Shown here: positions 1 through 49,504 of the stretch, in pieces
Position numbering within the stretch: the first letter of the stretch is position 1
Layout: each line of letters starts with the position of its first letter
Source of the DNA: Bacillus sp. ISL-41
GTDB taxonomy: Bacteria; Bacillota; Bacilli; Bacillales; Cytobacillaceae
Assembly (NCBI RefSeq): GCF_018613235.1
Contig: NZ_JAGGQP010000031.1
Span: 1-49,504 of the forward strand
Reading direction: 5' to 3'
Length of the DNA stretch: 49,504 bases
Notes under the pieces: generated by a model
Told to the model about the DNA's origin: nothing
The model's database searches: none
The model's input: the letters and a program-made list of their open reading frames with translations, nothing else
Translations under genes and position numbers: made by a program

Positions 1-118
1 TGGACAGTCGGCTATACATTTTGATTTCGGTCCGCCCAATGAAGTCAAAGAACGACTTCAATGGTCAGCCCTCCAACGCTTGTCGGGGCTGAGCAAGACG
101 CTTGCGCTTTTCTTACAG
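1..118. repeat. Remnant of a Bacillaceae interspersed intergenic repeat
   Basis: The stretch contains a small dyad (TGAAGTC at 40-46, GACTTCA at 54-60) followed by a block reading roughly CTTGTCGGGGCTGAGC and GACGCTTGCGCTTTTC. I recall this wording as typical of the 3' half of an interspersed intergenic repeat found in many Bacillus-group genomes. The element is cut by the window edge. It abuts the ribosome binding site of the gene at 137, so it may supply part of that leader. A shorter, more degraded relative lies near 3868-3912. The identification rests on memory of similar sequences and not on a search. Confidence 0.5.
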
Positions 119-136
119 CGGAAGGATTTGAACTGA

Positions 137-1087
137 TTGGAAGTCACTAACTTTGAGCCTAAGTTTTTTATATACAACTATGCATCTCCAGGTGAAGAAA
201 AAGAGTTGTGCGCACTGGAGATGCGCTCGTTTTTTGGGGAGGATACAGAATCCAGCATCCTGGAGAGTACTTCGAAAATCGATCCAAGCCGAAGTCCTTT
301 TATGAGGGGACGTATGGATGTCATCATTGAAAGTGAGCAATTTGAGGACCTGATTGAGCAAGTGAAGAAGATAGAATTGACAGGCTCTACTTTTAAAGTG
401 ATGTATGTAAAAGTGGCAGGTCCTGAAAAGGTGGATTTTGAAGAAAGGCGCCGAATCGAACGGGAAGTGGGTCTGCAAATTCCTGGAGAGCCTGAGCTCG
501 TAAATCCAGATGTCCTGTTTGGGATCATGAATGTAAACGGGCGCTGGGTATTTGGTGAATACCACAGCAGTGAAGCGGTCTGGCTGAACCATCAGCAAAA
601 ACCGCATAGCTACTCAACTTCATTAAGCACGCGTGTCGCAAGAGCGGTCGCCAATATTGCCGTTCCTGATCCAACTGGAGTCAAAGCGATCGACCCATGC
701 TGCGGAATTGGAACGGTAGTGGTGGAAGCATTGTCGATGGGCATCGACATCGTTGCCAGTGATATCAATCCGCTCATACTGCCTGGTACAAGGGAGAACA
801 TCGCGCATTTTGGTTATTCGACGGAAGTGAAATTCAGGGACATCCGTGAAGTGACGGGCCATTATGATGTCGCTATTATTGATATGCCATACAATCTGTG
901 CTCCGTTATTACGCCAGAAGAGCAGCTCGAGATGCTGCAAAGTACATACAAATTCGCTGATAAAGTGGTCATCGTCACGATTGAACCAATCGATTCTATC
1001 ATCGGAGATGCCAGCTTTGAAATTGCTGACCGCTGTGTCGTGAGAAAAGGGACCTTCGAACGCGAGATTATTGTATGTAAAAAATAG
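137..1087 (+). CDS. SAM-dependent RNA methyltransferase, TRM11/UPF0020 type
   Basis: This 316-aa cytoplasmic protein is probably a base methyltransferase acting on tRNA or rRNA. The C-terminal half is a Rossmann methyltransferase fold: the SAM-binding motif DPCCGIGTVV lies near residues 183-192, an acidic ribose-binding segment follows (ASDINP), and the catalytic motif IV reads DMPYN near residue 253, a variant of the (D/N)PPY motif of N-methyltransferases. The N-terminal half would hold the RNA-binding region, but no THUMP domain is obvious by eye. The start is TTG at 137. A TGA lies directly upstream in frame, so the gene cannot start earlier, and GGAAGGA at 120-126 is the ribosome binding site. 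A strong hairpin terminator follows. The exact RNA target is not known. Confidence 0.82.
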   Translation: MEVTNFEPKFFIYNYASPGEEKELCALEMRSFFGEDTESSILESTSKIDPSRSPFMRGRMDVIIESEQFEDLIEQVKKIELTGSTFKVMYVKVAGPEKVDFEERRRIEREVGLQIPGEPELVNPDVLFGIMNVNGRWVFGEYHSSEAVWLNHQQKPHSYSTSLSTRVARAVANIAVPDPTGVKAIDPCCGIGTVVVEALSMGIDIVASDINPLILPGTRENIAHFGYSTEVKFRDIREVTGHYDVAIIDMPYNLCSVITPEEQLEMLQSTYKFADKVVIVTIEPIDSIIGDASFEIADRCVVRKGTFEREIIVCKK

Positions 1088-1097
1088 GATAAAATTA

Positions 1098-1134
1098 AGG
1101 ACGATTATGGATGTCATAATCGTCCTTTCTTCTT
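1098..1134. terminator. Shared bidirectional Rho-independent terminator
   Basis: A perfect 12-bp stem (AGGACGATTATG at 1098-1109, complement at 1115-1126) has a 5-nt loop and is followed by TTCTTCTT on the plus strand and by TAATTTTAT on the minus strand. It sits between the convergent methyltransferase and dbpA genes and probably ends both transcripts. Confidence 0.85.
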
Positions 1135-1139
1135 GAACT

Positions 1140-2585
1140 CTATTTAATGGCCTTGCTGACTCTAAGTTTCTTTCCTTTGATCGTTGCATTCTCCATTGCC
1201 TGAATTACAAGGGAGCCTTTTCCGTTCAGGATATCTACATAGGACATTGTATCGTGGATCGTGATGATGCCGATATCGTCTGCCGTTACTCCGGGGATTT
1301 TCGCGATTGTTCCAACGAAGTCGACGGCGCGAAGCTTCTTCTTTTTGCCGCCGCTGAAATGGAGCTTCATGATATCCTGGTTGATGCGGGCTGTTTTGTT
1401 GTTTTTCACGACACGGCGCCCGCTGATTTTTTCATCGAAAGCAGCCTGGTTTCTTGCAACGTCCTGCTTGCTCGGGGCTTCTGCCACAGGAATCTCAAAG
1501 CCAATGTAACGTTCAATTGCCCTGATGAATTTACCTTCATAATGTGTAGCAAACGTTATCGCTTTTCCTTTGTTTCCGGCGCGCCCAGTTCGGCCTGTCC
1601 GATGTACATAGCCCTCTTTTTCCATTGGAACATCATAGTTGATGACAAGTGAAACGTTATCGACGTCAATTCCCCTTGCTGCCACATCGGTGGCCACAAG
1701 GTAGCGGAAATTCCCCATTTTGAAGCCATCCATCACAGCAAAGCGGTCTTCTTGTTCCAATCCGCCATGAAGTCTTTCACAAGAATAATTTGCTTCTTCA
1801 AGCTGGGCAAACACTGTATCAACATTTTCCTTCGTCCTGCAAAAAATGATGCAGCTGTCAGGGTTTTCAACAACCGTAATATCTTTTAGAAGGGAGATCT
1901 TTTCCTCTTCTTTCACTTCGATCAACATATGGTCAATCGTATTTGTCGTAATACCGGTAGAAGCGATTTCGATGTTGACAGGATCCTTCATATATTTATG
2001 GCAAAGATTTTCAACATCCTTGGGCAAAGTCGCAGAAAACACCATCGTAACCCGATTTGGAGGAAGTTCTTCTATAATGGATTCAACTGCATCAATAAAT
2101 CCCATATTAAGCATTTCATCTGCTTCATCGATGATCAGATATTTTATTTGGTCCAAAACCAGCGTTCCTCTTTCAATATGGTCGATGACGCGTCCAGGTG
2201 TACCAACGACGACATGAGTTTTTTGCTTCAATTCCTCTTTCTGTTTCGAGAAGGGCTCCTTGCCATAAACGGCCATTGCCTTGATCCTTTTGAACCGTCC
2301 GATATTCGTGATATCTTCACGAACCTGAACAGCCAGCTCCCTGGTTGGAGTGAGAATCAGCGCTTGAGGATTCTTTTCCTCCCAATCAACCATATCGCAA
2401 ATGGGAATTCCGAATGAAGCCGTCTTTCCGCTTCCTGTCTGGGATTTAACGACAAGATCCTGATCTTGCAACGCCATTGGGATCACTTCTGCCTGGACCT
2501 CTGTGGGACTTTCATATTTCAGCACACCAAGTGCTCTTTTGATTTCATCGCTTAAATGATAATCCTCAAAACTTCTTTCGCTCAT
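1140..2585 (-). CDS. dbpA: ATP-dependent DEAD-box RNA helicase DbpA (YxiN type)
   Basis: A 481-aa ATP-dependent RNA helicase. DbpA/YxiN proteins act on hairpin 92 of 23S rRNA during assembly of the large ribosomal subunit. Helicase motifs are complete: motif I SQTGSGKT at 48-55, DEAD at 153-156, SAT at 184-186, and motif [12 protein letters not shown] at 328-337. After about residue 400 comes a basic linker ([16 protein letters not shown]) and the small RRM-like DbpA C-terminal domain that gives rRNA specificity. Its presence separates this gene from the general CshA/CshB helicases. The start is ATG at 2585 behind AGAGGTT. A likely -10 box lies about 85 nt upstream, so the mRNA has a fairly long leader. 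The gene ends at the shared terminator. Confidence 0.95.
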
Positions 2586-2671
2586 GAAATAACCTCTTTT
2601 ATTTTTTATTATCCGACTTATATATAGGATTCTCGCAAAGAATCATCATATGCATAAACTGAATGGTATTC

Positions 2672-2677
2672 ATTATA
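2672..2677 (-). promoter_or_regulatory. Probable -10 box of dbpA
   Basis: On the minus strand the sequence TATAAT lies at 2677-2672, about 85 nt upstream of the dbpA ATG. No good -35 hexamer is present at 17 nt (GTCGCA), so the promoter may be weak or activator dependent. The leader contains a small hairpin (GATTCT/AGAATC). Confidence 0.4.
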
Positions 2678-2791
2678 CTTGAAATGCAGAAATATGCGAC
2701 CTGAATTTGAAACTGTAAGCAGAAGGGAATCTTAGAAAAAGTTGTGCTACTTTGGTCATCATGGGTAAAAGATCATATCGCATTGAAGATT

Positions 2792-3394
2792 TTACTTAGT
2801 TCCACTAATAACAATGTCAGCACGCTCAGATGGTTTTTGCTGTTGTACATACATATCCTCCGCTACCATCCAATTGGCTTCCCATATCTCCCGGGCACCC
2901 TCGCCATCTCTCTCGATACCGCGGGCAAGCCGCAATTCGCGTGGACAATCGACCCAGATCTTCAGGTCATAGAAGTCCTCAAGTTCCTTGCGAGTAGAAT
3001 AGACACCTTCAATAATGACAATTCCGCCAGCTGGGACAGTATGGAATTCCGCCAGAGTATCTGTGTCCCAATCATAGCGCTGATAATAGCCATCCTGGTC
3101 GCTGCTCAAAGGGTCCAGTACCTGAGCCATAAGGCGTTTCCAGTCAAAATCAGCGCCAATCGGTTTATTTGCAGGCACATCTTTTATGAGCTGAAAGGAG
3201 GGGAGATAAAAATCATCCTTATGGACAACCGTAACATCAGGAAGATCATCCTTCAGCATTTTTGAAAGGGTACTCTTACCAGAACCGCCGCAGCCGTCCA
3301 CACCAATCAGCAGGGTGGACTGTTTTCGCTGCAAATTTCGAATAGCCTCCATTAGTTCGCGGGATGAATGATAGGGACCTTTTAATATTTTCAT
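2792..3394 (-). CDS. Uridine kinase-like P-loop NTPase
   Basis: A 200-aa cytoplasmic protein of the uridine kinase/phosphoribulokinase-like P-loop group. The Walker A motif is GCGGSGKS at residues 34-41. A DDFY segment near residue 61 matches the substrate-side acidic motif of Udk-like kinases, and VIIEGVYS near residue 129 corresponds to the Walker B strand. It is about 10 residues shorter than classical Udk and lacks close similarity to it outside the motifs, so the substrate is uncertain: uridine or another small hydroxylated metabolite. The start is ATG at 3394 behind AAAGGAAAA. It is transcribed toward dbpA, about 200 nt from that gene, and the gap holds the dbpA promoter. Confidence 0.75.
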   Translation of the reverse strand: MKILKGPYHSSRELMEAIRNLQRKQSTLLIGVDGCGGSGKSTLSKMLKDDLPDVTVVHKDDFYLPSFQLIKDVPANKPIGADFDWKRLMAQVLDPLSSDQDGYYQRYDWDTDTLAEFHTVPAGGIVIIEGVYSTRKELEDFYDLKIWVDCPRELRLARGIERDGEGAREIWEANWMVAEDMYVQQQKPSERADIVISGTK

Positions 3395-3606
3395 GCTGAT
3401 TTTCCTTTCAGCCAGTGGTGTCCAGGAAAAGGAAATGATCCTGACTGGAACATGGCTTTATATAGAATCTAACTTTTAAATATGACTGTAATTTCTATAA
3501 TAAGGTTTCACAAAATCACAATATTTCGAATGATACCCAGAAGGGTGTAGGGGGTATAATGAGAATATAAAGAAAGCGATTTCATTTCAAAGGAAGGGTG
3601 TTGGAC

Positions 3607-3789
3607 ATGAACTACCAAGAAGTTAAATCTCAATTAGAAGCATTACAGATGCAGCTGGCGAATAAGATGCAAAATCCAAGCCTGTCTATAGATGAAAAAA
3701 CTGAACTTCAGAGAGCCATTGCAAACTATGATTATATCATCGAGCTGACTTGCATGAACCATTTTGAGCGCGGTAAGGCGATTCATTAA
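3607..3789 (+). CDS. Small cytoplasmic protein of unknown function (DUF3896-like)
   Basis: A 60-aa hydrophilic, largely helical protein. It has no signal peptide, membrane segment or Cys cluster. It resembles a short Bacillus-specific family that I recall as DUF3896, but this is from memory. The ATG at 3607 is preferred over the in-frame GTG (3598) and TTG (3601) because the Shine-Dalgarno sequence AGGAAGG ends about 9 nt before it. A TATAAT at 3555-3560 is a plausible -10 box, without a good -35. The gene is monocistronic and ends at a strong terminator. No function is proposed. Confidence 0.75.
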   Translation: MNYQEVKSQLEALQMQLANKMQNPSLSIDEKTELQRAIANYDYIIELTCMNHFERGKAIH

Positions 3790-3794
3790 AACGA

Positions 3795-3829
3795 AGCCTG
3801 GAGGCACATTCCCTCCAGGCTATTTTTAT
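3795..3829 (+). terminator. Rho-independent terminator
   Basis: A 10-bp stem (AGCCTGGAGG at 3795-3804, CCTCCAGGCT at 3812-3821) with a 7-nt loop is followed by ATTTTTATA. It ends the small gene at 3607. Confidence 0.88.
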
Positions 3830-3867
3830 AGACAAAATATAAATTTCAATGAAACAATGCCAGCATC

Positions 3868-3912
3868 AAGCTATGCCGAATGACCAAGGCGCTTGTGCTT
3901 GTGCCTTACTTA
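3868..3912. repeat. Degraded copy of the interspersed repeat seen at 1-118
   Basis: The wording ATGACCAAGGCGCTTGTGC at 3880-3898 parallels the GAGCAAGACGCTTGCGC block at 91-107. The copy is short and diverged. It overlaps the 3' end of the leftward gene at 3910 by a few bases. Confidence 0.4.
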
Positions 3913-4407
3913 TAGGACTCCACTTAATGGCTTTTGGCTGAAATAATCAAGTGCATAGTTGACCTGGTCAATTTCATAGATTTTTCTTTCAATGCAAAAC
4001 TGAATCACAAGGTCAGATGTTTCACTGTCTGACAATGAGTAGCCGGCAGAGCTTAATAGCTTGTCGGTTTCTTTTTTGTTCAGCTCAAGGGCCAAAGCAA
4101 GGGCTGTGACCGTATTCTTACTCGGTTTATATTCAGGGTTTGAGCGGATTTTTGAAAAAAGCCTTCGATCGAGGCCAGCTTTCTTATACACCTCGGAATC
4201 CTTGCAGCCTTTTTTATCTATAAAGCCAAACAGTACCTTCTGCAGAGTCGGCTTCCGTTTCTCTGCAATGAAGCTTTCAATCTCCAGCGGTGAAATGCTT
4301 TCAAGGACATAATCCTCGATTGGGCCCATTGACTTTTCACAAACGACATAGCTTAAATTACGATCTATATACTGCTGCAGTTCTTCCAATAGCATTTTAT
4401 CCAGCAT
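3910..4407 (-). CDS. Helix-turn-helix-like protein paired with a divergent vWA gene
   Basis: A 165-aa cytoplasmic, mostly helical protein. The central part (about residues 75-120: VYKKAGLDRRLFSKIRSNP, then a helix with TVTALALALELN) has the spacing of an XRE/lambda-repressor-like helix-turn-helix. In this family the motif may serve DNA binding or protein contacts. The start is ATG at 4407 behind AAGGAGG with 8-nt spacing. The gene is transcribed away from the vWA gene at 4504, and their starts are about 95 bp apart, so it could regulate that promoter. No homologue of known function is recognised. Confidence 0.7.
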   Translation of the reverse strand: MLDKMLLEELQQYIDRNLSYVVCEKSMGPIEDYVLESISPLEIESFIAEKRKPTLQKVLFGFIDKKGCKDSEVYKKAGLDRRLFSKIRSNPEYKPSKNTVTALALALELNKKETDKLLSSAGYSLSDSETSDLVIQFCIERKIYEIDQVNYALDYFSQKPLSGVL

Positions 4408-4463
4408 GTGGCCAGCCTCCTTAAAATGTCGCTTAACAGGCGACCAAAATATGGATGATTCTA

Positions 4464-4477
4464 GATATGATTATATC
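4464..4477. promoter_or_regulatory. Small palindrome in the divergent HTH/vWA promoter region
   Basis: GATAT-GATT-ATATC is a 5+4+5 palindrome between the divergent genes and contains a TATGAT that could be the -10 box of the vWA gene. It is a possible operator for the HTH-like protein. The short arms in AT-rich DNA make this weak. Confidence 0.25.
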
Positions 4478-4503
4478 AGATTCAGCTTAGGAGGTTGATA
4501 GTG

Positions 4504-5112
4504 ATGAAGAATAATTTAACGGAAATCATTTTTTTGCTAGACCGGAGCGGCTCGATGGCAGGACTCGAGGGCGACACAGTTGGCGGGTTCAATGCTTTTG
4601 TGAAAAAACAGACCGAACTGGAAGGAGAAACGATCCTGACAACGGTGCTTTTTGACGATCAATATGAAGTGCTTTGGAACGGGATTGATGCGAGGGAGGC
4701 GAAGCTGACCGAAGATGAGTACTATGTCCGCGGGATGACTGCGCTTTTGGATGCAGTGGGTAAGACGATACTTGATGTTGGCTACCGTCTCGCCAGGACA
4801 AGTGAAGAACACAGGCCAGGCAAAGTCATCTTCGTGATCACGACAGATGGGATGGAGAACGCGAGCAGCGAGTTCACTTATGGAAAGGTGAAAGAACTGA
4901 TTCGGCACCAGCAGGAAAAATACGGATGGGAATTCATCTTCATGGGTGCAAATATCGATGTAGCCAAAGAAGCTGACAGCCTTGGCATCCATATTGAGAA
5001 TTCCTTTAACTTCGAGGCTTCAGAAAAAGGTATTGAAAATATGTATGAAATGGTTTCTGAATCTATTATGGAAAAAAGAATGAAAGGAGTACATGATGAT
5101 GAAAATTTTTAA
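4504..5112 (+). CDS. Cytoplasmic von Willebrand factor A domain protein
   Basis: A 202-aa single-domain vWA protein without signal peptide or membrane segment. The MIDAS metal site is complete: D13-x-S15-x-S17, T79 in the GMTALLDA segment, and D115 in TTDGMEN. Such small soluble vWA proteins resemble the TerY/TerF-like proteins of stress-linked loci and usually bind partner proteins through Mg2+. The chosen start is ATG 4504, about 9 nt after AGGAGG at 4489-4494; GTG 4501 and TTG 4495 are in frame but closer. The 3' end overlaps the DUF4352 gene by 14 nt, so the two are probably translationally coupled. The partner is unknown. Confidence 0.82.
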   Translation: MKNNLTEIIFLLDRSGSMAGLEGDTVGGFNAFVKKQTELEGETILTTVLFDDQYEVLWNGIDAREAKLTEDEYYVRGMTALLDAVGKTILDVGYRLARTSEEHRPGKVIFVITTDGMENASSEFTYGKVKELIRHQQEKYGWEFIFMGANIDVAKEADSLGIHIENSFNFEASEKGIENMYEMVSESIMEKRMKGVHDDENF

Positions 5113-5683
5113 AAAATGGTGGTTCTGGCTCATTGCAGTTATTATTGTCATTGCTTTAGCAGGGGGCGGAGGAGAGGAGGAAACAGTGACCAAGGTAGAT
5201 AAAGCTGCGGAAACTTCAGCTCCGGCAGAAAAAGATGAAAAAGCTGTGGAAACCTCAACATCGGCAGAAAACGAAGAAGAAGCGCCGTCAGTAAAGGAAG
5301 AATTCTCGGTCGGGGAGAAGGTTCAACTAGGTGACAATGTGCTGACGGTCACGAAAGCTGAGAAGTCAGCAGGCAGTGAGTATGACCAGCCAAAGGATGG
5401 ACATGAGTATGTCGTGGTAACGGTTATGATCGAAAATGCCGGCGATGAAAACATCTCTTATAATCCATTTGATTTTAAGATGTCGAACAGCCAGGGACAA
5501 ATCCTTGACCAGGCATTCACCACAATCGATACTAATACCTCGCTCCAATCTGGAGAACTGGCTCCAGGCGGAAAAGTAACTGGAACGATTGCCTTTGAGC
5601 AGCCAGCAGGTGATCCTGGCCTGCAGCTTCAGTACACGCCTAGCTTCTGGTCCGATAAGACGATCAAGGTGAATTTACAATGA
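5099..5683 (+). CDS. Membrane-anchored DUF4352 protein
   Basis: A protein of about 194 aa with a short basic N-terminus, one hydrophobic segment (about residues 7-24), an acidic Ala/Glu/Thr linker to about residue 65, and a C-terminal beta-sandwich of the DUF4352 type (pattern HEYVVVTVMIENAGDENI followed by a strand-rich region). The domain should sit outside the membrane. The hydrophobic segment ends in LAGGGG, where a lipobox would read LAGC; no Cys is present, so the anchor is a transmembrane helix and not a lipid. ATG 5099 gives the best spacing (9 nt) from AAAGGAG at 5083-5089; ATG 5093 and 5096 are also in frame. It is cotranscribed with the vWA gene. The ligand is unknown. Confidence 0.78.
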   Translation: MKIFKKWWFWLIAVIIVIALAGGGGEEETVTKVDKAAETSAPAEKDEKAVETSTSAENEEEAPSVKEEFSVGEKVQLGDNVLTVTKAEKSAGSEYDQPKDGHEYVVVTVMIENAGDENISYNPFDFKMSNSQGQILDQAFTTIDTNTSLQSGELAPGGKVTGTIAFEQPAGDPGLQLQYTPSFWSDKTIKVNLQ

Positions 5684-5684
5684 T

Positions 5685-5717
5685 AGCAGGAAGCGGCTTG
5701 ACCGCTCCCTGCTTTTG
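5685..5717 (+). terminator. Rho-independent terminator
   Basis: A 12-bp stem with one A-C mismatch (5685-5696 with 5702-5713) and a 5-nt loop is followed by a short T run. It ends the vWA/DUF4352 operon. Confidence 0.75.
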
Positions 5718-5801
5718 ACGTTTTCCTGACATGTTAATCACTGAAAACTCCTTGCAGCAATCTATATTTATAGTATCGAAAAAATTTTTAAAAATATTTC
5801 A

Positions 5802-5841
5802 CCTGACATTTTGCTGACATATTCACAGAGTAAAGTATGAG
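5802..5841 (+). promoter_or_regulatory. Promoter region with tandem CTGACAT repeats, probable response-regulator site
   Basis: CCTGACAT at 5802-5809 and GCTGACAT at 5813-5820 are direct repeats 11 bp apart, and a third CCTGACAT lies at 5725-5732. An 11-bp direct repeat is the usual layout for dimers of OmpR-family regulators. The downstream repeat overlaps a -35-like CTGACA (5814-5819), with TATGAG at 5836-5841 as a -10 at 16 nt. The adjacent two-component system at 7108-9190 is the obvious candidate regulator. Confidence 0.5.
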
Positions 5842-5903
5842 TATAAGGTTCATGTCCCATCTTGAATCTGAAAAAAGAAATGATTTACAGGAGGATGTCA
5901 GAT

Positions 5904-6980
5904 ATGAAAAAGAAATCAGTTATTGGCTTCACGATCGCAGGCGCATTATTGCTTGGAGGGTATGCAACTACTTCTCTGGCTAATGACGACAGTACGACAA
6001 GTACAGCTGCCGCCACTGTCAAAGGTTTTTTTGGTAAAGGTTTTGGCCATAAAGGATTTTACGGAGGGAACTCAGAAGTTCTGCTTGAGAGAGCAAAAGA
6101 CCTTGGCATCAGTACCTCAGGAAAAGATGCTCAAACATTGATGGGTGAAATTCGCGAAACTACACTTAAAAATGAAGCAAAAGAATTGGGAATCAAGACA
6201 GAGGGCAAGGATATCGCAACGCTGGCTGAGGAAGTTCAACTGGCCAACATTAAGGAGAGAGCGAAGGGTTTGGGTGTCTCGACCGCTGGGAAGGATGCAG
6301 CAGCACTTCATGATGCGATCCGCTTAGAGAACCTTAAAAATAAAGCGAAAGAACTCGGCATCTCAACAGACAACAAGGATGCTCAGACTCTAATGGAAGA
6401 AATCCGCACAGCGAACTTGAATAAAAAAGCCAAGGAGCTTGGCGTTTCCACTGAGGGCAAAGACCTTCTGACACTGCAGCAGGAAGTTCATATTGCATAT
6501 ATAAACAAAGAGGCAAAGAAATATGGGATTACAGTAGACGGCAAGGATATCCGTGAAATTACGCAGGAGGTCCAGTCTGCCAAAGTAAAAGCAGACGCAA
6601 AAGAGCTGAACATCACGATTGACGGGAAAACAATCGGCGAAATTGCCCAGGAAGTACAGGAAAAGAAAGTCCTGAACCTGGCCAAAGAACTTGGAATATC
6701 CACTGCTGATAAAGATACACGCCAACTGATGGAAGAAATTCAGGCCAAGGATGCTGCCAAACTTGATGAGTTGTTTGAGGATGGCTTAGGGCGCCATGGA
6801 ATGGGCTTTGGACATGGCGGAGGTTTCGGAAAGGGCAATGGCATGGGAAATGGTGAAGGTTTCGGAAAAGGCAATGGTGTTGGACATGGCGGCGGCAAAG
6901 GCGGTATGGGACAAAGCGGTTTCGGCGGTGAAGGCGGTCGTGGCGGCATGCACCAAAACGGCGGCGGACGCGGGTTTTAA
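5904..6980 (+). CDS. Exported protein with eight 28-residue repeats and a Gly-rich tail
   Basis: A 358-aa exported protein of unknown function. Residues 1-26 form a signal peptide with a basic start, a hydrophobic core and a likely cleavage after SLA. Residues 64-287 are eight back-to-back repeats of exactly 28 residues with the consensus AKELGISTxGKDxxTLxEEI plus about eight residues, each probably a helix-turn-helix hairpin. The tail (288-358) is about half Gly with scattered His, Phe, Asn and Lys (GFGHGGG, GFGKGNG). There is no sortase motif or lipobox. The start ATG 5904 follows ACAGGAGG with about 9-nt spacing; upstream in-frame ATGs lack a site. The gene precedes a two-component system and has OmpR-type direct repeats in its promoter. 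The His/Gly tail could bind metal or the wall, but this is speculation. Confidence 0.8.
   Translation: MKKKSVIGFTIAGALLLGGYATTSLANDDSTTSTAAATVKGFFGKGFGHKGFYGGNSEVLLERAKDLGISTSGKDAQTLMGEIRETTLKNEAKELGIKTEGKDIATLAEEVQLANIKERAKGLGVSTAGKDAAALHDAIRLENLKNKAKELGISTDNKDAQTLMEEIRTANLNKKAKELGVSTEGKDLLTLQQEVHIAYINKEAKKYGITVDGKDIREITQEVQSAKVKADAKELNITIDGKTIGEIAQEVQEKKVLNLAKELGISTADKDTRQLMEEIQAKDAAKLDELFEDGLGRHGMGFGHGGGFGKGNGMGNGEGFGKGNGVGHGGGKGGMGQSGFGGEGGRGGMHQNGGGRGF
6093..6764 (+). repeat. Eight 84-bp coding repeats
   Basis: The DNA encodes eight 28-residue repeats (residues 64-91, 92-119, 120-147, 148-175, 176-203, 204-231, 232-259, 260-287) with no gap between units. Units share AK-(D/E)LG, a GKD or NKD turn and an EE(I/V) helix, but have diverged at synonymous and other sites, so the duplications look old and maintained by selection on the protein. 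Confidence 0.9.
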
Positions 6981-6997
6981 TTTAAATATATCGTCAT

Positions 6998-7026
6998 AAT
7001 CCCCCGGTACAAGCGGGGGATTTTCT
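6998..7026 (+). terminator. Rho-independent terminator after the repeat protein gene
   Basis: The stem AATCCCCCG (6998-7006) pairs with CGGGGGATT (7014-7022) around a 7-nt loop and runs into TTTTCTT. It separates the repeat protein gene from the two-component genes. Some read-through is possible because no clear promoter is visible in the 80 nt before 7108. Confidence 0.85.
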
Positions 7027-7107
7027 TGTAAGATTAGAATAGAAAAGTCACCGGGAATGATCCAGTTCAGCCATTGGGACTTGTTGATGATAATGGGAGG
7101 GGCGACG

Positions 7108-7794
7108 ATGAAAAGCATATTAATCGTAGAAGATGAACAAACAATCTCTAGAGTGCTGGCGGTTTACCTGAAGCATGAAGGCTATGAAATCGTACAGGCC
7201 TTCGATGGAAAAGAAGGCCTCCATTTATTCACTCAGAACCAGCCTGATCTTGTGCTTCTGGATGTGATGCTTCCGGAAATGAACGGCTGGGATGTTCTGA
7301 AGGAAATTCGCAAAATCAGCTCCTGTCCGGTCATCATGCTGACTGCCCTTGGGGACATTGACTATCGCTTAAAAGGGCTGAACCAGGGAGCAGACGATTA
7401 TATTTCAAAGCCGTTTGTTGGCGAAGAGGTAGTTGCCAGAATAAATGCCGTGCTGCGCCGTTCTTCGAATGTCCTGGATACGGATAATACAAAACAGTTT
7501 GGCAGCCTGAAAATCAATATGGATTCACATGTCGTAACGGTCAATGGCGAAAAAGTGGTTTTGACGCCCAAAGATCTCAGTTTGCTGATTTTCCTGGCGG
7601 AGCGGCCAAACCGGACCTTCACAAGGGAAGATTTGATCGAAAGTGTTTGGGGAATGGATTATGACGGAAGCGATCGCGCGGTAGATCTCTCGATAAAAAG
7701 AATTCGCCATTCACTGGCAGAGTGGCCGGCGTCACAGGGAGAAATCAGGACATTAAGAGGATTGGGGTATCAGTTCAGTGTTTACGAAAAATAA
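7108..7794 (+). CDS. OmpR-family response regulator
   Basis: A 228-aa regulator. The receiver domain (1-120) has the acidic pair E8-D9, phosphoacceptor D52, T79 and K101. The C-terminal winged-helix DNA-binding domain (about 130-225) carries the usual ESVWGMDYDGSDRAVDLSIKR region. ATG 7108 is chosen because GGGAGGGG precedes it; the upstream extension to 7057 has no ribosome binding site. The 3' end overlaps the histidine kinase gene by 17 nt, so the two are coupled. The most likely target in view is the promoter at 5802-5841. Confidence 0.93.
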   Translation: MKSILIVEDEQTISRVLAVYLKHEGYEIVQAFDGKEGLHLFTQNQPDLVLLDVMLPEMNGWDVLKEIRKISSCPVIMLTALGDIDYRLKGLNQGADDYISKPFVGEEVVARINAVLRRSSNVLDTDNTKQFGSLKINMDSHVVTVNGEKVVLTPKDLSLLIFLAERPNRTFTREDLIESVWGMDYDGSDRAVDLSIKRIRHSLAEWPASQGEIRTLRGLGYQFSVYEK

Positions 7795-9190
7795 AAAGCA
7801 CGTTCCATTATTGAGATATTGGACAACCAGATATCTTCTGACCTTGATTGTCGGGCTGCTTTTGCTCGGTGCCGGTTCTGTGTGGTGGATAAAGGAAACC
7901 ACACTGGAAAACCGATTGAAGTTAATGGAGTACATGGCTGTAGAAACTGCCGACCGGGTCGCGCAGTCCAGTGATTTCGGCGGTTTTGACAAAAGGATGG
8001 GTGACCGGACCAGATTCTTCGAAATGGAAAATCAGCCACTGCTTATGATTACTGATATGGAAGGGAACGTACTGAACACCGGTCCGATGCATGGCGGATG
8101 GGGGCCCCGTCATTTTTCAGGAAAAGTTCCCTCAGAAATCATTGCAAATGATGACAGTATTAAGAGATTCACTGAGAATGGAACAAATATATATGCGGTT
8201 AAGGCGCCGATTACCATGAATCAGCTTCAAGCCGGATGGGTCATCGTGATGCAAAACGCTGGCGACTTGACTAACGTTGACCAGGAATACCGTTTGCTGC
8301 TCATTTTATTGATGGGACTTGGCTTGCTTGGATGGATTGTCATTTATCTTCTCACCAAAAGAATATTGAAACCAATCCAGAATGTAGCGGCGGCAGCGGC
8401 CCAGGTGCGTGAAGGGGATTATGACATCAAGCTTGATTCGGATCAGAAGGAACTTGAAATTTACGAACTTATTACTTCCTTTAAAGAAATGACCAGCCGA
8501 CTGACCCAGCTCGAGCAAATGCGTGCTGAATTGCTGGCTGGAGTGACACATGATTTGAAAACACCTGTCACCTCGATCAGCGGTCTCGTCCAGGCGGTCC
8601 GGGATGGGGTTGTAACAGGGGAGGAGCGCCAGGAGTTTCTCGACATCACGCTAAAAGAAATCAATAGATTGCAAACCATGATTTCTGACCTGCTGGAATT
8701 CAATTCACTTGCAGCCGGCGCGTTCAGGGTCCGAGAGGAGAATTGTGATTTGAACAAACTCGTTGAGGACATTGGGCGGCAATGGCAGTTGACTCAGACT
8801 GAACCTGTTGATCTGAAGGTCATCACTCCCGGCCACACCATACGAGCTATGACGGATCCTTTGCGTTTGCAGCAAATCCTGATAAACTTGCTGAATAACT
8901 CCTATCAGGCAATCGGTGACAAAGGCACTATTACCCTCCAGCTTTCAGAGGGAAGAATTGATGTAAAAGACACAGGATCCGGCATACCAAAAGCTGAGCA
9001 GGCATTAGTGTTTGAACGTTTCTTCCGCGGCGAGAAGAAAAAGCTCAAGGTCAGGGGCCTTGGCCTCGGCCTGTCTTTCAGTAAAATGCTCGCCCGGTCA
9101 TTGGGGGCAGACTTGATTTTAAAAGAAAGCAACCGTACTGGAACGACATTTTCTCTTGTGTGGGAGAAAAGGGGAGATTCAACTTCATAA
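7778..9190 (+). CDS. Membrane sensor histidine kinase
   Basis: A 470-aa sensor kinase. TM1 is at about 18-38, an extracytoplasmic sensor at 39-171, TM2 at 172-193, then HAMP (about 194-246), a HisKA domain with H258 in GVTHDLKTP, and an HATPase domain with an N box (LINLLNNSYQA), G1 (DTGSGIP) and G2 (GLGLGLS). The sensor region has a His/Gly/Met-containing stretch (GPMHGGWGPRHF, about 102-113) that could contact a metal or charged ligand; this is a guess. The start is GTG 7778, behind AAGAGG and GGGG within the end of the regulator gene. It should phosphorylate the regulator at 7108. A terminator follows. Confidence 0.92.
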   Translation: MFTKNKKHVPLLRYWTTRYLLTLIVGLLLLGAGSVWWIKETTLENRLKLMEYMAVETADRVAQSSDFGGFDKRMGDRTRFFEMENQPLLMITDMEGNVLNTGPMHGGWGPRHFSGKVPSEIIANDDSIKRFTENGTNIYAVKAPITMNQLQAGWVIVMQNAGDLTNVDQEYRLLLILLMGLGLLGWIVIYLLTKRILKPIQNVAAAAAQVREGDYDIKLDSDQKELEIYELITSFKEMTSRLTQLEQMRAELLAGVTHDLKTPVTSISGLVQAVRDGVVTGEERQEFLDITLKEINRLQTMISDLLEFNSLAAGAFRVREENCDLNKLVEDIGRQWQLTQTEPVDLKVITPGHTIRAMTDPLRLQQILINLLNNSYQAIGDKGTITLQLSEGRIDVKDTGSGIPKAEQALVFERFFRGEKKKLKVRGLGLGLSFSKMLARSLGADLILKESNRTGTTFSLVWEKRGDSTS

Positions 9191-9201
9191 TAAATAGATT
9201 G

Positions 9202-9227
9202 CCTTCCCAGTTTGGGGAGGTTTTTTT
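9202..9227 (+). terminator. Rho-independent terminator after the histidine kinase gene
   Basis: CCTTCCC (9202-9208) pairs with GGGGAGG (9214-9220), with one G-T pair, and is followed by seven T. Confidence 0.82.
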
Positions 9228-9316
9228 ATGTCCACCTCCCTGCGGCTGGCCAGGTATTTCTCCCTGGTTAAAATAATACCGGCATCCGTGAGCATCCTTA
9301 ACATGAGTAAATCGAA

Positions 9317-9346
9317 TTGAATTGTAGGTCAGGAGTCCTCTATGGT
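9317..9346 (+). promoter_or_regulatory. Possible promoter of the exopolysaccharide cluster
   Basis: TTGAAT (9317-9322) and TATGGT (9341-9346) are separated by 18 nt and lie about 140 nt upstream of the first gene. No other clear signal was seen in the 9228-9485 gap. The hexamers are weak, so this is tentative. Confidence 0.35.
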
Positions 9347-9485
9347 ATTTCGAATGTAAGAATTAAAATAAATCAATTAATTATCAGATTACAGTAGCAA
9401 ATGGGCGCATAGGTCAATATCCTAATGTGTATAGGAAGATATTCCCTTAAAGAAGGAAGTGAACGGTAATATTGCAGGAGGGGTT

Positions 9486-11357
9486 ATGATAAAAGTTTTT
9501 ATAGAAGAGGGTAAAAAGATGCGTAAGCAAAGAAGACGATTGATGTTTTTAATCAGTGATATGGTCATTATTTCCCTGTCAGTCGTAGTGAGCTTTTATA
9601 TATTAATGGAAGGGAATACGACACGCTTAGATGGTTACAGCATCTTTCAAAGCTTGTTGATTGTTCTTCCAGCGTGCCTGCTGGCCTTTATTTTATATAA
9701 GGTTTATCACAGGCTGTGGAAATATGCGAGCATTATCGAAGCAATGCTTGTCTTTAAGGCTGTTTCTCTTGCGGTTATCATCTCTTTTTTAATCCAGTTC
9801 CTCCTTGAAAACCTTCGGGTCATAAGCCATATTTCACCTGTTGTTTATTTGCTTTTCTGGTTATTTATATTGACTGGTATATTCACCTCACGCTTTATAT
9901 TCAGGTATAGACATGAGTCAAAATATCCAATCAGCCTGGAAAGGGAAAGGGCGTTGATCGTTGGTGCGGGGGATGCGGGAATGCTTGTTGTTAAGGAGCT
10001 TAAAAACTATCGGAAAACATTGCTGCCAGTAGCCATGATCGATGACAATTCTTCGAAGCAGAGGATGAGGGTTTTTGGCATCCCGATCGTGGGTGGCAGG
10101 GAGGATATCCCTCTGGCTGCCGAGCAATACCAGGTTCATACGATCGTTATCGCGATGCCTTCTGCTCCCAAGCATGAAATAGCAGAGGTCGTGAATATTT
10201 GCAGGAAGACAAAATGCAATGTGAAAATCCTGCCTCGTGTCAGCGATATTATCGACGGCAAAGTTTCGGTCAACAGGATCAGGGATGTGGAGGTTGAGGA
10301 TTTACTGGGCAGGGATCCTAGTATTCTTGATCTGGAAGGAATAGCAGAATACCTTGAATTTAAGACGGTTTTGGTCACAGGTGCGGGCGGATCGATCGGG
10401 TCGGAATTATGCCGCCAGCTCACACGGTTCAAATTGAAGGAGCTGATTCTATTAGGCCACGGAGAAAACAGCATTTACCAGGTTAAGAGTGAATTAATGC
10501 AAAAAAATCCTGATTTCCCTCTTATAGGGCTGATTTGCGATATCCAGGATCAAAAAAGAGTGAACAGCATTTTCAAGAAATATAAGCCGCAGATTATTTT
10601 CCATGCGGCAGCGCACAAGCATGTTCCGATTATGGAAGAGAATCCCCTGGAAGCGATCAAGAATAATATTCTTGGCACGAGAAATTTAGCGGAAGCAGCC
10701 GATACTAGCGGAGCAGAACGTTTTGTACAGATTTCAACAGATAAAGCTGTAAGGCCGACGAGTATCATGGGAGCCACGAAAAGAGCGGCTGAAATGATCA
10801 TCCAGGCCATGGATGAAAAAAGCGCTGCTAATTTTTGTATTGTGCGCTTCGGCAATGTATTGGGAAGCCGTGGCAGCGTTGTGCCCTTGTTCAAAAAACA
10901 AATCAGAGAAGGTGGTCCGGTGACGCTGACACATCCTGACATGGTCAGGTATTTCATGACCATTCCCGAGGCCGTGCAGCTGGTCATCCAGGCTGGTGCC
11001 TTTGTTAAAGGAGGAGAGCTTTTCCTTCTGGATATGGGTGAGCCAGTAAAAATCAAGCATTTGGCCGAGACCTTGATCTCCCTGTCCGGGCTCGAGCCGG
11101 GTATCGATATCGAGCTGAAGTACACCGGCATCCGTCCGGGAGAGAAGCTCTATGAAGAATTACTGACAGCTGAGGAAGAAGTAATGGATACAGAGCATCA
11201 TTTAATATACAAAGCAAAAAATGTCTCGGTCATCGACCCTGACTTTTTTAGAAAACTGCATCAGCTTGAAGATCTGGCAAAACAGGAAATAGAGGACCCA
11301 GACCTTCTGCTGCCGGTTCTTAAGTCGATTGTTCCAACCTATCAACCAAACAGATAA
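9486..11357 (+). CDS. epsC: Membrane nucleotide-sugar 4,6-dehydratase, EpsC/CapD/PglF type
   Basis: A protein of about 623 aa that should convert UDP-N-acetylglucosamine to a 4-keto-6-deoxy sugar, the first step toward an aminosugar such as bacillosamine. Four membrane helices occupy about the first 140 residues. A first Rossmann domain follows (VGAGDAGMLVVKEL), then an extended SDR domain with GAGGSIGSELC and the catalytic region TDKAVRPTSIMGATKR, in which Met replaces the usual Tyr as in the long PglF-type dehydratases. ATG 9486 follows AGGAGGGG at close spacing; ATG 9519 behind AGAGGG is a serious alternative. It resembles B. subtilis EpsC along its length and heads the exopolysaccharide cluster. 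Confidence 0.9.
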   Translation: MIKVFIEEGKKMRKQRRRLMFLISDMVIISLSVVVSFYILMEGNTTRLDGYSIFQSLLIVLPACLLAFILYKVYHRLWKYASIIEAMLVFKAVSLAVIISFLIQFLLENLRVISHISPVVYLLFWLFILTGIFTSRFIFRYRHESKYPISLERERALIVGAGDAGMLVVKELKNYRKTLLPVAMIDDNSSKQRMRVFGIPIVGGREDIPLAAEQYQVHTIVIAMPSAPKHEIAEVVNICRKTKCNVKILPRVSDIIDGKVSVNRIRDVEVEDLLGRDPSILDLEGIAEYLEFKTVLVTGAGGSIGSELCRQLTRFKLKELILLGHGENSIYQVKSELMQKNPDFPLIGLICDIQDQKRVNSIFKKYKPQIIFHAAAHKHVPIMEENPLEAIKNNILGTRNLAEAADTSGAERFVQISTDKAVRPTSIMGATKRAAEMIIQAMDEKSAANFCIVRFGNVLGSRGSVVPLFKKQIREGGPVTLTHPDMVRYFMTIPEAVQLVIQAGAFVKGGELFLLDMGEPVKIKHLAETLISLSGLEPGIDIELKYTGIRPGEKLYEELLTAEEEVMDTEHHLIYKAKNVSVIDPDFFRKLHQLEDLAKQEIEDPDLLLPVLKSIVPTYQPNR

Positions 11358-11427
11358 CAGCCGCACTTTTATCCCCAGTAAGTTTCCTGCCATGACACTG
11401 TGACCAACCAGAGAAAGGAGGCTTTTT

Positions 11428-12576
11428 GTGAAGGTTCCCTTTTATACCCCTTACATTGGCCAGGAAGAAATTGATGAGGTCACTTCGGCAATTCAGTCAA
11501 ATTGGCTGACCAAGGGCCAGCGGACGAAGGATTTCGAAGGGAAGTTTGCCCAATATGTAGGAAGTAAACATGCTCTGGGCCTGAGTTCCTGTACGGCAGG
11601 CCTGCACCTCGCCCAGAAAGTCCTTGGCATTGGAGAAGGAGACCAAGTTATCACCACCCCTTATACTTTTGCGGCAACAGTAAATACGATTCTCCATTGT
11701 GGTGCAGAACCCGTACTTGCAGACATTGATCCCCTGACCATGAACATTGACCCTCAGGAAATTGAAAAAGCAATAACTCCAAAAACAAAAGCGATCGTAC
11801 CGGTCCATTTTGCGGGTTTTCCGTGTGAAATGGACCGGATCATGGAAATTGCCAGGCGCCATAATATTAAGGTGATCGAGGATGCTGCCCATGCGGTTTA
11901 CACAAAGTATCATGATCGTTTTATCGGAAGCATAGGCGATATAACCAGTTTCAGCTTTTACGCCACGAAGAACCTTTGCACAGGTGAGGGCGGGATGATT
12001 ACGTCAAATGATGATGAGCTCATGAATGAGCTTCAAATCCTTAGCCTGCATGGAATGAGCAAGAATGCCTGGAACCGCTATTCTGATAAAGGAACGTGGT
12101 TTTACGAGATTGAAAGTCCAGGATACAAATACAATATGACAGATATTCAGGCATCGTTCGGAATCGTCCAGCTTGGAAAATTAGAAGAAATGCAGACTTT
12201 GAGAAAAAAGATAGCTGATCAATACCAGACTTCATTTTCGAAGGTTGAGCAGCTGCTGGTCCCGCATGATGATCCAAAGCACCGCCACGCCTGGCATCTG
12301 TATCCTGTCAGATTGAAGGGAGACACCCTGAAAATTGGCCGGGATGAATTCATCGAGAAGCTGAAGGAAGCGGGAATTGGCACAAGTGTGCATTTCATCC
12401 CGATCCCAATCCATCCGTACTATAAAAAGCTAGGTTATAAAATTACTGACTACCCGCACACATTGGAGGCCTACGAAGGAGTCATTTCGCTTCCTTTATT
12501 TCCGGGGATGACCGAAAAGCAGGTGGAGTATGTGATTGAGCAGGTATTAAAACTGGCAGATCAGTATAAGAAGTGA
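11428..12576 (+). CDS. PLP-dependent sugar aminotransferase, DegT/DnrJ/EryC1 family
   Basis: A 382-aa cytoplasmic enzyme that should aminate the 4-keto sugar made by the dehydratase just upstream, giving a 4-amino-4,6-dideoxy sugar nucleotide. The PLP lysine is K181 in SFYATKNLCTGEGG; EDAAHA (151-156) carries the Asp that contacts the pyridine nitrogen, and TAGLHLA near 56-62 binds phosphate. Length and motifs are those of the family. The start is GTG 11428 with AAAGGAGG upstream. The subgroup looks closer to ArnB/PseC-like enzymes than to EpsN. No acetyltransferase that would complete di-N-acetylbacillosamine is present in the cluster. Confidence 0.9.
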   Translation: MKVPFYTPYIGQEEIDEVTSAIQSNWLTKGQRTKDFEGKFAQYVGSKHALGLSSCTAGLHLAQKVLGIGEGDQVITTPYTFAATVNTILHCGAEPVLADIDPLTMNIDPQEIEKAITPKTKAIVPVHFAGFPCEMDRIMEIARRHNIKVIEDAAHAVYTKYHDRFIGSIGDITSFSFYATKNLCTGEGGMITSNDDELMNELQILSLHGMSKNAWNRYSDKGTWFYEIESPGYKYNMTDIQASFGIVQLGKLEEMQTLRKKIADQYQTSFSKVEQLLVPHDDPKHRHAWHLYPVRLKGDTLKIGRDEFIEKLKEAGIGTSVHFIPIPIHPYYKKLGYKITDYPHTLEAYEGVISLPLFPGMTEKQVEYVIEQVLKLADQYKK

Positions 12577-12591
12577 GAAGGTGAAACAGCT

Positions 12592-13248
12592 ATGCTGAAA
12601 AGGATTCTGGATCTCACTGTGTCGATTGTTGCCCTTGCTCTGTTAATCCCCGTTTTAATTTTGGCTGCTGCCGGGATAAAATTAACAAGCCCCGGCCCTG
12701 TATTTTACAAAGCGAAAAGAATCGGGCTGGGAGGGGAACCATTTACCATGTATAAATTCAGGACGATGCATGTTCTTCAGGCAGAAAAAAGACTGGTCAC
12801 CAGCGTGGGTGATCCAAGAATCTTCTCCTTCGGCGCAATCCTTCGAAAAGCGAAGGTGGATGAACTGCCCCAGCTGTTGAATGTACTGTTGGGAGACATG
12901 TCAATCGTGGGTCCGCGTCCAGAGGACCCTGTTATCGTGGAAAGGGACTATACGGAAGAGCAATTAAGGACTCTTGAAGTCCTGCCCGGCTTGACGAGCC
13001 CGGGAAGCCTTTATTACTATACATCGGGAGAGTCTTTGTTGACTGGGGAAAATACCGATCAAAAATATATTGAAGCCGTCATGCCTATGAAACTGGCAAT
13101 TGATCTCTATTACACCGAAAATATCTCATTTATGTACGACTTGCAAATCATGCTTCGGACCGCTTATGTGATCGTTGCGAAGCTGGCTGGCCGGAACAAT
13201 TTCAAAGAGATTTGGGAATGTTCCAAAATAAAATCGGAAAAGAAGTAG
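12592..13248 (+). CDS. Undecaprenyl-phosphate sugar-1-phosphate transferase (priming transferase)
   Basis: A 218-aa membrane enzyme of the bacterial sugar transferase family (PglC/EpsL/WecP-like small form). It transfers a sugar-1-phosphate to undecaprenyl phosphate and so starts each repeat unit. One N-terminal hydrophobic re-entrant segment (about 5-28) is followed by the catalytic core with KFRTM, DELPQLLNVLLGDMSIVGPRP and the later LPGLTSPGSL segment. It lies 15 nt after the aminotransferase gene, which fits use of that aminosugar as the first sugar. A terminator overlaps its stop codon. Confidence 0.9.
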   Translation: MLKRILDLTVSIVALALLIPVLILAAAGIKLTSPGPVFYKAKRIGLGGEPFTMYKFRTMHVLQAEKRLVTSVGDPRIFSFGAILRKAKVDELPQLLNVLLGDMSIVGPRPEDPVIVERDYTEEQLRTLEVLPGLTSPGSLYYYTSGESLLTGENTDQKYIEAVMPMKLAIDLYYTENISFMYDLQIMLRTAYVIVAKLAGRNNFKEIWECSKIKSEKK

Positions 13249-13275
13249 CCCCTTGATGCCAAGGGGCTGTTTTTA
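13247..13275. terminator. Rho-independent terminator between convergent cluster genes
   Basis: AGCCCCTTG (13247-13255) pairs perfectly with CAAGGGGCT (13260-13268) and is followed by GTTTTTAT. The minus side has a less pure T run (ACTTCTTTT), so it may also stop leftward transcription. Confidence 0.85.
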
Positions 13276-14187
13276 TGGCTTATAAAAGGATAAGGTCTCT
13301 GCCAAACCTTGATCGAGGGTGTATTGCGGAGTCCATTTCAAATCTTGTCTGGCTAGTGTATGATCCAACTGGCTGTGGAGAATGTCGCCTGGACGCAATG
13401 CTTCATATGAAACAACTAATCTTGAGCTGGAGATCGCCTCTAAGCGTCTCACTAGCGTATTAAGAGAGGTTTGAGTATTAGTCCCGATATTGAACGTAGA
13501 TTTACTGCCGGCTGCCAGTGCCGCCAGATTGGCAGCTGCGATATCTTTTACATAAATAAAGTCACGGGTTTGCTCGCCATCGCCATAAATGGAAAGCGGC
13601 TTTCCCTGAACAAGCCGGTCCATGAAAATTGAAATGACACCACCTTCACCAAGGGGGTCCTGTTTTGGGCCAAATACATTAGCGTAGCGAAGAATGCTAT
13701 AATCGACCCCGAAAAGAGTGGAGAACATCCTGATATAATGCTCTGCGGTTAACTTTGAAAGTCCGTAAAATGATTCTGGTTGCAATGGATGGCTTTCATC
13801 CACTCCAATGTATTGAGGGTTGCCATATACAGCTGCGGATGATGCAAAGATGATTTTTCCTGTCTTGTATTGTTGACATAATTTCAGAAGGGAAAGGGTG
13901 CCGGCAATATTGATATCAGCGTCATTGCGCGGGTCCTCCAGCGATTTTTGGACACTGATCTGGGCTGCCTGGTGGATTACCACATCGGGACGGACCAGCT
14001 TGAAAACGACAGCAAGATCGCCGCTATCCAGCAGGTCAACAGGGAAGAAAGCAGCTCGGGCTGGTACGTACTCTCTTTTTCCAGTTGAAAGGTTATCGAC
14101 AATGAACACCTCATGCCCTGCCTTAAGCAGTTCCTCTGCTATGGTAGAGCCAATGAAACCGGCGCCGCCTGTTACCAGAACTTTCAT
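13273..14187 (-). CDS. NAD-dependent UDP-sugar 4-epimerase (GalE-like)
   Basis: A 304-aa extended SDR enzyme that should interconvert UDP-glucose/UDP-galactose or the N-acetyl forms. The NAD motif is TGGAGFIGS (6-14), the Ser of the triad lies in FASSAAVYG (114-122), and Y141/K145 form YGLSK. At 304 residues it is shorter than classical GalE (about 330) and closer to the epimerases found in glycan clusters. The start is ATG 14187 behind AGGAG with 8-nt spacing. It is the last gene of a three-gene leftward operon (glycosyltransferase, glycosyltransferase, epimerase) embedded in the rightward cluster. Confidence 0.88.
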   Translation of the reverse strand: MKVLVTGGAGFIGSTIAEELLKAGHEVFIVDNLSTGKREYVPARAAFFPVDLLDSGDLAVVFKLVRPDVVIHQAAQISVQKSLEDPRNDADINIAGTLSLLKLCQQYKTGKIIFASSAAVYGNPQYIGVDESHPLQPESFYGLSKLTAEHYIRMFSTLFGVDYSILRYANVFGPKQDPLGEGGVISIFMDRLVQGKPLSIYGDGEQTRDFIYVKDIAAANLAALAAGSKSTFNIGTNTQTSLNTLVRRLEAISSSRLVVSYEALRPGDILHSQLDHTLARQDLKWTPQYTLDQGLAETLSFYKP

Positions 14188-14191
14188 AACA

Positions 14192-15196
14192 TCAACTCCT
14201 GTTTTTTAGGATCAAGCTTGCTATTCCAAACATGTTGCCGAATCCATAAGAAAAATGAAGGGTTGGGAAAGACAGCAGAAGGCATAAAATGAAAAGGATT
14301 TTTGGTTTCTTAATAGTCCTGCTCGCTTTAACAGCAAAAAATGCTGCTGCGGCCAGGTACAGAATGAACTGGAGGCAAAATAGAATTGGTATGAAGGCAG
14401 CAAAGAATACTAGAGTTGCCGTGAATAAGAAAGGGATGCATTTGCGGAAGGCAGGAAGCTTTTTGTGCTTAACGAAGGTTCGGGTTGTCCAATAGCCGTA
14501 GCGATAGTATTGCTCCCATAAATCCATGTAAGTTGGACGAGAGTAATAATCAAGGATAATCGCAGGATTCAGGATGATCTTCAGGCCAATTGCCCGGGCT
14601 CTGAGGCAGAAATCATAATCTTCATCACCCAAGAGCTCTTCGTCATATCCACCTAAGAGCTGCCATGTTTCCTTTGTAAAAGCGCCAAAGGGAACCGTAT
14701 CAGTCTCCAACATTTCATGTCCCTGAAAGGTCCGGTATGAAGCATTGCCAATGCCGAATGGATGGCAGACCGCAGTGGAAATAGCGGTGGATACTAGCGT
14801 GCCTGAACCTGGAGAAATCCGGAGCCTTCCGCCGGCTATACCGTTAAAGCCAATAGATTCCAGGGTTTTGACTGCTTCGGAAAGGTAGTTTTTCGGTGCC
14901 TTTGTATGCCCGTCGATCCGGACGATGATATGAGAAGATGCAGCTTCACATGCCATATTCAGCGATTGGGGAATCGCCCTGTGCGGGTTGGTCAGCAATC
15001 TGATTTCCCGGTTGGCCTTCAGGTTTTGTGCTAGCTTTAGAATCACATCCCTCGTCCTGTCAGTTGAATGACCGTCGACAATGATGATTTCAATCGGGCC
15101 GTCCCATGATTGGTCATTCATGCTCTCGATCACTTCTGATATATACTTTTCTTCATTGTATACGGGAATGATGACCGAAATTTTACTTGTTCCCAT
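14192..15196 (-). CDS. Family 2 glycosyltransferase with C-terminal membrane segments (ExoA-like)
   Basis: A 334-aa inverting GT-A enzyme. The catalytic domain shows VIIPVYNEEKY at the start, IIIVDGHSTDRT, VRIDGH as the metal-binding region, and GDEDYDFCLRARAIG with the catalytic base. Residues from about 255 hold two to three membrane helices, as in ExoA-type succinoglycan enzymes, so it acts at the inner face of the membrane. Its ATG directly follows the TAA of the preceding gene, whose end supplies the AGGAGG site, so translation is coupled. Confidence 0.88.
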   Translation of the reverse strand: MGTSKISVIIPVYNEEKYISEVIESMNDQSWDGPIEIIIVDGHSTDRTRDVILKLAQNLKANREIRLLTNPHRAIPQSLNMACEAASSHIIVRIDGHTKAPKNYLSEAVKTLESIGFNGIAGGRLRISPGSGTLVSTAISTAVCHPFGIGNASYRTFQGHEMLETDTVPFGAFTKETWQLLGGYDEELLGDEDYDFCLRARAIGLKIILNPAIILDYYSRPTYMDLWEQYYRYGYWTTRTFVKHKKLPAFRKCIPFLFTATLVFFAAFIPILFCLQFILYLAAAAFFAVKASRTIKKPKILFILCLLLSFPTLHFSYGFGNMFGIASLILKNRS

Positions 15197-16258
15197 TTAC
15201 ATCCTCCTCTCCTCGAGTACTTCCAGGTACACTTGCTTTGTTTCATGGGTCATCGTCTGTAGATTGAATTTGGATTCAGCTGCTTTTCTTGCAGCTGCCC
15301 GAAGCCGTTCTGCCTTCTCTTTATCCATCAATAGCTCGGTAATCTTTGAGGCAAATTGATCCGCTGAATGCGTCCCAATAAGGATTCCTGTTTTCTCATC
15401 GACAACTGCTTCGCTGATTCCCCCGACATCAATTGTCACTACCGGGGTGCCAACCGCGAATGCCTCGAGGATGCTCATTGGGAAAGCCTCCCGAAAGGAT
15501 GTCAGGACAAAGACGTCAATTGATGCCAGAAAAGCATCCGGGTTGCTGATATCCCCGAGCATACGGACTCTGTTCTCCATTACAGCCTGTTTGATTCTCT
15601 GCTGTATTCTCCCCCAGTCCGGCCCATCCCCGGCAATAACGAATTCATAGCTCTCTTCATCCAGCTTTTCGGCGATCTCCAAGAAGAAGGGAATGTTCTT
15701 TTCCGGAGAGATTCTGCCGAGGATTCCGACCGTCTTTTTGCCTCGATTTTCCCTGCTGTTCACATATTGGAACTGCTGCAGATCCACCCCGTTATAAATG
15801 GTCTTGATTTTTGCCGCCGGGACACCCATTATGGCCAGTTCATCTGCCTGGGCACGATAAACAGTGATCGTTCTTTCCACAAAGTATTTTAAAAGAACCA
15901 CAAGCAAGGATGGAAAATGATGATCCAGCAGTGTCACATTATGCTTCGTATAAATCAGCTTTATCCGAGGGAAGCAGCATTTTAAAAGAAGGGCGTGAAA
16001 CAGCATTCTCAGGCTGTTGGCATGGATGGCTGAAATGTCTTTATTCACGATTAGCCAGAACAATATGAAAAGGTTCATAATGGGGTTGCCGCTAATTGCC
16101 GTAAAGTTGGCTGGATTGCTTAAGTATTGGACAAATGAGCCTTTCCTGGCAGCGGTATAAATCTGCAGCTTTTCGTCAGGAATCAAATTCTCGCACTTAA
16201 CAAAATATCTCTCGGCACCCCCCGTATCCAGGAAGTCTGTTATAAATAATAGATTCAT
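15197..16258 (-). CDS. Family 4 (GT-B) glycosyltransferase
   Basis: A protein of about 353 aa. The N-terminal half has the GGAERYF segment near the acceptor side; the C-terminal half carries GRISPEKN, VIAGDGPDW and the EX7E-like region EAFPMSILEAFAVGTPVV used to bind the nucleotide sugar. Retaining chemistry is usual for the family. ATG 16258 is chosen because TGAGG lies 9 nt upstream; ATG 16267 and 16273 are in frame but overlap that site. It is the first gene of the leftward sub-operon and is divergent from the Wzz gene. Confidence 0.88.
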   Translation of the reverse strand: MNLLFITDFLDTGGAERYFVKCENLIPDEKLQIYTAARKGSFVQYLSNPANFTAISGNPIMNLFILFWLIVNKDISAIHANSLRMLFHALLLKCCFPRIKLIYTKHNVTLLDHHFPSLLVVLLKYFVERTITVYRAQADELAIMGVPAAKIKTIYNGVDLQQFQYVNSRENRGKKTVGILGRISPEKNIPFFLEIAEKLDEESYEFVIAGDGPDWGRIQQRIKQAVMENRVRMLGDISNPDAFLASIDVFVLTSFREAFPMSILEAFAVGTPVVTIDVGGISEAVVDEKTGILIGTHSADQFASKITELLMDKEKAERLRAAARKAAESKFNLQTMTHETKQVYLEVLEERRM

Positions 16259-16420
16259 TAGATTCATCCTCATTTTAAAAAAGATATCTCGAAAAATAGT
16301 TTATGCTCGACATGGGAATTTGGTAACAGCCGCTGTATGCCTGGGCAGTAAAAAGGAACCTTTTTCTTGAAAATCGATATAAATAATACAGTCATATGAA
16401 CGTGGAAGGGGGAATTTTGT

Positions 16421-17071
16421 TTGTCAATCATAGAACTATTAGGGGTGCTGAAACAGAGAGTGAAGCTGATTGCTGTTGCGTTTTTTAGCATCGTCCTCCT
16501 GGCTTTGATATTGCTGCAGTTTGTCTTAAATCCTGTCCATCAGTATAAAAAGCAAATTTTAATTGGAAACATCAATACTTCCTCTTCATATGTAGACCCA
16601 ATTACAAATGAACAGCTAATTCAAACGTATATAGATTTGGTTGAAAGCTCGGCGGTACTTGAGCCTGTCATTTCAAAACTAGAGCTGAAGCGTACAGTCA
16701 AGGAGGTCCAGGATCACTTATTCATTTCAAATAATAAAAACTCTTTGGTCGTGACTTTGGCAGTCCACGATAAGAGTCCGGACCTGGCGAGGGAAATCGC
16801 AAATGAGATTGCTGAATCGTCTGCCGTTGAATTCAAGGAAGTCACCGAGGTCGATGTTGTCCATATCCTCGAAGGAAAGGGCAATCAGACAAAGCCGGAA
16901 AAGATTTTTCCGAATATGGTTGTATCGATGGTGATCGCTGCCGTGGTTGGCCTTTTTGCTGGACTTGGAATAGCGCTGCTGAAGGATTATTTTGATAACG
17001 CCGGAAAGAATTCATCAGCAAAGGAATTCACCAGGGTGCGCACCAGCAAGGGCGAAAGGAATAAGTACTAG
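16421..17071 (+). CDS. Wzz-type chain-length / polysaccharide co-polymerase protein
   Basis: A 216-aa membrane protein. It has two transmembrane helices (about 16-36 and 165-187) enclosing an extracytoplasmic domain, the plan of Wzz/CapA/EpsA proteins that set polymer length. A typical proline-rich segment lies before TM2 (KPEKIFPN). It ends in a short basic tail and no tyrosine kinase is fused or encoded nearby, so it resembles the modulator half alone. The start is TTG 16421, 8 nt after GGAAGGGGG. It heads a sub-operon with the flippase and polymerase genes. Confidence 0.85.
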   Translation: MSIIELLGVLKQRVKLIAVAFFSIVLLALILLQFVLNPVHQYKKQILIGNINTSSSYVDPITNEQLIQTYIDLVESSAVLEPVISKLELKRTVKEVQDHLFISNNKNSLVVTLAVHDKSPDLAREIANEIAESSAVEFKEVTEVDVVHILEGKGNQTKPEKIFPNMVVSMVIAAVVGLFAGLGIALLKDYFDNAGKNSSAKEFTRVRTSKGERNKY

Positions 17072-17083
17072 GTCGGAATAAAA

Positions 17084-18514
17084 GTGGGGAAGGTTATGAG
17101 CAAGGCTGGCAAAAACGGTATCGGAAAAAATGTCTTTCATCTGTTTTACAGCACAGCCCTTTCCAGAGGGATCAATACGGTGGTGCTGATTGTACTGGTC
17201 AACTATTTAAACGCTGAGAATTATGGAATGTTCAGCGTGGCACTGGCATTTGCGATGGTCATGGGGTATTTTACCGACGCTGGCCTGAGCAATACTGTGC
17301 TGAGGGAGGGGTCCAAACAGAATGCGGATGTTGCGGCCATTGTTGTTTCGTATATAAAATTGCGGGCCATCCTTCTTGTTGCAACATTTTTGGCTTCGTA
17401 TGCCATCATCCATTTTTCATATGACCAGCCACAGTTGAAAGGAATCATGCTTTCCCTGGTTATTCCAATGGTTGCCGGACTTGCGCTGCAAAGTATTGGG
17501 GTCACGTATTTCCAGCTGAAAGAGAAGATGGAGTATTTAGGTTATATTCGCATTTGTTCATCGCTGGTGCTGGTGATCTTCATTCCAATCGGCATGTTGT
17601 TATCGCTTCATGTGCTCATGATCGCCTTTTTGTTTGGGCTTTCCTATCTGATCGCTGGTTTTTATGGCCTGTATCTTGTGGGAAGGCAGGTCAAGCTTGA
17701 CCTCCGGACTCCGTTCAAGAAATCTCTGCTTAAAAATATCTGGTCCTTTGTGCTGAGCGGTTTGCTGATTATGCTCCTGCCACAATTAGGACCGCTCGTA
17801 TTGGAAAAAACAATCACAATGACTGAAGTGGGGATTTTTGCAGTGGCATACCGGATTCCATCGGCACTATATCAAATTCCAGGTGTCATCGCGGGGGCGT
17901 TTTACCCGGTGCTGTTCCGCCATTTCCACCATGGTAATCAGCAGGAACACTTGAGGCTGAACATTCTCCAGGCAAAAATGATGGGGGTCATCGGCATGCT
18001 TATGACCATTCCGGTTTTCTTTTTGTCGGATGAAATGGTTTCCCTGCTTTTCGGAGCAAAATGGGCGGCAGCGGCAGAACCGTTGAAAATTGCCGGACTG
18101 ATTTTATTTTTCCAGAGCATCAGTATCGCTTTTGCCGACGGACTGACGACAAAAAATCTTCAGAGTAGACGAACGGCAGTCCAGTTTGCGGTCGTTGTGG
18201 CAGCGCTGTTTCTCTATTACCTTTTAAGTGGAGAATTTGCTGTCATGGGGGCCGTCTATGCTGCAGTCTTGATCGAAATCATTTCCGTCCTTGGGTTTCT
18301 GGCAATGAACCCGGATCGCTGGGCCATCGCTAAAAAGGCCTGGATTTATATTGGTTTTTTTGCAGTGTGCTTCTATAGCATTGATTTTTTACTGCCAGGG
18401 AATCCGTACTTAGCATCTTTCATCTGCTTTGTTTTCATCTGCCTGCTCTGCGTGCTGGATCGGGAGCTTCGCGAATTGATCCTTTCTTTGAAAAAAAGGA
18501 GGGATGTCTTTTGA
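17084..18514 (+). CDS. Wzx-type oligosaccharide flippase
   Basis: A 476-aa polytopic protein of the polysaccharide transport (PST/MVF) superfamily with about 12-14 transmembrane helices. It should move undecaprenyl-linked repeat units across the membrane. The N-terminal SRGINTVVLIVLVNYLNAENYGMF pattern is typical of the family's first two helices. The start is GTG 17084; ATG 17096 is an alternative with GGGGAAGG very close to it. Its stop codon overlaps the start of the next gene (TTGA), which implies coupled translation of flippase and polymerase. Confidence 0.87.
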   Translation: MGKVMSKAGKNGIGKNVFHLFYSTALSRGINTVVLIVLVNYLNAENYGMFSVALAFAMVMGYFTDAGLSNTVLREGSKQNADVAAIVVSYIKLRAILLVATFLASYAIIHFSYDQPQLKGIMLSLVIPMVAGLALQSIGVTYFQLKEKMEYLGYIRICSSLVLVIFIPIGMLLSLHVLMIAFLFGLSYLIAGFYGLYLVGRQVKLDLRTPFKKSLLKNIWSFVLSGLLIMLLPQLGPLVLEKTITMTEVGIFAVAYRIPSALYQIPGVIAGAFYPVLFRHFHHGNQQEHLRLNILQAKMMGVIGMLMTIPVFFLSDEMVSLLFGAKWAAAAEPLKIAGLILFFQSISIAFADGLTTKNLQSRRTAVQFAVVVAALFLYYLLSGEFAVMGAVYAAVLIEIISVLGFLAMNPDRWAIAKKAWIYIGFFAVCFYSIDFLLPGNPYLASFICFVFICLLCVLDRELRELILSLKKRRDVF

Positions 18515-19704
18515 AGCAAGATCGAAAGTACCTCGTCCTTATGGGACTTTTCATATTGATTCATCTGGGGAAATACAGCATTGATGTCGGGTTTTCATTA
18601 CAACCATATATGCTGCTGCTGTTTGGGTATTATCTCTTTCATCTTCGCGAAGTCGTTTTTGAAAAAACAACTGAACATGAAGCGGCCATGTATTTGTTTT
18701 ATCTGTACTATGCTTTTACAGGAGTGTTTTCCTTATTCCCGGCAAGCAGCCTGCGGATCATCCTCGGCTTCATTCTTGTCATCTGCTGCTATCTATTAAT
18801 GAAATCGTTAATAGTCAGCTTTTCGACTAAGGTGATAGAAAAGGCTGTGGCAAATGCAGGACTGCTATTCAATGGCATGAGTCTGCTTCTGTACTTTTAC
18901 GGGCTGAAACAGCTGGGATTCCAGCTCTCGTCCGGGGGAGATGAAGACGTCCGCATGCATGGGGTCCTCCTCGACCGGGATTATCCACGGCTGATCGGCC
19001 TTCTCGATGACCCGAATTTTTATATCCTCCACAATACACTTTTTTTTGCCTATTACTTAACTAACCTGCAAACTCGTAAAAATCGATATGGTCTGTTGTT
19101 GGCTGCCGTATGCAATGTGCTGACCTTTTCGCGTGGTGGGCTCGCTGCCATGCTGCTCATCGTTGTGATGTACATTTTTATCAAGCGGGTAAAAATATGG
19201 ACACTCTTGAAAACCTTCAGCATCTCTATTGCTGCAGGATTCATTATTTCTCGCTTCACGAATTTCAACATATTTGGAATGATCACAGACAGAATGACTG
19301 GAATTGGAAATGACGGCGGCAGCGGCCGGTTTGAGATATGGGATAAAGCGCTGCAGTATTTCCTTGGCAGTCCACTGGTGGGAATCGGTGTATTCAACTT
19401 TTCAGACTATTATCTGAGAGATACAGGCAAGCTTAAGTACGCGCATAATACCTTCCTGGAAGTGTTAGCCGAATCAGGAGTGATTGGCATTTCATTATTC
19501 CTGATCATGCTGGCTTTTATCTTTGCTAAACTGCAGACAGGTAAGATTTACAGAAATGCCCCATACCTTTATCTTGCTTACTTTGGCATCCTGATCCAGA
19601 TATTTTTCCTTTCAAGCATTCCCAATGAGATGTTTTTTCTGTTTTTAGCTGTTCTCTATCCTTACATCATTAAGGAAAATCTCACTTCCCGTATTCGGCC
19701 GTAA
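18511..19704 (+). CDS. Wzy-type polysaccharide polymerase (O-antigen ligase family)
   Basis: A 397-aa polytopic protein with about ten membrane helices. The diagnostic parts of the Wzy_C/O-antigen ligase family are visible: FSRGGLAAMLL in the middle, a large extracytoplasmic loop (about 250-305) with GIGVFNF, and HNTFLEVLAESG with the conserved His and Glu. It should polymerise repeat units flipped by Wzx. The start is TTG 18511 behind GGAGGG. No terminator is seen after the stop, and the next gene (proC) has its own promoter-like sequence. Confidence 0.85.
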   Translation: MKQDRKYLVLMGLFILIHLGKYSIDVGFSLQPYMLLLFGYYLFHLREVVFEKTTEHEAAMYLFYLYYAFTGVFSLFPASSLRIILGFILVICCYLLMKSLIVSFSTKVIEKAVANAGLLFNGMSLLLYFYGLKQLGFQLSSGGDEDVRMHGVLLDRDYPRLIGLLDDPNFYILHNTLFFAYYLTNLQTRKNRYGLLLAAVCNVLTFSRGGLAAMLLIVVMYIFIKRVKIWTLLKTFSISIAAGFIISRFTNFNIFGMITDRMTGIGNDGGSGRFEIWDKALQYFLGSPLVGIGVFNFSDYYLRDTGKLKYAHNTFLEVLAESGVIGISLFLIMLAFIFAKLQTGKIYRNAPYLYLAYFGILIQIFFLSSIPNEMFFLFLAVLYPYIIKENLTSRIRP

Positions 19705-19819
19705 TATCCATTCTCATGTCATTAACGATGGTTTACGCCATAAAATGTACCTTATAAACAGAATGTTTCCGCTTTCATTCACTATCTCGCCAGTATGCTC
19801 CTGAATTGGCCTGATATCC

Positions 19820-19847
19820 TTGAATCTCATTCTGAGGATGTTACTAT
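19820..19847 (+). promoter_or_regulatory. Probable proC promoter
   Basis: TTGAAT (19820-19825) and TACTAT (19842-19847) are 16 nt apart, about 55 nt before the proC start. Confidence 0.5.
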
Positions 19848-19902
19848 AGGTAACGTTGATAAAATGTGAACGGAAAATAAACTTTTTATGAGGTGAATGC
19901 GG

Positions 19903-20745
19903 TTGTTAAAACATAAAAAAGTAGCTTTTTTAGGTGCAGGATCAATGGCGGAAGCGATGATTTCAGGTGTAGTAAAGTCAGGTAAAATGCGCGCGGAAAA
20001 TGTTTATGTTACGAACAAGAGCAACGCAGCGAAACTGGAGCGATTGGAATCCAGATATGGAATCAATGCGATGCCTCAGGCTGAATTGCCATATGAAGAT
20101 ATCGATATGTTTATTTTAGCGATGAAGCCAAAGGGTGCAGCGGGAGCACTTGAGGCTTTGAAGGATAAATTAGTGCCTGGCCAGGTGGTTGTGTCCGTTT
20201 TGGCAGGTATATCAACAGGTTTTATGGAAGATAACCTGAAAGATGGCCAGCAGGTTGTCCGTGTCATGCCGAACACATCAAGCATGATCCAGGAATCAGC
20301 CACTGCCATTTCTCCAGGGCTGCACACAACGGATGAAAACATCGAGGATGTAAAAGAGCTTTTAAGCAGTATGGGTAAGGTGTTCCTGATTGAAGAAGAG
20401 CAGATGGATATCTTCACAGGCCTTGCCGGAAGCGGACCTGCGTATTTTTACTACTTGATGGAGCACATGGAGCGTGTCGGCAGGGAAAACGGCATGGACG
20501 AAAAAATGGCACGTGAAATCATTGCCCAGACCATCCTTGGTGCGGCAAAAATGATCATCGAAAAAGACGAAACTCCAGAGGTCCTAAGAAAGAATGTAAC
20601 CTCACCGAATGGAACGACAGCATCCGGCTTGAACGCATTAAGGAAGTATAACGGCGGAACGGCCATCTCCCAGGCAGTCAACCATGCGGCAAACCGGTCG
20701 AAAGAAATCAATCGAGAGCTTGAAGGAGTCCTTATTCCTTCTTAA
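19903..20745 (+). CDS. proC: Pyrroline-5-carboxylate reductase
   Basis: A protein of about 280 aa that reduces pyrroline-5-carboxylate to proline with NAD(P)H, the last step of proline synthesis, in the cytoplasm. The Rossmann motif FLGAGSMAEAM is at the N-terminus, RVMPNTSSMIQESATA lies in the middle, and the C-terminal dimerisation domain has GLAGSGPAYFYYLMEHM and VTSPNGTTASGL. TTG 19903 is preferred because GAGGTGA ends 6-7 nt before it; ATG 19897 is in frame but almost touches that site. It is monocistronic with a strong terminator. Confidence 0.95.
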   Translation: MLKHKKVAFLGAGSMAEAMISGVVKSGKMRAENVYVTNKSNAAKLERLESRYGINAMPQAELPYEDIDMFILAMKPKGAAGALEALKDKLVPGQVVVSVLAGISTGFMEDNLKDGQQVVRVMPNTSSMIQESATAISPGLHTTDENIEDVKELLSSMGKVFLIEEEQMDIFTGLAGSGPAYFYYLMEHMERVGRENGMDEKMAREIIAQTILGAAKMIIEKDETPEVLRKNVTSPNGTTASGLNALRKYNGGTAISQAVNHAANRSKEINRELEGVLIPS

Positions 20746-20751
20746 AAGACG

Positions 20752-20787
20752 AACGCTCCGGGCACTGCAGCCCGGAGCGTTTTTTTT
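20752..20787. terminator. Strong Rho-independent terminator after proC
   Basis: A perfect 12-bp GC-rich stem (AACGCTCCGGGC at 20752-20763, complement at 20770-20781) is followed by a run of T. It overlaps the end of the leftward gene at 20786 and may also serve it. Confidence 0.9.
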
Positions 20788-21262
20788 ACATATATAGCCG
20801 ATAACCCCTTATTTTCTCATACAGATATTGCACCCCATACAATAGGTAGGCTTTGTAATGTATGTAGAAAAAGAATTGAAGGTGATTCAGCTTGTTCAGC
20901 TTGATGATTTTTAACTTCTTGAGTACATTCATAAAAAAGAATGCAAAAAATGCATCGGCAATCGCATTTAGCGTAATAAACTTTTTGAAATTCCCATATG
21001 AGATTTTCAGAAGCCACATTGATAGCGGCATATATGGTCCAATGCTGAATGGAAGTTCATCCCTCATGAAAGATTTTCGTTTGTTGAAAAACTTCCACCA
21101 CCTGCGCTTGTGGCCATACAAATGGTTGATAATCTCAAAACCAATAATAAAAATACCAGCAAAAGAGTAGCGCTTGAAGCTTCTTCTGCCTATGAACAAC
21201 AAGGATAGCCAAGGAACAGCTATAATTATCACATTAAACAGGAAATGTCTTTTAGAAATCAA
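20786..21262 (-). CDS. Orphan membrane protein of unknown function
   Basis: A protein of about 158 aa with three to four hydrophobic segments (about residues 8-25, 33-45, 80-92 and 95-110) and a very basic, aromatic-rich C-terminus with many Lys, Tyr and Phe. The DNA is more AT-rich than its neighbours. The start is read as TTG 21262, about 9 nt after GAGGTGA; the GTG 21283 reading overlaps that site. No family of known function is recognised, though similar Bacillus membrane proteins exist in my memory. It is isolated between proC and the ABC exporter. Confidence 0.65.
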   Translation of the reverse strand: MISKRHFLFNVIIIAVPWLSLLFIGRRSFKRYSFAGIFIIGFEIINHLYGHKRRWWKFFNKRKSFMRDELPFSIGPYMPLSMWLLKISYGNFKKFITLNAIADAFFAFFFMNVLKKLKIIKLNKLNHLQFFFYIHYKAYLLYGVQYLYEKIRGYRLYM

Positions 21263-21372
21263 TGATGTATTCACCTCAACCACTTTTCGATTCTCTCTAT
21301 AAACTGTCCAACATTTGGCAAATATAACCGCGAGTTGAAAAATTATCCTTTGGTTTTATTTTTTCAAAATTA

Positions 21373-21402
21373 TTGAAATAGTGTTACTCCCTGGCATATA
21401 AT
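21373..21402 (+). promoter_or_regulatory. Promoter of the ABC exporter gene
   Basis: TTGAAA (21373-21378) and TATAAT (21397-21402) are separated by 18 nt and lie 30 nt before the start codon. Confidence 0.7.
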
Positions 21403-21431
21403 CACTTGAAGATATTAAAGGAGATAGGAAA

Positions 21432-23153
21432 ATGATACGCAGATTCTTTACTTATTACCGCCCACATCGGCGGTTATTCATCATTGACTTCAGCAGTGCG
21501 GTAATCGTTGCCTTGCTGGAACTTGCTTTTCCGCTCGCTGTGCAATGGTTCATCGATACCTTATTGCCCGGCGGGAACTGGAATATGATCGTCAGTGTTA
21601 GCATCGGGCTGCTGCTGTTGTATGTCATCAGCACATTGCTTCAATTCATCGTTAATTATTGGGGCCATAAGCTGGGGATCAATATTGAGACGGACATGAG
21701 GCAGCAGCTGTTTCAGCATGTGCAGAAGCAATCGTTCCGCTTTTTCGATAATACGAAGACAGGGCATATCATGAGCCGGATCACCAATGATCTTTTTGAT
21801 CTGGGAGAGCTTGCCCACCATGGACCGGAGGATTTATTCATTGCGGTGATGACCTTCGTCGGCGCGTTCTGGATCATGCTGACAATCAACGTCAATCTGG
21901 CATTGACGACGATGATCATCGTGCCATTCCTGATCTGGCTGATTACCTATTCCAACCTGAAGATGAACGCGGCGTGGAAAAACATGTACACAGACATTGC
22001 CGATGTGAATGCCAGGGTTGAGGACAGTGTTTCCGGTATCAGGGTGGTCCAGTCTTTTACGAATGAAGATTATGAGATTGAGAGATTCACAAAGAATAAC
22101 CGCAAGTTTCGCCGTGCCAAATTACGTGCCTATAAGGTCATGTCCTTCAGTTCATCGGGCATTTATATGCTGACAAGGCTGATTGTTCTCGTAGTTCTCG
22201 TGTACGGTGCATGGCTGAGTTTCCAGGGGACATTGAGCTATGGTGAATTGGTCGGGTTCGTCCTGTATGTGAACGTACTTTTCAAGCCAATCGATAAAAT
22301 CAGTGCAATCCTGGAGTTGTATCCAAAAGGGATGGCAGGTTTCAAACGATTTACCGAGCTGATGGACCAGAGTCCTGATGTCGTGGACCGGGATGATGCA
22401 ATTGAGGTCCCTGCTTTGAAAGGGAATATTGAATTCAAGGATGTTACGTTCAGCTATGATGAGAATAAACCAGTTTTAGAAGGAATAGATTTGAGAATCA
22501 ATCATGGAGAAACGGTCGCGTTCGTCGGACCTTCTGGAGCAGGGAAAACGACGATTTGTTCATTGATTCCGCGCTTTTACGATGTGAATAGCGGCGCTAT
22601 CACAATCGATGGCATCGATATTCGGGAGATGACGAAGGAATCGCTGCGCTCGCAAATCGGAATCGTCCAGCAGGATGTGTTCCTTTTTACCGGAACGCTC
22701 CGTGAGAATATTGCCTACGGTTTACTAGGGGCAACACATGAGGATATCGTTAAAGCCGCTAAGCAAGCGCATCTGGAAGATTTCATCGCTGCCCTGCCGG
22801 AAGGCTATGAAACGCAGATCGGAGAACGCGGCCTAAAGCTGTCGGGAGGACAGAAGCAGCGAATTGCGATTGCGCGTATGTTCCTGAAGAATCCGCCGAT
22901 TCTGATTCTTGATGAAGCGACCTCGGCCCTCGATACCGAAACAGAAAGAATCATCCAGAAAGCTCTCGGGGAATTATCCAAGAACCGGACAACACTCGTC
23001 ATCGCCCACAGACTGGCAACGATTCGAAGTGCCGACAGAATTGTCGTCGTGACGGAGGACGGAATCGCCGAAGAAGGCAGCCATGATGAGTTGATCGAGC
23101 AGGGAGGAATCTTCGCGAACTTGCATAAAGTCCAATTTGAAACTTCCGTTTAG
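21432..23153 (+). CDS. ywjA: ABC exporter half-transporter, YwjA type (fused permease and ATPase)
   Basis: A 573-aa type IV ABC exporter half, expected to work as a homodimer. Six transmembrane helices occupy about residues 15-300. The nucleotide-binding domain (about 335-573) has Walker A GPSGAGKTT (about 364-372), the Q loop, signature LSGGQKQR, Walker B ILILDEATSALD and the switch His in VIAHRLAT. The whole sequence closely follows B. subtilis YwjA as I remember it, including the N-terminal FFTYYRPHRRLF and the NIETDMRQQLFQH region. The substrate is unknown; lipid or drug export is usual for the family. The start is ATG 21432 behind AAAGGAGAT. Confidence 0.9.
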   Translation: MIRRFFTYYRPHRRLFIIDFSSAVIVALLELAFPLAVQWFIDTLLPGGNWNMIVSVSIGLLLLYVISTLLQFIVNYWGHKLGINIETDMRQQLFQHVQKQSFRFFDNTKTGHIMSRITNDLFDLGELAHHGPEDLFIAVMTFVGAFWIMLTINVNLALTTMIIVPFLIWLITYSNLKMNAAWKNMYTDIADVNARVEDSVSGIRVVQSFTNEDYEIERFTKNNRKFRRAKLRAYKVMSFSSSGIYMLTRLIVLVVLVYGAWLSFQGTLSYGELVGFVLYVNVLFKPIDKISAILELYPKGMAGFKRFTELMDQSPDVVDRDDAIEVPALKGNIEFKDVTFSYDENKPVLEGIDLRINHGETVAFVGPSGAGKTTICSLIPRFYDVNSGAITIDGIDIREMTKESLRSQIGIVQQDVFLFTGTLRENIAYGLLGATHEDIVKAAKQAHLEDFIAALPEGYETQIGERGLKLSGGQKQRIAIARMFLKNPPILILDEATSALDTETERIIQKALGELSKNRTTLVIAHRLATIRSADRIVVVTEDGIAEEGSHDELIEQGGIFANLHKVQFETSV

Positions 23154-23155
23154 GA

Positions 23156-23185
23156 TTGGTTTATTTTTCCTGCATTTGCTATGAT
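23156..23185 (+). promoter_or_regulatory. Possible promoter of the small coiled-coil protein gene
   Basis: TTGGTT (23156-23161) and TATGAT (23180-23185) are 18 nt apart. The pair lies directly after the stop codon of the exporter gene. Confidence 0.4.
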
Positions 23186-23221
23186 AGAGGTAAAATCATG
23201 ATAGATTTGGAGTGAAGTTCC

Positions 23222-23440
23222 ATGACAGGAACGATTACAATCATAATGGTATTTTCGATCCCGCTAGTCGCTATCGTCACAAGCCATTATCAAAGAGTAG
23301 CCAAAATCAAACACAGCATGATTAAAGACGAAATCGAGCTTGAAAGACTAAAACATGAAAACTACCTACTCGAAACGGAAAAGATGAAGCTTGAACTTAT
23401 GAAGCTCGAAAGCCCGATGGATAAAACAAAAGTGTTATAG
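23222..23440 (+). CDS. Small single-pass membrane protein with a coiled coil (PspB-like shape)
   Basis: A 72-aa protein. One hydrophobic helix (about residues 3-21) precedes a charged heptad-like stretch (about 26-65) with regularly spaced Leu, Ile and Met among Lys and Glu, which predicts a cytoplasmic coiled coil. The shape is that of PspB-type proteins, but sequence identity to PspB is not claimed. The start is ATG 23222 behind GGAGTGA. It has its own promoter-like sequence and terminator, so it looks monocistronic. The function is unknown. Confidence 0.72.
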   Translation: MTGTITIIMVFSIPLVAIVTSHYQRVAKIKHSMIKDEIELERLKHENYLLETEKMKLELMKLESPMDKTKVL

Positions 23441-23446
23441 GATGTG

Positions 23447-23480
23447 CCCTCTCGTGAAATGAATGCGAGGGGGTTTTTTA
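23447..23480 (+). terminator. Rho-independent terminator
   Basis: CCCTCTCG (23447-23454) pairs with CGAGGGGG (23466-23473), with one G-T pair, and runs into TTTTTT. Confidence 0.8.
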
Positions 23481-23544
23481 TATTTCTGAATCGAAGTTAA
23501 TAGAATCAGTGAGGTGATTTCATTTTTCCAATTTTAGGATGAAG

Positions 23545-23691
23545 AGGAGATTATCCTGTTCTTTCGGGAGATTATGCTTAATGATCGGGAGAATAACCAG
23601 GTTTTTTGGGAGATTATACTTATTGATTGGGCGAATAACCATGTTGTTCGGGAGATTATGCGCAATCATCGAGCAGTCAGCCAGGTTGAAC
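23545..23691. repeat. Intergenic 21-bp tandem array, alternating two unit types
   Basis: Seven units of exactly 21 bp begin at 23545, 23566, 23587, 23608, 23629, 23650 and 23671. From 23566 they alternate between an A form (GGGAGATTATGCTTAATGATC) without its last base and a B form (GGGAGAATAACCAGG...), so the higher-order period is 42 bp. Because 21 is a multiple of 3, the array stays open in one minus-strand frame without being a gene. The rest of the 23481-23889 gap shows nothing else that I can interpret. Confidence 0.85.
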
Positions 23692-23889
23692 GGGTAGAAA
23701 GATGATTTGCCATGAAATTTCCGAGTTAAAATTGTACCAACAATCAAGTTTGTACTCAATTTTTATATGAAACTTTCAATTTTAGAGTAAATTACCCTCC
23801 CACGGGTTTCTCGAGCCTCTTCTCCGTCCAGTTCCAAGTCTAATTCCAGGCCCAATTCTCCTTATTTTTAAAAAATGGTTAAATATCCC

Positions 23890-23941
23890 TTGAGATATAG
23901 CATAAATTGTTATATAGTACATTACAACAGTAATGCACTAT
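23890..23941 (+). promoter_or_regulatory. Promoter with overlapping GntR-type operator
   Basis: TTGAGA (23890-23895) and TATAGT (23913-23918) are 17 nt apart. A palindrome with 12-nt arms (ATAGTACATTAC at 23914-23925 and GTAATGCACTAT at 23930-23941, 11 of 12 positions complementary, 4-nt centre) overlaps the -10 box and start site. It should be the operator of the GntR regulator encoded just downstream, giving autorepression of the whole operon. Confidence 0.8.
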
Positions 23942-23966
23942 GATGCCTGTTAGAGGAGGTGCGGGG

Positions 23967-24350
23967 TTGATCCTTAATTCAGATAGCATGAAGCCGATTT
24001 ACGTCCAGATTGCTGAGTGGCTGGAAACGGAGATTCTCAGCGGAAGTATCAAGAAGGATGAAAAGGTTTATTCGCAATATCAGCTCGCGGAAATGCTGAA
24101 TATCAATCCGGCGACAGCGGCAAAAGGGTTGAATATTTTGGCGGATGAAAACATTGTTTATAAAAAGCGCGGTCTCGGGATGTTCGTGTCTGAGGATGCA
24201 AAGAAAATGATTATGGCGAAACGGAGGAATCAGACATTGAAGTCATTGGTGGCTGAGTTGGTGCGGGAAGCGGAGCATCTCCAGGTGACGGAAGAGGAAT
24301 TGATACAGATGATCCAGGAAGCCAAACGGGATTTAAAGGGGGATACATGA
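23967..24350 (+). CDS. GntR-family regulator, YtrA/YhcF subgroup
   Basis: A protein of about 127 aa with an N-terminal winged helix-turn-helix (residues 1-72; KPIYVQIAEWLETEILSGSI, then YSQYQLAEMLNINPATAAKGLNILADENIVYKKRGLGMFV) and a short C-terminal helical dimerisation tail, the plan of the YtrA subfamily, which lacks a large effector domain. The start is TTG 23967, 6 nt after AGGAGGT at 23954-23960. It probably represses its own operon through the palindrome at 23914-23941. The ABC transporter genes that follow are the usual partners of this subgroup, often linked to cell-envelope antibiotic stress. Confidence 0.9.
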   Translation: MILNSDSMKPIYVQIAEWLETEILSGSIKKDEKVYSQYQLAEMLNINPATAAKGLNILADENIVYKKRGLGMFVSEDAKKMIMAKRRNQTLKSLVAELVREAEHLQVTEEELIQMIQEAKRDLKGDT

Positions 24351-25252
24351 TGAGTGTGCTGGAGTTTAAAGATGTAACCAAAATATATGGGAAGAAAAAG
24401 GCTTTGGATAATCTTACTCTCTCACTAGGGGAAAACAAAATCACCGGCTTGATTGGCCGGAATGGGGCAGGGAAGACGACCATGCTGAAAATTGCTGCCG
24501 GTTTCATGCGCGAGAGTTACGGTGAAGTTAAAGTGTTTGGAGAGCATCCATTCAATAATCTAACGGTGTCAGCCAACATGATCATGATTGATAATGACAT
24601 GAACTTGCCAGCGGCATTGAATCTCGGAGAACTGTTTGAAACAGCGGCTGATTTTTATCAGAACTGGGACATGAAATTGGCGCGGAATCTTCTTGGTTAT
24701 TTTGGCCTGGATCTTAAGCAGACGCATAATGGGCTTTCAAAGGGGATGAAAAATACTTTCAACGCCATCATAGGGCTTGCGGCTCGATGCCCGCTGACCA
24801 TTTTCGATGAACCGACAAACGGAATGGATGCGGGAGTCAGGAAGGATTTTTACCGGGCACTCTTGAAGGATTACATCGCTAATCCCCGCACGATCATCAT
24901 CTCAAGCCATCACCTGAATGAAGTGGAAGATATCCTTGAAGACATACTGCTCCTGAAGGACGGAAAGCAATTTTTGCATATGCCGATTGAAGAACTGCGA
25001 GAGTTTGCTGTTGTAGTCAGCGGCAAAGAGGGTGCAATGAAAAACTGGCTCCGCGACCAAGAGGTATTTCATAAAAGCAATACCGAATTTGGAAGGACGT
25101 ATGCGGTGATTCGCAATGACCTTTCCGATGATCAGATTGCATCAGCCATGAAAAATAGCCTGGAGTTCTCGACGATTTCTAACGAGGACCTCTGTCTGTA
25201 CTTGACGAGCCAGGAGAAAGGCGGGATTGACGATGTATTTAACAAAGGTTAG
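24350..25252 (+). CDS. ABC transporter ATPase, YtrB/YhcG-like
   Basis: A 300-aa ATPase subunit. Walker A is GRNGAGKTT (about residues 36-44), Walker B LTIFDEPTNGMD, and the switch His lies in IIISSHHLNE. The signature motif reads LSKGMKN instead of LSGGQ, a degenerate form common in this subgroup. The last 80 residues form an extra C-terminal domain. ATG 24350 is preferred (7 nt after AAAGGGGG); ATG 24347 is in frame. It overlaps the end of the GntR gene and the start of the permease gene, so the operon is tightly coupled. Confidence 0.88.
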   Translation: MSVLEFKDVTKIYGKKKALDNLTLSLGENKITGLIGRNGAGKTTMLKIAAGFMRESYGEVKVFGEHPFNNLTVSANMIMIDNDMNLPAALNLGELFETAADFYQNWDMKLARNLLGYFGLDLKQTHNGLSKGMKNTFNAIIGLAARCPLTIFDEPTNGMDAGVRKDFYRALLKDYIANPRTIIISSHHLNEVEDILEDILLLKDGKQFLHMPIEELREFAVVVSGKEGAMKNWLRDQEVFHKSNTEFGRTYAVIRNDLSDDQIASAMKNSLEFSTISNEDLCLYLTSQEKGGIDDVFNKG

Positions 25253-25979
25253 CCTTTGGGATGTTGTAAAAAAGCAGCTTCGTTTTAAAGTGAAATCTTA
25301 CCGGGGGGTATTCACTTCCTTGATGCTGCTGCAGATCATCGGGCTTCTTTTTTCACTAGGAGGAGAAGGAGGCGGTGGCGGAGGATCGGAAAGTTTCAGT
25401 TATGATATGAACTATTACTCTGGCAACTTCATCCTTGCTTTTATGATGATCTGGGCATTCATTTCAGCGATTATTGTTACCACCCAGGCTTATCGATATG
25501 ATGATTACTCTTTTGTGGCTAACAGGCTGAGCAGTCATTTATCGAATATTTTGTTCCTGGGCTGGGCAAGCGTCATCGGCGGTGTCACGTTCGTGCTTGC
25601 AAGCCAATCACTGAAGCTCGTATTTTTATTCCAGAAGGACCGTAAATTCATTGAAAGCGAACCAATGACAGTGTTGCAAATGACAGAAGGTCTTGCTGCT
25701 ACGATTCTCTATTTGTTCCTGTTCACAGCGCTGGGCTATTTGGTCGGAATGTTAGTCCAAAGGAGCAAGATTTTTACCATCGTCCTTCCTGCGCTCCTAT
25801 TTGGAAGCTTATTTTTAAATGTGTTCCTGGCAAGTGAGTCTACCTACGTAATTGATATCGGCCAAATTTTTGTGAGAGAAACATCCTTTCTGTTATTTAC
25901 GTTAAAAGTACTGCTGACATCCGCGCTTGCCTATGGAATAGCGGCCTGGATCTCTAACAGCCTGGAGGTGAGGAAATGA
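25233..25979 (+). CDS. ABC transporter permease subunit
   Basis: A protein of about 248 aa with six hydrophobic helices. After the first helix comes a Gly-rich extracytoplasmic stretch (GGEGGGGGG, about residue 45). It probably forms the membrane part of the transporter with the ATPase at 24350. ATG 25233 is chosen, 7 nt after GGCGGG; TTG 25227 is in frame. It overlaps the ATPase gene by 20 nt and the next gene by 4 nt (ATGA). The substrate is not evident. Confidence 0.8.
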   Translation: MYLTKVSLWDVVKKQLRFKVKSYRGVFTSLMLLQIIGLLFSLGGEGGGGGGSESFSYDMNYYSGNFILAFMMIWAFISAIIVTTQAYRYDDYSFVANRLSSHLSNILFLGWASVIGGVTFVLASQSLKLVFLFQKDRKFIESEPMTVLQMTEGLAATILYLFLFTALGYLVGMLVQRSKIFTIVLPALLFGSLFLNVFLASESTYVIDIGQIFVRETSFLLFTLKVLLTSALAYGIAAWISNSLEVRK

Positions 25980-26665
25980 GTTTTATAGTTTTACTATTAT
26001 TTGTCATTCTGGTGATTGTCAGTTTCGGCAGCTTTTCAAATAGATTTCTTGGTGCCAGATTCATGAGCGGCAGCATCGTCACAAAGGTCTTTGCAGGGTA
26101 CCTCATCATTCTGCTGGTGGCGGGAATTCTCGCATTCATGGTGCCTGTGGAGGATACGATCAAAGGCGAGTATCTGACTGATGAGGAATTAGCGGAAAAT
26201 GATCGGTTGAATAGCGATATTTACCAAACGGTCCAATCAGGAAAAATTGACGAAGCGGAAGGGCTCACCAAAAAAGGATCCTGGGATTTTCCGCTCGACG
26301 GGAAGCATCTGGACATGAATATCATGGCGCAGAATTTAATGGTGTTCATCGAAAAGGACCCATCTGTTGAGGGGAAAGTAGAAGTGACTCATTACTCCAC
26401 TTATTCCTATATCGACAATATAGATATAACCAACCGCATCAAATCACCGGACATTGAGTTAAATGGAACCACTCTAAAAATCTTCCCGCTCGACCCTGTG
26501 AGTATCAAGCTTATTAAGTACAAGAACGCATTTCCTTTTACTCAATTCACCGAAGACGAAGTGCAATTCACCAGCGGTTATGGAATGATGCAAGGGTTGG
26601 AATTCATCTATATCACTGTCCCTCCTGATACCGAGGTCAGCGGCGGCGGATATGTGATCAACTGA
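25976..26665 (+). CDS. Membrane-anchored extracytoplasmic protein of the ABC operon
   Basis: A 229-aa protein with two N-terminal hydrophobic helices (about 3-20 and 36-56) and a large soluble domain (60-229) predicted to lie outside the membrane and rich in beta strands. No known domain is recognised. Because it is cotranscribed with, and overlaps, the permease gene (ATGA), it is probably an accessory or sensing subunit of that transporter. A terminator follows. Confidence 0.72.
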   Translation: MSFIVLLLFVILVIVSFGSFSNRFLGARFMSGSIVTKVFAGYLIILLVAGILAFMVPVEDTIKGEYLTDEELAENDRLNSDIYQTVQSGKIDEAEGLTKKGSWDFPLDGKHLDMNIMAQNLMVFIEKDPSVEGKVEVTHYSTYSYIDNIDITNRIKSPDIELNGTTLKIFPLDPVSIKLIKYKNAFPFTQFTEDEVQFTSGYGMMQGLEFIYITVPPDTEVSGGGYVIN

Positions 26666-26669
26666 CTAT

Positions 26670-26698
26670 AGAGTCCCTCTGATCAGGGGCTCTTTTTC
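26670..26698 (+). terminator. Rho-independent terminator of the GntR/ABC operon
   Basis: AGAGTCCCT (26670-26678) pairs with AGGGGCTCT (26685-26693), one G-T pair, followed by TTTTT. Confidence 0.85.
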
Positions 26699-26723
26699 GT
26701 ATCCGGGTTACGTACGGTATAAT
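26695..26723 (+). promoter_or_regulatory. Possible promoter of the aromatic acid exporter gene
   Basis: A perfect TATAAT lies at 26718-26723, with TTTCGT 17 nt upstream as a poor -35. Confidence 0.45.
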
Positions 26724-26755
26724 GAGAGTATGTATTTAAAAATGAGGAATGCAAA

Positions 26756-27814
26756 ATGGCTATACTAAAAAAATTCAATTTTGTCGGAGGAAGGGTTCTT
26801 AAGACAGGGATTGCGGTGTTCATTACGGCATTGATCTGCGAGCTGTTAGGCTGGCCGCCGATGTTCGCCGTGATTACCGCGATTGTAACGATTGAACCTA
26901 CCGCGGCCGATTCGATAAAAAAAGCATATGTAAGGTTCCCGGCATCGGCGATTGGCGCTGCTTTTTCAGTCGTCTTCAACTTTGCGTTCGGCGACAGCCC
27001 GCTAACCTATATGCTCGTTGCCGTCGCAACCATCATTGCCTGCCACAGGCTGCACCTGCAGGATGGTGCGCTGGTGGCAGTGCTGACCGGCGTCGCCATG
27101 ATTTCTACTGTCCATGACCACTATCTGTCCAACTTTTTCATCCGGCTTGGAACGACTTTGACCGGGCTGACGGTATCGACCCTGGTAAACCTGCTTGTGA
27201 TCCGTCCTGATTATTCAAAATCGATCAAGGCAAAAATCCGGCAGCTGATTGTGGAAACGGGGGATTTGATAGAAGGCAGGGGAACGGAAATCACAAGGCA
27301 TCAGCCTTTGCACCGGGAAACAAGGTCCGACTTCCAGAAAATCCTGAAAGACATGGAAGCGATTGAAACACTTTGTAAGTATCAAAAGAAAGAATGGAAA
27401 CTGCATCAATTTGATCGTAAGGACATGCGGAACATCCATTATGAATTCAAGAAGCTGACGATTTTGAGACAAGTCCATTATCACGTCGGAAATCTCGTTT
27501 CTCTCCCATCGATGCACCTGCCCGAGCCAAAATCACAGATAGTAGAAGCCATGGTAAAATCGATCAAGTCCGCGTTCCACCATCCCGATTTTACGATGGA
27601 TGAATCCCACGATGCTATCGTAAAAGAGCTGCTGAATTTATTGAGACATGAGGTAGATGGGCGGGAAGCTTGCTCCCACCGATTCTCCGAAGAAACAGTC
27701 ATCTATTACGAACTGGTCTCGATCCACGACCTGCTGGAAGAGTTGAACCACATTCACAAATTCGAAATCAGGCATCAAAAGCTGCTCGAAAAATCATTGG
27801 ATATAAGCTCCTGA
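26756..27814 (+). CDS. Aromatic acid exporter family membrane protein (ArAE/FUSC type)
   Basis: A 352-aa protein. The N-terminal half (about 12-150) has six hydrophobic helices, with the family pattern GWPPMFAVITAIVTIEPT followed by a helix pair and RLGTTLTGLTVSTLVNLLV. The C-terminal half (about 155-352) is a soluble helical domain rich in His and charged residues. This is the plan of the ArAE/DUF939 group thought to export aromatic or other organic acids. The substrate is unknown. The start is ATG 26756 behind TGAGGAA. The gene is monocistronic. Confidence 0.8.
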   Translation: MAILKKFNFVGGRVLKTGIAVFITALICELLGWPPMFAVITAIVTIEPTAADSIKKAYVRFPASAIGAAFSVVFNFAFGDSPLTYMLVAVATIIACHRLHLQDGALVAVLTGVAMISTVHDHYLSNFFIRLGTTLTGLTVSTLVNLLVIRPDYSKSIKAKIRQLIVETGDLIEGRGTEITRHQPLHRETRSDFQKILKDMEAIETLCKYQKKEWKLHQFDRKDMRNIHYEFKKLTILRQVHYHVGNLVSLPSMHLPEPKSQIVEAMVKSIKSAFHHPDFTMDESHDAIVKELLNLLRHEVDGREACSHRFSEETVIYYELVSIHDLLEELNHIHKFEIRHQKLLEKSLDISS

Positions 27815-27829
27815 TCGGGGCTTTTTGTT
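27806..27829 (+). terminator. Short terminator overlapping the stop codon
   Basis: AGCTCC (27806-27811) pairs with GGGGCT (27817-27822), one G-T pair, followed by TTTTTGTTTT. Confidence 0.6.
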
Positions 27830-27844
27830 TTGCAAAAAAAGCTT

Positions 27845-27985
27845 CGGACACAGGTATGCAGGAAAAGGCAGAAAAGTAATCCGAACCTTGTGACAGGTTT
27901 GGCGAGAGAAGAAGAAAAGTTGTCAAAAGAAAGTCCAACTTAAGACGAGTTTGGAGGAAAAGGCAGAAAAGCTGTCAGAACATCG
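27845..27985. repeat. Degenerate intergenic repeat, about three units of roughly 50 bp
   Basis: The phrase GGAAAAGGCAGAAAAG occurs at 27861-27876 and again at 27956-27971, with a diverged middle copy (GAAGAAGAAAAG) at 27908-27919. Each copy is flanked by short complementary arms (TTCGGA/TCCGAA; TGACA/TGTCA; GAC/GTC). The spacing of the GAAAAG cores is 43 and 52 bp. It looks like an older, decaying relative of the hairpin arrays at 44180 and 49397 in layout, not in sequence. The rest of the 27986-28130 stretch holds nothing I can identify. Confidence 0.5.
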
Positions 27986-28180
27986 ATCGAGTTCTAATAC
28001 TGCTAATCTGTTGGAGATAATGATGGGCAATTCCTACCACAAACCCATAGATTTTATAAAACCTCAAATCAAAGATATCATGACATTTTCCTACAACTTT
28101 CCAATCTAATTGAAATAAATTCTCAATTAACTATTGACTTTATTTATATAGTCGATTTAATATTTAAATAGGTTAATTGA

Positions 28181-28199
28181 TAATGATTTTCATTATCTA
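28181..28199. promoter_or_regulatory. Fur box upstream of the petrobactin operon
   Basis: GATAATGATTTTCATTATC matches the 19-bp Fur consensus at 18 positions. It lies 25 nt before the first gene. Either GATAAT (28181-28186) is itself the -10 box, or the promoter is TTGACT (28134-28139) with TTTAAT (28158-28163); both place the box where Fur would block transcription when iron is sufficient. Confidence 0.92.
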
Positions 28200-28223
28200 T
28201 CGATAGAGACTAGGAGCATGGCC

Positions 28224-29174
28224 ATGAAAAAGCGTTACTTGATTACATCTTTGATCATACTTTCCTTGCTTTCTCTCTTTGTAGGAGTCAGCAGAATCAC
28301 ACCACTGGAACTGCTTGATTTTCAATCGGAGGAAACGGAAATCTTCCTGATCAGCAGGGTACCACGGCTGATTGCAATCCTGCTTGCCGGGGCGGGGATG
28401 AGCATTGCCGGACTGATCATGCAGCAGCTGAGCCGCAATAAGTTCGTGTCGCCGACAACGGCGGGCACGCTCGATGCGACGAGATTGGGCATTCTCGTTT
28501 CGATGCTGTTTTTTGCAAACGCGTCCACGATTGAAAAAATGCTGATTGCGTTTGTATTCGCTCTGGCTGGAACCTTTTTGTTCATGCAAATCCTTGACCG
28601 GATCAAGTTCAAGGACGCGATTTTCATTCCGCTTGTCGGGATGATGCTGGGTAATATCCTATCATCCATATCGACATTCTTTGCTTACAAAGCCGATGTC
28701 ATCCAGAACATGTCCGCGTGGCTGCAAGGTGATTTTTCGATGATCATGAAGGGGCGCTATGAGCTGCTGTACATAAGCATTCCCATCCTGGTGATTGCCT
28801 ATTTATTCGCAAATCGCTTCACGGTAGCGGGAATGGGAGAAGATTTTTCGAAGAACCTGGGGCTAGCCTACAAACGGGTCGTCAACATTGGATTGATCCT
28901 TGTCGCTTTGATTACGGCCACGGTCGTACTGACGGTAGGAATGATTCCGTTCCTCGGTCTGATCATCCCGAACATCGTCTCGATTTTCAAAGGCGACCAT
29001 CTGCAAAAAACACTGCCGCATACGGCTTTGCTGGGAGCGAATTTCCTCCTGGTAACGGACATCCTGGGCCGCGTGCTGATCTATCCTTACGAGATCTCGA
29101 TCTCCTTGATGGTCGGCGTCATCGGCAGCGGAATTTTCTTGTACCTGTTGTTTAGGAGGAAGGCTTATGCGTAA
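28224..29174 (+). CDS. yclN: Petrobactin ABC transporter permease YclN
   Basis: A protein of about 316 aa, a FecCD-type permease with about nine membrane helices. It is close throughout to B. subtilis YclN as remembered, including the N-terminal third (SRVPRLIAILLAGAGMSIAGLIMQQLSRNKFVSPTTAGT) and the C-terminal FRRKAYA. With YclO it forms the membrane channel that takes up ferric petrobactin or related catecholates. ATG 28224 lies 7 nt after AGGAG; ATG 28218 is in frame but too close. It is the first gene of the Fur-controlled operon. Confidence 0.93.
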   Translation: MKKRYLITSLIILSLLSLFVGVSRITPLELLDFQSEETEIFLISRVPRLIAILLAGAGMSIAGLIMQQLSRNKFVSPTTAGTLDATRLGILVSMLFFANASTIEKMLIAFVFALAGTFLFMQILDRIKFKDAIFIPLVGMMLGNILSSISTFFAYKADVIQNMSAWLQGDFSMIMKGRYELLYISIPILVIAYLFANRFTVAGMGEDFSKNLGLAYKRVVNIGLILVALITATVVLTVGMIPFLGLIIPNIVSIFKGDHLQKTLPHTALLGANFLLVTDILGRVLIYPYEISISLMVGVIGSGIFLYLLFRRKAYA

Positions 29175-30117
29175 CTCGATAAAATTAATCTTCCTTGCTT
29201 TAATCGCAATTGGTGCAAGCATGCTGTATTTATTCCATGACCTGAATGGCAGCTTCGATTATGCCCTGCCCAAGAGGGCGATGAAGGTGGCTGCAATGGT
29301 GATCACCGGTGTGGCAATCGCCTATTCAACCGTCGTTTTCCAGACGATCAGCCACAACCGTATCCTGACACCGAGCATTATCGGACTGGATTCACTTTAC
29401 ATGCTGCTGCAGACCGTACTGATTTTCTTTCTTGGTTCTGGCCATGTGACTGTCGTCAATAAACAGGTGAACTTCATTTTAACAGTGGCAATCATGGTTG
29501 TGTTCGCCTTGCTGCTTTACCGGCTTCTTTTTAAAAAGGGAAGTCAGCCAATCTACTTTTTGCTGCTGGTGGGAATCATCGTCGGAACCTTTTTCTCCAG
29601 CATTTCGACATTCCTGCAGGTGCTGATCGACCCGAACGAGTTCCAGATGGTCCAGGACAGGATGTTTGCAAGCTTCAACAACATCAACACCGACCTGGTT
29701 TGGCTGGCGATCTGCCTGATTGTCCTGCTGACCATTTATGCCTGGAGGTTCACATCCTATCTCGATGTGCTGTCGCTCGGCAGGGAAAATGCGATCAACC
29801 TTGGGGTTTCCTATGATTCTATTGTAAAAAAAATGCTGGTGCTTGTAGCTGTATTCATTTCGATTTCCACCGCTCTTGTAGGGCCACTGACTTTTTTAGG
29901 TTTGATTGTTGCGAATCTATCCTATCAAGCTTTCAAAACCTACAAGCACAGCGTCCTGATCAGCGGAGCAATTTTAATCAGCGTGATTTCCCTTGTTGGC
30001 GGGCAATGGGTCGTGGAAAGAGTCTTCACATTCTCCACCACGCTTAGTGTCATCATCAATTTCGTCGGTGGCGTGTATTTCATCTACTTACTGCTGAAGG
30101 AGAGTCGATCAACATGA
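29167..30117 (+). CDS. yclO: Petrobactin ABC transporter permease YclO
   Basis: A 316-aa FecCD-type permease with about nine membrane helices, the partner of YclN. It has the YclO-type signatures FQTISHNRILTPSIIGLDSLYML, FLQVLIDPNEFQ and a C-terminal YFIYLLLKES. The start ATG 29167 lies inside the end of yclN (TATGCGTAA), with AGGAGGAAGG upstream, so translation is coupled. Confidence 0.93.
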   Translation: MRNSIKLIFLALIAIGASMLYLFHDLNGSFDYALPKRAMKVAAMVITGVAIAYSTVVFQTISHNRILTPSIIGLDSLYMLLQTVLIFFLGSGHVTVVNKQVNFILTVAIMVVFALLLYRLLFKKGSQPIYFLLLVGIIVGTFFSSISTFLQVLIDPNEFQMVQDRMFASFNNINTDLVWLAICLIVLLTIYAWRFTSYLDVLSLGRENAINLGVSYDSIVKKMLVLVAVFISISTALVGPLTFLGLIVANLSYQAFKTYKHSVLISGAILISVISLVGGQWVVERVFTFSTTLSVIINFVGGVYFIYLLLKESRST

Positions 30118-30875
30118 TCACAGTTCGTTCACTGTCCAAATTTTACGGAAAAAAGAGTGTCGTTGAGGATGTGACTGTCAACATCCAGAGAGGCCAGATT
30201 ACTTCGTTCATCGGGCCGAATGGTGCCGGGAAATCGACGCTGCTTTCGATGGTCAGCCGGCTGCTCGATGCTGATTCCGGGGAAGTGCTCATCGACCAGA
30301 CCGATATCCGGAAGATGAAGTCGAATGAGTTTTCCAAGGTCGTCTCGATTTTGAAGCAGTCAAATTATATGAATGTTCGCCTGACGATTCGCGAGCTTGT
30401 GTCGTTCGGAAGATTCCCTTATTCAAAAGGGAGGCTGACCGAGGAAGATGAGAAGTTTGTAGACCAGGCGATTGAGTATATGCACCTGACCGAGATGCAG
30501 GACTGTTACCTCGACGAACTTTCTGGCGGGCAAAAGCAGCGGGCGTTCATCGCGATGGTCATTGCCCAGGATACGGAGTATATCCTGCTTGATGAACCGT
30601 TGAACAACCTGGACATGAAGCATTCAGTCCAAATCATGAAAATCCTCCGTCAGCTTGTTGATGACCTGGGCAAAACCGTCGTCATCGTCCTGCATGACAT
30701 CAACTTTGCCTCCGTCTATTCAGACCGCATCGTCGCACTGAAGAATGGCAAGGTCGTCAGGGATGGCCCAACAAGGGAAATCATACAGTCAGACGCGCTA
30801 AAAGAAATCTATGATATGGACATTCCAATTCAGGAAATGAACAATTGCCGGATTTGTGTTTATTTTAATTCTTAG
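30114..30875 (+). CDS. yclP: Petrobactin ABC transporter ATPase YclP
   Basis: A 253-aa ATPase that drives the YclN/YclO channel. Walker A is GPNGAGKST, the signature LSGGQKQR, Walker B YILLDEPLNNLD, and the switch His lies in VIVLHDINFASVYSD. The C-terminus (IYDMDIPIQEMNNCRICVYF) closely parallels YclP. The start overlaps the yclO stop (ATGA). Confidence 0.94.
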   Translation: MITVRSLSKFYGKKSVVEDVTVNIQRGQITSFIGPNGAGKSTLLSMVSRLLDADSGEVLIDQTDIRKMKSNEFSKVVSILKQSNYMNVRLTIRELVSFGRFPYSKGRLTEEDEKFVDQAIEYMHLTEMQDCYLDELSGGQKQRAFIAMVIAQDTEYILLDEPLNNLDMKHSVQIMKILRQLVDDLGKTVVIVLHDINFASVYSDRIVALKNGKVVRDGPTREIIQSDALKEIYDMDIPIQEMNNCRICVYFNS

Positions 30876-30893
30876 TAAAAGGGGAGTTTAACT

Positions 30894-31838
30894 ATGAAAA
30901 AACTTAGTTTATTAGCACTTGTTTTAGCGATGGTATTAGCATTGGCAGCATGTGGTTCTGAGGAAAAGGCAGAAACGACTGCGGCAGCAGGAAAAGGCGA
31001 AGCGAAGGAAATGACCATCAAGCATGAGTACGGGGAAGCAACTGTCAAAAAGAGTCCTGAAAAAGTTGTCGTGTTTGATTTCGGTGTATTGGATACTCTT
31101 GATGAACTTGACGTGGAAGTTACAGGCGTGCCGCAGGCAATCGTTCCTGAATACCTGGAAAAATACGCTGGCAAGGATTATACAAATGTTGGCAGCTTGA
31201 AAGAGCCTGATTTTGAAGCCATCCACGCAATGAAGCCAGACGTCATTTTCATTTCCGCAAGACAGGCTGAATTGTACGACCAGTTTGCGGAAATCGCTCC
31301 TACCGTTTTTGTTGGCATGGACTATACAAAATACATGGAATCCTTTGAAAAGAACATGAAACTGATCGGTGAGATTTTTGAAAAAGAAGAAGTTGTAACG
31401 GAAAAACTGGCGGAAGTTAATAAGAGTATAGATGAAATCAAAAAAGAAGCTTCCGCAGCAGATGAGAAAGCATTGCTAGTATTGGCGAATGAAGGCAAAG
31501 TCAGCGCTTATGGTGCCGGATCTCGTTATGGTTTCCTCCATGATGTATTCGGGTTTAAGGCGGCAGATGAAAATATCGAAGCATCCACTCACGGCCAGAG
31601 CATCACATTTGAATATATTCTCGAGAAAAACCCTGGAATCCTGTTCGTCATTGACCGTACAGCAGCTGTAGGTGGCGAAGTCGGTGCGAAGGAAACAATC
31701 GAAAATGAACTTGTGAAAAAGACTGACGCCTTCAAAAACGGCAAGATCATTTACCTTGACGGTACGAACTGGTACCTGAGCGGCGGCGGCTTGCAGTCTA
31801 TGCAATCCATGATCGATGAAGTGAGGTCGGCATTATAA
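30894..31838 (+). CDS. yclQ: Petrobactin-binding lipoprotein YclQ
   Basis: A 314-aa class III substrate-binding lipoprotein. The signal peptide ends in the lipobox LAAC with C20, followed by an Ala/Glu linker. The mature part has two lobes joined by a long helix (about 165-190). In B. subtilis the orthologue binds petrobactin and its precursors and delivers them to YclNO. The start is ATG 30894 behind AAAAGGGGAG, 18 nt after yclP. Confidence 0.93.
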   Translation: MKKLSLLALVLAMVLALAACGSEEKAETTAAAGKGEAKEMTIKHEYGEATVKKSPEKVVVFDFGVLDTLDELDVEVTGVPQAIVPEYLEKYAGKDYTNVGSLKEPDFEAIHAMKPDVIFISARQAELYDQFAEIAPTVFVGMDYTKYMESFEKNMKLIGEIFEKEEVVTEKLAEVNKSIDEIKKEASAADEKALLVLANEGKVSAYGAGSRYGFLHDVFGFKAADENIEASTHGQSITFEYILEKNPGILFVIDRTAAVGGEVGAKETIENELVKKTDAFKNGKIIYLDGTNWYLSGGGLQSMQSMIDEVRSAL

Positions 31839-32140
31839 TGTTCTATCAAATTAAGAAGATCCTTGTGAAAGAAGGACATTCCAGCAATGTGATCGACCGC
31901 TTTTCGAAAAAAGGCATGCTGATTGAACAGCAGCCTGGCTTCCTGGATAAACAGGTTCTCGTAAAAAAGAGTCGCAGAGGCGACGAAGAAGTCATGGTCA
32001 TGATCAGCTGGCAATCCGAACATGACTGGAAGAACTGGGAGAAGCATCCCGACCATATCGCCGGACACAAAGCCAAAATCGGCCAGCCTAAACCAGATTA
32101 TATCCTTGAATCCTCCCAGGATATTTATGATGTGATTTAA
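31838..32140 (+). CDS. Antibiotic biosynthesis monooxygenase-like (IsdG/HmoA-type) protein
   Basis: A 100-aa cytoplasmic protein of the dimeric alpha/beta-barrel ABM fold. Its pattern (N-terminal strand, VIDRFSKKGMLIEQQPGF, then VMVMISWQSEHDWKNWEKHPDH) is that of HmoA/IsdG-like heme-degrading enzymes. The usual IsdG triad is N-W-H: a Trp and a His can be seen in the second half (about residues 67 and 72), but I cannot assign the Asn with confidence. It overlaps the yclQ stop codon by one base, and no strong ribosome binding site is present, so coupling is likely. Being at the end of a siderophore operon it may act in iron release from heme or from a siderophore complex. Confidence 0.72.
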   Translation: MFYQIKKILVKEGHSSNVIDRFSKKGMLIEQQPGFLDKQVLVKKSRRGDEEVMVMISWQSEHDWKNWEKHPDHIAGHKAKIGQPKPDYILESSQDIYDVI

Positions 32141-32144
32141 ACTG

Positions 32145-32172
32145 AAAGAGACTCAGGGATGGGTCTCTTTTC
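32145..32172 (+). terminator. Rho-independent terminator of the petrobactin operon
   Basis: AAAGAGAC (32145-32152) pairs with GTCTCTTT (32163-32170) and runs into a short T stretch. Confidence 0.75.
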
Positions 32173-32203
32173 AATTGGTAAAAAAGAGTGTTTTTTACCA
32201 ATT
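32173..32203. other. Perfect 13-bp inverted repeat beside the 20-bp array
   Basis: AATTGGTAAAAAA (32173-32185) and TTTTTTACCAATT (32191-32203) are perfectly complementary around a 5-nt loop. The hairpin abuts both the terminator before it and the tandem array after it. It could act as a second terminator, since the 3' arm begins with six T. Confidence 0.75.
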
Positions 32204-32342
32204 CGCTATAAAAACAAAAAAATCGCTATAAAAACAAAAAAATCGCTATAAAAACAAAAAAATCGCTATAAAAACAAAAAAATCGCTATAAAAAAGGAAA
32301 AGTCGCTATAAAAAAGAGAAAGTCGCTATATAAATTTATATT
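32203..32342. repeat. Intergenic 20-bp tandem array (TCGCTATAAAAAC units)
   Basis: Seven units start at 32203, 32223, 32243, 32263, 32283, 32303 and 32323. The first four are identical (TCGCTATAAAAACAAAAAAA); the last three keep TCGCTATA and diverge after it. The remaining part of the 32141-32618 gap holds a cre-like site at 32486-32499 and no visible gene. Confidence 0.92.
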
Positions 32343-32485
32343 TCAGCTATGCAAAAGTAGAGCAACGTGATTTCTCCGCTAAAAAATAGTGATTGTAAAC
32401 TAGTCTTACTGTTTGAGCATCAAAAGTACCGTTTACAGACCCCTTCTTTGAGGAAAACGCATAAAAGGCATCCACCTTTAATAGA

Positions 32486-32499
32486 AGAAAACGTTTTCA
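32486..32499. promoter_or_regulatory. cre-like site (CcpA operator)
   Basis: AGAAAACGTTTTCA matches the consensus TGWAANCGNTNWCA at 13 of 14 positions and is palindromic. It lies 120 nt upstream of the AspT-like transporter gene, so carbon catabolite control of that gene is likely. Confidence 0.55.
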
Positions 32500-32618
32500 A
32501 CAGCATGATATTGTTTTTGTACTAATTTCGTCACTGTCTGGTTATGAATAGTGTAGGCATCGTGATATTCTAGATTGTATAGATTTTCACAATCGCACAA
32601 TCATTGGAGGAATCATCT

Positions 32619-34217
32619 GTGGACGGCATAATAGGTTTGCTTGAGGAACCGTTAATTTTATTATTCGTCATTTTATTTCTTGGCTCAGCGCTAGGAGAAA
32701 TCAAAATTCGGGGACTTAGCCTTGGAACTTCCGGCGTCTTGCTGGCGGCTATGGTGTTCGGCCATTTCGGCTACCAGGTGTCGCCGGTCATCCAGCAGCT
32801 GGGCCTTGGATTATTTATCGTGGCAGTTGGCTTATCCGCTGGGCCGCGCTTTTTCCGGATGATGAAAACGAGCGGTGTAGTATTTGGGATCATAAGCCTG
32901 TTGATTGTTCTCGTCGCATCAGTGACGACCATTGTTGTGGCCAAGCTGTTCAATCTCTCTCCTGCGTTAAGCATTGGAATCATGACCGGAGCACTTACGA
33001 GTACACCTGGACTTGCGGCAGCCCTCCAGGCAACCGGCGACCCGCTTGCGTCTGTCGGTTACGGGATTGCCTATCCATTCGGCGTCCTCGCGGTTGTCCT
33101 GTTCGTACAGCTTTTGCCGCGGGTGCTCAAGGTGGATTTAGCGGAGGATTTAACAAAGAAATCAGGCCCCGTACGAAATGATGAATCGCCAGAAGTCATC
33201 ACCATCGAGGTGTCGGACCCTGCAATCAATAAAAGAACCTTAAAAGAACTGGAGTTTAATCAATATAATACGGTCGTCATCAGCCGCGTCATCCGCGGAG
33301 ACCGGAATATCATCGCCCTTAACGATACAGTTATACTCGTAGGGGACAGGCTTGTTGCTGTTGGACTACGGAGTGATTTGACGAAGATTTGTGAAGACAT
33401 CGGCAGGGAGGTCGAGACAAACCTCAAGAATCATGACAATGTTGAGCTTCGCAAGGTGACCGTGGATTCGCTTGATTTAATTGGGAAGACGATCAGGGAG
33501 CTTGATTTAAGGCGGACATATGGGGTCACGGTAACGAGGATTGAACGAGGCGGGTTTGAATTTAACCAGAACTCGAAATGGCGGCTGGAGCGCGGTGATG
33601 TCCTGACACTTGTCAGCAGTGAAGACCGATTGGATGACGTTGAAAAGCTGTTCAACAGAAAGAAGCTGACGGTTACCAATATCCATATTCTGTCGCTTAG
33701 TCTGATATTACTTCTGGGAGTACTCGCCGGTATGATACCGTTCCACTTTCCGAAGCTTGGCACGATTACATTTGGCGTCGCTGGCGGTCCGTTGTTCATC
33801 GCCTTGATCATCGGCCACTTTGGGAAGCTCGGCCCCATCCATGCGCGTTATTATCAGCCGTCGAACCAGGTCATCCGCGATATTGGACTTGTTTTATTCC
33901 TTGCGGGCGCTGGCACTACAGCCGGAAAAGGAATCGTGCAGGTCATCCAGCAGGAGGGCTTCAACCTTGTCATCGGCGGTGCGATCATTACAATCCTGCC
34001 AGTCGTAGCCGGCTTTTTCATCGCAAGGAAGCTTTTCCGATTGAGCATCATTCACTCATTAGGAGCATTGTGTGGCGGAATGACAAGTACACCTGGACTT
34101 GGGGCCACCAACCAGTTGATGGATTCCGAAGATCCGGCGATCGCCTACGCTGCCGCCTATCCATTTGCGCTCATATCGGTTGCAGTGGCATCACAGGTTT
34201 TGGTTTTCTTTTTATAA
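32619..34217 (+). CDS. AspT/YidE-type transporter with two RCK_C domains
   Basis: A protein of about 532 aa. Two membrane halves (about 1-170 and 352-532) each carry the repeated motif TSTPG (127-131, and again near residue 492), the duplicated signature of the aspartate:alanine exchanger family (YidE/YbjL group). Between them lie two RCK_C (TrkA-C) domains, about 195-255 and 275-345, which usually bind small ligands and gate transport. The substrate is unknown; carboxylate or amino acid exchange is the family norm. GTG 32619 is chosen, 8 nt after TTGGAGG; the TTG at 32604 is part of that site. A cre-like site lies upstream and a terminator downstream. Confidence 0.85.
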   Translation: MDGIIGLLEEPLILLFVILFLGSALGEIKIRGLSLGTSGVLLAAMVFGHFGYQVSPVIQQLGLGLFIVAVGLSAGPRFFRMMKTSGVVFGIISLLIVLVASVTTIVVAKLFNLSPALSIGIMTGALTSTPGLAAALQATGDPLASVGYGIAYPFGVLAVVLFVQLLPRVLKVDLAEDLTKKSGPVRNDESPEVITIEVSDPAINKRTLKELEFNQYNTVVISRVIRGDRNIIALNDTVILVGDRLVAVGLRSDLTKICEDIGREVETNLKNHDNVELRKVTVDSLDLIGKTIRELDLRRTYGVTVTRIERGGFEFNQNSKWRLERGDVLTLVSSEDRLDDVEKLFNRKKLTVTNIHILSLSLILLLGVLAGMIPFHFPKLGTITFGVAGGPLFIALIIGHFGKLGPIHARYYQPSNQVIRDIGLVLFLAGAGTTAGKGIVQVIQQEGFNLVIGGAIITILPVVAGFFIARKLFRLSIIHSLGALCGGMTSTPGLGATNQLMDSEDPAIAYAAAYPFALISVAVASQVLVFFL

Positions 34218-34269
34218 GGCTGCTTTCGCATTGCCACAAAGTTTACGAAAAGAGCCTTTTATAAACACA

Positions 34270-34300
34270 AAAAGACACGGACAAAAAGTCCGTGTCTTTT
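34270..34300. terminator. Shared bidirectional terminator
   Basis: AAAAGACACGGAC (34270-34282) pairs perfectly with GTCCGTGTCTTTT (34288-34300). A/T runs on both sides let it serve the transporter gene and the convergent Lrp gene. Confidence 0.9.
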
Positions 34301-34308
34301 CTCATCTG

Positions 34309-34758
34309 TCACAACTTCAAGCCAGTACGGCTCTTGAATCTCCTGAGTAAAATATGGCTTTCCACTCTAGTGATTCCTTCCAAACTATAGAGTTCCTCGT
34401 TGATGAAATTCTCCAATCTTATAAAATCCTCTACGAGGACATGCATATGTAGTGTGCTTGGACCAGTCATCTGGTAGCAGCTTGCTACACTTGGATTATT
34501 CGCAAGTGCCTCCGCAACCCTTACAAGGGATGAAGGTTCGCAATCCACTTCGAAGAATGCTGAAACAGATTTACCCACTTTTTCCGAATTGATGACAACA
34601 GAGAATTTCTCGATCACACCATCTTCGATTAATTGATTGACTCTTTCCCGGATTGATACCCTTGATAAATTCAACTGTTTGCCGATATCGACATAAGACA
34701 TCCTGCCGTTTTCGGATAATAGTTGAAGGATCTGGCGGTCAGTTTCATCGATTACCAT
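34309..34758 (-). CDS. Lrp/AsnC-family regulator (YwrC-like position)
   Basis: A 149-aa regulator. An N-terminal winged HTH (about 1-55; DETDRQILQLLSENGRMSYVDIGKQLNLSRVSIRERVNQL) is joined to a C-terminal RAM ligand-binding domain (about 65-140), which senses amino acids in this family. It is divergent from the peptide transporter operon, and the gap between them is very AT-rich, as expected for Lrp-type targets. In B. subtilis an AsnC-type gene (ywrC) sits beside ywrD and ywrAB, whose relatives lie downstream here, so it probably controls that set. Confidence 0.9.
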   Translation of the reverse strand: MVIDETDRQILQLLSENGRMSYVDIGKQLNLSRVSIRERVNQLIEDGVIEKFSVVINSEKVGKSVSAFFEVDCEPSSLVRVAEALANNPSVASCYQMTGPSTLHMHVLVEDFIRLENFINEELYSLEGITRVESHILLRRFKSRTGLKL

Positions 34759-34839
34759 TTAAACACCACTCTTTTATAAACGTATGTAAATGTATCTTAG
34801 CTTACAATTGATAACATTTTCAACGAAAATTGGAAAAAC

Positions 34840-34950
34840 TGCACAGAAAATTATACCAATAAAAAATATTTTAATATTTTCTGAATATTATATAGATTTT
34901 TTAAATTTAATATAATATAATAATACGAAATTCGAAATGATATTAAATTT
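34840..34950. promoter_or_regulatory. AT-rich divergent control region between the Lrp gene and the peptide operon
   Basis: The 34759-35039 gap is extremely AT-rich here. It contains the dyad AAAATATT-TT-AATATTTT (34863-34880) and overlapping TATAAT hexamers (34911-34916, 34916-34921). No clean -35 box is visible. Curved AT-rich DNA of this kind is a usual Lrp-family binding region. Confidence 0.4.
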
Positions 34951-35039
34951 GGTGAAACGCTTTCATAAAGTAGTCTGATGTTACCTTTAGCCTGCTTATG
35001 TTAGGAGAGCTGTTTTACGGAAGAGGGGGAGAAGAAAAA

Positions 35040-36599
35040 GTGAGTAAAAAAGTAAAAGTATTTGCAGCCGTATTTATGAGTTTATTATTGCTTTTGACTG
35101 GATGTAACAATAGTAATTCTTCCAGTTCGGAAGGAGAGAAATCGGCAACGGCCAGCGCTCCTGCTAAAACGGACAACACAGAATTGGTAGTCGGGCTGGA
35201 TGATGATCCGCCGCAGTTGGATCCTCATTTCTCTACAGCAGCTGTTGACCGACAAGTATTCCATAGTATCTATGACAAACTGGTTGATGTGGATGAAGAG
35301 CTTAACTTTGTTCCGATGCTAGCAGAAAAATGGGATATCTCAGAAGACGGAAAAACATATACCTTCACTTTACAAAAGGGAGTTACATTCCATGATGGAA
35401 CTCCGTTCAATGCAGAAGCAGTTAAATTCAACTTTGAGCGTATGATGGATCCAAATGCAGGTTCACCTCGTGCATCTGAATTATCATCAATTGAAAAAAT
35501 TGAAGTAGTTGACGAAACGACATTGAAAGTTGTCCTTTCCGAACCGTACAGTCCATTCCTGGCAGCATTGTCTGACCGTGCCGGCATGATGGTTTCTCCA
35601 AAAGCTGTACAAGAAAAAGGCAAGGATTTTGCTAACTCACCTGTTGGTACAGGTCCTTTCAAGTTTGTATCCCGAGTGAAGCAAGACAAGATCGAAGTAG
35701 AAAAAAATGCTGAGTATTGGAACGGGGCACCAAAGTTTGAAAAAATCGTCTATCGTCCATATTCAGATGAAAACGTAAGACTGACGAACCTTACATCAGG
35801 CGATGTTGACATTATCAGCAAGGTTCCGCCAAAAGATGTCGAGAAGTTAAAAAATGATTCAAACCTTACATTATCTGAGACAAGCGCTCTTGGATTCCAA
35901 GGTCTATATTTGAACCACAAAAGTGAACCGTTTAATAACAAAGCGCTTCGTCAGGCATTGGATTTGGTCATTGATCGAGAAGCCATTATAAAGGTTGCGC
36001 TTCGTGATACTGGTGTACAAGCTGCGGGAGCCATTCCTCCTGGAACTTGGGCACATGACGACTCTATTAAACCGACAAAGAAAGATGTTGAAAAAGCAAA
36101 GAAAATCATGGCTGAAGCAGGTTATCCTGATGGATTTGAATTTACATTGCAGCTTTCTCCTAAGCCAGTGGAAGAGCAAATCTCGCAAATGATCCAATCA
36201 ATGGCTGCAGAAGCGGGAATCAAGGTTAATCTTGAAATGGTAGAATTCGGGACAATGCTTGATAACATGGATAACTATAAATTCGATGCAGTCCGTTTAG
36301 GCTGGAGCGGAAGAACAGATCCAGATGGAAACATCTACGCGCTATTCCACACTGACGGCTCAATCAACTACGGTTATTCTAACCCGGAAATGGACGAGCT
36401 GTTGGAACAGGCACGTGTTGAAACAGACCAAAAAGAGCGTAAGAAGATTTACAGCCAAGCAACTGAATTAGGACAGGAAGAAGTTCCGTTCATTTTCATC
36501 TACCACGAGAAGGATTACAAAGCATTCAAAAACAACTTACAGGGCTATAAACACATCTCGGATCAAATGATGCGCTTCCACGACGTTTCATTTAAATAA
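35040..36599 (+). CDS. Peptide ABC transporter substrate-binding lipoprotein (DppA/OppA family)
   Basis: A protein of about 519 aa, SBP family 5. The signal peptide ends in the lipobox LTGC with C22, then a Ser/Asn/Ala linker and the mature domain, with DDPPQLDPHFSTAAVDRQVF near its start and the family's DLVIDREAI and DPDGNIYALFH segments. It should bind peptides or related amino acid conjugates outside the membrane. GTG 35040 is chosen, about 8 nt after AGGGGGA; the ATG at 34998 lacks a site. It is the first gene of the operon. A hairpin follows its stop, which may raise its expression over the permeases. Confidence 0.92.
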   Translation: MSKKVKVFAAVFMSLLLLLTGCNNSNSSSSEGEKSATASAPAKTDNTELVVGLDDDPPQLDPHFSTAAVDRQVFHSIYDKLVDVDEELNFVPMLAEKWDISEDGKTYTFTLQKGVTFHDGTPFNAEAVKFNFERMMDPNAGSPRASELSSIEKIEVVDETTLKVVLSEPYSPFLAALSDRAGMMVSPKAVQEKGKDFANSPVGTGPFKFVSRVKQDKIEVEKNAEYWNGAPKFEKIVYRPYSDENVRLTNLTSGDVDIISKVPPKDVEKLKNDSNLTLSETSALGFQGLYLNHKSEPFNNKALRQALDLVIDREAIIKVALRDTGVQAAGAIPPGTWAHDDSIKPTKKDVEKAKKIMAEAGYPDGFEFTLQLSPKPVEEQISQMIQSMAAEAGIKVNLEMVEFGTMLDNMDNYKFDAVRLGWSGRTDPDGNIYALFHTDGSINYGYSNPEMDELLEQARVETDQKERKKIYSQATELGQEEVPFIFIYHEKDYKAFKNNLQGYKHISDQMMRFHDVSFK

Positions 36600-36613
36600 G
36601 CATTCAACTTGAT

Positions 36614-36641
36614 TCGGCTTGGAGATCCATCTCCAAGCCGA
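36614..36641 (+). other. Intercistronic hairpin between binding protein and permease genes
   Basis: TCGGCTTGGAGA (36614-36625) pairs perfectly with TCTCCAAGCCGA (36630-36641) around a 4-nt loop. It lacks a full T run (ATGTATTTTAAG follows), so it is more likely a partial terminator or an mRNA-stabilising structure. Confidence 0.75.
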
Positions 36642-36674
36642 TGTATTTTAAGCTTGGGAAAGGGAGGGAGCAGC

Positions 36675-37628
36675 GTGGTAAAATTTTTAATTCGCAGATT
36701 GGGACTTATGGTCGTTATCTTATTTTTAGTCAGCATCATCGTTTTTTCTTTGGTCCATCTTACTCCAGGCGACCCTGCAAGGATGATTTTAGGACAAGAG
36801 GCTACAGAGGAGTCGCTGCAGGCATTGCGGGAACAAATGGGATTGAATGATCCTCTATACGTGCAATATTTTTCCTGGGTTACGAATGTCCTCCAGGGAG
36901 ACCTTGGAAATTCATTGAAGGATAATACGCCAGTGCTTACCGTGCTGCTGCAAAAGCTGCCGGTAACGATCCAGCTGTCAATCATGTCATTTGTTATTGC
37001 GATGCTGATTGCCATCCCAGCTGGTATTATTTCAGCGACAAGAAAAGGAACCTTCTGGGATTACTTTGGCACAACTTTTGCTTTATCCGGAGTTTCAGTT
37101 CCACCGTTTTTCTTGGGGATTTTGCTTATATTCGTCTTTTCCATCTCCTTAGGATGGGTTGCTCCTTCAGGCTATGTAGAACCATGGAAGGATTTTAAAC
37201 AGAGTATGCTGTTAATGATTTTGCCTGCGATTGCAGTAGGAATCAGATTGAGTGCTGAAATCACGAGGATGCTGCGTTCGAGCATGCTTGAAGTGCTTGA
37301 GGCTGATTATATCCGCACAGCATATGCAAAAGGGGTTTTAGAAAGAGGAGTCGTGATCGGCCATGCTTTGAAAAATGCACTTATACCGGTTGTTACTGTT
37401 AGTGGATTGCAGTTAGCTACTTTCCTCGGCGGTGCCGTCATCACAGAAACGATTTTTGCGATACCAGGAATTGGGCGACTAGTAATCGATGCGATATTGA
37501 CAAGGGATTTCCCGGTGGTGCAAGGGGCCGTTCTATTTATGGCCATCGCTGTTGTCGTCGTTAACTTCTTTATTGATGTCCTATATTCCATTCTTGATCC
37601 AAGAATCAAGCTGACAGGGGGCCAGTGA
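36675..37628 (+). CDS. Peptide ABC transporter permease (DppB family)
   Basis: A protein of about 317 aa with six membrane helices. It has the N-terminal RRLGLMVVILFLVSIIVFSLVHLTPGDPA typical of DppB/OppB proteins and the EAA loop (RTAYAKGVLERGVVIGHALKNALIP) that docks the ATPases. GTG 36675 is chosen because GGGAGG precedes it by about 6 nt; the upstream reading from 36609 crosses the hairpin and has no site. Confidence 0.92.
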   Translation: MVKFLIRRLGLMVVILFLVSIIVFSLVHLTPGDPARMILGQEATEESLQALREQMGLNDPLYVQYFSWVTNVLQGDLGNSLKDNTPVLTVLLQKLPVTIQLSIMSFVIAMLIAIPAGIISATRKGTFWDYFGTTFALSGVSVPPFFLGILLIFVFSISLGWVAPSGYVEPWKDFKQSMLLMILPAIAVGIRLSAEITRMLRSSMLEVLEADYIRTAYAKGVLERGVVIGHALKNALIPVVTVSGLQLATFLGGAVITETIFAIPGIGRLVIDAILTRDFPVVQGAVLFMAIAVVVVNFFIDVLYSILDPRIKLTGGQ

Positions 37629-37630
37629 CC

Positions 37631-38518
37631 ATGGAAGCACAATTAGAACAAAAAATCGTCGTCGTTGAGAGCCCAAGAAAACGCCGGATGAAAGAAATGA
37701 GCTCTCGTTTCTTCCAGAATAAATTAGCCGTTGTTGGCGGTGTCTTTACATTGCTCCTTATTCTTATGGCGATTTTCGCACCGCTCGTTGCGCCTTATAA
37801 CCCAACGGAGCAGAACTATGCAAAGTTCCTCCAGAGTCCTAATGCAGAGAATCTGCTGGGCACAGATGAACTTGGCCGCGACATTTTCAGCCGAATCATC
37901 TTTGGAGCAAGAGTGTCGATCCAGGCTGGGATTATCTCGGTTGGCATCGCACTATTGATCGGTATTCCAATTGGTCTTTTTTCAGGATATTACAGAGGCG
38001 TTTTAGATGAGTTTGTAGTCATGCGTTTTACCGATGCCTTGCTTTCATTCCCGCCGCTGGTACTGGCGCTTTCACTGGCAGCAGTGCTGGGAGCCGGATT
38101 GCAGAATGCGATGATTGCAATCGGTATTATCTTTACACCTAACTTTATCCGGCTGGTGAGGGGAGAGGTCCTGAGCCAGAGGGAGCGTGAATATGTCACG
38201 GCTGCAAAAGCTTCTGGAATCAGCGACCTTAAAATCATATTCAGGCATATCCTGCCAAACTGCATGCCGCCAATTTTGGTCCAGGCAACACTCGCAATTG
38301 CGGCAGCGATCATTTCAGAAGCCTCTTTAAGCTACCTTGGACTGGGGACTCAGCCTCCAACACCTAGCTGGGGAGCCATGTTATCTATGGGACAGGGCTA
38401 CCTTGGAGATGCACCCTGGATTTCTCTATTCCCGGGCCTGTTCATCTTTTTGACAGTCCTATCAATCAACTTATTTGGTGATGGCCTTCGTGATGCATTA
38501 GATCCCAAATTGAAGTGA
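37631..38518 (+). CDS. Peptide ABC transporter permease (DppC family)
   Basis: A protein of about 295 aa with six membrane helices and a cytoplasmic N-terminal segment. NPTEQNY, GTDELGRDIFSRIIFGARVSI and the EAA loop (REYVTAAKASGISDLKIIFRHILPN) identify the DppC/OppC group. ATG 37631 is 9 nt after AGGGGG; the GTG at 37625 would overlap the DppB stop but is too close to the site. Confidence 0.92.
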   Translation: MEAQLEQKIVVVESPRKRRMKEMSSRFFQNKLAVVGGVFTLLLILMAIFAPLVAPYNPTEQNYAKFLQSPNAENLLGTDELGRDIFSRIIFGARVSIQAGIISVGIALLIGIPIGLFSGYYRGVLDEFVVMRFTDALLSFPPLVLALSLAAVLGAGLQNAMIAIGIIFTPNFIRLVRGEVLSQREREYVTAAKASGISDLKIIFRHILPNCMPPILVQATLAIAAAIISEASLSYLGLGTQPPTPSWGAMLSMGQGYLGDAPWISLFPGLFIFLTVLSINLFGDGLRDALDPKLK

Positions 38519-38528
38519 GGTTACTAGA

Positions 38529-39185
38529 ATGACATTTTCGATCACTGCTAGATGTGAGAAAACTGGACTGCTGGGCGTGGCCGTATCAACTGCGAGACCA
38601 GCAGTTGGCTCACTTGTTCCTTATGTGAAGTCGGGGATTGGAGCAATCGCCACCCAGGCCACTGTTAATCCGTTTTACGGCGTTGACGGAATCAAGCTTT
38701 TAGCTGAAGGAAAATCACCAGCTGATGTGCTGGAGCAGTTGCTGGCTTCAGACCCAGACCGGGAGAGACGGCAATGCTCCATCGTTGACAAGGATGGAAA
38801 TGCGACAGGTTTTACAGGAAAAGATACGGTTCCATGGCAGGGTCATAAAATCGGAACGCAGTTTGTTGTCGCTGGCAATATGCTGACAGGACCGGAAACG
38901 ATTGAGGCCATGTTCGAAACGTATCAAGCATTGGAAAATGAAAGTTTGCCAGAACGGCTTTTAGCGGCTCTTGCCAGCGGACAGGAAGCAGGAGGCGACA
39001 AAAGAGGAAGGCAGTCGGCCGCTCTTTATGTTGTTGACCGCGAAGAGTATCCGCTTGTGGATGTCAGGGCAGATGAACATCCTGAGCCTGTCCAGGAATT
39101 AATCAGAATCTATAAAAAGTGTCAGGAAGATTTATTTCCATACACTGCTAATCTAGTAAAACGAAAGGAGGAGGCAATCAAATGA
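38529..39185 (+). CDS. DUF1028 family protein (Ntn-hydrolase-like)
   Basis: A 218-aa cytoplasmic protein of the DUF1028 family. The N-terminal [27 protein letters not shown] and the [11 protein letters not shown] segment are characteristic. The family has a predicted Ntn-hydrolase-like fold and is often found beside peptide transporters and gamma-glutamyltransferases, as here, but I know of no proven reaction. It sits between permease and ATPase genes; its stop overlaps the start of the next gene (ATGA), which ties it to the imported compound. A peptidase or amidohydrolase role is an inference. Confidence 0.9.
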
Positions 39186-40216
39186 CACAGCCATTATTGG
39201 AAGTGAAGAATCTGAAGGTCAGTTTTGCCGGGAAAAAGAAGACCACAAATATAGTAGCCGGATTATCCTTTAATGTGGAAAAAGGGAAAACCCTTTGTAT
39301 TGTTGGAGAATCAGGCTGTGGAAAAAGTATGACCTCCCTTTCGGTCATGGGTCTGCTTCCTAAGACGGGGGAAGCGGAAGGCGAAATTTTATTAAAAGGC
39401 GATAATCTGACAGATAAGTCGATGAAACAGATGAGCAAAATCAGAGGCAACCAGATTTCTATGATTTTCCAGGAACCGATGACTTCGCTTAATCCTGTAC
39501 AAACAGTTGGAAAGCAAATTGCCGAGACCATCATTCTCCATCAGAATGTAACCAAAAAGGAAGCACGACAGAAAGCGATTGAGATGCTTCAGCTGGTCGG
39601 CATTCCTTCACCGGAAAAACGGATCGATGCCTATCCCCATGAGTTAAGCGGCGGAATGAGGCAGAGGGTCATGATTGCGATCGCCCTTAGCTGCAATCCG
39701 GAACTGCTGATTGCGGATGAGCCGACTACAGCTCTTGATGTAACGATACAGGCGCAGATTCTTGATCTGATGAAGAACCTGCAAAAAGACCTGGATATGG
39801 GAATCATCATGATTACCCATGACCTGGCGGTTGTTTCTGAAATGGCGGATACAGTACTGGTCATGTATGCAGGAAAAGCGGTTGAATATGGCACCAGAAA
39901 ATCGATTTTCAACAATCCGATGCATCCATATACACAAGGGCTGATGAAGTGTATCCCCGATGTCGATGCGGAAGACCATGTGGAGGAGCTTTTTGTGATA
40001 AAAGGTTCTGTGCCATCTCCGGATGCCATGCCAGCAGGCTGCAGATTCGCTGATCGCTGTCCGCATGTACAGGAAATCTGCAGGGTACAATCCCCGGACC
40101 TCGAGCAAGTCGATGCACAACACACAGTCAGCTGCTGGAAATACACTGATTTATGGAAGGAAGGTGAGGCAAATGGGCCAGCCATTAGTGAAGTTGCCGT
40201 CGGAAAATCTTCTTGA
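39182..40216 (+). CDS. Peptide ABC transporter ATPase (DppD family)
   Basis: A 344-aa ATPase. Walker [10 protein letters not shown], signature LSGGMRQR, Walker [13 protein letters not shown] and the switch His in [11 protein letters not shown] are present. The C-terminal oligopeptide extension contains the cysteine cluster seen in DppD/OppD ([15 protein letters not shown]...), which can hold an iron-sulfur cluster. The start follows AAAGGAGGAGG. Confidence 0.93.
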
Positions 40217-41162
40217 TGTACAGGATTTAAAGAAACACTTTCCTGTCGGTGATCAAGGGTACTTTGGAGAAAAACAGGTGGTAAAGGCATTGGATGGCAT
40301 CACCTTTACTCTAAAAAGAGGCGAAACGCTGGGAATCGTAGGCGAATCTGGATGCGGCAAATCTACGATGGGCCGGGCCATCCTCAGGCTTCACGAACCA
40401 AGCTCAGGAACGATCGTTTATGACGGAAAGGATATCACCAATGTTTCCAAGCGGCAGATGCGTGATAACCGCAAAGATATGCAGATCATCTTCCAGGATC
40501 CATATGGTTCCCTGAACCCAAGGATGACTGTGGGCGCGATGCTGTCAGAAATCGTTGAAACCCATAAAATCGTTCCGAGAAAAGAGCTGTATGACTATGT
40601 TTGTAATCTGCTCGTAGAAGTTGGGCTTTCGGAACAGCATTATTACCGCTTCCCGCATGAGTTTTCCGGCGGGCAGCGCCAGAGGGTAAGTATCGCGCGT
40701 GCGCTGTGCACGAACCCAAAGCTGATTGTTTGCGATGAAGCTGTCTCCGCTTTGGATGTATCTGTACAATCACAGATCCTCAACCTGCTGCAGCGATTAA
40801 AAAACGAGCACCAGCTGACATACTTATTTATATCCCATGACCTTAGCGTAGTGAAGCATGTAAGCGATCGTGTTGCCGTCATGTATTTGGGGAAAATGGT
40901 CGAACTTGCTGATAAAAAAGACCTTTATGATAATCCGCTTCACCCTTATACAAAAGCCTTGCTTTCCGCCATTCCTTCAACCAAGGAAGAGAAGAAGCGG
41001 GAGAGGGTTATTTTAAAAGGGGATGTACCAAGCCCGATCAATGTTCCGAGCGGCTGCCGTTTCCATACAAGATGTCCGCTTGCTACCGATCGATGCAGGG
41101 CAGAAGAGCCGGCATTCAGGGAAGTAAGCGAGAACCATTTTGCTTCTTGCCATTATGCATAA
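40173..41162 (+). CDS. Peptide ABC transporter ATPase (DppF family)
   Basis: A protein of about 329 aa, the partner of DppD. It has Walker [10 protein letters not shown], signature FSGGQRQR, Walker B LIVCDEAVSALD, a switch His in FISHDLSVVKH, and the C-terminal GCRFHTRCPLATDRC cluster. The start ATG 40173 follows AAGGAAGGTGAGG and lies 44 nt inside the end of the DppD gene; a longer in-frame reading from 40023 has no ribosome binding site and lies wholly within that gene. Confidence 0.92.
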   Translation: MGQPLVKLPSENLLDVQDLKKHFPVGDQGYFGEKQVVKALDGITFTLKRGETLGIVGESGCGKSTMGRAILRLHEPSSGTIVYDGKDITNVSKRQMRDNRKDMQIIFQDPYGSLNPRMTVGAMLSEIVETHKIVPRKELYDYVCNLLVEVGLSEQHYYRFPHEFSGGQRQRVSIARALCTNPKLIVCDEAVSALDVSVQSQILNLLQRLKNEHQLTYLFISHDLSVVKHVSDRVAVMYLGKMVELADKKDLYDNPLHPYTKALLSAIPSTKEEKKRERVILKGDVPSPINVPSGCRFHTRCPLATDRCRAEEPAFREVSENHFASCHYA

Positions 41163-41171
41163 CTTGGGGAG

Positions 41172-41229
41172 GTCCTTGCCTTGAAGGTAAGGACGTTTCT
41201 TTCGAGATGAAAAAGGAACGTTGTTTTTT
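41172..41229 (+). terminator. Two overlapping hairpins ending the peptide transporter operon
   Basis: Stem 1 pairs GTCCTTGCC (41172-41180) with GGTAAGGAC (41186-41194). Stem 2 pairs ACGTTTCTTT (41193-41202) with AAAGGAACGT (41212-41221) and is followed by TGTTTTTT, so stem 2 is the terminator. The stems share bases 41193-41194 and compete slightly. This could allow conditional read-through to the gamma-glutamyltransferase gene. Confidence 0.65.
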
Positions 41230-41241
41230 AAAAAGAGAATA

Positions 41242-41285
41242 TTTCATTTGTAAGGCTAATAAGCTAAATTGACTTACAAATGAAA
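41242..41285. promoter_or_regulatory. Perfect 13-bp inverted repeat before the gamma-glutamyltransferase gene
   Basis: TTTCATTTGTAAG (41242-41254) and CTTACAAATGAAA (41273-41285) are exact complements separated by 18 nt, 30 nt before the start codon. The two half sites are about 31 bp apart, three helical turns. It may be an operator for a dimeric or multimeric regulator such as the Lrp-type protein at 34309, or an mRNA leader hairpin. Confidence 0.6.
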
Positions 41286-41314
41286 GTGACCATCTTTGAG
41301 GGGGAGATCAATTC

Positions 41315-42925
41315 ATGAACGTAGATTATCTAAATTATCCATATCAATCACAAAGAACCGTAACCTTTGCCAGGAATGGCATGGTTGCCACTTCTCAGCC
41401 GCTGGCCGCACAAGCGGGGCTGGATATTTTAAAAAAAGGCGGAAACGCCATTGATGCAGCGATTGCGACAGCGGCATGTCTGACAGTTGTTGAGCCAACA
41501 TCTAACGGAATCGGCGGCGATGCGTTCGCATTAGTTTGGGTAAAAGGGGAACTTCATGGCCTGAACGCCAGCGGCCCGGCACCGCAAAGCATCTCGATTG
41601 ATGCCGTCAAGGGAAAGGGACATGAAAAAATGCCGACATTTGGATTGGTCCCTGTTACAGTTCCAGGTGTACCCGCAGCGTGGGCTGAGCTATCGAAACG
41701 ATTTGGCAAACTGCCGTTAACAGAGGTTTTGCAGCCAGCGATTGACTATGCAGAAAAGGGATATCCTCTGTCTCCGGTTCTGGGCAAGTACTGGAATATT
41801 GCTTATGAAAAGTTTAAAGAAATTTTTACAGGTGATGAATACAAAGGGTGGTTTGAAACCTTCGCGCCTAATGGAAAGGCGCCGCAAATCGGGGAAGTCT
41901 GGAAATCGGAAGGCCATGCAAGCACATTGCGCCAGATTGCCGAAACAAACGGGGAAAGCTTTTACCGCGGGGAACTTGCAGAAAAAATTGATGAGTTCTC
42001 CAAACAGCATGGCGGCTTCATCTCAAAAGAGGACTTAGCTGCATACAAGCCAGAATGGGTACAGCCGATCAAGGTAAATTACAGAGGCTATGATGTCTGG
42101 GAAATCCCGCCGAATGGGCAGGGCATTGTTGCCTTGATGGCACTGAACATGCTGAAGGGCTATGAACTGAATGAAAAAGAATCTGTGGATACATACCACA
42201 AGCAAATTGAAGCGATGAAGCTTGCGTTCGCGGATGCAAAGAAATATGTAACTGATCCTGAAAAAATGACCGTCACATCCGAGCAGCTTTTATCTGAAGA
42301 ATATGCGGAAGCAAGAAGAAGCTTGATTGGAGACACCGCCCGCCTGCCGGAGCCTGGCACACCTCCTAAGGGTGGAACCGTTTATCTGGCTGCCGCGGAT
42401 GGTGAAGGAAATATGATTTCATTCATCCAGAGTAATTATATGGGCTTTGGCTCCGGGATCGTCATCCCAGGAACAGGCATTGGCCTTCAGAACCGCGGAG
42501 CTGATTTTTCATTGGATCCGTCACATGATAATCGCCTTGAGCCTGGCAAAAAGACCTACCACACAATCATTCCAGGATTCCTGACAAAGGACAATGAAGC
42601 AGTCGGTCCGTTCGGAGTCATGGGCGGATACATGCAGCCACAGGGCCACGCCCAGGTGATCATGAACACAATCGACTTCAACCTGAACCCGCAGGCTGCG
42701 CTGGATTCACCGCGCTGGCAATGGATGGAGGGCAACAAGGTAGTTGTGGAGAATACCTTCCCTGCCCACATTGCCCAGGCACTGGCCAGGAAAGGGCATG
42801 ATATCCAATTTGCACTGGACGGCGGCGGATTCGGCAGAGGCCAGATTATCTGGAGAGACCCTGTAACAGGAGTGTTATCCGGCGGAACAGAGTCAAGGAC
42901 GGATGGGGCAATCGCAGCTTGGTAA
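41315..42925 (+). CDS. ywrD: Cytoplasmic gamma-glutamyltransferase-like protein (YwrD type)
   Basis: A 536-aa Ntn hydrolase of the gamma-glutamyltranspeptidase family. The self-cleaving nucleophile is T355 in KGGTVYLAAADGEGN, so maturation should give subunits of about 354 and 182 residues. The family segments GGNAIDAAIATAACLTVVEPTSNGIGGDAF and GFGSGIVIPGTGIGLQNRG (the substrate-binding loop) are present. There is no signal peptide, unlike secreted Ggt, so it should work on imported gamma-glutamyl compounds inside the cell. It follows a peptide transporter and DUF1028 gene and precedes the CHR pair, matching ywrD next to ywrBA in B. subtilis. Confidence 0.9.
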   Translation: MNVDYLNYPYQSQRTVTFARNGMVATSQPLAAQAGLDILKKGGNAIDAAIATAACLTVVEPTSNGIGGDAFALVWVKGELHGLNASGPAPQSISIDAVKGKGHEKMPTFGLVPVTVPGVPAAWAELSKRFGKLPLTEVLQPAIDYAEKGYPLSPVLGKYWNIAYEKFKEIFTGDEYKGWFETFAPNGKAPQIGEVWKSEGHASTLRQIAETNGESFYRGELAEKIDEFSKQHGGFISKEDLAAYKPEWVQPIKVNYRGYDVWEIPPNGQGIVALMALNMLKGYELNEKESVDTYHKQIEAMKLAFADAKKYVTDPEKMTVTSEQLLSEEYAEARRSLIGDTARLPEPGTPPKGGTVYLAAADGEGNMISFIQSNYMGFGSGIVIPGTGIGLQNRGADFSLDPSHDNRLEPGKKTYHTIIPGFLTKDNEAVGPFGVMGGYMQPQGHAQVIMNTIDFNLNPQAALDSPRWQWMEGNKVVVENTFPAHIAQALARKGHDIQFALDGGGFGRGQIIWRDPVTGVLSGGTESRTDGAIAAW

Positions 42926-42943
42926 TCTCAGAAAAGGTGTTGA

Positions 42944-43522
42944 ATGAAAATGAAACAGCTTGATCTATTCCTGGCATTTTTCCGAGTCGGAATGCTGGGG
43001 TATGGCGGCGGCCCATCATCAATCCCACTCGTCCATAAAGAAGTAGTCGAGAAATATAAATGGATGAATGATGATGAGTTTGCTGATGTTTTAGCCCTGG
43101 GCAATACTCTTCCAGGACCGATTGCCACCAAGATGGCAGGCTATATCGGGTACAGGGTTGCGGGTTTCACAGGAATGGTGAATGCCGTAATGGCCACCAT
43201 CGTCCCGACTATATTGTTGATGATTGTTTTACTGACCTCGATTTCTTCATTTAAAGATCTGCCATGGGTTGCCGGCATGACAAAGGCAGTCGTTCCAGTC
43301 GTAGGTGTCATGCTGGCGACCTTGACCTGGGATTTCTTTAAGAAATCGAATGAAACGCTGGGCAAGGTGAACGCGGGCTTAATGGTTGTTGGCGGACTTA
43401 TTCTGATGGAAGTTTTGAACATCCATCCAGCCATCCTGATACTCGTGTTGTTAATACTTGCTATTGCTAAAAAAGACAAAACTCCTAAGGTGGAGAAAAA
43501 GATTGAAAGAGGGGTGGGCTGA
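42944..43522 (+). CDS. ywrB: Half-size CHR (chromate transporter family) protein, YwrB-like
   Basis: A 192-aa single-domain CHR protein with about five to six hydrophobic segments. The family motif GYGGGPSSIPLVHKEVVEKY lies near residue 17, and LGNTLPGPIATKMAGYIGY near residue 51. Half-size CHR proteins act in pairs with opposite membrane orientation, and the partner follows directly (TGATG overlap). The family name comes from chromate export, but nothing here indicates chromate; sulfate or another anion is possible. Confidence 0.88.
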   Translation: MKMKQLDLFLAFFRVGMLGYGGGPSSIPLVHKEVVEKYKWMNDDEFADVLALGNTLPGPIATKMAGYIGYRVAGFTGMVNAVMATIVPTILLMIVLLTSISSFKDLPWVAGMTKAVVPVVGVMLATLTWDFFKKSNETLGKVNAGLMVVGGLILMEVLNIHPAILILVLLILAIAKKDKTPKVEKKIERGVG

Positions 43523-44049
43523 TGATTTATTGGCATATATTCCTCGCCTTTTTCATCCCGGGAATCGTTGGTTACGGAGGAGGCCCTGCATCAATTCCCC
43601 TGGTGGAAAATGAAGTGGTCGACCGCTATGAGTGGATGACGGTACCGGAATTCAGCGAAGTGCTGGCGATTGGAAATGCATTGCCGGGCCCGATTGCGAC
43701 AAAAATGGCAGGTTATATTGGATATGAGCAGGGCGGGGTACTAGGTGCTGTTGTCGGCATTTTCGCTACAGTTGCTCCTTCACTGATCTTTATGATCTTC
43801 CTTCTTGGAGTATTGTACCGTTTTAAAGATTCACCAAAAGTGAAAAGAATGACGAATTACATCAGGCCGATCATTGCCGTCTTGCTCGGTGTCATGACTT
43901 TTAACTTTTTCTTTAATTCTTATGTAGATACAGGCATTATACAAACGATCTTTTTGGTTGTTGCCAGCTACCTGCTGCTTGAAAAGTGGAAGGTTCATCC
44001 TGCTTATGTCATCACAGCATCGTTAGCGTATGGCGGTTTATTCTTATAA
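43522..44049 (+). CDS. ywrA: Half-size CHR (chromate transporter family) protein, YwrA-like
   Basis: A 175-aa single-domain CHR protein, the partner of the preceding one. It has GYGGGPASIPLVENEVVDRY and IGNALPGPIATKMAGYIGY. The two proteins are clearly paralogous, as expected from a tandem duplication. The gene is translationally coupled to its partner and ends at a strong terminator. The substrate is unknown. Confidence 0.88.
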   Translation: MIYWHIFLAFFIPGIVGYGGGPASIPLVENEVVDRYEWMTVPEFSEVLAIGNALPGPIATKMAGYIGYEQGGVLGAVVGIFATVAPSLIFMIFLLGVLYRFKDSPKVKRMTNYIRPIIAVLLGVMTFNFFFNSYVDTGIIQTIFLVVASYLLLEKWKVHPAYVITASLAYGGLFL

Positions 44050-44087
44050 TGGTAAAGAGCCCATCCCGGGAAAGGATGGCCCAAACT

Positions 44088-44127
44088 GTAGACAAACTCG
44101 ATGGAAACGGAGTTTGTCTACTTTTTT
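44088..44127 (+). terminator. Rho-independent terminator after the CHR pair
   Basis: GTAGACAAACTC (44088-44099) pairs perfectly with GAGTTTGTCTAC (44110-44121) and is followed by TTTTTT. Confidence 0.9.
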
Positions 44128-44179
44128 ATGCCAGCAGTGAATAGCAAGTGAATCTTTCCTAAAAGACTACCAATGAAAA

Positions 44180-44656
44180 GTACCCTTATGAGAAGTGAAC
44201 CCCTGACATAAGGATTGGATTAATGCCTAAATGTACCCTTATAGGAAGTGAACCCCTGACATAAGGATTGGATTAATGCCTAAATGTACCCTTATAGGAA
44301 GTGAACCCCTGACATAAGGATACGATTAATGCCTAAATGCACCCTTATGGGAAGAAAAACTCCGTCATAAGGGTACAATTCAAGCCAAAAGGCACCCTTA
44401 TGGGAAGAAAAACTCCGTCATAAGGGTACGATTCAAGCCAAAAGGTACCCTTATGTGAAGGAAAGCTCTGTCATAAGGGTACGATTCAAGCCAAAAGGTA
44501 CCCTTATGTGAAGGAAAGCTCTGTCATAAGGGTACGATTCAAGCCAAAAGGTACCCTTATGTGAAGGAAAGCTCTGTCATAAGGGTACGATTCAAGCCAA
44601 AAGGTATCCTTATGTGAAGGAAGGCTCTGTCATAAGGGTACGATTAAATCCTACTT
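44180..44656. repeat. Intergenic 53-bp tandem array, nine hairpin-forming units
   Basis: Nine units start at 44180, 44233, 44286, 44339, 44392, 44445, 44498, 44551 and 44604. Each has an 11-nt arm (GTACCCTTATG), a 16-nt loop, a complementary arm (CATAAGGGTAC) and a 15-nt spacer. Units fall into three subtypes in order: 1-3, 4-5 and 6-9, differing mainly in loop and spacer, while the arms are nearly constant; units 1-2 have a shortened second arm. There are no unique spacers as in CRISPR. It fills the gap between convergent operons ending at 44049 and 44688. Confidence 0.95.
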
Positions 44657-44687
44657 TTGATGCAAGAAACTAAGGCTACGGAAAAGC

Positions 44688-45542
44688 CTACTTCAAAAAT
44701 GGCTTGATCTTCGGAAACACCTTCAGAGCGGTATTGTAAAATACGTCCTCATGGTGCTCGGGAGGAATCAGGTCTTTAATGAACTCGATATACGGACCGA
44801 CCGGAATCAGCGGCCAGTCTGTGCCGAACAGCAGCTTGTCGTACGAGTCGGCAAACTCAAGCGCATGGCGCAGGTGGTCAAGAAAACGTCCCTGGCTCCG
44901 TTTATCCAGTTCTGCCTTCGTGCCGACAATCAACCCTGACAGATCAGCGAATACATTTGGATTTTTATAAATGATCTCCGCTCCAGTCAATGTCCATGGA
45001 TCCCCAAAGTGGGCCATCATGAAGTTCACATCGCGGTGATTGACCGCGACTTCGTCAATCGCCATCGGATGGGAATATTTCAAATACCCGCGTTCCGAAT
45101 AGGTGTCTCCGGTATGGAACACAACAGGAAGCTGGTATTTCGCGGCCAGCTTGTAGACCGGTTCGTACACCTCGTCATACGCATAAAAAGGATAGTATCC
45201 AAGATAGATCTTGATTCCGACTGTCTTTGGATTTTGCAGTTCTTTTTCAAGACGGGCAAGAGCTGCCTCACCGAGGTCATATGGGTTAACCCCGGCGCAG
45301 CAAAAAATGTTGGCCGGGAGCTCAGCTTCCATATCTAGCCCCATCGGCGTCCGGGCTTCATAATCAGGGAATCCCATTTTATCGGTTTCCGTCAGGCCCA
45401 TGCCGATTCCGAGCACTACATTGGCTTCCTTGAACTCCTTTAGGATGCCAGCTGTGGAATAGTCGACGAACGACAGCTTCTCGGCCGTTTCATAAAAGGA
45501 TTTAATATTTGATAGATGTATATGGGCATCGATGATTTTCAT
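44688..45542 (-). CDS. Metal-dependent amidohydrolase-family protein (amidohydrolase 2 type)
   Basis: A 284-aa cytoplasmic TIM-barrel hydrolase or decarboxylase-like enzyme. The metal motif DAHIH is at residues 5-9, a metal-ligand His lies in VVFHTGD, another in MAHFGDP, and the catalytic Asp in LFGTDWP. This is the amidohydrolase 2 (PF04909) pattern, whose members hydrolyse or decarboxylate small ring compounds or lactones. The substrate is not evident. The start is ATG 45542 behind AAAAGGAGATAAC, 11 nt after the 1013-aa gene, so the two form an operon. Confidence 0.85.
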   Translation of the reverse strand: MKIIDAHIHLSNIKSFYETAEKLSFVDYSTAGILKEFKEANVVLGIGMGLTETDKMGFPDYEARTPMGLDMEAELPANIFCCAGVNPYDLGEAALARLEKELQNPKTVGIKIYLGYYPFYAYDEVYEPVYKLAAKYQLPVVFHTGDTYSERGYLKYSHPMAIDEVAVNHRDVNFMMAHFGDPWTLTGAEIIYKNPNVFADLSGLIVGTKAELDKRSQGRFLDHLRHALEFADSYDKLLFGTDWPLIPVGPYIEFIKDLIPPEHHEDVFYNTALKVFPKIKPFLK

Positions 45543-45553
45543 GTTATCTCCTT

Positions 45554-48500
45554 TTAAAATTGGACTCTTCTCAGTTTTTTAAGCAAGTCGCCAGTCAGTT
45601 TGCGCTCATCGAAAAGCAGGAACAGCGGAGCGCTTTTTTCGAATTCGCCTTGGTGCCTTGAGACAAGCTGCAAAACTTCTTTATTTGTGTACGCGTCAGT
45701 TGGATAGGCATCGTTGTTTGGAACGAGGTAAAACTTATCCTCTGAGCTGTTGCTGCTAAAATATGAATCTTCATCCAGCATCAATGGAATTTCCTCGCTG
45801 CCTGCATGATAAGCATGACCCTGCTGGCTGTCACTGACGGAAATTCGCACATCGGTCAGCTCGCTGCCACCGACGAACAGGTCTGTGATCCAAACCTCAT
45901 GTGCAAGATTTTTCCCGCCAGCATCCTTCACTTCTGCAAAAGAGGCGACAACCGGCACGCCAGGAAGCATCAGATAATATTGCGTGTACTGGACACCGTT
46001 CCACTGCTTATGTTCCTTAAACTCCGTTGTGATTGCCAATCCAATCCACTTGTTGTCGTCACTGTCCTTCGTTTCAACCACTTCAGCATGGCTGGTTTCT
46101 TTTAACAGTGAGAAGGTGTTGATTCCATTTGGTGCGGTCTTCATTCCGCCTGCCCATGGATTCCACCAGCTCTTCGCCGTCAACTCTGGATAGGAGTGGT
46201 CGAGCCATTCTTGGCCATTCACTTCCATTGAAAAGATACCAGGATAGAAGTTTGGGTCTGCTTTCAGGGTAATGATGCCGTTATCAATGATCAAATTGCC
46301 ATCCTCCGTTGCAGAAGTAACACTTCCCGAAGGAGAAATCAGTAATTCTTGGAATCTAGCTTCCGTCCCATTGCCTTCGTATGAGGCATCGATAATGGAC
46401 AGTGGTTGCAATGCTGCGAATGGCACTGTCATAGTATGAGAGGTTTTCTCCATTTCTGCGGTAATTTCATGAATCTCATTCCCAATCTTTAATGTGCCAT
46501 CCAGGTAGCTGTTTCGGTATGTTTTCAAAGTGAAATCCGTGTCAGCATCAGGCTGGATTACGAGCTGATCAGCTTTGAAGCTTAGCTCACTGCTCTTTTC
46601 AGGCTTTTTTCGGACCGGCACTTGCTCTGCATAGGCAATGAAATCGTCGAAATTCTGGAAAGCACCAAGTGACAGGGTAATGGTTCCTGACACTGCTCTT
46701 GCTCCTGGCTCAAGCTTTCCGAATTGGTCCTCGATGATAAACTGCCAGCTCTCAGGCCCGGCGCTGCTATCTTTAGACCAGGCCAATCCTATCGGACCGT
46801 ACTGGCCTTCGGAAAAATACCAGTTCCCTGTGATTCTCTCAGAATCCAGCTCGCCAATTTCCATGATTCGATTTTCGGTAAAATGAACAACCTCGCCATC
46901 GAGCGGGAAGTAAACTTTTTCGAGTTCATGGTAGACAGGCTGGCTGAAGGCCACTTCAGGATGAAGGCTTTCACCTTTATTTTCAACTTCTCCCCATGTG
47001 TGGATGATTCCATCACCGAACAAGCGGTACGTCTGCGTTAAAAGCAGTCCCTCCATCTCGGCAGATTCCAGGTTGATTTTTATATCAATCGAGGAATCGT
47101 TAATCTCCCAGGTGACAGAGGAAGGCTTTTTCTTGGTAAACTCCAGCGAATATGGCTTTCCGAGCTTCGGTGTCATAAAGGCAAAAGGCTGATTTTTCTC
47201 GTTGTTTCTAGCAGCTGAAGTCAGAAGGTCCCGTTTGCGGACATTGATCTGACCAAGTCCGTTGAAAATATGCCAGAAATCCTTCGATTCACCGCCGAAC
47301 TTTTCGCCAAGACCTTTGAAAGCAACCGAGATGTCCTGCTCGAAGGTGAGCTTTTGTCCATCGTTTTTTGTTGCCGTAATCGTAAGCTCAGGCTTGTAAA
47401 ATCCATGCTGTTTTACTGTTAAAGGCACAGACACCGTCTTCCGGCCGCGGGCAGGAACTTCCACTGTGAATGTATGTTTTGTTAAAACGATCTGCTCATT
47501 TAAAGGGAAGTCTAATTGGAATTCCGCATTCTCTCTTAGGTTATTCGTTATTTCAACCTCGATAGACGTCGCTTTGTTTAAGAATGAAAGATTGCCAGAG
47601 TAGCTGGCTTCTAATTTTGCCGGGTTGATCGGAAAGACGCCAAGCTTCAACTTGCATTCAAGCCCATTGATCGATACGGTGGCCTTGATGCCTGGATGCG
47701 TCCGCCAGTGGCTCGGTTCTTCTCCTTTTTCAACGGTAAATGACGCAGTAATAGTAAACTCATCTTCTACCATTTGATCCGCAGTGAAATCATACTTGAT
47801 TCGTCCTGTGTCCGTCCCGCTTGCTTTGAAGTTGAGCGGTGCTGCGCCCTTGTTTACGACCGTAATTTTAAATTTCCGTTCTTCCTCCTGGATGACTTCA
47901 TGGTCAGCCAATTTCATTTGCAGGATGAACTCATCCGTTTCAATCAAGCTAATGCCGCGGCTTGTTCGTTCGAATTGGACCCTGGCACGCGTGTCGGAAT
48001 TCTGCCAGCTGTATTCATAAAATGTAAAGCCATTTTCCTTAACGCCATCCGGCTTCACTTCTATCAATCTAGTGCTGTCCTCGTACCAATCTACTTTTTC
48101 AAAGACAGGTTTTAATAGCGGTGTATTCAGGACCTGCGGAATGAAATTCATCAAATGGGTCGAGTCATCTCTGTCCTCCCAGAAAAAACCGCACTTCTTA
48201 TAAAGAGGAACGGCCTTCGTGTTCCCGGCCCAGGTGTAAAGGTCTAATCGCGGCCAGCCCAGCTCCACCGTTTTTTCCAGCGCCTGAAGCACGAGCTTTT
48301 TGCCAATCTTATGCCCCTGGTAATCGGGCCTGACATTGAGCAGGGGGATATACAAAGATCCCGTATCTTCCTTATACTCAGACAAGCCGCAGTAACCGAC
48401 GACTTCTTCACCGTCCAGCGCCAGATAAAGCTCAATGTTGTCAGAGTTAGCTTCCTTCTTTTTCACCTGCTCCTCCGTCATGACGCGCGTATCTCCGCCC

Positions 48501-48595
48501 CAGCCGTCACGACTCAGATTCCACATGTTGGCGACCCCAGCCGCCAACCCTTCATGATATTTCTCGATTTGGATAACCTTGTTCAATTGTGCCAT
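45554..48595 (-). CDS. 1013-aa fusion of GNAT acetyltransferase and large beta-sandwich region
   Basis: Residues 1-150 are a complete GNAT N-acetyltransferase domain: acetyl-CoA motif QGHKIG at 93-98 after strand LLNVRP, and the closing NTKAVPLYKKCGF at 125-137. The remaining 860 residues are strand-rich. About 200-430 resembles repeated CARDB/NEW3-type Ig-like domains (FKITVVNKGAAPLNF; VEITNNLRENAEF; VPARGRKTVSVPL), and the C-terminal part (about 430-1013) looks like carbohydrate-enzyme-associated beta-sandwich with many Trp, Asn and Gly. There is no signal peptide or membrane helix, so it appears cytoplasmic, which is odd for such domains. ATG 48595 follows AAGGAGGAGAAAGG. It is cotranscribed with the amidohydrolase gene. 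The substrate is unknown. Confidence 0.8.
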   Translation of the reverse strand: MAQLNKVIQIEKYHEGLAAGVANMWNLSRDGWGGDTRVMTEEQVKKKEANSDNIELYLALDGEEVVGYCGLSEYKEDTGSLYIPLLNVRPDYQGHKIGKKLVLQALEKTVELGWPRLDLYTWAGNTKAVPLYKKCGFFWEDRDDSTHLMNFIPQVLNTPLLKPVFEKVDWYEDSTRLIEVKPDGVKENGFTFYEYSWQNSDTRARVQFERTSRGISLIETDEFILQMKLADHEVIQEEERKFKITVVNKGAAPLNFKASGTDTGRIKYDFTADQMVEDEFTITASFTVEKGEEPSHWRTHPGIKATVSINGLECKLKLGVFPINPAKLEASYSGNLSFLNKATSIEVEITNNLRENAEFQLDFPLNEQIVLTKHTFTVEVPARGRKTVSVPLTVKQHGFYKPELTITATKNDGQKLTFEQDISVAFKGLGEKFGGESKDFWHIFNGLGQINVRKRDLLTSAARNNEKNQPFAFMTPKLGKPYSLEFTKKKPSSVTWEINDSSIDIKINLESAEMEGLLLTQTYRLFGDGIIHTWGEVENKGESLHPEVAFSQPVYHELEKVYFPLDGEVVHFTENRIMEIGELDSERITGNWYFSEGQYGPIGLAWSKDSSAGPESWQFIIEDQFGKLEPGARAVSGTITLSLGAFQNFDDFIAYAEQVPVRKKPEKSSELSFKADQLVIQPDADTDFTLKTYRNSYLDGTLKIGNEIHEITAEMEKTSHTMTVPFAALQPLSIIDASYEGNGTEARFQELLISPSGSVTSATEDGNLIIDNGIITLKADPNFYPGIFSMEVNGQEWLDHSYPELTAKSWWNPWAGGMKTAPNGINTFSLLKETSHAEVVETKDSDDNKWIGLAITTEFKEHKQWNGVQYTQYYLMLPGVPVVASFAEVKDAGGKNLAHEVWITDLFVGGSELTDVRISVSDSQQGHAYHAGSEEIPLMLDEDSYFSSNSSEDKFYLVPNNDAYPTDAYTNKEVLQLVSRHQGEFEKSAPLFLLFDERKLTGDLLKKLRRVQF

Positions 48596-48613
48596 TACCT
48601 TTCTCCTCCTTGG

Positions 48614-48667
48614 CTATGGGCCATCTTCCTTTTTAGTTAAAATAAGCTTCTTTTTAGAATTGTCCAT
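48614..48667 (-). CDS. Possible 17-residue leader ORF upstream of the GNAT fusion gene
   Basis: On the minus strand an ATG at 48667 follows AAAGGAGG by 9 nt and opens a 17-codon frame, MDNSKKKLILTKKEDGP, ending at TAG 18 nt before the next start codon. The ribosome binding site is at least as good as that of the large gene. The product is very basic in its first half. It may be a leader peptide that couples or tunes translation, or a small protein in its own right. Expression is not proven. Confidence 0.5.
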   Translation of the reverse strand: MDNSKKKLILTKKEDGP

Positions 48668-48693
48668 CCTACTGAACCTCCTTTGTTTTAATG

Positions 48694-48710
48694 GGAGTGT
48701 TTTGCACTCC
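48694..48710. promoter_or_regulatory. Small dyad at the start of the leftward transcript
   Basis: GGAGTG and CACTCC flank a 5-nt centre. The dyad begins 7 nt downstream of the -10 box, so it covers the expected start site and first transcribed bases. It could be an operator or a 5' stabilising hairpin. Confidence 0.4.
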
Positions 48711-48716
48711 ATATCC

Positions 48717-48745
48717 ATCGTAAAGGGAAATTTTACTAGTGTAAA
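48717..48745 (-). promoter_or_regulatory. Promoter of the GNAT fusion/amidohydrolase operon
   Basis: On the minus strand TTTACA (48745-48740) and TACGAT (48722-48717) are exactly 17 nt apart. The start site would fall near 48710, giving a leader of about 115 nt that contains the 17-codon ORF. Confidence 0.65.
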
Positions 48746-48810
48746 GAAAATTTAGAATTTAATGTTTTTTAAAAATATCATTATAAATATGGTGGTTTCC
48801 ATTTTTTAGT

Positions 48811-48816
48811 TATAAT
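48811..48816 (+). promoter_or_regulatory. Probable -10 box of ogt
   Basis: A perfect TATAAT lies 32 nt before the GTG start. No good -35 is seen at 17 nt (TATGGT). Confidence 0.45.
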
Positions 48817-48847
48817 GAGGGAAAGACTGTAAGAAGGAGTGGGAGTT

Positions 48848-49351
48848 GTGGAGCAAAAAATCTATTATGACATCTTTCATTTTAATGGAGACGAAATTTT
48901 TATGTCGGCGACCGACAAAGGCGTATGCTATGTCGGCTCACCAGAAGAAGATTATGAAGATATGGCTAAACGTTTTCCCACTGCTGTATTTGAAAAGAAT
49001 CCAGAATTCTTAAAACCATACAGGGAAGAGCTGGCTGAGTATCTTGAAGGGAAGCTCAGACAATTTTCCTTGCCAGCTGATGTAAAAGGGACCCCTTTTC
49101 AGGAAGCAGTCTGGACGGCCTTGAAGGAAATCCCTTATGGCGAAACATGTACATATTCAGATATTGCAGAAAAAATCGGCAAGCCTGCTGCAGTGCGGGC
49201 AGTCGGAACAGCCATCGGCGCTAATCCAGTCCTGATTTCCGTACCCTGCCACCGGGTCATCGGAAAAAATGAAGCAATCACAGGCTACCGTGGCGGGATT
49301 TCAATGAAGCAGCAGTTGTTGGAACTGGAGAAAGTACATTGTAGGAGTTAA
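48848..49351 (+). CDS. ogt: Methylated-DNA-protein-cysteine methyltransferase
   Basis: A 167-aa suicide DNA-repair protein that takes the methyl group from O6-methylguanine onto its own cysteine. The active site PCHRV is at 133-137 with C134 as acceptor. The HTH region (YGETCTYSDIAEKIGKPAAVRAVGTAIGANP, about 97-127) contains the Arg finger R118. The N-terminal domain (1-75) is the usual short Ogt type. GTG 48848 is preferred, 9 nt after AAGGAG; the in-frame GTG at 48839 touches that site. No terminator is seen before the tandem array that follows. Confidence 0.93.
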   Translation: MEQKIYYDIFHFNGDEIFMSATDKGVCYVGSPEEDYEDMAKRFPTAVFEKNPEFLKPYREELAEYLEGKLRQFSLPADVKGTPFQEAVWTALKEIPYGETCTYSDIAEKIGKPAAVRAVGTAIGANPVLISVPCHRVIGKNEAITGYRGGISMKQQLLELEKVHCRS

Positions 49352-49396
49352 TGTGCAAGAGGTTTAGTAAATAAGAAAAAAACTGGTTATAAGCAG

Positions 49397-49504
49397 AGGC
49401 AACATGTGCCCGAAAAGAAAGAGGAGCCACGATTTCGGTCACAAGAGGAGGCAACATGTGCCCGAAAAGGAAGAGGATCCACGATTTCGGTCACAAGAGG
49501 AGGC
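49397..49504. repeat. Intergenic 52-bp tandem array with hairpin units, cut by window end
   Basis: Units start at 49397, 49449 and 49501 (period 52); two full units are in view and the array continues beyond the window. In each unit GTGCCCGAAA (49406-49415 in the first) is complementary to TTTCGGTCAC (49433-49442) at 9 of 10 positions around a 17-nt loop. The two units differ at only a few loop positions. The sequence is unrelated to the 53-bp array at 44180, but the layout is the same. Confidence 0.88.

Follow-up and report, generated by a model that had tools for sequence, protein, structure and literature searches.

What keeps a tandem array of inverted repeats in constant form between two operons that face one another? 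The window analysed here, a stretch of 49,504 nucleotides from Bacillus sp. ISL-41, is the whole of contig C25 in a 4.62-Mb draft genome, and towards one end it carries nine 53-bp units (44180..44656, with no strand assigned) that we designate family A. The initial annotation read each unit as a hairpin, saw in the array the work of selection on structure together with recent local duplication, and proposed a transcription barrier, a protein-binding array or a source of structured RNA as possible roles. Our analysis leads us to a reading that we hold to be probable, in which the array consists of helically phased, inverted half-sites for a putative DNA-binding protein and not of hairpins.

The array, its neighbours and its relatives

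The nine-unit layout and its three successive subtypes are borne out when the units are read individually. All nine 53-mers are built of an 11-nt arm, a 16-nt loop, a second 11-nt arm and a 15-nt spacer. Units 1-3 (44180..44338) contain degenerate GGG half-sites (GGATTG, GGATTG and GGATAC), in units 4-5 (44339..44444) arm 1 starts with GCACCC, and units 6-9 (44445..44656) include GTATCC in unit 9. Tandem Repeats Finder places the array at 44176-44645, with a period of 53, 8.9 copies, 93% matches and 0% indels. A 27-bp gapped palindrome of the form GGGTAC-N15-GTACCC, our proposed operator core, lies at 44477..44503 (no strand assigned); seven others start at 44212, 44265, 44318, 44371, 44424, 44530 and 44583, and both halves are intact in three of the eight (44424, 44477 and 44530). 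The array is far above chance expectation, the pattern CCCTTAT-N18-ATAAGG giving 81 forward matches in the own genome and 0 with a backward control.

As had been described, the flanking genes converge on the array. Two chromate-transporter genes (Chromate_transp, Pfam PF02417; 42944-43522 and 43522-44049, + strand) approach from the left and an amidohydrolase gene (Amidohydro_2, Pfam PF04909; 44688..45542, - strand) from the right. Between the chromate-transporter genes and the array, a 12-bp stem with a 10-nt loop and a T run (44088..44127, + strand) resembles an intrinsic terminator by eye, its 10-nt loop exceeding the limit of both terminator scanners. The closest named matches to the amidohydrolase, in a list from which its own record may be excluded, belong to Bacillus sp. 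ISL-37, Mesobacillus selenatarsenatis SF-1, and Bacillus sp. ISL-45 and ISL-55, each at 98% identity; the genome is therefore Mesobacillus or very near to it. A second array, of family B (49396..49504; period 52, GTGCCC/GGTCAC, no strand assigned), is cut by the contig end and has an O6-methylguanine-DNA methyltransferase-type (ogt-type) gene upstream of it (48839-49351). The window also contains a 20-bp tandem array of 6.6 copies (32203-32334; TCGCTATAAAAACAAAAAAA), which belongs to the class of the published 20-21-nt repeats, and a 42-bp tandem array of 2.4 copies built of 21-bp halves (23562-23661). Arrays of the TATAGCGA-type, with 20-bp units, occur at loci L075, L076, L078 and L081 as well.

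Relatives of the unit stand elsewhere in the same genome, family A occupying at least 17 places. With the array as query, 29 matches were obtained in 17 separate places including the window, and a listing by the family-A pattern adds at least four further places (C5, C8, C10 and C15). Of the 16 stretches surrounding the other places, 14 contain a 53-bp array according to Tandem Repeats Finder; L022 and L024, at contig ends, each have a single family-A unit. Several contigs of the draft terminate inside arrays of the 52/53-bp type, and array counts from the draft are therefore lower bounds. To judge from the family-B array of the window and several other contig ends, such arrays seem to break the assembly. 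The family-B repeat is itself dispersed on several contigs of the genome.

An 800-kb sample of the own genome (40 stretches, each of 20 kb; among the second 20, some were picked in the knowledge that arrays lay there) yielded 28 arrays with periods of 50, 52, 53, 104 or 105, none of which falls within a gene called by our simple coding-potential script. By sequence, the arrays of the own genome sort into about eight families (A to H). Compared with shuffles, 20 of the 28 sampled arrays of the 52/53 class have an inverted repeat at the 5% level and eight do not. Among the 24 arrays flanked by called genes on both sides, 8 lie between convergent, 13 between tandem and 3 between divergent genes, as against 102, 340 and 106 of 548 intergenic spaces, an excess of convergent positions that is of borderline significance (p about 0.06). 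Where the genes are tandem, the upstream stop is nearer than the downstream start in 9 of 13 cases.

Beyond this genome, CCCTTAT-N18-ATAAGG is present in 17 of the 21 genomes of the genus. With perfect arms, the pattern is present in 14 of the 193 genomes of the bacterial family, all of them in that one genus; the perfect unit appeared in no viral contig, and blastn of the array against plasmid and phage records returned no match. At the same convergent gene pair, L077 has a family-A array of 5.4 copies with different loops and L080 and L082 have no array, hence presence and copy number vary among relatives and array length is not identical. The suggestion of recent local duplication also holds, units within an array being much more alike than units of different arrays. 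On the side of the ogt-type gene (about 4 kb away), where synteny was judged by distance to the amidohydrolase gene, a family-B array lies downstream in the window and in L081, arrays with GTGC(C/G)GATAA arms in L075 and L078, and a CCGCCC + GGTCGG array in L082. The site is thus retained among relatives, and both of its half-sites vary in sequence.

Half-site geometry and a shared frame

In family A the half-site, with its outward extension, reads ATAAGGGTAC-N-N-TT, and each 53-bp unit contains two of them in opposite orientation. The intervals between them are rigid. Measured from start to start, CCTTAT is followed by ATAAGG at a distance of 24, across the loop, in 81 of 86 own-genome steps, and ATAAGG by CCTTAT at 29, across the spacer, in 74 of 79; in a scan of the genus covering 20 non-duplicate loci (one of them own-genome) the corresponding counts are 94/97 and 88/92, three steps of 4 per set, due to overlapping CCTTATAAGG, having been left out. 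Loop identity between arrays is 0.41 as against 0.32 when shuffled (31 multi-unit arrays), and spacer identity 53% as against 31%; given the rigid distances, lengths are therefore conserved where letters are not. Arm identity over the same 31 arrays is 0.88 and 0.86, values in which the inner arm letters are fixed by the search, and an outward A-T at two positions that the search did not use is kept in 31/36 and 28/36 arrays or single sites.

The GGGTAC and GTACCC cores are 21 bp apart across the spacer and 32 bp across the loop, which sum to 53; the 21/32 phasing depends on the bases chosen as the centre of the half-site, whereas the five-turn period does not. We searched for core pairs family by family, with no more than one mismatch per core for families A, B, E and F and two mismatches for D. 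The distance is 32 bp 23 times in 32 arrays of family A (and 51 seven times), 31 in 12/13 arrays of B, 21 in 6/9 of E and 21 in 5/5 of F, while in D a distance of 31 occurs three times among others. Inverted half-sites at fixed spacing with free letters between them are the arrangement of a dyad operator.

A common frame underlies several of these families. In the consensus units of C, E, F and G, TGTC and GACA stand exactly 23 apart. The degenerate 27-bp form KGKY-N19-RMCM fits 60 of 82 distinct 52/53-bp consensus units, compared with 4% of shuffles and with 0-6 of the 82 at other gaps from 9 to 30; these counts are made at the level of arrays and are dominated by family A, and clustering by shared 7-mers merges all units into one cluster. 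Among the arrays assigned to a family, the frame is found in 19/23 arrays of A, 7/13 of B, 3/3 of C, 3/4 of D, 7/9 of E, 5/5 of F and 2/2 of G, and it is absent from H and from several arrays of relatives. Since family A fits the frame loosely (its core is GGGT and its period 53), that it belongs with the TGTC families is something that we infer.

The TGTC form, the strictest version of the frame, recurs in other genera of Bacilli. Doubled TGTC-N19-GACA sites, 51-53 bp apart, gave 1349 forward matches and 0 with the backward control in 398 Bacilli genomes, and an N20 gap in the same scan gave 2 chance-like matches. The N19 matches fall in 11 of the 398 genomes and 8 of 145 genera, the genus of the window contributing three of the 11 genomes and 1171 of the 1349 matches. 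In 100-kb samples of G018, G019, G007 and G011 there are 52/53-bp arrays that fit the frame, G018 and G019 being without family A; L204, a family-A array in G011, does not match the frame letters. Of the 27 published units of PMC8161180 (Table 1), six contain both TGTC and GACA, in seven pairs of which five are exactly 23 apart. Allowing up to one mismatch, 7/27 have the pair at a gap of 19 (shuffles: mean 0.3, maximum 3) and 0-3 of 27 at other gaps from 13 to 26, and the looser frame fits 8/27 (shuffles 0.6; other gaps 0-2). As 19-20 of the 27 published units are without the motif, the gapped palindrome is not universal.

Pairing between the arms and rival readings

Arm changes had been thought often to keep pairing, and arm covariation between copies had been named as a test of a structural role. 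Within arrays, neither was observed. In the window, six arm columns vary, one of which keeps its pair (unit 9, where C to T gives T-G) and five of which break it. A base-paired stem should co-change both between and within arrays. Between 36 non-redundant family-A arrays or single sites, in which arm positions 5-10 are fixed by the search and hence uninformative, pairing equals that of shuffles at position 3 (21 versus 20.9), position 4 (27 versus 27.8) and position 11 (17 versus 19.5), and is slightly higher at position 1 (27 versus 21.9, p 0.015) and position 2 (23 versus 18.5, p 0.047); the weak signal at these last two positions is also what dyad sites would give. Within 27 family-A arrays (duplicates removed; 200 candidate units from a loose finder that gives 11 units in the window, two too many), the informative columns hold 176 Watson-Crick pairs against 176.6 in shuffles (p 0.57), so that covariation of the arms is absent at this level. 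Mismatches within these arrays include 154 G-T and 149 A-C, and pairing around the spacer axis (237) is lower than in shuffles (254.8).

The 14 TGTC arrays present the same picture inside arrays and a different one between them. Within arrays, pairing is 23 as against 22.4 shuffled. Between arrays, the two sides co-change at pair 7 (12/14 versus 4.6), at pairs 4, 8, 9 and 10 (p near 0.01) and, less clearly, at pairs 5 and 6 (p 0.09 and 0.07), with no co-change at pairs 11 and 12. Co-change between arrays combined with independence within them is the behaviour of dyad protein sites, because both halves follow one protein. Furthermore, a C-T mismatch persists in the putative stem of family B (13/13 arrays) and of family D (3/4). 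Folding of both strands does fall well below shuffles (z -8.0 and -12.5), although inverted repeats alone would give such z values and the low energy is therefore no extra support. No Rfam family matches the window at gathering scores. Taken together, the within-array and wobble tests lead us to reject selection on the hairpin, and the hairpin interpretation is probably wrong.

Three further kinds of explanation and one of mobility compete with protein binding. The arrays could be a neutral or selfish satellite, arising and dying through slippage and unequal exchange and dispersed by copying, with palindromes kept by template-switch repair and no protein bound. Such a satellite would account for arrays that are homogenized internally and divergent between loci, and for one gene pair with 8.9 copies in the window, 5.4 copies and other loops in L077, and none in L080 or L082. 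It does not account for the exact N19 gap, which recurs across families and genera where N20 does not, nor for half-site distances conserved beyond the letters, and template switching should yield a pair-by-pair correlation inside arrays, of which none was seen. We consider a satellite of this kind unlikely.

That the array is transcribed and its hairpins act as structured RNA, whether as a sponge, a stabilizer or small RNAs, seems to us decidedly improbable. The folding energies are in keeping with it, with the reservation already given about inverted repeats, and, according to PMC8625621, 52-nt repeats of B. coagulans are visible in RNA-seq. Against this stand the want of unit-level covariation in 27 family-A and 14 TGTC arrays, G-T mismatches no commoner than A-C, the retained C-T mismatch of families B and D, and the fact that stem and loop lengths vary between families while the 27-bp frame is constant.

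A bidirectional terminator or insulator working through RNA structure between convergent operons would fit the intergenic position of all 28 arrays in the 800-kb sample and their borderline excess in convergent spaces. It would fit, too, a comparison of the amidohydrolase gene among relatives: a strong terminator-like site follows it in L075, L076, L081 and L082, which lack the array at this place, and none passed in the window and L077, which bear arrays. However, L078, L079 and L080, with no array at the amidohydrolase site, likewise passed none, and no T run follows the units. Array-facing gene ends have a terminator-like site in 12 of 29 cases as against 222 of 515 controls, so that a barrier taking the place of terminators finds no support as a general rule, this wider own-genome comparison giving no clear depletion of such sites. 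Termination of this sort is very unlikely. Hardly to be credited, finally, is a REP-like element mobilized by a transposase of the Y1 (RAYT) type. Of the 24 genomes tried, 19 gave Y1_Tnp matches, among them nine out of ten with TGTC arrays, and the own genome has two such matches. On the other side, six of the ten tried genomes outside the genus that have no TGTC matches gave Y1_Tnp matches too, and the link is weakened by G016, which has the most TGTC matches (514) and no Y1_Tnp match.

A proposed phased operator array among known repeats

An array of protein-binding sites, one of the roles first proposed, is the option that best survives, on account of the rigid spacing, the gapped palindrome and the absence of within-array covariation. 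From these features we infer a binding protein, its oligomerization and a role for the array. A putative sequence-specific DNA-binding protein would bind each 27-bp gapped palindrome; because half-sites of the same orientation recur every five helical turns, its molecules may line up or polymerize on a single face of the DNA throughout the array. The role would most likely be the packing of nucleoid DNA or insulation between operons, and nucleoid packing has also been suggested for the 51-53-nt repeats (PMC8161180). Sister families in the own genome have the frame KGKY-N19-RMCM in common and differ in the flanking letters. The presence of several families per genome counts against such a model, since it requires several proteins or one tolerant protein.

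Isolated family-A and TGTC sites, with neighbouring genes read by eye, lie mostly at gene 3' ends, one being placed between divergent genes (L213) and another, L177, being a two-unit site 3' of a gene resembling one for a Crp/Fnr regulator. No evident regulator gene was recognized by eye beside these isolated sites, and no binding protein was found. WhiA, with its GACAC motif, was considered as a candidate binder. Family-A sites at L010 and L177 adjoin genes that read by eye, without a family search, like Crp/Fnr-type regulators, possibly by coincidence, and at L015 a gene reading by eye like hfq is followed by a family-A array.

On a broader and more speculative view, to which we give limited credence, Bacilli may possess an undescribed chromosome-organizing system. 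Its DNA-binding protein, or set of paralogues, would recognize the 27-bp palindrome KGKY-N19-RMCM and assemble into phased filaments at the 52-bp arrays, of which a genome has dozens; the specificity of binding would co-evolve with the satellite families, much as centromere proteins do with satellites in eukaryotes. Given a palindrome that several genera share, its gap fixed at 19 bases, and given the evidence against RNA pairing, the problem becomes one of which protein binds the TGTC-N19-GACA arrays. If that protein exists, it would add a new layer of chromosome organization in part of a large bacterial group.

In 176 Bacillus genomes, Subirana and Messeguer (PMC8161180) described 1886 tandem repeats with units of 51-53 nt and 781 with units of 20-21 nt, constant in size and variable in sequence, with several families per genome and a function that was not known. 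The 52-nt repeats were described there as enigmatic, having constant size, no shared sequence and no obvious function; sequence conservation was not reported for them and their internal geometry was not given. Among the part of the literature matches seen, by titles and the starts of abstracts, no later mechanism for the 51-53-nt repeats was found; PMC8625621 reports that the repeats of B. coagulans are transcribed. The likeness of our arrays to this class is close: the published repeats have the same period, many families per genome, mostly 4-10 copies, a non-coding position and partial conservation between strains. The window array has a period of 53 and 8.9 copies (at least 4 being needed); the own genome has about eight families of the same size, non-coding (0/28 in genes), with family A dispersed over 17 places; and at one gene pair the array is present, different or absent. 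Species of Mesobacillus are included in Table 1 of PMC8161180 (as B. selenatarsenatis and subterraneus), where selenatarsenatis is listed with 'many' families common to boroniphilus and subterraneus. The window array therefore belongs to a kind already described and unexplained. Relative to PMC8161180, our analysis adds the frame of half-sites, the rigidity of the intervals between them and a test that speaks against pairing.

Other repeat classes are less close. The 20-21-nt repeats (PMC8161180) likewise occur in the own genome with a period that is a helical multiple, but they differ in that, among 17 arrays with periods of 20-22 or 40-43 bp, three have an inverted repeat at the 5% level, as against 20 of 28 in the 52/53 class. 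BIME/REP arrays are likewise intergenic inverted repeats in tandem; the arrays described here differ in that they do not seem to depend on a Y1 transposase. CRISPR arrays share regular spacing and an alternation of constant and variable parts, whereas here the arms are inverted, the constant parts alternate in orientation and neighbouring units share their variable parts (spacers). Partition-site and iteron-type operator arrays are helically phased, repeated binding sites. Unlike them, the arrays described here comprise many sites, at dozens of chromosomal loci.
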